Translations under genes and position numbers: made by a program
In this document: piece by piece, positions 1 to 33,004 of the stretch
Layout of the letters: each line of letters opens with the position of its first letter
Position numbering within the stretch: position 1 is the first letter of the stretch
The notes under the pieces: generated by a model
The model's input: the letters and a program-made list of their open reading frames with translations, nothing else
What the model was told of the DNA's origin: nothing
The model's database searches: none
DNA from: a bacterium
Lineage (GTDB): Bacteria; Patescibacteriota; Minisyncoccia; Phycocordibacterales; Phycocordibacteraceae
Reading direction: 5' to 3'
Length of the DNA: 33,004 nucleotides
Assembly (NCBI GenBank): GCA_023269085.1
Contig: JAHFML010000004.1
Coordinates: 1 to 33,004 of the forward strand

Positions 1-161
1 AGTCACCGCATTGGGGGCAGATGCGGCCTTTTTTTAAAGTGCATATTAAATATTCGTGATATTGGCTTGTATGTACGCCACCATACTCCTAAATCAGCCT
101 CCCGAAAGTTTCTTTAACCGCAGATTCATAGCACAAACCTCAACCTGAAAGGAGAATAATC

Positions 162-680
162 ATGGACAAGCATGTGTCCGTTGGAAAGTTGATTGTCTTG
201 ATGCTTGCTCTCATCGTCCTGCTGTATGCGGGCGGTGTCATCAAGCAGTACTTGTCGCCAGTGCATGTCGACAAGGTCATCGAAATCGCTGACGTCGCGG
301 CAACCGCCGCGAGCAGTATCGACCGGAAAGACAACATCGCCGCCAGAATCGCCTTCAACAAAACACAGGCGGAGATCTGCGCCGCCGACCATGCGAAATG
401 TATTGGCGGATTCGTGAAGGTCGCGGATTCAGGCAATCTGCTGCTCATCGCCGAATGCACCACCGCGTGCAGTGCCGATGAAATCGGGGCCGAGAATATC
501 GCGGCCAGTATTGGCGAGCCGTCGCTCTTGGGGCAGTATGAATACTTGCTGTTCCCCGGCGACATTGGTTGGGAAAATTCGGTCCGGCAGTTTGAGCAGC
601 AACACTCGATGGCTCGCTCAATAACCGGACGAGTTGCTCGATGCAAAATGCCGGACTGCAGTCCGGTCGTCATGGTCTGA
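162..680 (+). CDS. hypothetical membrane-anchored protein
   Basis: ORF with SD (aaaggaga) upstream of ATG; N-terminal hydrophobic helix (LIVLMLALIVLLYAGG); Cys-containing exported portion; followed by an intrinsic terminator. Confidence 0.75.
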   Translation: MDKHVSVGKLIVLMLALIVLLYAGGVIKQYLSPVHVDKVIEIADVAATAASSIDRKDNIAARIAFNKTQAEICAADHAKCIGGFVKVADSGNLLLIAECTTACSADEIGAENIAASIGEPSLLGQYEYLLFPGDIGWENSVRQFEQQHSMARSITGRVARCKMPDCSPVVMV

Positions 681-697
681 CTTTCGTCCTCTCACGC

Positions 698-731
698 GGC
701 GCGAATCCTAAGAAGGATTCGCGCCGTTTTG
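698..731 (+). terminator. intrinsic terminator after ORF 162-680
   Basis: GGCGCGAATCCT...AGGATTCGCGCC hairpin followed by gttttgtt. Confidence 0.85.
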
Positions 732-792
732 TTGCTATATTCCCTATAAGGAGTAGTGTACTCGTCAGATATCTTTCCCACAGGAGGGGACT

Positions 793-1263
793 ATGCTCAT
801 TCGCACTATAGTAACTATCGCAATCGGCGTGACCACGAACGTGACTCATGCTGAAAACGCTTTTACCACCGTCTTCGGCGATGTTATGACGATCACGTCT
901 GACAACAAAGCCGCGTTGGGAGGATTTGTGCCTGCATTTCGGGCTGCTGCCCGGCAGGTCATCTTTACGGGTAAACGGATCAGAATTGATGGATTCTGCG
1001 GGTCGGCCTGCGCGACCTTCGCTGATGATGCGCGACCGAACGTGTGCATCACGCCGAATGCCGTGTTCGGCTTTCACAAAGAGAGATCTTCTCTCTACGC
1101 GTGGGCTCACGAGCCGTTGACAGACGAGCCGACCATGTACACTGATCCGCGATTTTCTGCGGACATTGCCACATGGGTCAATCGGCACGGAGGTTATCCG
1201 ATTGAAAGAGTTCTTCTAATGAATAACGACGAAGCGACCGCCTTCTGGCCGCGATGCAAATGA
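793..1263 (+). CDS. secreted protein, possibly ClpP/crotonase-like periplasmic fold
   Basis: SD (aggaggg) before ATG; signal peptide MLIRTIVTIAIGVTTNVTHA; motif GFCGSACATFADDARPNVCITPNAVFGFHK resembles the SAC(A) motif of ClpP-like periplasmic proteins. Confidence 0.65.
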   Translation: MLIRTIVTIAIGVTTNVTHAENAFTTVFGDVMTITSDNKAALGGFVPAFRAAARQVIFTGKRIRIDGFCGSACATFADDARPNVCITPNAVFGFHKERSSLYAWAHEPLTDEPTMYTDPRFSADIATWVNRHGGYPIERVLLMNNDEATAFWPRCK

Positions 1264-1273
1264 TCCTTACCCG

Positions 1274-1305
1274 ACGGCGCAGATACATTCTGCGCCGTTC
1301 GATTT
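1274..1305 (+). terminator. intrinsic terminator
   Basis: ACGGCGCAGA-tacat-TCTGCGCCGT hairpin followed by tcgatttt. Confidence 0.8.
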
Positions 1306-1333
1306 TGCATACGAAAAAATAAGAGCGTATAAT
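1305..1333 (+). promoter_or_regulatory. promoter of dnaJ
   Basis: TTGCAT-N17-TATAAT, 7 nt before dnaJ ATG (leaderless geometry). Confidence 0.7.
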
Positions 1334-1340
1334 CGCAGAT

Positions 1341-2441
1341 ATGGCAAAAGATTATTACGCGGTGCTCGGGGTCGAGAAGAAGGCGACTCAAGAGGACGTC
1401 AAGAAGGCATTCCGGAAGCTGGCACACAAGCATCACCCCGACAAGGGCGGTGAGGGCGACACCTTCAAAGAGATAACCGAAGCCTATGCGATTCTTGGCG
1501 ACGAGAAGAAGCGCCGCGAATACGACACCTATGGGCAATCATTTGCCGGCGGCTCGACCGGCTCGGGGCAAAGCGGCAACCCGTTTGCAGGGTTCGACTT
1601 CTCGCAATTCCAGCAGGGCTTCGGGCAAGGCGGCGTCGAGTTCGACTTCGGTGACATGTTCGGCGATATGTTTGGTGGCCGAGGCGGTCAGGCGCGTGCG
1701 CCAAGAGGCCGCGATATCTCGATCGATCTCGAGATCCCGTTCAAAGAAGCCATCTTCGGCACGACGCGCAAGGTGCTCATCGGTAAGGTCTCGACCTGCG
1801 CCACCTGCCACGGCAATGGCGCGAAGCCCGGCACCGAGCTGGAGCAGTGTAAGACCTGTAGCGGGAGCGGCCGCGTCCACGAGATGCGCAACTCTATCCT
1901 CGGGCAATTCTCGAGCGTGCGCGCCTGCACACTCTGCGATGGTACGGGTAAGATACCGAAAGAGAAGTGTCACGAATGCAAGGGCCACGGCGTGTCTCGA
2001 AGAGAAGAAGAGATAACCGTCGCTGTCCCGGCTGGCATCGACAACGGCGAGACGCTGCGTCTCTCGGGCTACGGCGAAGCGGTCAAGGCGGGCACCGCGG
2101 GCGACCTCTACGTCAAGATGCACGTGAAGCCGCACCCGACCTTCCGTCGCGAGGGTGCGAATCTCGTCATGCACCTGCCCGTGAAGCTCACCGACGCGAT
2201 CCTCGGCATCACGGTCCCGGTTGAGACGCTAGAAGGGAAGACGCTTGAGGTGAAGATCCCCGCGATGAAGCAACCAATCGAGCTCCTGCGTGTCCGTGGC
2301 AAGGGCATCCCGCTCGGTGGTGGCATGGTCCGAGCGGAGTCGAGGGGCGATCTCATCATCGAGCTCGAAGTTGCCCTCCCGCACAAGCTATCGAGTAAAG
2401 CGCGCCACGCTGTTGAAGACTTGAAGAGCGAGGGGCTCTAG
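1341..2441 (+). CDS. dnaJ: molecular chaperone DnaJ
   Basis: J-domain (HHPDKGG), G/F-rich linker, CxxCxGxG zinc repeats, C-terminal substrate-binding domain. Confidence 0.97.
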   Translation: MAKDYYAVLGVEKKATQEDVKKAFRKLAHKHHPDKGGEGDTFKEITEAYAILGDEKKRREYDTYGQSFAGGSTGSGQSGNPFAGFDFSQFQQGFGQGGVEFDFGDMFGDMFGGRGGQARAPRGRDISIDLEIPFKEAIFGTTRKVLIGKVSTCATCHGNGAKPGTELEQCKTCSGSGRVHEMRNSILGQFSSVRACTLCDGTGKIPKEKCHECKGHGVSRREEEITVAVPAGIDNGETLRLSGYGEAVKAGTAGDLYVKMHVKPHPTFRREGANLVMHLPVKLTDAILGITVPVETLEGKTLEVKIPAMKQPIELLRVRGKGIPLGGGMVRAESRGDLIIELEVALPHKLSSKARHAVEDLKSEGL

Positions 2442-2457
2442 CGTGTAGAATAGAGGT

Positions 2458-2979
2458 ATGACCGCTACCGGCAGTATCGCGACCGTCACCACCCTCGCCA
2501 CCCACACCGCGCTCTCGGCGTGGAGCTTCGCGAGCGCCTTCCTCATCGTCCTCGTCCTCACGAGCGCCTTCTTCGTCTTCGCGTGGTATGTCGGGCGCGG
2601 GCCCTTTGTCGCGGTTCTCTTATCCTTCTATGCCGCCTATGCGCTCTATGCGATGTTCCCGTATATGGCATATCTCCCGACGGCGCCCGCACTCACCGCG
2701 CTTCTCGCGCATGTTGGCGTCTATCTCGGCCTCTCCTTTATCTTCTATATGATCCTGCGTCGCGTCGTCGTCTCTGACTTCCTCTATATCGGCGTCTTCG
2801 GTCTCCTCGTACTCTCCTTCCTCGCCGCGGCATTCCTCATCGCGCTCGCGTATCATGTCTTCGTCGTGACCGACCTCTACCACTTCACGCCGGCTATCGA
2901 CGCGCTCTTCGTGCCGAAGCAATATCTCTTCTGGTGGTTCATCGCCCCCGCCATCGGCCTCTTCTTCTTGGCACGGTAA
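2458..2979 (+). CDS. polytopic membrane protein, unknown function
   Basis: 173 aa with several hydrophobic helices; TAGAAT box 6 nt before ATG. Confidence 0.75.
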   Translation: MTATGSIATVTTLATHTALSAWSFASAFLIVLVLTSAFFVFAWYVGRGPFVAVLLSFYAAYALYAMFPYMAYLPTAPALTALLAHVGVYLGLSFIFYMILRRVVVSDFLYIGVFGLLVLSFLAAAFLIALAYHVFVVTDLYHFTPAIDALFVPKQYLFWWFIAPAIGLFFLAR

Positions 2980-2982
2980 GGT

Positions 2983-4782
2983 ATGACTCACGTTGATGCA
3001 CCGATCGAAAATCCGGTATCCTTCCGAGAAGGAGTTCGAGGTGTCTTCCAACGACTTCAATCGTATCGCACTCGGCTCGGCTTCCTTTTTATCCTCGGCC
3101 TTGTTTCTGCGGCCGCAAACGGCACGGTTCCCTATGTGACAGGACGCTTTTTTGATGCGCTTATCGGTCTTTCGCGCGGAGACGCATCAAGTAGCACCTC
3201 ATTCCCACTCTGGGCGCTGATGCTTACCGTCTGGGCGACCACACAAGTCATCGCCAATGCAGTCGACTGGGTGATGGATCGTTCTCGTCGAACAATTGAT
3301 AGCCGTCTGCAATCTTCTATTCAGTCCGAAGGATTCATTCACTTGCTGCGGCTACCTCTTTCGTATCACACGCACGAGCATATCAATGCGGTTGTTTCTA
3401 AAATAAGCACGGCAAGTTGGCGAGTTACCTCTCTAACCGAACAAGTAATCCAAGTAGCGCCTCAATTGCTTTCTGTCCTTATCGGCATCGTGCTCGCGGC
3501 GAGTATCAGTGTGCCCATGGCTGGCGTTCTCGCAGTAGGAGTCCTGCTCTATATAGTTCTACTCTCTTTCATCTTGAGACCTGTTGCGCTGATGGAACAT
3601 ACGACGCAAGAGTTTTGGAGTAGCGCATGGGACGACGCATCTTCTGCGATAAATCAATCGTCCTATGTAAAGCAGGCGTCAGCCGAAGAGTATGAGACTG
3701 AAAAGATACAACGTGATTTCAATGAAAAAGTTCCCGCGCTCTGGTACTCCGTTCAAAAAATATGGAGTAATGTGAGTTTCTTCCAACGCGCTATCGTCTT
3801 CCTCACTCAACTTACCGTATTTATCTTATCAGCTCACGCCGTCGCGATAGGCACAATGACGGTTGGCGATCTCATCGCTCTCAATGGCTATGCGATGCTC
3901 TTTTTTGGGCCATTCGTCGCACTCGGTCATAGTTGGCAAACCCTTCAAAACGGCCTTACCTCAGCCGGCCTGCTCCAACGAATATTCAACGAGAAGGAGG
4001 AACTCTACCACCCCGCGAACGCGAAGCACGAGGGCATCGAGTTCGGCGCGGTGCGATTTGATGAGGTGACATTTAAATACGAGAGCGACCAAGCGCCGAT
4101 ACTCGCGCACCTCTCCTTCACCGCAGAGCCGGGGCAGGTCGTCGCTCTGGTCGGCGAGAGCGGGGTAGGGAAGTCGAGCGCGATCTCGCTCATCTCGGGC
4201 TACTACTTCCCGAGTGAGGGGAGCGTCATGGTCGACGGTGTCGACACGCGAGAATGGGACTTGCTCGCGCTTCGCTCCAAGATCGCGGTGGTGCCCCAAG
4301 AGGTCGCGCTCTTCAACGACACTATCCGTGCGAACATCCGCTACGGCGCGTTCAGCGCAACTGATGCGCAAGTCGAGGAGGCCGCGCGCGAGGCGCATAT
4401 CCACGACTTCATCGAGAAGCAGGCGAAGGGCTATGACACCCTCGTCGGCGAGCGCGGGATCAAGCTCTCGGTGGGGCAGAAGCAGAGAATAGCGATCGCG
4501 CGCGCCATATTACGCAACCCCGAGTTCCTTATCCTCGACGAGCCGACCTCGGCGCTCGATATCGAGACCGAACAGCTCATCACCGCCTCGCTCGATCGGC
4601 TGATGCGCGGCCGCACGACCTTCATCGTCGCGCACCGACTCTCGACTATCCGCAAGGCCGACAAGATTCTTGTCATCAAGGACGGCGCCGTCGCCGAGGA
4701 GGGCACGCACGCCGAACTCGCCTCCCGCGAGGGCGGCATCTATCGCCATCTCTATGACCTCCATGTCGGGCTGTATGAGTAG
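2983..4782 (+). CDS. ABC transporter ATP-binding/permease protein (exporter type)
   Basis: N-terminal TM domain plus NBD: Walker A GESGVGKSS, signature LSVGQKQR, Walker B FLILDEPTSALD. Confidence 0.95.
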   Translation: MTHVDAPIENPVSFREGVRGVFQRLQSYRTRLGFLFILGLVSAAANGTVPYVTGRFFDALIGLSRGDASSSTSFPLWALMLTVWATTQVIANAVDWVMDRSRRTIDSRLQSSIQSEGFIHLLRLPLSYHTHEHINAVVSKISTASWRVTSLTEQVIQVAPQLLSVLIGIVLAASISVPMAGVLAVGVLLYIVLLSFILRPVALMEHTTQEFWSSAWDDASSAINQSSYVKQASAEEYETEKIQRDFNEKVPALWYSVQKIWSNVSFFQRAIVFLTQLTVFILSAHAVAIGTMTVGDLIALNGYAMLFFGPFVALGHSWQTLQNGLTSAGLLQRIFNEKEELYHPANAKHEGIEFGAVRFDEVTFKYESDQAPILAHLSFTAEPGQVVALVGESGVGKSSAISLISGYYFPSEGSVMVDGVDTREWDLLALRSKIAVVPQEVALFNDTIRANIRYGAFSATDAQVEEAAREAHIHDFIEKQAKGYDTLVGERGIKLSVGQKQRIAIARAILRNPEFLILDEPTSALDIETEQLITASLDRLMRGRTTFIVAHRLSTIRKADKILVIKDGAVAEEGTHAELASREGGIYRHLYDLHVGLYE

Positions 4783-4801
4783 GTGTGCTACTATATTGAA
4801 T

Positions 4802-5173
4802 ATGCCCGGGAGCAAAAAGGAACATAAACAAGAAGTAACGCTCGACGATCTCGCGCAGATGGTCGCCGGTGGCTTTGCCGAGATTCGACAAGAAATGACG
4901 GGCGGCTTTGCCGAGATTCGAGAGGAGATGGCCGATGGCTTTACCGAGATTCGACAAGAGATGACAAATGGTTTTGCCAAGGTAGATCAGCACTTCACCG
5001 AAGTCGAAGATCGTCTCACGACACTCGAGAAGGGTCAGGTCGAAATCTTCAGAGAGCTCGACGGCATCTCGCGCAAACAAGACGGAATGATGATCTCTCT
5101 CGATGACACCATCTCGCGCGACGAGTTCAGCGCCCTCACCTTGCGCGTCGAGACTCTCGAAGCAGTAGCGTGA
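4802..5173 (+). CDS. coiled-coil protein with 11-residue repeats
   Basis: ATG inside ORF 4670-5173; TACTAT box 7 nt upstream; repeats GGFAEIRQEMT/GGFAEIREEMA/DGFTEIRQEMT/NGFAKVDQHFT. Confidence 0.8.
   Translation: MPGSKKEHKQEVTLDDLAQMVAGGFAEIRQEMTGGFAEIREEMADGFTEIRQEMTNGFAKVDQHFTEVEDRLTTLEKGQVEIFRELDGISRKQDGMMISLDDTISRDEFSALTLRVETLEAVA
4868..4990 (+). repeat. 33-bp tandem repeat inside the coiled-coil CDS
   Basis: ggtggctttgccgagattcgacaagaaatgacg and variants at 4868, 4901, 4934 and a degenerate copy at 4967. Confidence 0.85.
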
Positions 5174-6099
5174 TGAATACGAACGACTTCACTGAACGAT
5201 ACTTGGACGCCGACGAAGTTGCGGATGTTCTGCCGGATTTCTGCCGCACTAACGACATTCCGCCTTCGTTCTTCACTTCTGCGCCTCTGCTCAATACTTT
5301 CTATAACAACAATCGACTCACGCTCGGTATTATTTCCTATCAAAACGAGGACTTTTTATTTTTCACCAAACGATTTAGGAAGGAGTGGCGATTCTTGTTC
5401 AAAGAACCAAACTCTTCTCTGATTGGCGCGATACATGAGAAGTACGGTTTGAATTATATCGCCTCGGCTTTCATCACCGAGAGAGATTTTCATGCGGGCG
5501 AATCGGATACTATTTGCGATGAGGAACAAGTCGTTCTCGATTTCAAGACGATACTTTCTGAACACGACACGCTCTACAAGGATTATGCAAAGAGTATTTC
5601 TAGAGAAACTAATTTGGTTATTGAAAGATACGAATACAACACACATGTTGCTGGTTTACTTAAATTCTTAACCGCATGGCGACATGTAAGGAGCGATCGA
5701 CAAAATAAACACGCAAACATCTTCAATGATATTAATTTTCTGGCACATTTTGGATTCGATGAAAGAATCACGGGTATTGTTATAAAAGATGCCGGAAATA
5801 TTGTTGCTTACAATTTGAATCTTCCCAACGACCTTGATGCCATAGAGTGCATCAGCGCTTTTTCTAAAGTGCTTCGCGGGCACGAGAATCTCGGAATCAT
5901 TCTGAAAATCGAAAATGCCAAGGCGATGCTTGCAAATGGTTTCGAGAGAGTAAATATCGGGCACATAAATAATGATTTCAAAAAACGCCTCGCAAGGCAC
6001 GGTAGCACCATCAAGTTGTACTCGAGACAGCTCTACAAAGACGAAAAGCTTGAGTTGAAAATGCCCGAGAACGAGTGGCTTTCTTATACCGATTTATAA
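5173..6099 (+). CDS. hypothetical protein, possibly acyltransferase (GNAT/FemAB-like)
   Basis: TGATG overlap with the preceding CDS; C-terminal pattern LRGHENLGIILKIENAKAMLANGFERVNIGH resembles a GNAT-like segment. Confidence 0.65.
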   Translation: MNTNDFTERYLDADEVADVLPDFCRTNDIPPSFFTSAPLLNTFYNNNRLTLGIISYQNEDFLFFTKRFRKEWRFLFKEPNSSLIGAIHEKYGLNYIASAFITERDFHAGESDTICDEEQVVLDFKTILSEHDTLYKDYAKSISRETNLVIERYEYNTHVAGLLKFLTAWRHVRSDRQNKHANIFNDINFLAHFGFDERITGIVIKDAGNIVAYNLNLPNDLDAIECISAFSKVLRGHENLGIILKIENAKAMLANGFERVNIGHINNDFKKRLARHGSTIKLYSRQLYKDEKLELKMPENEWLSYTDL

Positions 6100-6115
6100 A
6101 TGGTATAGTCTCTCT

Positions 6116-7369
6116 ATGACCCTCGCCGAAGAGCTGAAAGCACGCGGACTAGTCGAACACGCGTCGGCCGATATCGAGAAGATTCTAAACGCGCCACGCG
6201 CCGTGTATCTCGGCATCGACCCGACCGCCGACTCTATCCAGATCGGGAATCTCGCTGTCGTCCTCCTCATGAAGCGCCTTGGCGACGCGGGGCATAAGCT
6301 CATCTTCCTCATCGGTGGCGGCACTGGGATGATCGGTGACCCGCGAGAGAAGGGCGAACGCGCCTTGCTCGATGCAGCAATCGTCACCAAGAATAAGCGC
6401 GCTATCCAGAAACAGCTCAAGGGTCTGCTCGGCGGCATCTCCTTCAAGCTCGTCGACAATGCTGATTGGCTCATGGATGTGAAGCTCGTCCCCTTCCTCT
6501 GCGAGATCGGCAAGCACTTCACCGTGAACGATCTCGTGAAGCGCGACCTCATCAAGAAGCGTCTCGACACGCCCGACGAAAGCATCTCGTACACCGAATT
6601 CACCTACGCGCTCCTACAAGGCCTCGACTATCTCACTTTGCATAAGAAGTATAGCGTTGATCTGCAGGTCGGCGGCTCCGACCAATGGACAAATATTCTC
6701 TCCGGCGTCGATCTCATCCGCAAGAAGACGAGCGAAGAGGTATTCGCTTTCGCGATGCCGCTCGTCACCGACTCGCTCGGCAAAAAGTTTGGCAAGAGCG
6801 AGGGGAACGCTGTCTGGTTGGATGCGAAGAAGACTTCGCCATTCCGCTTTTATCAATTCTGGATCAACCTGCCCGACACTGACATCGAGAAATATCTGAG
6901 GGTCTACACCTTCTTGCCGCTTGCCGAGATTGATGCGCTTATGGAGCTTCACCGTCGCAACCCGGGTGAGCGACAAGCACAAGAGACGCTCGCGCGCCTC
7001 GTGACCGAGATTGTTCACGGCCCCGCCGCGACCGCGCAGGTCGTCGCCGCGACCGACGCGCTCTTCGGTAGCACCCCCTTCCACGAGCTCTCGCGTGAGG
7101 CACGCGCGGTCGCCCTCGCCGAGGCTCCATCCGTCACCACTTCAAGGTCGAACCTTGAAGTGGGGTATTCACTCGCTGAGGCGCTGGTCGCGGGCGGCCT
7201 CGCGTCAAGCAAGGGCGATGCGAAGCGGCTCATCGAGGGGAAGGGCATCACACTCGGCGGCCTCCCGATACTCGACCCCGATCAGAAGCTGTATCTCGGC
7301 GATCTGCCGGGCGGCCACGCGCTCGTGCGCAAGGGGAGACAGGGCGTGCTCGTTCTCGTTTTGAAATAA
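6116..7369 (+). CDS. tyrS: tyrosyl-tRNA synthetase
   Basis: YLGIDPTADSIQIGNL, GGSDQWTNI, KFGKSEGN and a C-terminal S4-like domain; TATAGT 6 nt before ATG. Confidence 0.96.
   Translation: MTLAEELKARGLVEHASADIEKILNAPRAVYLGIDPTADSIQIGNLAVVLLMKRLGDAGHKLIFLIGGGTGMIGDPREKGERALLDAAIVTKNKRAIQKQLKGLLGGISFKLVDNADWLMDVKLVPFLCEIGKHFTVNDLVKRDLIKKRLDTPDESISYTEFTYALLQGLDYLTLHKKYSVDLQVGGSDQWTNILSGVDLIRKKTSEEVFAFAMPLVTDSLGKKFGKSEGNAVWLDAKKTSPFRFYQFWINLPDTDIEKYLRVYTFLPLAEIDALMELHRRNPGERQAQETLARLVTEIVHGPAATAQVVAATDALFGSTPFHELSREARAVALAEAPSVTTSRSNLEVGYSLAEALVAGGLASSKGDAKRLIEGKGITLGGLPILDPDQKLYLGDLPGGHALVRKGRQGVLVLVLK
7137..7163. repeat. perfect palindrome within tyrS
   Basis: CCACTTCAAGGT-CGA-ACCTTGAAGTGG, 12-bp stem, 3-nt loop. 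Confidence 0.9.
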
Positions 7370-7388
7370 TTGCGGTATCGGCTATACT
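7361..7388 (+). promoter_or_regulatory. putative promoter of tRNA-Tyr overlapping the 3' end of tyrS
   Basis: TTGAAA-N16-TATACT, 9 nt before the tRNA 5' end. Confidence 0.6.
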
Positions 7389-7397
7389 GGCCGTAGC

Positions 7398-7480
7398 GCG
7401 TCGGTGGTAGAGTGGTCAATTACAACAGGCTGTAAACCTGTCGGCTTCGGCCTACGTTGGTTCGAATCCAACCCGGCGCA
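7398..7480 (+). tRNA. tRNA-Tyr (GUA)
   Basis: Acceptor GCGTCGG/CCGGCGC, anticodon stem ACAGG-CTGTAAA-CCTGT (anticodon GTA), long variable arm GGC-TTCG-GCC, T-arm GTTGG-TTCGAAT-CCAAC; no encoded CCA. Confidence 0.95.
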
Positions 7481-7528
7481 CAACTATTGATGAAGGGGTA
7501 AGCAACCGGAAACCTTTCGGCTCTGCAC

Positions 7529-7741
7529 ATGGTTTTGAAAGACAGAACCGGAGCTCATTTTACTGACCTTCCTATGAAAATATTCGAGGCGTTGGGAACC
7601 GGGATCTTTCTCGTTACCCTGTCGGTCATGATGCCGCTGGTTTTTGCTGAAATAGCAAAGACTGCGATCGTCTTCTTGCAGAGTTCAGAGACGGCACTGC
7701 AAGCCGCCGCATCCATCGCCGCTCAAGCGAACCGGCATTAG
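7529..7741 (+). CDS. small putative membrane protein
   Basis: Hydrophobic helix ALGTGIFLVTLSVMMPLVFAEIAKTAIVFL; start may be 7574; followed by a terminator-like hairpin; no clear SD. Confidence 0.45.
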   Translation: MVLKDRTGAHFTDLPMKIFEALGTGIFLVTLSVMMPLVFAEIAKTAIVFLQSSETALQAAASIAAQANRH

Positions 7742-7753
7742 CCGACACCAAGA

Positions 7754-7780
7754 CCAGCCTTACCGGCTGGCTTCTTGTTT
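7754..7780 (+). terminator. terminator-like hairpin after small ORF
   Basis: CCAGCC-ttacc-GGCTGG followed by cttcttgttt. Confidence 0.55.
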
Positions 7781-7812
7781 ATAAAAAACAGGCGACCGAA
7801 GTCGCCTGTTGT
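7779..7812 (-). terminator. intrinsic terminator of the minus-strand gene 7826-8380
   Basis: On minus: ACAGGCGAC-TTCG-GTCGCCTGT followed by TTTTTATAAAC. Confidence 0.85.
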
Positions 7813-7825
7813 TGCCCGAGCCGCA

Positions 7826-8380
7826 CTAGTGTTGCCGGTGCGGGAAGATCAAAACATGGTCGTCGTCGCCGATGGTGTGGACGATCGCGCCGCGAACCGT
7901 GACGAGTCGCCGCGCAGTCCAGACAATGCGACGATGCCTGTTGTTGGCCTCGCCGCAAGCGGCGCGCCAGTTCCGGTCTTCGTCACGGCGTGCCCGTGCA
8001 CGAACACCGAGCTTGGCACGCACACCGGGTTCGGGCAAGCTGTCGAAGATATCCCCGAGGTCGTCGAGAAGGTCGCTGATGACCGCCTCGGGCAAGACAT
8101 CGCCATCGGTCTCGACGATACTCACATCACCAGTCGTGCCGTCGCCGAGTTCATCGTCGCCGCTTTCTTCGTGAGCGGCTGCGATCTCGAACAGGTCAAC
8201 ATCGACCCCGGCTTCGATGAAGAAGCCGAGAGCGTCATAGTCTGCCGGGTCCTGAGTCAGGTCGAGCTCGTCAGAGTCGGCCTCAACATGGCTCACGCCG
8301 GTGAAAAACAGACTCCGCGTCCCAATTGCATTTCCATTCCCATCTACCACGATACTCGTGGTCAGTGCATTGGCTTTCAT
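7826..8380 (-). CDS. hypothetical acidic protein
   Basis: SD AAGGAG upstream of ATG on minus; TTGACA box near 8456-8461 further upstream; own terminator; Asp/Glu-rich centre and basic C-terminus. Confidence 0.7.
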   Translation of the reverse strand: MKANALTTSIVVDGNGNAIGTRSLFFTGVSHVEADSDELDLTQDPADYDALGFFIEAGVDVDLFEIAAAHEESGDDELGDGTTGDVSIVETDGDVLPEAVISDLLDDLGDIFDSLPEPGVRAKLGVRARARRDEDRNWRAACGEANNRHRRIVWTARRLVTVRGAIVHTIGDDDHVLIFPHRQH

Positions 8381-8502
8381 GCCAATTCTCCTTCTTTTCA
8401 GTTGGGGGCACTACGCTCAAACTCCGCTCAGTATGATTACATATCTCGCTATATATGTCAAGATACGCGTGGCGTACAAATTTTTGTGGTATCGTATGCA
8501 CT

Positions 8503-9462
8503 ATGACTAGCAACAAGCCCGTCCTCGTCTCTGGGATAAAGCCGACGGGCGATCTGCACCTCGGCAACTACTTCGGCGCGATGCGTCAACAAGTCGAGCT
8601 GACGAAGAGCGGGAAGTACCGCCCCTTCATCTTCGTCGCCGACTATCACGCGCTCAACACGATGCAAGACGCCACAGAGATGCGCCGCCGCACGCGCGAG
8701 CTCGTCATGGGCTACCTCGCCGCCGGCCTCGACCCCGAGCAGGTGGTGCTCTTCAAGCAATCGGATGTCCCCGCGCACACCGAGCTCTGTTGGATCTTCG
8801 ATGCTATCACCACGATGCCGTACCTCATGCGCGCGCACGCGTATAAAGATGCGGAAGCGAAGAACAAGGAGATTGGCGTCGGCTCCTTCAACTATCCGAT
8901 GCTCATGGCGGCCGACATCCTCCTCTACGACGCCTCGGTCGTCCCCGTCGGCGCCGATCAGAAACAGCATATCGAATACGCGCGCGACACCGCAGAGAAG
9001 TTCAACCGCATTTTCAAAGACGAGGTCTTCATCTTGCCCGAGCCCTACATCATGCCCGAGGTCGCTATCGTCCCTGGCACCGACGGTCGCAAGATGAGCA
9101 AGAGCTACGGCAATGTCGTCCCGCTCTTCGCCTCCCGCGACGAGCTCGCGCGGCGCGTGATGAGCATCGTGACTGACTCAAGTAGCGCGCGCCCAGAGAA
9201 TGTCTACGCTATTCACAAGCTGGTGCGGAGTACCGCCGAGCTCGATGCGCTCTATGCCGAGCATGCGGGCAATTATAAGATGCTCAAAGAATTCTTGATC
9301 GAAGACCTTGATCGCTATCTCGCGCCGATGCGCGCGAAGTATGAGATGCTCAAAGAAGACTCTTCACTCGTCGACACCGTCCTCGCGCGAGGGAGGGAAG
9401 AGGCGCGTGCGGTGAGCGAAGCGAAGATGTCCCGCGTCCGTCGCGCCATCGGGGTTGCATAG
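8503..9462 (+). CDS. trpS: tryptophanyl-tRNA synthetase
   Basis: SGIKPTGDLHLGNYFGA, GADQKQHIEYARD, GRKMSKSYGN; ATG inside ORF 8455-9462; TATCGT 7 nt upstream. Confidence 0.96.
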   Translation: MTSNKPVLVSGIKPTGDLHLGNYFGAMRQQVELTKSGKYRPFIFVADYHALNTMQDATEMRRRTRELVMGYLAAGLDPEQVVLFKQSDVPAHTELCWIFDAITTMPYLMRAHAYKDAEAKNKEIGVGSFNYPMLMAADILLYDASVVPVGADQKQHIEYARDTAEKFNRIFKDEVFILPEPYIMPEVAIVPGTDGRKMSKSYGNVVPLFASRDELARRVMSIVTDSSSARPENVYAIHKLVRSTAELDALYAEHAGNYKMLKEFLIEDLDRYLAPMRAKYEMLKEDSSLVDTVLARGREEARAVSEAKMSRVRRAIGVA

Positions 9463-9467
9463 TTCGT

Positions 9468-10121
9468 ATGAACGACGCGACGAAAAATTTCGTTACCGAA
9501 CTCCGTGCTCGGTCAGAAGTGCTTGGTGTCATTCTGTTTGGCTCATGGGCACGTGGTAACAACCGACCCGGAAGCGATGTTGATCTTGTTGTAATACTTA
9601 CTGAAGGATATCAACGCACCGTAGAACGCCATGAAGGGCAAGTATTCGAAATTATCTACACCACAGAAAAAGGCGCGCTCGACTTTTGGGCTACTCATTT
9701 AGACGATGCGGCTGGACTGTGGGAAGTGGCAAAAACCCTCTACGACAAGGACGAGGTTGTAGTCCGACTTAGAGAGCGCGCTCAAGAATTGCTGACAAAA
9801 GGAAAGGGGGCAATTAACGACTTGCAAAAAGCCCAGCTCCGTTTTGATGCCGAGGATGTATTTGGGTACGTTGAGAGTATCCACGAGACGGATAGAACCA
9901 CCGCAAACCTAATGCTCGCTAACAAGGTATTTGCCCTGACAGAGCTATTCTTCGATTTGCGGCAAGAATGGACGCCCGCTCCCAAGCAGCGGCTAGCAAT
10001 CATCGCAGATAGAAGTAAACCATTCCACTCTCTTCTCTCTGATTTCTACGATACACATACAGAGTTCGCAGAAAAAATCTCCTTAGTTCGACAGATGGTG
10101 CCCATCGTTTTCGGAAATTAA
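9468..10121 (+). CDS. nucleotidyltransferase (pol beta superfamily) with helical C-terminal domain
   Basis: LFGSWARGNNRPGSDVDLVV motif; 217 aa. Confidence 0.75.
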   Translation: MNDATKNFVTELRARSEVLGVILFGSWARGNNRPGSDVDLVVILTEGYQRTVERHEGQVFEIIYTTEKGALDFWATHLDDAAGLWEVAKTLYDKDEVVVRLRERAQELLTKGKGAINDLQKAQLRFDAEDVFGYVESIHETDRTTANLMLANKVFALTELFFDLRQEWTPAPKQRLAIIADRSKPFHSLLSDFYDTHTEFAEKISLVRQMVPIVFGN

Positions 10122-10161
10122 TTCGCGCGTTCCGTGCTCGGATATGCTATTTTATACGCAT

Positions 10162-11523
10162 ATGGAACGCACACTCATCGGGGAATTGGCCGGGCATATC
10201 GGCGAGACGGTCTCGATCTCGGGCTGGGTCGATGTCCGCAGGGACCAAGGCAAAATGGTCTTCTTCGACTTCCGCGACCGCTCGGGGAAGGTGCAAGCGA
10301 TTTGCTTGCCCAATCGCGCCGAGGTCCTTGCCGAAGCGCACCAGCTCCGCGCCGAATATGTTGTGCGGGTAACTGGTATCGTGAACGCGCGACCCGAGAA
10401 GAATGTCCAGGCCGACAAGCAGAACGGCACTCTCGAGCTCGAGGTTACCGGTATTGAGATTTTGAATGCATCCGAAGTGCTCCCCTTCGACCGAGATGCC
10501 GAGCTCAATCTCGACACCTATCTCGACGCGCTCCCGCTCACGCTCCGTCGCGACAGTGTCCGCGCGATTTTCAAAGTACAAGCCGAGATAGTGAAGGCGT
10601 ATCGTGCCGCCCTCGATACCGCGGGCTTCACCGAATTCCAATCGCCAAAGCTCATCGGCGACGACGCTGAGGGCGGCGCCGATGTCTTCGAGGTCCCCTA
10701 CTTCTACGGCAAGAAGGCGCATCTCGGCACCTCGCCGCAATTTTATAAGCAGATCATGGTGGGCGTCTTCGAGCGCGTCTACTCGGTCGGCAACGTCTTC
10801 CGCGCCGAGAAGCATTCGACCACGCGCCACTTGAACGAATACACCTCGCTTGATGCCGAGATGGGCTTCATCACCGATCATCATGACCTCATGCGGCTCG
10901 AGACGAGCGTTCTGCGTTCGGTCATCGATCACTTGCGCGTCACCTGCGCAACCGAGTTTGCACTCGTGGGTGCCGAGCTCCCGACGATTCCCGATGAGAT
11001 TCCGTTTATGAAATTGCGCGAGGCGCAAGAACTTATCTTCAAAGAGACGGGTGCTGACAAGCGCGCCGAGCCCGACCTCGAGCCCGAGGACGAGCGCTGG
11101 CTCTCTGAGTGGGCCAAGAGGGAGAAGGGGAGCGACTTCATCTTCATTACACACTATCCGGTGAGCAAGCGGCCGATGTACACCTTCGAAGATCCCGAGG
11201 ACAAAGGCTTCACCAAGAGCTTCGACCTGCTCTTCCGCGGGGTTGAGATAACCACCGGCGGCCAGCGGCGCCATGACTATGCCGATCTCGTCGCGGGCAT
11301 CACGCTGAAAGGTCTCGACCCGGAGAAGTTCTCCTATTATCTCCAAGCCTTCAAATATGGCATGCCGCCGCACGGCGGGTGGGGCATGGGCCTCGAGCGC
11401 CTCACGCAGAAGATGCTCGGTCTCTCGAATGTCAAATACGCCGCGCTCTTCCCGCGTGATATCAATCGTATCGATGTTCTCCTGCACGCTACAACCGATG
11501 AACCCGACGCTCCCCAAGATTAA
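10162..11523 (+). CDS. aspS: aspartyl-tRNA synthetase, archaeal-type (probably nondiscriminating)
   Basis: OB-fold N-terminus then EGGADVFEVPYFYGKKAHLGTSPQFYKQIMV, FRAEKHSTTRHLNEYTSLDAEMGFI; about 450 aa with no bacterial GAD insertion; ATG inside ORF 10144-11523. Confidence 0.93.
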   Translation: MERTLIGELAGHIGETVSISGWVDVRRDQGKMVFFDFRDRSGKVQAICLPNRAEVLAEAHQLRAEYVVRVTGIVNARPEKNVQADKQNGTLELEVTGIEILNASEVLPFDRDAELNLDTYLDALPLTLRRDSVRAIFKVQAEIVKAYRAALDTAGFTEFQSPKLIGDDAEGGADVFEVPYFYGKKAHLGTSPQFYKQIMVGVFERVYSVGNVFRAEKHSTTRHLNEYTSLDAEMGFITDHHDLMRLETSVLRSVIDHLRVTCATEFALVGAELPTIPDEIPFMKLREAQELIFKETGADKRAEPDLEPEDERWLSEWAKREKGSDFIFITHYPVSKRPMYTFEDPEDKGFTKSFDLLFRGVEITTGGQRRHDYADLVAGITLKGLDPEKFSYYLQAFKYGMPPHGGWGMGLERLTQKMLGLSNVKYAALFPRDINRIDVLLHATTDEPDAPQD

Positions 11524-12241
11524 TTTCAATATCGCGACGGAGGCCTACGAGGGCCCCTTCGAGCTCGTGCTCGACCTTATTGAGGCACGCAAGCTCTTGG
11601 TCAACGACCTCGCACTCGCAAGCATCACCGATGATTTCATCACGCATGTTCGCGCACAAGAAGTTTTCCCCGTTGAGGAGACCGCGAACTTCATCTCTAT
11701 CGCCGCGACGCTTCTGCTCATCAAGTCAAAGTCGCTCATCCCGGATCTCGCGCTCTCTGAAGAGGAGCATGCCGACATCGACGACTTGAAGCGCCGTCTC
11801 GCGGCCTATGAGAAGGTGCGCGAGGCAGCGCGTGAGCTCGCAAGATTGTTTGGCAAGAGCCCCATGGTGCGCGCGGGGTGGCGACCACCCGAGCCATTCT
11901 TCGCGCCGTCGCGCGACCTCACCAAGGCCGCACTCGCCGAGGCGCTCGCGCGCGTCCTCGCCGCGCACGAAGCGGTCGAGGAGTTGCCCGAGGCGCGCGT
12001 GAAGCCGCTCATCTCAATAGAAGAGGTGATGGACGACCTCGCGAAGCGCGTGCAGAGTGCGCTCACGCTCTCTTTCAAATCCTTCACCGGCGGCAAGACC
12101 GAGAAGGTCGAGATCGTCGTCTCTTTTCTTGCCCTTCTTGAACTCGTGAAGCAGGGCGCGGTCGCGGCCGAGCAGTATGAGCCGCACGGCGATATCCGCA
12201 TCAGCCACACCGCCTCCTCTTCCGTCCCGCGGTACGGCTAG
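11498..12241 (+). CDS. scpA: segregation and condensation protein A
   Basis: YEGPFELVLDLIEARKLLVNDLALASITDDFI... and C-terminal VVSFLALLELVKQGAVAAEQ; start overlaps aspS by 26 nt. Confidence 0.93.
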   Translation: MNPTLPKINFNIATEAYEGPFELVLDLIEARKLLVNDLALASITDDFITHVRAQEVFPVEETANFISIAATLLLIKSKSLIPDLALSEEEHADIDDLKRRLAAYEKVREAARELARLFGKSPMVRAGWRPPEPFFAPSRDLTKAALAEALARVLAAHEAVEELPEARVKPLISIEEVMDDLAKRVQSALTLSFKSFTGGKTEKVEIVVSFLALLELVKQGAVAAEQYEPHGDIRISHTASSSVPRYG

Positions 12242-12270
12242 TTGATTTATTTCTCCTAAGAGAGTATTGT
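12242..12270 (+). promoter_or_regulatory. sigma70-like promoter of candidate ncRNA
   Basis: TTGATT-N17-TATTGT directly after the scpA stop codon. Confidence 0.65.
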
Positions 12271-12275
12271 CCTAG

Positions 12276-12402
12276 TGGAAACGACGGTCGCCAAAGGCGG
12301 GCCTCCAATCTCGGCGAAACGGTGGCGTTGAGCCACTTCGCGTTTTGGCGCTCCGCCTCGATTGTCGTTTCCACCACCCAACCCTGGCTTGCCAGGGTTT
12401 TT
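12276..12402 (+). ncRNA. candidate structured small RNA, family unknown
   Basis: Closing stem 12275-12290/12359-12374 (16 bp, two G-U), GGCGG/CCGCC helix, apical hairpin GCGAA-acg-GTGGC-gttga-GCCAC-TTCGC, then intrinsic terminator; lies between promoter and terminator. Confidence 0.6.
12382..12402 (+). terminator. intrinsic terminator between scpA and scpB
   Basis: CCCTGGC-tt-GCCAGGG followed by ttttt. Confidence 0.8.
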
Positions 12403-12413
12403 ATATACACTGG

Positions 12414-12442
12414 TTGCCCTTCGGGGAAGCGGCCGTTATGAT
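12414..12442 (+). promoter_or_regulatory. promoter of scpB
   Basis: TTGCCC-N17-TATGAT, 6 nt before scpB ATG. Confidence 0.65.
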
Positions 12443-12448
12443 AGAGAG

Positions 12449-13021
12449 ATGATAAGCACTCCAGCCGCGCTTGAAGCGCTCCTCTTCGCCTCAGGCGAGC
12501 CATTATCGAAGAAACAGCTCGCCACTATTCTCGCCATCACGCCCGAACAGCTTGCCGAGATTATCACCGAGCTCGCCGAGGGCCTCGGCGGCCACGGCCT
12601 CGCGCTCATCGAGACGACCGACGAGGTCGAGCTCCGCACCGCTCCCGAGGCATCTGAGGTGGTGAAGAAATTACGTGAAGACGAGCTCTCCCGAGACTTG
12701 GGGAAGGGGAGTCTCGAGACGCTTGCGGTCATCGCCTATCGGGCCGCAGGTGCTGACAAGGGAAGCGGCGGCGTCTCGCGCGGCGAGATCGATTGGGTGC
12801 GCGGCGTCAATTCATCAGCGTCGCTCCGCACGCTCCTTATGCGCGGTCTCGTCGAGGGGAGAGAAGACGAACGCGACAAGCGCCGCATGCGCTACACACT
12901 CACCACCGAGGCGCTCGCGCATCTTGGCATCAGCTGCGCCGCCGACCTCCCGCGTGCGGCTGAGCTTGGTGCTGAGGCGGCGACGCTTCTCGCAGACAAG
13001 CCTGCGCCAGCAACCTCATAA
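12449..13021 (+). CDS. scpB: segregation and condensation protein B
   Basis: ALEALLFASGEPLSKKQLATIL, ETLAVIAYR, WVRGVNSSASLRTLLMRGLVE; ATG inside ORF 12362-13021. Confidence 0.92.
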   Translation: MISTPAALEALLFASGEPLSKKQLATILAITPEQLAEIITELAEGLGGHGLALIETTDEVELRTAPEASEVVKKLREDELSRDLGKGSLETLAVIAYRAAGADKGSGGVSRGEIDWVRGVNSSASLRTLLMRGLVEGREDERDKRRMRYTLTTEALAHLGISCAADLPRAAELGAEAATLLADKPAPATS

Positions 13022-13023
13022 CT

Positions 13024-13974
13024 ATGGACTCTGCTGACCTCAGACAGCTTGCCGAGACGACGCGCTCACGCCGCGAGGCGGGTATCGCGCTTCTCTTGTC
13101 GTCGAGCATCCTCGCGCTGTTCTTTTTCATTCAGATCCACCAAGAGAAGCCCGCCGCACAGCCCGCGATTACCGTCGCGACTTCGACCGCGCCCGACGCT
13201 TTTGCCCACATCCAGATTGACGGCAAGGCGGCTATCGTGCTCGATCTCGCGACCGGCGAGACGCTCTACGCGTACAACGCCGACGCCCAGCTCCCGCTCG
13301 CCTCGCTCACCAAGCTCCTCACGGTGTATGCCGCTTTTAGCGAACTCTCTCCGACGACGCCCATCACTATTCCCGTTGATGCAACCCACGTCGATGCGCC
13401 GAGAGCTTTTTCAGCAGGCCAAGTCTTCACCCTCTCCGATCTTGCGCGGCTCACCCTAACCGCATCCCTCAACGACGGTGCGACCGCTATCGCACTAGCG
13501 ACGGCCGCGCGCGAGAACAACTCTCCGCATGCGATGCTCGCTGGCGCCGCCTCCGCGCTCAATCTCGCACAGACCTATGCGGTAAACGGCAGCGGCCTTG
13601 ACGTGAGTACCAGTGTCTCGGGCGGCTATGGCTCCGCCCGAGACCTCGCGCGTCTCGCCGGCGCCCTCGTATACAAGGCTCCCCTCGTCGCCGCGGCCAC
13701 GACGAACGCCTCGACTGAAGCGGTAGCGGCCGACGGAAAGAGATTCATCGTCAAGAATACCGACCCGATTGTCAACACAATCCCGCGTCTTCTCTTATCG
13801 AAGACCGGCTATACTGACCTCGCGGGCGGCAACCTCGCTCTTGTCTTCGACGCAGGGATCGAACACCCGATTGCGGTCGTGGTGCTCGGCTCGTCGAAGA
13901 ATGCGCGCTTCACCGACAGCTCGACGCTTATCGCCGCGACCTTCGCGCACTTCGCCGGCGTCGCCTCGCTATAA
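13024..13974 (+). CDS. D-alanyl-D-alanine carboxypeptidase (peptidase S11 type)
   Basis: N-terminal TM helix; SxxK in PLASLTKLLT; KTGYTDLAGGNL near the C-terminus. Confidence 0.9.
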   Translation: MDSADLRQLAETTRSRREAGIALLLSSSILALFFFIQIHQEKPAAQPAITVATSTAPDAFAHIQIDGKAAIVLDLATGETLYAYNADAQLPLASLTKLLTVYAAFSELSPTTPITIPVDATHVDAPRAFSAGQVFTLSDLARLTLTASLNDGATAIALATAARENNSPHAMLAGAASALNLAQTYAVNGSGLDVSTSVSGGYGSARDLARLAGALVYKAPLVAAATTNASTEAVAADGKRFIVKNTDPIVNTIPRLLLSKTGYTDLAGGNLALVFDAGIEHPIAVVVLGSSKNARFTDSSTLIAATFAHFAGVASL

Positions 13975-13985
13975 CGTATTCTCAT

Positions 13986-15062
13986 ATGATTACCGCAAAC
14001 ATCGTCAAAGTCTTCATCCCCGCGACCGCGTCATTCGTCATCGGTATCCTCTTCGCCCCGATCCTGACGCATTACCTTTTCAAATATAAGGTGTGGAAGA
14101 AGTCGGTAGGGAAGACGGCGCTCGACGGCACGCCCGCGATCGAGTTCGAGAAGCTCCGCACCACTGTCCACGCCGGCACCGAGACAAGGACGCCGCGCAT
14201 GGGCGGCATCCTCATCTGGGCGAGCGTCGCCATCGTAACGCTCGGCCTCTGGGGAGGCGCTGATCTCTTCTCCTTCCAATCCATCGACAAGCTCGACTTC
14301 TTGAGCCGCAGCCAGACATGGGTACCGTTCTTCACGCTTCTCGCCGGAGGGCTCATGGGCTTCGTGAACGATCTTTTCGATATTCAACCGAGCGGCGAGC
14401 GCGGTATCCGCCTCCGCACGCGACTCCTCTTCGTCTCGCTCGTGTCCGGCCTCGTCGGCGCGTGGTTCTATGTGAAGCTCGGCATGGCAACAGTCAGCAT
14501 CCCGGGCGGCGGCTCTTTATTGCTCGGTTGGCTCATCATTCCCATCTTCATCCTCATTTCACTCGGTATCTACGCCGGAGGCGTCATCGACGGCATCGAC
14601 GGCCTCTCGGGCGGCGTCTTCGGTGCCGCCTTTATGGCATACGCTGGCATCGCCTACTTCCAAGGCCAATATGATCTCGCCGCATTCTCGGCAACCGTCA
14701 CCGGCGCAATACTCGCATTCCTCTGGTTCAATATCCCGCCCGCCCGCTTCTGGATGACTGAGACGGGGACGATGGGGCTCACGCTCACGCTCACGGTCAT
14801 CGCCTTCATGACCGACACGCTTGGCGGCGGCTACGGCATCACTGCACTCCCTATTATTGCGTTCCCGCTCGTGCTCACGGTCATTTCCAACATCATTCAA
14901 GTCGCTTCGAAGAAACTCCGCGGGAAAAAGATATTCCGCATCGCTCCTCTTCATCATCACTTCGAAGCGATCGGCTGGCCGCCTTACAAAGTGACCATGC
15001 GCTACTGGATCATCTCTATCGTCTCGGCCATCGTTGGCATGACCGTCGCCCTGCTGAAGTGA
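13986..15062 (+). CDS. mraY: phospho-N-acetylmuramoyl-pentapeptide-transferase
   Basis: Polytopic; TPRMGGILIW, FVNDLFDI, APLHHHFEAIGWPPYKVTMRYW. Confidence 0.95.
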   Translation: MITANIVKVFIPATASFVIGILFAPILTHYLFKYKVWKKSVGKTALDGTPAIEFEKLRTTVHAGTETRTPRMGGILIWASVAIVTLGLWGGADLFSFQSIDKLDFLSRSQTWVPFFTLLAGGLMGFVNDLFDIQPSGERGIRLRTRLLFVSLVSGLVGAWFYVKLGMATVSIPGGGSLLLGWLIIPIFILISLGIYAGGVIDGIDGLSGGVFGAAFMAYAGIAYFQGQYDLAAFSATVTGAILAFLWFNIPPARFWMTETGTMGLTLTLTVIAFMTDTLGGGYGITALPIIAFPLVLTVISNIIQVASKKLRGKKIFRIAPLHHHFEAIGWPPYKVTMRYWIISIVSAIVGMTVALLK

Positions 15063-15064
15063 CT

Positions 15065-16162
15065 ATGAAGCCCGCTTCTGGCGATCGCATCTTCCTCTTG
15101 CTCGTGCTGGCGCTCGCCTTCATGGGTCTCGCAATATTCTCGTCGGCAACGCTTGGTCTCCTCGCCCGCGAGACTTCCTCGGTCTCGCACGACATCCTGT
15201 TCCAGACGGGTTTTGGCTTCGGTCTCGGCTTTGCGGCTTTCTTCGTTGTCCGCAGAGCGTCCATTGCGAGCTTGAAGCGATTCGCCCCGTATGTTTATAT
15301 CGCCACTATCCTCCTTACGCTTCTCGTCTTCGTACCGGGCATCGGCTTCCACGCGGGCGGCGCAACGCGTTGGATCAATCTCCATTTCACCACTCTCCAG
15401 CCCGCCGAATTCCTCAAGATAGGTTTTGTCCTTGCACTCGCGGCATGGCTCGCGCCCCGAGCGCGAACACTGAAAGATGCGAGGAAAGGGCTTCTTCCGT
15501 TTATTGCCTTCTGTGCGGTTCCTTCGACTATACTCCTCGCTCAGCCGAACACGTCGACCACGCTTCTCCTACTTGCGACTGGCGGCATCATGTATTTCTC
15601 CGCAGGAGCGCCCTGGCGCGACTTCTTCATCCTTATCGTCGGAGCGATGATCGCGCTCGGCATGGTCGTGATCGCGCGGCCCTACGTCCTCGAGAGAGTT
15701 AAGACATTCATCAATCCATCCGCGAACTCTCTCGGGAGTGGCTACCAGATCCAGCAAGCGCTTATCGCGGTGGGGAGCGGCAGCCTCTCTGGCCGCGGCT
15801 TCGGCCAGAGCGTCGAGAAATTCAATTATCTGCCCGAGCCGGACGGCGATTCGGTCTTTGCCGTCTTCGCTGAAGAGACGGGCTTCATCGGTTCACTCAT
15901 ACTGATCCTCTTCTTCGTCGCGCTCGCGGCGCGCGGCATCGTGATAGCAGGACATTCGCCCGATCTCTTCGGCGGACTCGTCGCTGTCGGATTCTCTTCG
16001 CTCATCATTATTCAAGCATTTATCAATGTCGGCGCGATGCTCGGCATCATCCCGCTCACCGGCCTTCCGTTGCCGTTTATATCACATGGCGGGACGGCGC
16101 TCATTGCGACCCTCATCATGTGCGGTCTCATCTTGGCCGTCGCGACACACCGGAAGTCCTAG
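15065..16162 (+). CDS. ftsW: SEDS-family division/elongation protein (FtsW/RodA)
   Basis: Polytopic; GATRWINL, QPAEFLKIGFVLALA, EETGFIGSLILI, GLPLPFISHGGTALI; GTG at 15059 is an alternative start. Confidence 0.92.
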   Translation: MKPASGDRIFLLLVLALAFMGLAIFSSATLGLLARETSSVSHDILFQTGFGFGLGFAAFFVVRRASIASLKRFAPYVYIATILLTLLVFVPGIGFHAGGATRWINLHFTTLQPAEFLKIGFVLALAAWLAPRARTLKDARKGLLPFIAFCAVPSTILLAQPNTSTTLLLLATGGIMYFSAGAPWRDFFILIVGAMIALGMVVIARPYVLERVKTFINPSANSLGSGYQIQQALIAVGSGSLSGRGFGQSVEKFNYLPEPDGDSVFAVFAEETGFIGSLILILFFVALAARGIVIAGHSPDLFGGLVAVGFSSLIIIQAFINVGAMLGIIPLTGLPLPFISHGGTALIATLIMCGLILAVATHRKS

Positions 16163-16189
16163 TGGGGCCAAAATGGTATACTCTTTCGT

Positions 16190-17329
16190 ATGACAATTGC
16201 ATTCACTGGCGGCGGGACGGGCGGTCATTTTTATCCCATCATCGCGATGGCCGAGGCGCTCCAGGATATCGTGCGCGAAGAGCATCTCATCGAACCGAAA
16301 CTCTACTTCCTCTCACCGAGCGAGTTTGACCGGCGTGCGCTCTTCGAGAATAGTCTTATCTACCGTTATGTTCCGGCAGGGAAGACGCGCCGCTATTTCT
16401 CCCTACGAAATATCTTCGACATCTTCCTCACCTTCATTGGCACCGTGCAAGCGACGATAACGCTCTTTCGCATTTATCCGGATATCATCGTGAGTAAGGG
16501 CGGTTATGGGAGCGTCCCCACCGTCCTCGCCGCCCACCTCCTGCATATCCCGATTGTCGTTCATGAGTCCGATGCAAAGCCCGGCCGCGCGAATCTGCTC
16601 GCCGCGAAGTTCGCGAAAAAGATTGCCATCTCATTCGAAAGTTCGGCCGCCTATTTCCCCAAAGAAGTTCAGGACAAGATCGCCCGTACCGGCATCCCCA
16701 TCAGGAAAGAGCTCATGCGTATCGAGGCCGAAGGTGCTCGGCAATATCTCGGCCTCGAGGCTGGCGTGCCGACTGTGCTCGTCCTCGGCGGCTCGCAGGG
16801 TGCGGTGAAAATCAACGACGCGGTTCTCTCGACACTCACTAATCTTGTCACCTTCGCGAACGTGATTCATCAGACCGGCCGCGCCAATATCAAAGATGTC
16901 GAAGCAATCAGCACGACGGTCCTGAAGGATAATCCTAATGCGGCTCGATACCACCCGATAGATTATCTCGACCAAGTCTCGATGCAACGCGCCGCAAGTG
17001 TCGCCGATGTCGTCGTCTCGCGCGCAGGCGCGACCAGCATCGCCGAGATCGGACTCTGGAAGAAGCCCGCGATCCTTATCCCGATCCCTGAATCGATAAG
17101 CCACGACCAGCGCAACAACGCTTATGCCTACGCCGAACGCGGTGCCGCTACCGTTATTGACGAAGAGAATCTCTCACCTCATCTGCTCGCCGCCGAGATA
17201 GAGCGCATCATCAAGGACCCGGCGCTTGCAAAGAAGATGGGCGCGGCGGCCGACGGCTTCACCGACCCCGACGCGGCGCGCATCCTCGCGCGGCAGATCC
17301 TCACCATCGCCCTCGCCCACGAACTATGA
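16190..17329 (+). CDS. murG: UDP-N-acetylglucosamine transferase
   Basis: FTGGGTGGHFYPIIAMAEAL, SKGGYGSVPTVLAA, VLGGSQGAVKIN, SRAGATSIAE; TATACT 7 nt before ATG. Confidence 0.95.
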   Translation: MTIAFTGGGTGGHFYPIIAMAEALQDIVREEHLIEPKLYFLSPSEFDRRALFENSLIYRYVPAGKTRRYFSLRNIFDIFLTFIGTVQATITLFRIYPDIIVSKGGYGSVPTVLAAHLLHIPIVVHESDAKPGRANLLAAKFAKKIAISFESSAAYFPKEVQDKIARTGIPIRKELMRIEAEGARQYLGLEAGVPTVLVLGGSQGAVKINDAVLSTLTNLVTFANVIHQTGRANIKDVEAISTTVLKDNPNAARYHPIDYLDQVSMQRAASVADVVVSRAGATSIAEIGLWKKPAILIPIPESISHDQRNNAYAYAERGAATVIDEENLSPHLLAAEIERIIKDPALAKKMGAAADGFTDPDAARILARQILTIALAHEL

Positions 17330-18687
17330 GCTCTGTTGTCACCCGCTTCGCGCCATCGCCGACCGGCTTCTTGCACGCCGGTAATTATCGCACCGCCGTG
17401 TTCGCCTACCTCTTCGCGAAGCATCACGGAGGATCATTCATATTGCGTATCGAGGACACCGACCGTGCGCGATCGAAGCCAGAATACGAAGCAAATATCC
17501 TTGACGCTCTCGCGTGGCTCGATCTCCCATTCGAGCGGCAATATCGTCAGAGTGACAACGCGCCCCGACACCGCGAGTTGTTGGAACAGCTCATTGCCGA
17601 CAATCTCGCCTATGTCTCAAAAGAGACGCCGAAGAACCAAGGCGACAGAGAAGAAGTTATTCGTTTTAGGAACCCGGGCGAGGCAGTCTCGTTCGTCGAT
17701 ATGATTCGCGGTGAGATAACGATGGACACCCGTGATCTCGGCGACTTCGTCATCGCCCGCTCTCTTGATGAGCCCATCTTCCACTTTGCGGTGGTGGTCG
17801 ACGATGCTGACGAGGGCGTAACGCATGTCGTGCGCGGCGAAGATCACATTTCGAATACACCGCGGCAAATACTCATTCAACGCGCGCTCGGCTTCGCGAC
17901 GCCCGCGTATGCGCACTTGCCGCTTATCCTTGGCACCGACCGCACCAAGCTCTCGAAGCGCAAGGGTGCCAAAGCGATTACCGAGTATCGCGCACTCGGT
18001 CTTCTCCCTGAAGCGACGCTCAATTATCTCTCGCTCCTCGGCTGGAACCCCGGCGATGATCGAGAATATCTCTCTCGTTCTGAACTCATCGAGAGCTTTG
18101 ATCTCGCGCGCGTGCAAAAGGGCAGCGCGATCTTCGATGAGACGAAATTCTTTTCGATTAACCAACACTGGATGCGTAAACTTTCTGACGAACGCTTCCT
18201 TGCATGTTTGGACTTCGTAAATCCAGAATCCCGAGAAGGATTTACGAAGTCCTACAATCCGACTAAGCTCACCGCCGCGATTCCGCTCCTCAAAGAGCGC
18301 GCTCAGACCTTCGGCGAGGCGCGAGACATGCTCGCGGGCGAGCTTTCCTGTCTCTTCACCAAGCCAACACTCGACGCAGGCCTTCTAACCGCCAAGGAGC
18401 CTACCGATCGCCCCGGCATGACCCAGGAGGCTCTCAAAGCCCTCCTCGGGCCTCTAGAAGCTCTCCCCGCGAGCGCTAGTGTCGAACTGGTCAAAGATAC
18501 GATCATGCCTTTTGCCGATGCCGAGGAGGCAAAAGGGAAGGGGGGTCGTGGCGCGGTCCTCTGGCCGCTTCGCTACGCACTTTCTGGCCGAGAGCGATCT
18601 CCGGATCCCTTTACGCTTGTTTCTATCTTAGACAAGGACGAGACGATCAGACGTTTGCGTCTCGCTCTTGCTATACTAGAGAAATGA
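17326..18687 (+). CDS. gltX: glutamyl-tRNA synthetase
   Basis: FAPSPTGFLHAGNYRTAVFAYLFAK, RIEDTDRARS, KLSKRKGA; ATGA overlap with murG. Confidence 0.96.
   Translation: MSSVVTRFAPSPTGFLHAGNYRTAVFAYLFAKHHGGSFILRIEDTDRARSKPEYEANILDALAWLDLPFERQYRQSDNAPRHRELLEQLIADNLAYVSKETPKNQGDREEVIRFRNPGEAVSFVDMIRGEITMDTRDLGDFVIARSLDEPIFHFAVVVDDADEGVTHVVRGEDHISNTPRQILIQRALGFATPAYAHLPLILGTDRTKLSKRKGAKAITEYRALGLLPEATLNYLSLLGWNPGDDREYLSRSELIESFDLARVQKGSAIFDETKFFSINQHWMRKLSDERFLACLDFVNPESREGFTKSYNPTKLTAAIPLLKERAQTFGEARDMLAGELSCLFTKPTLDAGLLTAKEPTDRPGMTQEALKALLGPLEALPASASVELVKDTIMPFADAEEAKGKGGRGAVLWPLRYALSGRERSPDPFTLVSILDKDETIRRLRLALAILEK
18210..18252. repeat. perfect inverted repeat within gltX
   Basis: GGACTTCGTAAATCC-agaatcccgagaa-GGATTTACGAAGTCC, 15-bp stem, 13-nt loop. 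Confidence 0.92.
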
Positions 18688-20021
18688 CTTTATTGAGATT
18701 GGTTGTTATAAGTATAATCTTGGCTGTATCTCTTCTCGGTTTGCCGAGATTCACGCTTGCGGATGCAACCGCCGATATCCAAACAAAGATTATCGCAAAC
18801 AAACAGCAAATAGACTCGCTTGAAGCTGACATAGCCGCATTTCAAAAACAGCTCGACGCGCTCGGAGCAAAGAAAAATACACTCCAATCAACCATCAGCT
18901 CTCTCGAACTCTCGCAAAAACAGCTTGCCTCGCAGATCAAGGTTACGCAGAACAAAATATCCTCGGCGAACTTGCAGATACAGCAATTGACGCTTTCCAT
19001 AGGCGATAAAGAAGCGTCTATCACTGCTGATCAAGCCGCCATCTCGAAGCATCTCCGCGAAGTCACCGAGCTTGACCAAATCCCCTTAGTCGCTCAATTG
19101 ATTTCGTCGGATTCTTTCAGGGTCGCGTGGCAAAAGGCGGATCAATCAGTCCAATTCAATCATGCGCTCACGATGAGCGTCGACGATCTGAAAACGGCTC
19201 GCCAAGCGCTCGGCACCGATCGAAATACGATTACTACAACAAAAAATAATCTGCTCGCACTCAAAGCCGATCTGTCGACGCAAAAGAAATCCGTTGATGC
19301 GACTAAGGCGGCCGAGCAACAGCTTCTCGCACAAACCAGGAATCAAGAGTCGAGCTACCAAACGCTCATCAAACAGAAGCAAGCTGCCGAGAAATCGTTT
19401 GAACAGGAGCTGACCGATCTTCAGAGTCAGTTGAATCTTATCGTGCATCCTAGCCTCTTGCCGCGCGTCGGCTCGGGCGTCCTCTCATGGCCATTCAGCT
19501 CGGCCTTTATGTACAACTGCTCGCAACGCAAGAGCGTCTTCGGGAATCTATTCTGTGTGACGCAATACTTCGGTAATACGCCGTTCTCGACCGCCAACCC
19601 ACAGATTTATAACGGGCATGGCCACAATGCGATCGACATCGCCGCGTCAATCGGCACGCCGGTCGATGCGGCGCTCTCGGGCACGGTGCTCGGCACCGGC
19701 AATACCGATCTCATTCGTGGCTGCTATTCATTCGGCAAATGGGTGATGATTGAACACGGAAACGGGCTCAACACGCTTTATTCTCACTTGTCCTCAATCG
19801 AAGTGGCGAAGGGACAGTCGGTCTCGACGGGCCAGCTTATCGGCTTCTCGGGCATGACGGGCTATGCGACCGGCCCGCATCTCCACTTCGGCGTCTATGC
19901 GAGCGAAGGGACGAAGATCATGACGCTCCGCCAATTCCGCGGCTCGACCATCGGCTGTGCCGACGCGACGATGCCAGTCGCAACGCTGACCGCCTATTTG
20001 AACCCCTTGTCGTATCTCTAG
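18684..20021 (+). CDS. exported coiled-coil M23-family peptidase (EnvC-like)
   Basis: Signal/TM segment, long coiled coil, C-terminal GHGHNAIDIAASIGTPVDAALSGTV ... GPHLHFGVY; ATGA overlap with gltX. Confidence 0.92.
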   Translation: MTLLRLVVISIILAVSLLGLPRFTLADATADIQTKIIANKQQIDSLEADIAAFQKQLDALGAKKNTLQSTISSLELSQKQLASQIKVTQNKISSANLQIQQLTLSIGDKEASITADQAAISKHLREVTELDQIPLVAQLISSDSFRVAWQKADQSVQFNHALTMSVDDLKTARQALGTDRNTITTTKNNLLALKADLSTQKKSVDATKAAEQQLLAQTRNQESSYQTLIKQKQAAEKSFEQELTDLQSQLNLIVHPSLLPRVGSGVLSWPFSSAFMYNCSQRKSVFGNLFCVTQYFGNTPFSTANPQIYNGHGHNAIDIAASIGTPVDAALSGTVLGTGNTDLIRGCYSFGKWVMIEHGNGLNTLYSHLSSIEVAKGQSVSTGQLIGFSGMTGYATGPHLHFGVYASEGTKIMTLRQFRGSTIGCADATMPVATLTAYLNPLSYL

Positions 20022-20031
20022 AAAACGAGAC

Positions 20032-20060
20032 TTGAATTCTGCGCCGAGAAGCGTTATATT
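20032..20060 (+). promoter_or_regulatory. promoter of the Cys-rich small gene
   Basis: TTGAAT-N17-TATATT. Confidence 0.7.
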
Positions 20061-20077
20061 CTGGGCAGAACTTTCAT

Positions 20078-20105
20078 CCGTACGGAATGGTCCGTACGGC
20101 CGTAC
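20078..20105. repeat. overlapping palindromes in the 5' leader of ORF 20132
   Basis: CCGTACGGA-atgg-TCCGTACGG (9-bp stem) overlapping GTACGGCCGTAC (12-nt perfect palindrome). Confidence 0.85.
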
Positions 20106-20131
20106 TTTAAATCTCAAAGAAAGGAATCCAC

Positions 20132-20425
20132 ATGAAAGCCAATGGTGCAGGAAAGGGCGGCACTACGAGCCGCACACCCCAACAGCCGGTCAAGCCGACC
20201 GTCGAACCGCCCAAAGAACCTCCCCGGCCTCGGCAGAAATGTTTGAACCCCGATTGTCCGCACATTATCGCGCGTTATTTTTACGCGCGACATCCGGAAG
20301 GCTGTACTTGTTCACGCGCATGCGACGAAGCGTATGAAGCAACCAAGAATAAAGGGCACAGTAGCCCTCAAGGCGAAGTTCATCACGCCGGCGGCCGGAA
20401 AGTTATTCCGATTCCCCCGATATAG
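20132..20425 (+). CDS. small Pro-rich, Cys-containing protein (putative zinc-binding)
   Basis: SD aaaggaa; KCLNPDCPHIIARYFYARHPEGCTCSRACDEAY. Confidence 0.7.
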   Translation: MKANGAGKGGTTSRTPQQPVKPTVEPPKEPPRPRQKCLNPDCPHIIARYFYARHPEGCTCSRACDEAYEATKNKGHSSPQGEVHHAGGRKVIPIPPI

Positions 20426-20469
20426 TGTGCGCAAAAGATATATTGTGCGCACATTAGAAAACCCAACCA

Positions 20470-20492
20470 AGCCCCGCGACGCGGGGCTTTTA
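20470..20492 (+). terminator. intrinsic terminator
   Basis: AGCCCCGC-gac-GCGGGGCT followed by ttta. Confidence 0.85.
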
Positions 20493-20501
20493 TATTCTCC
20501 C

Positions 20502-20627
20502 CTACTTCTTCATCGCGATGACGATAACCTGAAGCAAACTGATGATCGTACTGGTAAACCCGGTCCAGAACGCGTAGACCTCGAGATTGTCTTTCAGATG
20601 ACTCTTCCAATTTCTTTTCTGACTCAT
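20502..20627 (-). CDS. tiny membrane protein (41 aa)
   Basis: Translation on minus: MSQKRNWKSHLKDNLEVYAFWTGFTSTIISLLQVIVIAMKK*; resembles the 20691-20852 product; below the ORF-track size cut-off. Confidence 0.55.
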   Translation of the reverse strand: MSQKRNWKSHLKDNLEVYAFWTGFTSTIISLLQVIVIAMKK

Positions 20628-20690
20628 AGGGAAGAGGATAGCACAGGTTCTGCGCACCAAGAGGACTTTTATCCACTTCCCTGCTCTTTT

Positions 20691-20852
20691 TCATTTCTTA
20701 AGTACCATGACGACGAGTGTCGCAATAGATATGAGCAGTGAGAGAAAACCGGTCAAGACCGCATAGATATGGAGCCGTCGCGCACGCTTGCTGTTGCCGC
20801 GCGTGTGCAAACCTTCGCTGACTAACCGCTTTTCGCTATAATCAAGAGCCAT
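20691..20852 (-). CDS. tiny membrane protein (53 aa)
   Basis: Translation on minus: MALDYSEKRLVSEGLHTRGNSKRARRLHIYAVLTGFLSLLISIATLVVMVLKK*; resembles the 20502-20627 product. Confidence 0.55.
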   Translation of the reverse strand: MALDYSEKRLVSEGLHTRGNSKRARRLHIYAVLTGFLSLLISIATLVVMVLKK

Positions 20853-20861
20853 ACAGAGGAG

Positions 20862-21587
20862 TTATCCGCACGAGACATTCGCAATGACGTACTCATATGC
20901 CTCATCGACCGAATCGACAAGCGTATAGAGACTCATGTCCTCCTCGCTGATATTGGCATGCTTCTTGAAGAGCTCATCCTCAATAAGCGTGAGGAGTGGT
21001 TGCCAATATTCACGACCGAAGAGGATGATCGGGACCTTGCGGATCTTCTTGGTCTGGATGAGCGTGATGATCTCGAAGAATTCGTCGAGCGTCCCGAAGC
21101 CGCCGGGGAAATAAATATAAACTTCGGAGGCATACGTGAGCATCACCTTCCGCACGAAGAAGTGGTCGAATAAGAATCGGTCGGTAAGATACTGATTATA
21201 TCCTTGTACATCGGGCAGATTGATATTGAGACCGATCGACGCGCCGCCCGCGTCATACGCGCCCTTGTTCGCGGCCTGCATGATACCCGAGCTCCCGCCC
21301 GTGATGACCGCGAAGCCCTTCTTCGCGAGGCGTCCCGCGAGTTCTGATGCCTGATTGAAGAAAGGATCGTCAGAAGCCGTGCGCGCACTGCCGAAGAAGC
21401 TCGCCGCGAGACTATAGCGCCGGATGACATCGAACCCCTCGACGAACTCGGACATGATCTTAAAGATGCGCCACGACTCGACCTTATTCGGCTTACAGAC
21501 GAGGAGCGGACGCTCCTCGGGCATCGAACGTGGCCCCTCATGCACCGCCTTGGCGAGCCGTTCGGTCGTGGTATCGTCTGCGTTCAT
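20862..21587 (-). CDS. LOG/TIGR00730-family protein (lysine decarboxylase-like fold)
   Basis: GGSSGIMQAANKGA and PGGFGTLDEFFEIITLIQT; ATG at 21587 with TACAAT 6 nt upstream on minus. Confidence 0.9.
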   Translation of the reverse strand: MNADDTTTERLAKAVHEGPRSMPEERPLLVCKPNKVESWRIFKIMSEFVEGFDVIRRYSLAASFFGSARTASDDPFFNQASELAGRLAKKGFAVITGGSSGIMQAANKGAYDAGGASIGLNINLPDVQGYNQYLTDRFLFDHFFVRKVMLTYASEVYIYFPGGFGTLDEFFEIITLIQTKKIRKVPIILFGREYWQPLLTLIEDELFKKHANISEEDMSLYTLVDSVDEAYEYVIANVSCG

Positions 21588-21604
21588 ATGCTCATTGTAG
21601 CAAA

Positions 21605-21946
21605 CTAAAGCCCTTTGCAATTCGTTGCAGGAGCATAACCGGCCTTCGCCGCGTCAGTGGGAGTAGCGAACCACACCTTATTCGCATCTGCGATGCGGTC
21701 AACACCCGGACACCACGGCAGATAATATTTCGTGCCGCCTTTTGACGCGACGATGGCTCCCGTCGAAGAGGCGGCGAGCGATACGGTTCTTAAAGCGTCA
21801 CTCCCCTGCCCCGCGTCTCTCCCCGCCAAGAACCCAAGGCCGAAGCTCGCTGAGGACGCGAGGATTATGACGCCGAAGATGAGCAGGTCGCGCGGGACGC
21901 TTCTGAACGCGCCTTTGCATTTCTCACCTAGATCTGCTATAGTCAT
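21605..21946 (-). CDS. small membrane protein with Cys-containing C-terminal domain
   Basis: One TM helix, then GTKYYLPWCPGVDRIADANKVWFATPTDAAKAGYAPATNCKGL, resembling the Ada-type metal-binding / nuclease C-terminal module. Confidence 0.75.
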   Translation of the reverse strand: MTIADLGEKCKGAFRSVPRDLLIFGVIILASSASFGLGFLAGRDAGQGSDALRTVSLAASSTGAIVASKGGTKYYLPWCPGVDRIADANKVWFATPTDAAKAGYAPATNCKGL

Positions 21947-21976
21947 ACGGTAACACTATAGCTTGTATTTCTTCTT

Positions 21977-22249
21977 ATGGCATCAACCAAGGCTGGCGGG
22001 TCAGCAAAAAACCTAACCGATTCGAACGCGCAATATCTCGGCGTGAAGCTCTCTGACGGCTCCACCGCGAAGCCGGGTGCTATCATCGTCCGTCAGCGCG
22101 GCACCAAGATCGAGGCCGGTAAGAATGTCCGTGTCGGGAAGGATCACACGCTCTACTCAGTCGCTGCTGGCCGGGTTGCCTATCGCACGATGCGCAAGAC
22201 CACCTTCACGGGCCACACCAAGATGAAGAAAGTTGTCGACGTTGTCTAA
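21977..22249 (+). CDS. rpmA: 50S ribosomal protein L27
   Basis: MASTKAGGSAKN...YLGVKLSDG..AKPGAIIVRQRGTKIEAGKNVRVGKDHTLYS. Confidence 0.95.
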   Translation: MASTKAGGSAKNLTDSNAQYLGVKLSDGSTAKPGAIIVRQRGTKIEAGKNVRVGKDHTLYSVAAGRVAYRTMRKTTFTGHTKMKKVVDVV

Positions 22250-22255
22250 GAAGAA

Positions 22256-22300
22256 CGAAAAACACGCGGCGCCTCCGGCGCCGCGTGTTTTTCGTTTTAT
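22256..22300. terminator. bidirectional terminator between rpmA and rplI
   Basis: CGAAAAACACGCGGCGCC-tcc-GGCGCCGCGTGTTTTTCG perfect 18-bp stem. Confidence 0.92.
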
Positions 22301-22740
22301 TCTGCCGCAACGGTAATCGTGAACTTCCCGAAAGTATCGATCGTCGCAACCGGGATATCAAAGGTCCCAAGCTCCTTAATCGGCTTCTCGAGCTTGATAA
22401 CCCCTTCCGACAGATCAATATGAGCCTGCTCTTTGGCGGCCGCTATAATGTCTTCTTCATCAACCGCATCGTAGAGATGTCCTTTTTCATTCGCCTTTAC
22501 CGTAATAACGATACGCGCCTCGGCGAGAGCCGCGACATTCTCGTTCAGTAGCGCCGCATCAAGCGCAGAGCGGTCGACGACCTGCTTGCGGCGCGTCTCG
22601 GCCTCCATACGCGCAATCGGCGTCGCCGCGATAGCGAGCTTCTGCGGGATCATATAATTGAGAGCGTAGCCGTCGGCCACCGCCACCTCTTCATGCGCGC
22701 GACCCATCCCCTTCACATCTTTAACCAAAATGACTTTCAT
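22297..22740 (-). CDS. rplI: 50S ribosomal protein L9
   Basis: [36 protein letters not shown]; conserved C-terminal domain. Confidence 0.95.
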
Positions 22741-22793
22741 ATACCCCCACTCTACCCTATCGCCCCCTCCGCGTCAAAAACTCCAGCCACGTC

Positions 22794-24050
22794 CTACTTC
22801 CCGCTCGTGAGGAAGGAGATCGCACGGAGCATCTGGGTATCGTGTTTCGCGGCGACGTCGTCTTTGGTTATCGACACCGTGATGTCCGGCGTGACGCCGT
22901 TGCCCATGATCCAACGGCCCGCGGGCGTCACCCAGCGCGCGACGGTTATCTTGAGGCTGCCGCCATCGAGTGGTAGGAGTGTCTGCACCGAGCCCTTGCC
23001 GAAAGACTTCGTGCCGATCAAGGTAGCGGCGTGGTTGTCCTGAAGCGCGCCGGCGAAGATCTCTGACGCTGACGCCGAGCCCGCATCAACGAGCACGACC
23101 ACCTTTGTCCCCTTCGGCAAATCGTCATAGCCGAAACTCGTGTGCACGACATCCTTCTCTTTCCCGCCGAAGTCTTCAGTAACGACCTTCGCCCCTTCGG
23201 GGATAAAGTGGCTTGCCATGTCGACCGCCGCGTCGAGATAGCCGCCCGGGTTGCCGCGCAGATCGACGACGAGCCGCGTCGAGCCAGATTCTTTGAACCG
23301 CGTGAAGGCCTTATTAAAAAGGCTTGCTGAGTTGCTCGTGAACTCATAGAGCGCGATATGGTAGACGCCGCTCGTCGCATCGAGGCCGTCGTCGGTCTCG
23401 GGCACCTGGATAGTCTCGCGGGTAATCTTCACATCGAGCGACTTCCTGTCGCGGACGAGTGTGAGTGTGACATTCGTGCCGACCGGGCCGCGGATCTTAC
23501 TTACCGCTTCGTCGACCGAAACGCCCTCGGTCGACTTGCCGTCAATCGCGATAATCTTGTCGCCCTTCAAGAGACCCGCCGCCTCTGCCGGCGTACCCTT
23601 CAAGGGCGTAATGACGGTGAGAATGCCGTCCTTCATGTCGAGCTCCGCGCCGATACCGCCGAAGCTCCCCGAAATGCTCTCAGAAAATGCCTTCGCCTGC
23701 TTCGGCGGGAAGAAGGTCGTATACGGGTCGCCATACGAGCTTGCCAAGCCGCTCATCGCACCGAAGAGACGCTCCTTGGTCGACGGGAGCGTTGATGACG
23801 CGTGCGTGATGACATAGTTCGCATCGAGCGCGTTCCACGCCTTCCAGAAATCGGTGAAGTCGACGCTCTGGTCCGGCGTCGCGTCGAGGCCGTCGCCGAT
23901 AAACGGCACATGCGAGACGATCGACGATGTTGCGCTGTTCGCGCTTCCCGCGAAGAACCCGACGCCAAAGAAGAGTGCCGCGACAAGAGCGAGGGAAATG
24001 CCCCGGGCGGCAACATTCCGCCCGTGATCTTTCAGTTCAGAGAGTTTCAT
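22794..24050 (-). CDS. C-terminal processing protease (S41), PDZ-containing
   Basis: PDZ segment; DLRGNPGGYLDAAVDMA; GSASASEIFAGALQD and KSFGKGSVQTLLPL. Confidence 0.94.
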   Translation of the reverse strand: MKLSELKDHGRNVAARGISLALVAALFFGVGFFAGSANSATSSIVSHVPFIGDGLDATPDQSVDFTDFWKAWNALDANYVITHASSTLPSTKERLFGAMSGLASSYGDPYTTFFPPKQAKAFSESISGSFGGIGAELDMKDGILTVITPLKGTPAEAAGLLKGDKIIAIDGKSTEGVSVDEAVSKIRGPVGTNVTLTLVRDRKSLDVKITRETIQVPETDDGLDATSGVYHIALYEFTSNSASLFNKAFTRFKESGSTRLVVDLRGNPGGYLDAAVDMASHFIPEGAKVVTEDFGGKEKDVVHTSFGYDDLPKGTKVVVLVDAGSASASEIFAGALQDNHAATLIGTKSFGKGSVQTLLPLDGGSLKITVARWVTPAGRWIMGNGVTPDITVSITKDDVAAKHDTQMLRAISFLTSGK

Positions 24051-24057
24051 TTTGCGA

Positions 24058-24075
24058 AGTATAGCATGCTATTCT
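24058..24075. promoter_or_regulatory. back-to-back bidirectional extended -10 element
   Basis: AGTATAGCATGCTATTCT: TGCTATACT on minus and TGCTATTCT on plus share GCATGC; each is 7 nt from an ATG. Confidence 0.65.
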
Positions 24076-24082
24076 AGACACT

Positions 24083-25003
24083 ATGATAACTCGCTACGTA
24101 TACGGTCGCGGCACATGGATCGATCTCGAGCACCCGACGGAGCAAGAGGTACGCGAGATCGCGCGAGAGTTTTCTATCGGAGAACGGTTCGAGATGGAGC
24201 TTCTCTCCCCCACCCCAACCCCGCTCGCCGCGAGCGAGGGAGACACTTCATTCCTCGTTATCCACTTTCCGACCCACGGCGCCTCTGACGGGGAGACGCT
24301 CGACCAAGAGATCGATATCGCTATCGGCGACGCGTTCATTATTACCGCGCACTATGAAGTCGTCGACCCGCTCCACCATCTGCAGAAACTTCTCGAGACG
24401 CAGAAGCTCATCGCGCCGAAGACCGTCCTCGAGACTGGCATCCTGCTTGAGATCATCTTCGCGCATCTCTATGTCGCGGTGCGCAACCATACCGATCATG
24501 TCGCGACGCATCTCACCCATATCGAGCACGAGATGTTCAACGGGCTCGAGCGCACGACCGTGCGCGCTATCTCGAATGTCAGCCGCGAGTTCTTGCATAT
24601 CGAGGCCGCGCTCGCCAATCAAGAGGGCGCGCTCGACCGATTCTTACGCACGCTCGCTCTGCGTCGGCCATCCGATACTGCTCTTGCTGACCGTAGCGAG
24701 CGCATTCGCGCCGAACGCGCGCAGGTCATGCGGCTCGTGATGACCTACCGCGCGGTCGCGACCGAGCTGCGCGAGACGAATGCGTCCTTGCTTGAGGCGC
24801 GCCAGAACGAAATCATGAGGGCGCTCACGACGATTACCGTACTTGTCCTCCCGCTCGAGCTTATCGCGGTCATCTTCGGCATGCACGCGCCCGGTGCGCC
24901 CTTCATGCAAAACCCCAATGCTTTCTTGATTATCATAACCATTATGCTCGTCCTCTCGGGCAGTATGATGATCCTCTTCGCGCGGAGGCACTGGCTCTTC
25001 TAA
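24083..25003 (+). CDS. CorA-like divalent cation transporter
   Basis: Two C-terminal TM helices with FGMHAPGAPF in place of the GMN motif; cytoplasmic alpha/beta N-terminus. Confidence 0.85.
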   Translation: MITRYVYGRGTWIDLEHPTEQEVREIAREFSIGERFEMELLSPTPTPLAASEGDTSFLVIHFPTHGASDGETLDQEIDIAIGDAFIITAHYEVVDPLHHLQKLLETQKLIAPKTVLETGILLEIIFAHLYVAVRNHTDHVATHLTHIEHEMFNGLERTTVRAISNVSREFLHIEAALANQEGALDRFLRTLALRRPSDTALADRSERIRAERAQVMRLVMTYRAVATELRETNASLLEARQNEIMRALTTITVLVLPLELIAVIFGMHAPGAPFMQNPNAFLIIITIMLVLSGSMMILFARRHWLF

Positions 25004-25004
25004 T

Positions 25005-26471
25005 ATGTCTTCCCTGTCCTGGCTCACCTCATTCACGAGCCGTACGAAAAAATCTCACGAGCGAACAACACCGATATTCTTCACCAACACGCTCTCGGGG
25101 AGAAAGGAGCTCTTTATCCCCCAGCGCCCTGGCCAAGCGCTTCTCTATTCTTGCGGCCCGACGGTCTATGGCGAACAACATCTCGGAAACATGCGCGCCA
25201 TGGTCTTCTCTGACACAATTGCCCGCGTCCTTCTTGCTGGTGGGTACCGCGTACGTCGTGTCATCAATATTACCGATGTCGGCCACCTCGTCGGTGATGG
25301 CGATGAGGGCGATGACAAGATGGCAGTGGGCGCAAAAAGAGAACGACTGTCTCCCGAAGAGATAGCTGACCGGTACACAACTATCTTCCTCTCCGATATT
25401 CAAAACCTCAATCTTCCTACCGAAGAAATCCTTTTTCCGCACGCGACCGATTATATAAAGGAGCAGATAGCTCTTGCGAAGACGCTTGAGGAGAAAGGCT
25501 TCGCGTACCAACTCGTCGACGGTCTCTATTTCGATACGGGAAAATTCCCCGGCTATGGAAAGCTTGGTGGCGTCGCTGAATCGCAACAAGAAGCGGGCGC
25601 ACGCATCGCAGTCGTTATTGGTAAACATGCACCCGCCGACTTCGTACTCTGGCGCTCGGCGAAGCCGGAAGATCTTCAACAGTGGGACAGTCCATGGGGG
25701 CGCGGCAATCCAGGCTGGCATATCGAGTGCTCGGCGATGTCGCGCGCACTCCTCGGCCAAGAGATCGATATTCATACCGGCGGCGAAGATCATATCGCCG
25801 TCCATCACAACAACGAGATTGCGCAATCTGAGGCGGCGAGCGGGCGAACCTTTGTGCGGTATTGGATGCACAACGCCTTCCTCAATATGGCGGGAGAGAA
25901 AATATCAAAATCGCTTGGCAACGTCGTTTGTCTAAGTGATGTGATGAAGAAAGGATACCATCCGCTCACCGTACGATACTTCTTTCTTCAAGCGCATTAT
26001 CGTACGCCGCTTTCATTTTCTTGGGACGCACTCGCAGCAGCCAGTAGCGCACTCGATCGGCTCTGGAAGCTCTGCGTCGAAATCGCATTGGAATCAAAAC
26101 GGGTGAGCCGGCCTTCGGAGGCTCTTGACCAGTTTCTCGTGACTATCCGCGACGACCTCGCGACGCCGCAGGCGCTCGGCATCCTCTGGGAGACGCTGAA
26201 GAGCGAAGACTACACCGAGGAGCAGAAATGGGGGCTCATCGAGGCCGCCGACGCGCACCTCGGCCTCAGCCTCATAAGCCCGCCCTCGCGTGGGAGCGTT
26301 GACCTGCGCGATGTCCCGAGCGATGTGCAAGAGCTCGTCGCGCGCCGCTCTGCGGCGCGCGCTTCTCACGACTTCGCCTCAGCCGACCACCTCCGCGCCG
26401 AGCTTGAAAAAGCTGGTTATCGTGTCGAAGACGGGCCTGGCGGTCCAGTATTGTCGCAAACGACTCATTAG
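25005..26471 (+). CDS. cysS: cysteinyl-tRNA synthetase
   Basis: YSCGPTVYGEQHLGNMRAMVFSDTIARVL, GWHIECSAMS, GGEDHIAVHHNNEIAQSEA, KISKSLGNVV. Confidence 0.95.
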   Translation: MSSLSWLTSFTSRTKKSHERTTPIFFTNTLSGRKELFIPQRPGQALLYSCGPTVYGEQHLGNMRAMVFSDTIARVLLAGGYRVRRVINITDVGHLVGDGDEGDDKMAVGAKRERLSPEEIADRYTTIFLSDIQNLNLPTEEILFPHATDYIKEQIALAKTLEEKGFAYQLVDGLYFDTGKFPGYGKLGGVAESQQEAGARIAVVIGKHAPADFVLWRSAKPEDLQQWDSPWGRGNPGWHIECSAMSRALLGQEIDIHTGGEDHIAVHHNNEIAQSEAASGRTFVRYWMHNAFLNMAGEKISKSLGNVVCLSDVMKKGYHPLTVRYFFLQAHYRTPLSFSWDALAAASSALDRLWKLCVEIALESKRVSRPSEALDQFLVTIRDDLATPQALGILWETLKSEDYTEEQKWGLIEAADAHLGLSLISPPSRGSVDLRDVPSDVQELVARRSAARASHDFASADHLRAELEKAGYRVEDGPGGPVLSQTTH

Positions 26472-26486
26472 CGATACAATAGGTGC

Positions 26487-27842
26487 ATGGCCGTTGATCG
26501 CATCCCTCCCCAATCACTCGAGTCTGAGCGCGCGCTCCTCGGGTCGCTCCTTTTGAAGCCCGACGCCATTCACGACGTCTCGGACCTCGTCCACCCTGAT
26601 TCCTTTTATGCCGAGAAGCATCGCATCGTCTTCGGCGCGATGCGCGAGCTCTCTGAACGCGGCGAACCGATCGACCAGCTCTCCCTCTCGGAGAGGCTCC
26701 AAGACCAGAGCCTCCTCGACCGCGCGGGCGGGCGTAGCTACCTCGCTGAGCTCATCGGCACCGCGCCCGCACCGGGCAACTTCGCCCATTATGCCGAGCT
26801 CGTCTCGCGCAAGTTCCTCATGCGTTCGCTCATCGACGCCTCCTATGCCATCACCGAGTCGGCCTATGACGACGCGCGCGAGACGATGGAGGTGCTCGAC
26901 GAAGCCGAGAAGCTCATCTACGCTATCGGCAACGCCTCGGCCGCGCACAAGTTCACCGCTATCGGCGACAAGGTGCATGAGGCGTGGGACCGACTCGAGG
27001 CCCTGAGCAAGCGCGAGGATGGCATCCGCGGCGTGCCCTCCGGCTTCCCTGCTCTCGACAATCTGCTCTCCGGCTTCCACCCCTCCGACCTCGTGATCCT
27101 CGCGGCGCGACCCTCGATGGGTAAAACTTCGCTCGCACTCGACATCGCACGCAATGCCGCCGTGCGCCACAATGTCCCCGTCGGCATCTTCTCGCTCGAG
27201 ATGAGCTCTGAGCAATTGATCGACCGCATGCTCGCGGCCGAATCGTTCGTCAACTCGTGGAAGCTCCGCACCGGCCAAGTGAAAGAGGAAGAAGATTTCG
27301 CCCGCATTCGCGACGCGCTCGAGACCCTCTCAAAAGCGCCAATCTACATCGACGACAAGCCGGGTAACAACATCCTCGCGATGCGCGCGGTCGCGCGGCG
27401 GCTGAAACGCGAGCGCGGCATCGGCCTCATCGTCGTCGACTATCTCCAGCTCATGAGCCCGACCTCGACCAAGGCCTCTGACTCGCTCGTCCAACAGACC
27501 ACCGAGATCTCGCGCTCGCTCAAGGGGCTCGCGCGCGAGCTCGAGGTGCCGGTCATCGCACTCTCCCAGCTCTCTCGCGCGGTCGAACAGCGCGGCGGCC
27601 GCCCGCGCCTCTCCGACCTGCGCGACTCGGGCTCTATCGAGCAAGACGCCGACGTCGTGATGTTTATCCATCGCGAGGACAAGCGTAACCCCGAGAGCGA
27701 TCGCCCCAACATCGCCGAGATCCTTATCGAGAAGCACCGCAACGGCCCGACCGGCTCGGCCGAGCTCTACTTCGACGAAAAGCGCGCGAGCTTCTTGCCC
27801 GTCGACACCGCCGGCTACGGCGCCCTCGCTGAAGAATTCTAA
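26487..27842 (+). CDS. dnaB: replicative DNA helicase
   Basis: PPQSLESERALLGSLL; Walker A AARPSMGKTSLAL; VVDYLQLM; TACAAT 6 nt before ATG. Confidence 0.96.
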   Translation: MAVDRIPPQSLESERALLGSLLLKPDAIHDVSDLVHPDSFYAEKHRIVFGAMRELSERGEPIDQLSLSERLQDQSLLDRAGGRSYLAELIGTAPAPGNFAHYAELVSRKFLMRSLIDASYAITESAYDDARETMEVLDEAEKLIYAIGNASAAHKFTAIGDKVHEAWDRLEALSKREDGIRGVPSGFPALDNLLSGFHPSDLVILAARPSMGKTSLALDIARNAAVRHNVPVGIFSLEMSSEQLIDRMLAAESFVNSWKLRTGQVKEEEDFARIRDALETLSKAPIYIDDKPGNNILAMRAVARRLKRERGIGLIVVDYLQLMSPTSTKASDSLVQQTTEISRSLKGLARELEVPVIALSQLSRAVEQRGGRPRLSDLRDSGSIEQDADVVMFIHREDKRNPESDRPNIAEILIEKHRNGPTGSAELYFDEKRASFLPVDTAGYGALAEEF

Positions 27843-27844
27843 CG

Positions 27845-28450
27845 ATGGACCACATCGACGAACTCGCGCGTGCGCTCGCACACCTACCCGGCATAGGCCC
27901 GAGACAGGGCAAACGCTTCGTCTACCATCTGCTCGCCGCGCCAGCCGTAGAGCGCACGAAGCTGGCCGAGCTTATCACTGGTCTCGGAGAGAAAGTGCGT
28001 CAGTGTCCGGACTGTTTGCGTTTTTATACCGAGACTTCGGCACACCGGGCCTGCCGCTATTGTTCTGATACGACGCGCGACGCGACACTCCTCATGCTCG
28101 TCGAGAAGGACCAAGACCTCGCCGCAATCGAGCGCGCGGGCACCTACCGCGGCCGCTACTTCGTCCTCGGCGGCACGCTCACGCTCTCGGGCAAGGGGGC
28201 TATCCGCGAACGCGAGCTCGCCGCGACTATCGAGAAGCGGCTCGCCGACGATCTGCGCGAAGTAGTCCTCGCGCTTGGTGCGACGAGCGAGGGCGAGCAC
28301 ACTGCCGACCACGTGCGCGGCCTCCTCGCCCCGTATCGCGCCCGCATCACCATCTCTGCTCTTGGCCGCGGCCTCGCGACCGGCAGCGAGCTTGAATACT
28401 CTGACGCCGAGACCCTCCGTGCCGCGCTTAGCAATCGCAAGGAAGCGTAG
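27845..28450 (+). CDS. recR: recombination protein RecR
   Basis: LPGIGPRQGKRFVYHLL; zinc finger CPDCLRFYTETSAHRACRYC; Toprim region. Confidence 0.95.
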   Translation: MDHIDELARALAHLPGIGPRQGKRFVYHLLAAPAVERTKLAELITGLGEKVRQCPDCLRFYTETSAHRACRYCSDTTRDATLLMLVEKDQDLAAIERAGTYRGRYFVLGGTLTLSGKGAIRERELAATIEKRLADDLREVVLALGATSEGEHTADHVRGLLAPYRARITISALGRGLATGSELEYSDAETLRAALSNRKEA

Positions 28451-28456
28451 TTGTAT

Positions 28457-28483
28457 GAAAAAAGGCCCCGGGAGGGGCCTTTG
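28457..28483 (-). terminator. intrinsic terminator of minus-strand gene 28497-28781
   Basis: On minus: AAGGCCCC-TCCC-GGGGCCTT followed by TTTTC. Confidence 0.8.
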
Positions 28484-28496
28484 GGTCGAACGGGAT

Positions 28497-28781
28497 TCAG
28501 ACGGAACACGCTCGAAGTTGAAGCAAACACCGCGTCTGTCCAATCTTCAGGACAAGTCCCTCGGCTGTTCCCGGCTTGATCACGAACGAATTCGGGCCAT
28601 TTAGCCGCGGATCGCCTTCCCGATAAAGTTCGATGAGCTGAACTACCACGCCACATCCAGAAACATCAACTTCGCTTTCTGAATGCGGCAAGATTACCGG
28701 AAATTCTTTCCGACCCGAACTTCTGTCCACCGCCGGCTTGATCTTCCAAACCGTATGATTGGTAACAATTATTATTGCCAC
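28497..28781 (-). CDS. hypothetical protein (94 aa)
   Basis: GTG start after SD AGGAG on minus within ORF 28497-28808; own promoter and terminator. Confidence 0.65.
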   Translation of the reverse strand: MAIIIVTNHTVWKIKPAVDRSSGRKEFPVILPHSESEVDVSGCGVVVQLIELYREGDPRLNGPNSFVIKPGTAEGLVLKIGQTRCLLQLRACSV

Positions 28782-28842
28782 TTCTTTCTCCTCTTGTGCG
28801 GGGTACAAACAACAACGGCACCGACCATTCGGTACTGTTGTC

Positions 28843-28871
28843 AGACTAACATGCTATGAGAATACCGTCAA
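28843..28871 (-). promoter_or_regulatory. promoter of minus-strand gene 28497-28781
   Basis: On minus: TTGACG-N17-TAGTCT. Confidence 0.6.
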
Positions 28872-30230
28872 CTAGCCCTGCACGAAGGTGAGCGCGATGC
28901 CCTTGTTGCTCGCGCGGCCGGTGCGGCCGATGCGATGCACATAATCTTCATAGGTGCTTGGCAGATCATAATTGATGACGTGCGAGACGGCGGGGATATC
29001 GAGCCCGCGCGCCGCGACATCGGTCGCGACGAGCACGCTCACCTTGCCGGTCTTGAAGGCGTCGAGGGCGCGCATGCGCGCCGGGTGCGTCTTGTTGCCG
29101 TGGATGCTCTCTGAATGGATATGGAGCCGCGAGAGCGCCTTGGCGAGCTTCTCGACGCCGAACTTGGTGCGCCCGAAGACGAGCACGCGAGTGAAGTCGC
29201 GCCCCTTCAAGAGGTCGGCGAGCACGTCGAACTTGTCGACGCCGCGCGGGACACGCACGACATCCTGTTCGACATTCTTCGAAGTGTCGCGCGTCTTCAC
29301 TGAAATGATGACCGGGCTTGAGAGGAAGTCGCCGATGAGCTTCTCTATTTCTTTGCCCATCGTCGCCGAGAAGAAGAGCGTATGACGCTCCTTGCGCATC
29401 TTGGCGAGGATAAGGCGCATGTCGTCGATGAAGCCCATGTCGAGCATCCGATCGGCCTCGTCGAGCACGACCGTGCCGAAGCCCGTGAGGTCGAGCGCGC
29501 GTCGCTCCATGAGATCCTTCAAGCGGCCCGGGGTGCCAATGACGAAGGCTGGCTCATGGCGAAGCGATGAAATCTGCGGGGCGATATTCGCACCACCGAC
29601 CGCGACCATACCGCGGAAGCCGAGACCCTTGGCGAAGCCCGCAAGCTCCTTCTCTATCTGCACCGCGAGCTCTCGGGTCGGCGCCATGATGAGGATGCGC
29701 TCGCCCTTCTGCTTCATCACTTTGTCGATGAGTGGGATGAGGAAGGCCGCCGTCTTGCCGGTACCCGTCTCCGCGAGGCCGACGACGTCTTGGCCGAGGA
29801 GCGCGTGCGGGATAGCTTTGTCTTGAATAGGTGTCGGGAGCTCGTAGCCGTGCGCGAGGATGTTCTCCTTCAAGTGCGCATTGATATCGAAGTCCGCGAA
29901 CTTGTGCTCGGGGACGAAAACCGGCTCTTCGGTCGTAACGACCGTCTTGTTGGTAAACTTCGCGATCTCGGCCTCAGTCTCGCCGAAGGAGCCCATACCG
30001 CGCTTCGCGGGTCGGCGAGCGCCGAAGCTCGGCCTATCGCCGCCCGAGTACGGGCGGCGGCTGTACGAGCCGCTATGGCTCGATGACTGATATGATCCAC
30101 GACCCTCGCTCGAGCGCGACGGGCGCGCTGAATACGAACGCTCGCCGCGCGGCGCGCTCTCGTGCGGTGAACTGTGTGAATGCCCCGACGCAGCGCCGGC
30201 GGCCTGATGATTCCATCTCCCTATTTGCAT
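28872..30230 (-). CDS. DEAD-box RNA helicase with N-terminal Arg/Ser/Gly-rich extension
   Basis: AETGTGKTAAFLIPL, PTRELAVQ, VLDEADRMLDMGF, FSATM, HRIGRTGRA. Confidence 0.95.
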   Translation of the reverse strand: MQIGRWNHQAAGAASGHSHSSPHESAPRGERSYSARPSRSSEGRGSYQSSSHSGSYSRRPYSGGDRPSFGARRPAKRGMGSFGETEAEIAKFTNKTVVTTEEPVFVPEHKFADFDINAHLKENILAHGYELPTPIQDKAIPHALLGQDVVGLAETGTGKTAAFLIPLIDKVMKQKGERILIMAPTRELAVQIEKELAGFAKGLGFRGMVAVGGANIAPQISSLRHEPAFVIGTPGRLKDLMERRALDLTGFGTVVLDEADRMLDMGFIDDMRLILAKMRKERHTLFFSATMGKEIEKLIGDFLSSPVIISVKTRDTSKNVEQDVVRVPRGVDKFDVLADLLKGRDFTRVLVFGRTKFGVEKLAKALSRLHIHSESIHGNKTHPARMRALDAFKTGKVSVLVATDVAARGLDIPAVSHVINYDLPSTYEDYVHRIGRTGRASNKGIALTFVQG

Positions 30231-30299
30231 GTAGATATAGCTAGGCTAAATAAAAGCTTGAAGTCTGCTCCCGAATATGAAAAGCGTTGGTGAGACGAT

Positions 30300-30617
30300 C
30301 TATGCGATCGAATCGATAGAGACCTTGACGAGCGGCTGACGATGGCCGTTGCGCTTGAAATAGCGACTCTTCGGCTTGTACTTCACCACCTCGACTTTCG
30401 GCGCCTTCCCGACGAGAACAACAGTGCCCTTGACCTCGGCACCCTTGATGAGGGGCGCCCCGATGGTCGTGTCCGAGCCGTTGTCGACGAGGAGCACCTC
30501 GTCGAAGACAACCGAGTCGCCTTCTTTGACCTCTGCGGGGAGCTTCTCAATCGAAATAGTGTCGCCCTTAGAGACGACATACTGCTTCCCGCCCGTCTTG
30601 ATTACGGCCACTTCCAT
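30300..30617 (-). CDS. rplU: 50S ribosomal protein L21
   Basis: AVIKTGGKQYVVSKGDTISIEKL ... KYKPKSRYFKRNGHRQPLVKVSID. Confidence 0.95.
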   Translation of the reverse strand: MEVAVIKTGGKQYVVSKGDTISIEKLPAEVKEGDSVVFDEVLLVDNGSDTTIGAPLIKGAEVKGTVVLVGKAPKVEVVKYKPKSRYFKRNGHRQPLVKVSIDSIA

Positions 30618-30649
30618 AGTCTCCCCAATCTAGCACACGGCTTGGCGAA

Positions 30650-30680
30650 AAGCAAACGGCCCGCCAAAGCGGACCGTTGT
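30650..30680 (-). terminator. putative terminator of minus-strand gene 30694-30891
   Basis: On minus: AACGGTCCGC-TTTG-GCGGGCCGTT followed by TGCTTTT (one mismatch). Confidence 0.65.
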
Positions 30681-30693
30681 GAGGTGGATATCG

Positions 30694-30891
30694 CTACTCC
30701 TCGGCGAGAATACCGATCAAATCGATGATTCCACGACGTTCCTCTTTTGTCATTATTCTTTTTTCACTTTCACCATCCGGGATGATATACGTCCCGATTT
30801 GATATGCCGAACCAAAGGCGACATTCCTCACAGCATCCACTACCGAGACGAACTCCACACCCTTTGATGACACTACCTCGACCTTTCTCAT
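30694..30891 (-). CDS. small hypothetical protein (65 aa)
   Basis: SD GAGGAG upstream of ATG on minus; own terminator. Confidence 0.6.
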   Translation of the reverse strand: MRKVEVVSSKGVEFVSVVDAVRNVAFGSAYQIGTYIIPDGESEKRIMTKEERRGIIDLIGILAEE

Positions 30892-30923
30892 TTCCTGCTC
30901 CTCAAAATAGCCTGAAAGAAAGA

Positions 30924-31244
30924 CTAGACTTCAATAGCTGGTTTGTCAAGAAGCTCTGGCTCGATGCCGATCTTGGCGTCGGCGATGCGATAGACATGTT
31001 GTATCCAAATTTTTTTGAGTTGAGGAATAGAAAAAGTGGAAAGAACATATCCGGCTACGGGAACAACCGCTTTCAAGAAGATATTGCTCTCATGAATGAG
31101 ATACAGCCAGACGGCCGCGACAAGATAGGTAACGAACGCTATAAACGTCCGACGAGTCAGGCTCGTCTCCCATGCCTTGTCCGTCTCCACGCGTGCGTTA
31201 CGTTTTTTTAGTTTTTGGATTTCTAACTCAACAGTGTCATTCAT
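30924..31244 (-). CDS. small two-TM membrane protein
   Basis: MNDTVELEIQKLKKRNARVETDKAWETSLTRRTFIAFVTYLVAAVWLYL...; TACCAT 7 nt before ATG on minus. Confidence 0.8.
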   Translation of the reverse strand: MNDTVELEIQKLKKRNARVETDKAWETSLTRRTFIAFVTYLVAAVWLYLIHESNIFLKAVVPVAGYVLSTFSIPQLKKIWIQHVYRIADAKIGIEPELLDKPAIEV

Positions 31245-31268
31245 TGACTCAATGGTATCACAAAGCAA

Positions 31269-31318
31269 AAGTCCCGACCGCAGATCGGCACTCTTGCCAA
31301 TCACCACGGTCAGGACTT
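31269..31318 (-). terminator. putative terminator of minus-strand gene 31310-31495
   Basis: On minus: AAGTCCTGACCG ... CGGTCGGGACTT followed by TTGC; 26-nt loop, one mismatch. Confidence 0.5.
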
Positions 31319-31495
31319 GTCTTCTTGCCGCAGAGCGAACAAGATGACGACGAACGTAAGGAGCATCGTCTCGCCTCCCTCGCGAATCAGTTCCGCCTGC
31401 GTCGGCACTCCGTGTACAAAAGTGAAGACGAGGAACGTAATCGCCGTGCCCACCGCGGCAAGAATCAGCGCTTTCAAAACAGTCTTTCTGTTCAT
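31310..31495 (-). CDS. small two-TM protein (DUF2061-like appearance)
   Basis: MNRKTVLKALILAAVGTAITFLVFTFVHG...; SD AAGGAG on minus. Confidence 0.6.
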   Translation of the reverse strand: MNRKTVLKALILAAVGTAITFLVFTFVHGVPTQAELIREGGETMLLTFVVILFALRQEDKS

Positions 31496-31539
31496 ATCTT
31501 TCTCCTTGAGAAATCAATCGGGTTTGTACAGCCGATGCT

Positions 31540-31567
31540 ATCCTAGCACGCAAAGATGAGACGTCAA
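31540..31567 (-). promoter_or_regulatory. promoter of minus-strand gene 31310-31495
   Basis: On minus: TTGACG-N16-TAGGAT with extended TGC. Confidence 0.6.
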
Positions 31568-31589
31568 ATTTCGGCCCGGCGAAACAAAC

Positions 31590-31847
31590 TTACCGATACG
31601 CGTCCCTACGGTGTTTGATGCGATAAACCTGCACAAGGTTCACTTCGAAAGTGAACAGGATTCTATAATCGCCAACTCGCATACGATATCCTGGGAACGG
31701 CGTCGCTAATTTCGTCGCATGGAATTCTTGCGCGAGAGGATCTGTCGCGAAGCCCCCATCAAAAATATCTTTGACTCGTTCACGGACTTCAGTCGGCAAC
31801 TTCTTGTAATCGCGCTCTGCGGAGGGAGTAAATGAGATGCTCGCCAT
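31590..31847 (-). CDS. RelE/ParE-superfamily toxin
   Basis: KLPTEVRERVKDIF...FPGYRMRVGDYRILFTFEVNLVQVYRIKHRRDAYR. Confidence 0.9.
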   Translation of the reverse strand: MASISFTPSAERDYKKLPTEVRERVKDIFDGGFATDPLAQEFHATKLATPFPGYRMRVGDYRILFTFEVNLVQVYRIKHRRDAYR

Positions 31848-31859
31848 ACCGAACGATGA

Positions 31860-32126
31860 CTACATGCGTACTTCTGCCCAAGGAATAAACTTCTTCCCTT
31901 TGTTCTTCTCAACGAGGCTCGCGAGCTCGCGAGCATCTTCTTCGTCCTCCCACACTTCAACAAGCTTATTGTACGCATTCGCCGAGAGCACGACGAAGCT
32001 ATCGCCGCCCTTCTTGTCAGCAATGACGATTGGGCTCTTCTTCGCCTTAGCGAGATTGTCGGCGAGCGAAGCGCGAAAGTCGCTCACGCCCAGCGTCATA
32101 GGCACCTTGGTAAACATCGTAGTCAT
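31860..32126 (-). CDS. Phd/YefM-family antitoxin
   Basis: VSDFRASLADNLAKAKKSPIVIADKKGGDSFVVLSANAYNKL; adjacent to the toxin; TACAAT 6 nt before ATG on minus. Confidence 0.85.
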   Translation of the reverse strand: MTTMFTKVPMTLGVSDFRASLADNLAKAKKSPIVIADKKGGDSFVVLSANAYNKLVEVWEDEEDARELASLVEKNKGKKFIPWAEVRM

Positions 32127-32192
32127 AACCCTATTGTACACGTGTGCGTACATATTGCAATCACTAGTTTGCCTATATGTTATACTGCCCTT

Positions 32193-32381
32193 ATGACCAC
32201 AGCTGAAAAAGATCGCCAGCTAGATGCTCGCATCGAGCAGAAGATTCTCGAGTTTTTCGGCGACCCTGACGCTGGGCTTGAACTCCGCCCGAGCCACCTC
32301 CGCGAGCTCAAAAAGCGCATGGCGCAGAAGCAGAAGCTCACTCCCCTTTCAGTCGTAGCGAGGAAATATGGTGTCCGTTAA
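32193..32381 (+). CDS. putative antitoxin (62 aa)
   Basis: ATG inside ORF 32142-32381; TATACT 6 nt upstream; overlaps a RelE-like toxin by 14 nt. Confidence 0.75.
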   Translation: MTTAEKDRQLDARIEQKILEFFGDPDAGLELRPSHLRELKKRMAQKQKLTPLSVVARKYGVR

Positions 32382-32619
32382 ACTGAGCGATAGCGCCCTC
32401 CATGATTTTGAACGCATCGACCCGACAATCACAAAGCGCATTATCGCTAAACTGATGTGGCTGGAAGCAAACTTCACGAATGTGACGCTCGAACCACTTC
32501 ACTATAATCTCAAGGGTTTGTACAAGATGCGCGTTGGTGATTACCGAATCGAGTATTCTGTGCAGGACAACATCATCCTGATTCAAGCCATCGGCCACCG
32601 GCGAGATATTTATCGATAA
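32368..32619 (+). CDS. RelE/ParE-superfamily toxin
   Basis: LHDFERIDPTITKRIIAKL...GLYKMRVGDYRIEYSVQDNIILIQAIGHRRDIYR. Confidence 0.9.
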   Translation: MVSVKLSDSALHDFERIDPTITKRIIAKLMWLEANFTNVTLEPLHYNLKGLYKMRVGDYRIEYSVQDNIILIQAIGHRRDIYR

Positions 32620-32633
32620 CGAAATGCCAGACC

Positions 32634-32658
32634 ATGTGCAACACCAAGTGTTGCACAT
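32634..32658. repeat. perfect palindrome downstream of toxin
   Basis: ATGTGCAACAC-CAA-GTGTTGCACAT, 11-bp stem, 3-nt loop, no T-run. Confidence 0.88.
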
Positions 32659-32673
32659 TGCGTCTTAAAGCAC

Positions 32674-32713
32674 TACATAGGACTACCCTATGTAACCCTA
32701 CCCTATGTAACCT
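32674..32713. repeat. inverted plus 15-bp direct repeat cluster
   Basis: TACATAGG-actac-CCTATGTA, then a second CCTATGTA 15 bp on (taccctatgtaacc[c/t] x2). Confidence 0.8.
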
Positions 32714-32916
32714 AGTCTACTCCGCAACCGATTAACAATCCATTGCGTATCTCACGCAGTGAGTTTTCAGAAAATAGTGTCGGCCATCGGCGAGCCAAAT
32801 GTTCCATTCTCTCCCTCGCCCTTCGTTCATCAGGGTGCTCCATAGAATTTTATTTCTTCTTTTTCTCCTTCTTTTCTTCTTTCGAGTTAAGTGATATTCC
32901 GTGTGCACACTTCAAT

Positions 32917-32950
32917 ACAGAAAACGCCGCATCTGCGGCGTTTTCTGTTT
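32917..32950. terminator. bidirectional terminator hairpin
   Basis: ACAGAAAACGCCGC-ATCT-GCGGCGTTTTCTGT perfect 14-bp stem. Confidence 0.85.
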
Positions 32951-33004
32951 GTTTTCGATACAATTAGAGAATCGAATCCCTAATTGATGCTCACCATGCC
33001 TAAA

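Follow-up and report, generated by a model that had tools for sequence, protein, structure and literature searches.

The tyrosyl-tRNA synthetase gene of a small bacterial genome carries a perfect palindrome in its reading frame, raising the question of what this sequence is and how it came to lie within a conserved gene. The window, which is the whole 33,004-nucleotide stretch that was analyzed, is contig C11 of a genome of 710,721 bp (0.71 Mb) in 14 contigs that is rated 100% complete. We refer to the genome holding the window as G000 and to its relatives as G001, G005 and so on; C denotes a contig and L a fetched stretch. The host gene, tyrS, is located on the forward strand at 6116–7369 and encodes a protein of 417 aa. 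A tRNA-Tyr gene (anticodon GTA) lies at 7398–7481, 28 bp downstream of tyrS, the synthetase and its own tRNA thus being neighbors. The palindrome, CCACTTCAAGGT-CGA-ACCTTGAAGTGG, occupies 27 nt at 7137–7163, also on the forward strand, and forms a perfect 12-bp stem with the loop CGA; it is in frame with tyrS and is translated as TTSRSNLEV, in agreement with the preliminary description of this DNA. On the same strand it can be divided into a core, AAGGT-CGA-ACCTT (7144–7156), a left outer arm, CCACTTC (7137–7143), and a right outer arm, GAAGTGG (7157–7163), the last being the exact complement of the left arm. Alignment to solved TyrRS places the peptide TTSRSNLEVG in the linker joining the catalytic and S4-like domains, the position originally proposed for it. 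By an arithmetic estimate, chance would yield about 0.002 such hairpins (12-bp stem, 3-nt loop) per 33 kb, and the palindrome site ranks in the top 0.8% among windows of tyrS. No further copies were found in the window when up to 3 mismatches were allowed, and shuffled sequences also gave 0.

We performed a census of G000 by means of pattern searches and fetched stretches. The core AAGGT-CGR-ACCTT is present at 53 places, the tyrS site and 52 others, compared to 0 for the reversed-pattern control and to approximately 0.04 copies of a 13-nt core expected by chance (arithmetic estimate). A lack of other copies would have spoken against the earlier interpretation; the palindrome is instead far from unique in its genome, and the copy number rules out chance or codon bias as its source. 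The linker does fit a family pattern, [ST]-[RK]-[SK]-[DN]-[LV], from which codon choice in a natural peptide might have yielded a palindrome, but given the copy number, the clean control, and 12-bp stems not expected by chance, we give this origin practically no credence. When read out, the 53 places resolve into 36 elements: 17 are close inverted pairs, typically of 40 nt of core (range 33–40 nt), and the rest are singles. Hairpins measure 13–27 nt and pairs about 40–60 nt. The pairs have the REPIN arrangement of two inverted REPs with a short spacer, the window copy being a single. Two pairs, at C2:17071–17128 and C2:186847–186900, have a common spacer AAATCCGAATCCTC in the same orientation with both loops inverted (CGA..TCG vs TCG..CGA), a pattern that template switching across a hairpin would be expected to produce. 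Single copies group by their inner arm into TCC-, TGAGT- and CTTC- subfamilies, and the window copy belongs to the CTTC- subfamily, sharing these inner bases of its arm with sisters in tsaD (C5:48139) and enolase (C9:126639). A strict 23-mer search of the relatives missed most copies because the arms differ; these were recovered by a search for the core. Among metagenome-assembled genomes that have a 21-mer in common with the element, those with a name are Parcubacteria, Doudnabacteria, Adlerbacteria, Paceibacterota or Patescibacteria, and the others are simply 'bacterium', so that the hosts are likely Patescibacteria.

Approximately 20 of the 36 elements in G000 lie in frame within conserved, Pfam-supported genes, rather than being mostly extragenic as is characteristic of REPs. 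Besides TyrRS, the Pfam-supported hosts include a class II aminoacyl-tRNA synthetase, peptide deformylase, DnaG, DnaE, a glycosyltransferase, TsaD (twice), an S1-domain protein, TopA (twice), Dus, UvrB, UvrA, UvrC, AlaRS, ExoIII, MutY and enolase, a list in which some N-terminal cases may be upstream of the true start. The core contains stop codons in none of the six frames. The same place is occupied in more than one genome for TopA, TsaD, UvrB, Dus, RecG, LeuRS, AlaRS, ExoIII and enolase, often with different arms or dialects (hairpin families). Extra hairpins from other RAYT families of G000, GAAGT-NNN-ACTTC and GGACAC-NNN-GTGTCC, were seen in uvrC (L112 12383), uvrB (L112 7517) and tsaD (L109 2678). 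Replication and repair genes look numerous among the hosts (dnaE, dnaG, topA, uvrA, uvrB, uvrC, ExoIII, MutY), this being a raw count taken without the genome background share. Such a bias would be consistent with the palindromes serving as a selected functional DNA signal, for example a DNA uptake sequence or the site of a chromosome-organizing protein. The same can be said of the exact cores at orthologous sites, where the identity of third positions in the flanks is only about 50%, a figure that is not independent and gives no conservation rate, the sites having been selected for the core in both genomes. ExoIII and enolase, in addition, hold the core without an indel.

The genes found beside the hairpins point instead to a transposase. 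A Pfam search for Y1_Tnp in G000 and its relatives identified a gene at C5:73987–74241 that scores above the Pfam cut-off. Its best NCBIfam match is REP_Tyr_transpos (E 2e-13, 50 bits, under the cut-off of 80), and it contains the motifs HFH and YIHLNP, corresponding to the HUH and Y---NP signatures. Within the locus C5:73323–74459 this RAYT gene is flanked by the hairpin TCCAAGGT[TCG]ACCTTGGA. Over its inner 19 bases the window hairpin agrees with the RAYT-flanking hairpin except at two mutually complementary positions, giving 17 of 19 matches. The assignment leans on these 17 bases, no RAYT with the exact hairpin of the CTTC-arm subfamily having been found in G000. The RAYT gene itself (L110, C5:73987–74261) also contains its own hairpin in frame within the coding sequence, as the peptide VVLKLQGRTLDELVG. 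The two flanks of a locus carried the same 19-nt hairpin at 28 of the 42 Y1 loci in these genomes, compared to 2 of 1000 random control intervals, and at none of three short IS200-type loci. The figure of 28 is probably a lower bound, because identity and distance limits were strict and a few of the Y1 genes are possibly not RAYTs. Across the order, most RAYT-like genes bear their own hairpin on both sides, examples being GTGGCGGT[CCG], ATCGAAGT[CAG], TGTAGAAGT[TCG], GTTGGACAT[CGG] and GTGGATAT[CGG]. At L063 1952–2010 (G006:C22), beside a Y1 gene, a perfect 28-bp stem combines the conserved core TAGGACAC with about 20 bp more of perfect arms.

Each genome contains several dialects, each adjoining its own RAYT. 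In G005 the topA hairpin is that of the RAYT on C8, and the tyrS and tsaD hairpins are that of the RAYT on C69; likewise, the tsaD hairpin of G014 matches the RAYT on C29 and the dus hairpin of G036 that on C2. The window also contains, at 32634–32658 (forward strand), a REP-type hairpin from a different family, ATGTGCAACAC-CAA-GTGTTGCACAT, which corresponds to the one located near the G000 RAYT gene at C2:175772. This second hairpin directly follows a RelE/ParE-like toxin gene at about 32369–32620, read by eye from the sequence. Based on these comparisons, the tyrS palindrome is very probably of REP type: a symmetric, non-autonomous hairpin recognized and spread by a Y1/HUH, IS200/IS605-like RAYT of the same genome; the hairpin repeat would then belong to a domesticated transposase. 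A selected DNA signal is improbable by comparison: no more than about 75 copies are present per Mb; a single genome contains several hairpin families that are unrelated, each next to a transposase gene of its own; distribution is patchy inside the genus with most sites empty in most relatives; and a like gene bias has been reported for other REPs (PMC3733652).

The preliminary description had likened the palindrome to Rickettsia palindromic elements (RPEs), and as a comparison of behavior this stands: with 53 copies dispersed in the genome, many in frame in conserved genes and open in all frames, the palindrome works as those elements do. As an assignment to the RPE family it does not, since the cognate partner of the hairpin is a Y1/HUH transposase. 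RPEs differ in length and sequence, and no dedicated transposase has been reported for them, whereas the elements described here are short hairpins and pairs, are RAYT-linked, and occur outside Rickettsia. No homology of the core to RPEs is apparent, the two having been compared by their descriptions. The CGTC tag at one end that characterizes RPE-4/RPE-6-type REPs (PMC3733652) was found in none of the copies read out. We therefore reject RPE membership, and a true RPE or a relative of one is scarcely credible here.

The element had also been proposed to represent an in-frame insertion of nine codons. Comparison of TyrRS among the relatives does not support this: 18 of 21 genomes of the genus share one length of the segment, the other three (G006, G010 and G020) lack only five codons, and the solved TyrRS are shorter at this point by just 3–5 codons, which argues against a recent nine-codon insertion or one peculiar to G000. 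The segment is thus kept in most relatives and the DNA palindrome is not, a pattern that goes partly against the insertion proposal. In five genomes a hairpin lies at the same TyrRS codons with differing arms. Among these, G016 has TTAC-AAGGTCGAACCTT-GTAA, G001 has GTATC-AAGGTCCGACCTT-GATAC, G005 has CGAAGT-CTG-ACTTCG, and G003 has CAAGGC-GAG-GCCTTG, with a compensated core. The hairpin sits in a flexible linker, probably where five codons were gained long ago, and its peptide is presumably tolerated rather than functional.

An old REP insertion, already present in the common ancestor of most genus members, could account for the tyrS copy; such a history is compatible with its identity as a REP. 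In most lineages the peptide S-R-S-[ND]-L would have degenerated into sequences such as SKKDV and GKSEL, while a few kept or re-perfected the hairpin, its arms drifting through template-switch repair of quasi-palindromes. The three genomes lacking the five codons, the shorter solved TyrRS, the RSDL-like peptides at this position in hairpin-free genomes, and the varied arms and compensated core among the five carriers are consistent with this history, as is TopA, for which G000 and L095 share a short-spacer pair whose arms differ yet stay complementary. On the other hand, the TyrRS tree does not group the carriers into a single clade; this tree is poorly resolved and does not discriminate between one old insertion and several arrivals. 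G005 carries the dialect of its own RAYT, which is not obtainable by drift alone, and exact 13-mers should be gone by neutral decay at such divergence. We regard an old insertion as possible, at somewhat less than even chances.

Comparisons at other sites indicate that the REP-type elements do not always behave as simple additions. UvrB has 18 more codons than 3uwx, the net gain is 7 codons in MutY and 5 codons in LeuRS, and TopA, TsaD and LeuRS show in-frame gains against relatives. For ExoIII and enolase, no net length change against relatives or homologues was found. The native UvrB of G014 has FPHKKDGSADFL at the place of FPHRNQGRTLHTNSQGSTLIPDFL in G000. As judged from such alignments, the elements appear to replace native loop codons, not merely add to them.

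The outer arms are complementary within a locus and different between loci: 12 of 17 pairs are perfect over 5–12 bp, compared to a mean of 1.1 and a maximum of 5 for shuffled flanks. The elements at C2:306761 and C5:123332 have nearly the same 40-nt core and unrelated arms (AAAAC and GTAACC), arguing against inheritance of the arms with the element. A fixed-length inverted target duplication is unsupported given that arm length varies from 5 to 12. Insertion into small palindromes already present, as a source of the arms, had been suspected from dnaE (TCCAACTTGGA), where the native sequence cannot be read at the site because the linker is hypervariable; the native UvrB of G014 and L081 shows none. 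The native UvrB sequence agrees with the right arm and disagrees with the left; in MutY the agreement is better for the left arm. From these few cases and the locus-specific arms, we infer that one flank may have been copied, inverted, when the element arrived or later; fold-back synthesis or template switching could produce such a copy.

We propose that the RAYT acts on the hairpin in single-stranded form, cutting and joining it, and that replication forks are the probable place of this reaction; TCCAAGGTCGAACCTTGGA and TTCAAGGTCGAACCTTGAA are candidate single-stranded substrates of the C5:73987 RAYT. The landing element would replace some native codons, and flanking bases would be copied inverted, giving perfect outer arms particular to each locus. 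In-frame copies in tolerant loops would survive because the core is free of stops in all six frames. Plain insertion does not explain tyrS, ExoIII and enolase, as there is no length change relative to relatives or homologues, a replacement-like behavior that counts against the model. More speculatively, and with the chances lying well against it, RAYT systems may repeatedly rewrite particular positions of essential genes. The hairpin would take the place of native codons, in some cases leaving the net length unaltered (tyrS, ExoIII, enolase); an earlier dialect at those codons would be overwritten by the resident one; and the flanks would be copied as inverted arms. If true, this would constitute transposase-driven conversion of coding sequence, not ordinary insertion.

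Among known systems, the REP-type elements described here most resemble REP/REPIN plus RAYT/TnpA-REP systems (REPtrons), sharing short dispersed hairpins, inverted doublets, hairpin-flanked Y1/HUH genes and hairpin–transposase co-variation; REP and TnpA-REP co-evolution has been shown in vitro (PMC8266576). They differ in their perfectly symmetric hairpins with 3-nt loops, many intragenic copies, locus-specific complementary arms and likely Patescibacteria hosts. Classical REPs have a 5' GTAG tag, whereas the AAGGT dialect of the window lacks any GTAG/GTGG tag and is for this reason a variant of a RAYT-mobilized REP, not a GTAG REP; several sister dialects do have GTAG or GTGG inside the stem base, as GTRG..CYAC at both stem ends. 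Intragenic GTAG/CGTC REPs were described by Di Nocera et al. 2013 (PMC3733652), for example in O. terrae and R. conorii, with REPs and REP dimers in frame and many in uvrA, uvrB, dnaE and other replication/repair genes. Their sites usually differ between species, recB excepted; here, in contrast, the same loops of TopA, TsaD, UvrB, Dus, RecG, LeuRS and TyrRS are hit in several species, partly by other dialects. The same study covers both RAYTs with REP flanks and TIRYTs with flanks of other repeats. TIRYT/TIRtron elements (PMC3733652; subclass 2.1 in PMC6006769) are similar in having untagged, sometimes self-complementary repeats that flank a Y1 transposase, but REP-like structures are reported absent from subclass 2.1 in that transposase classification, which also describes 'double foot' REPs (PMC6006769).

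The occurrence of REPs inside repair genes is already known. New are the likely Patescibacteria hosts, hairpins that are symmetric and carry no tag, the switching of hairpins at fixed sites, and palindromic arms specific to each locus; among papers accessible without subscription, we found none tying RAYT/REP systems to Patescibacteria or the Candidate Phyla Radiation. These data extend RAYT/REP systems to probable Patescibacteria, with repeats in frame in the most conserved genes of tiny genomes. About 20 species of one genus, with several hairpin families in each genome and orthologous sites either filled or empty, constitute a natural experiment that addresses open questions about REPs: RAYT target choice, hairpin–transposase co-evolution, and the tolerance of proteins for insertions.
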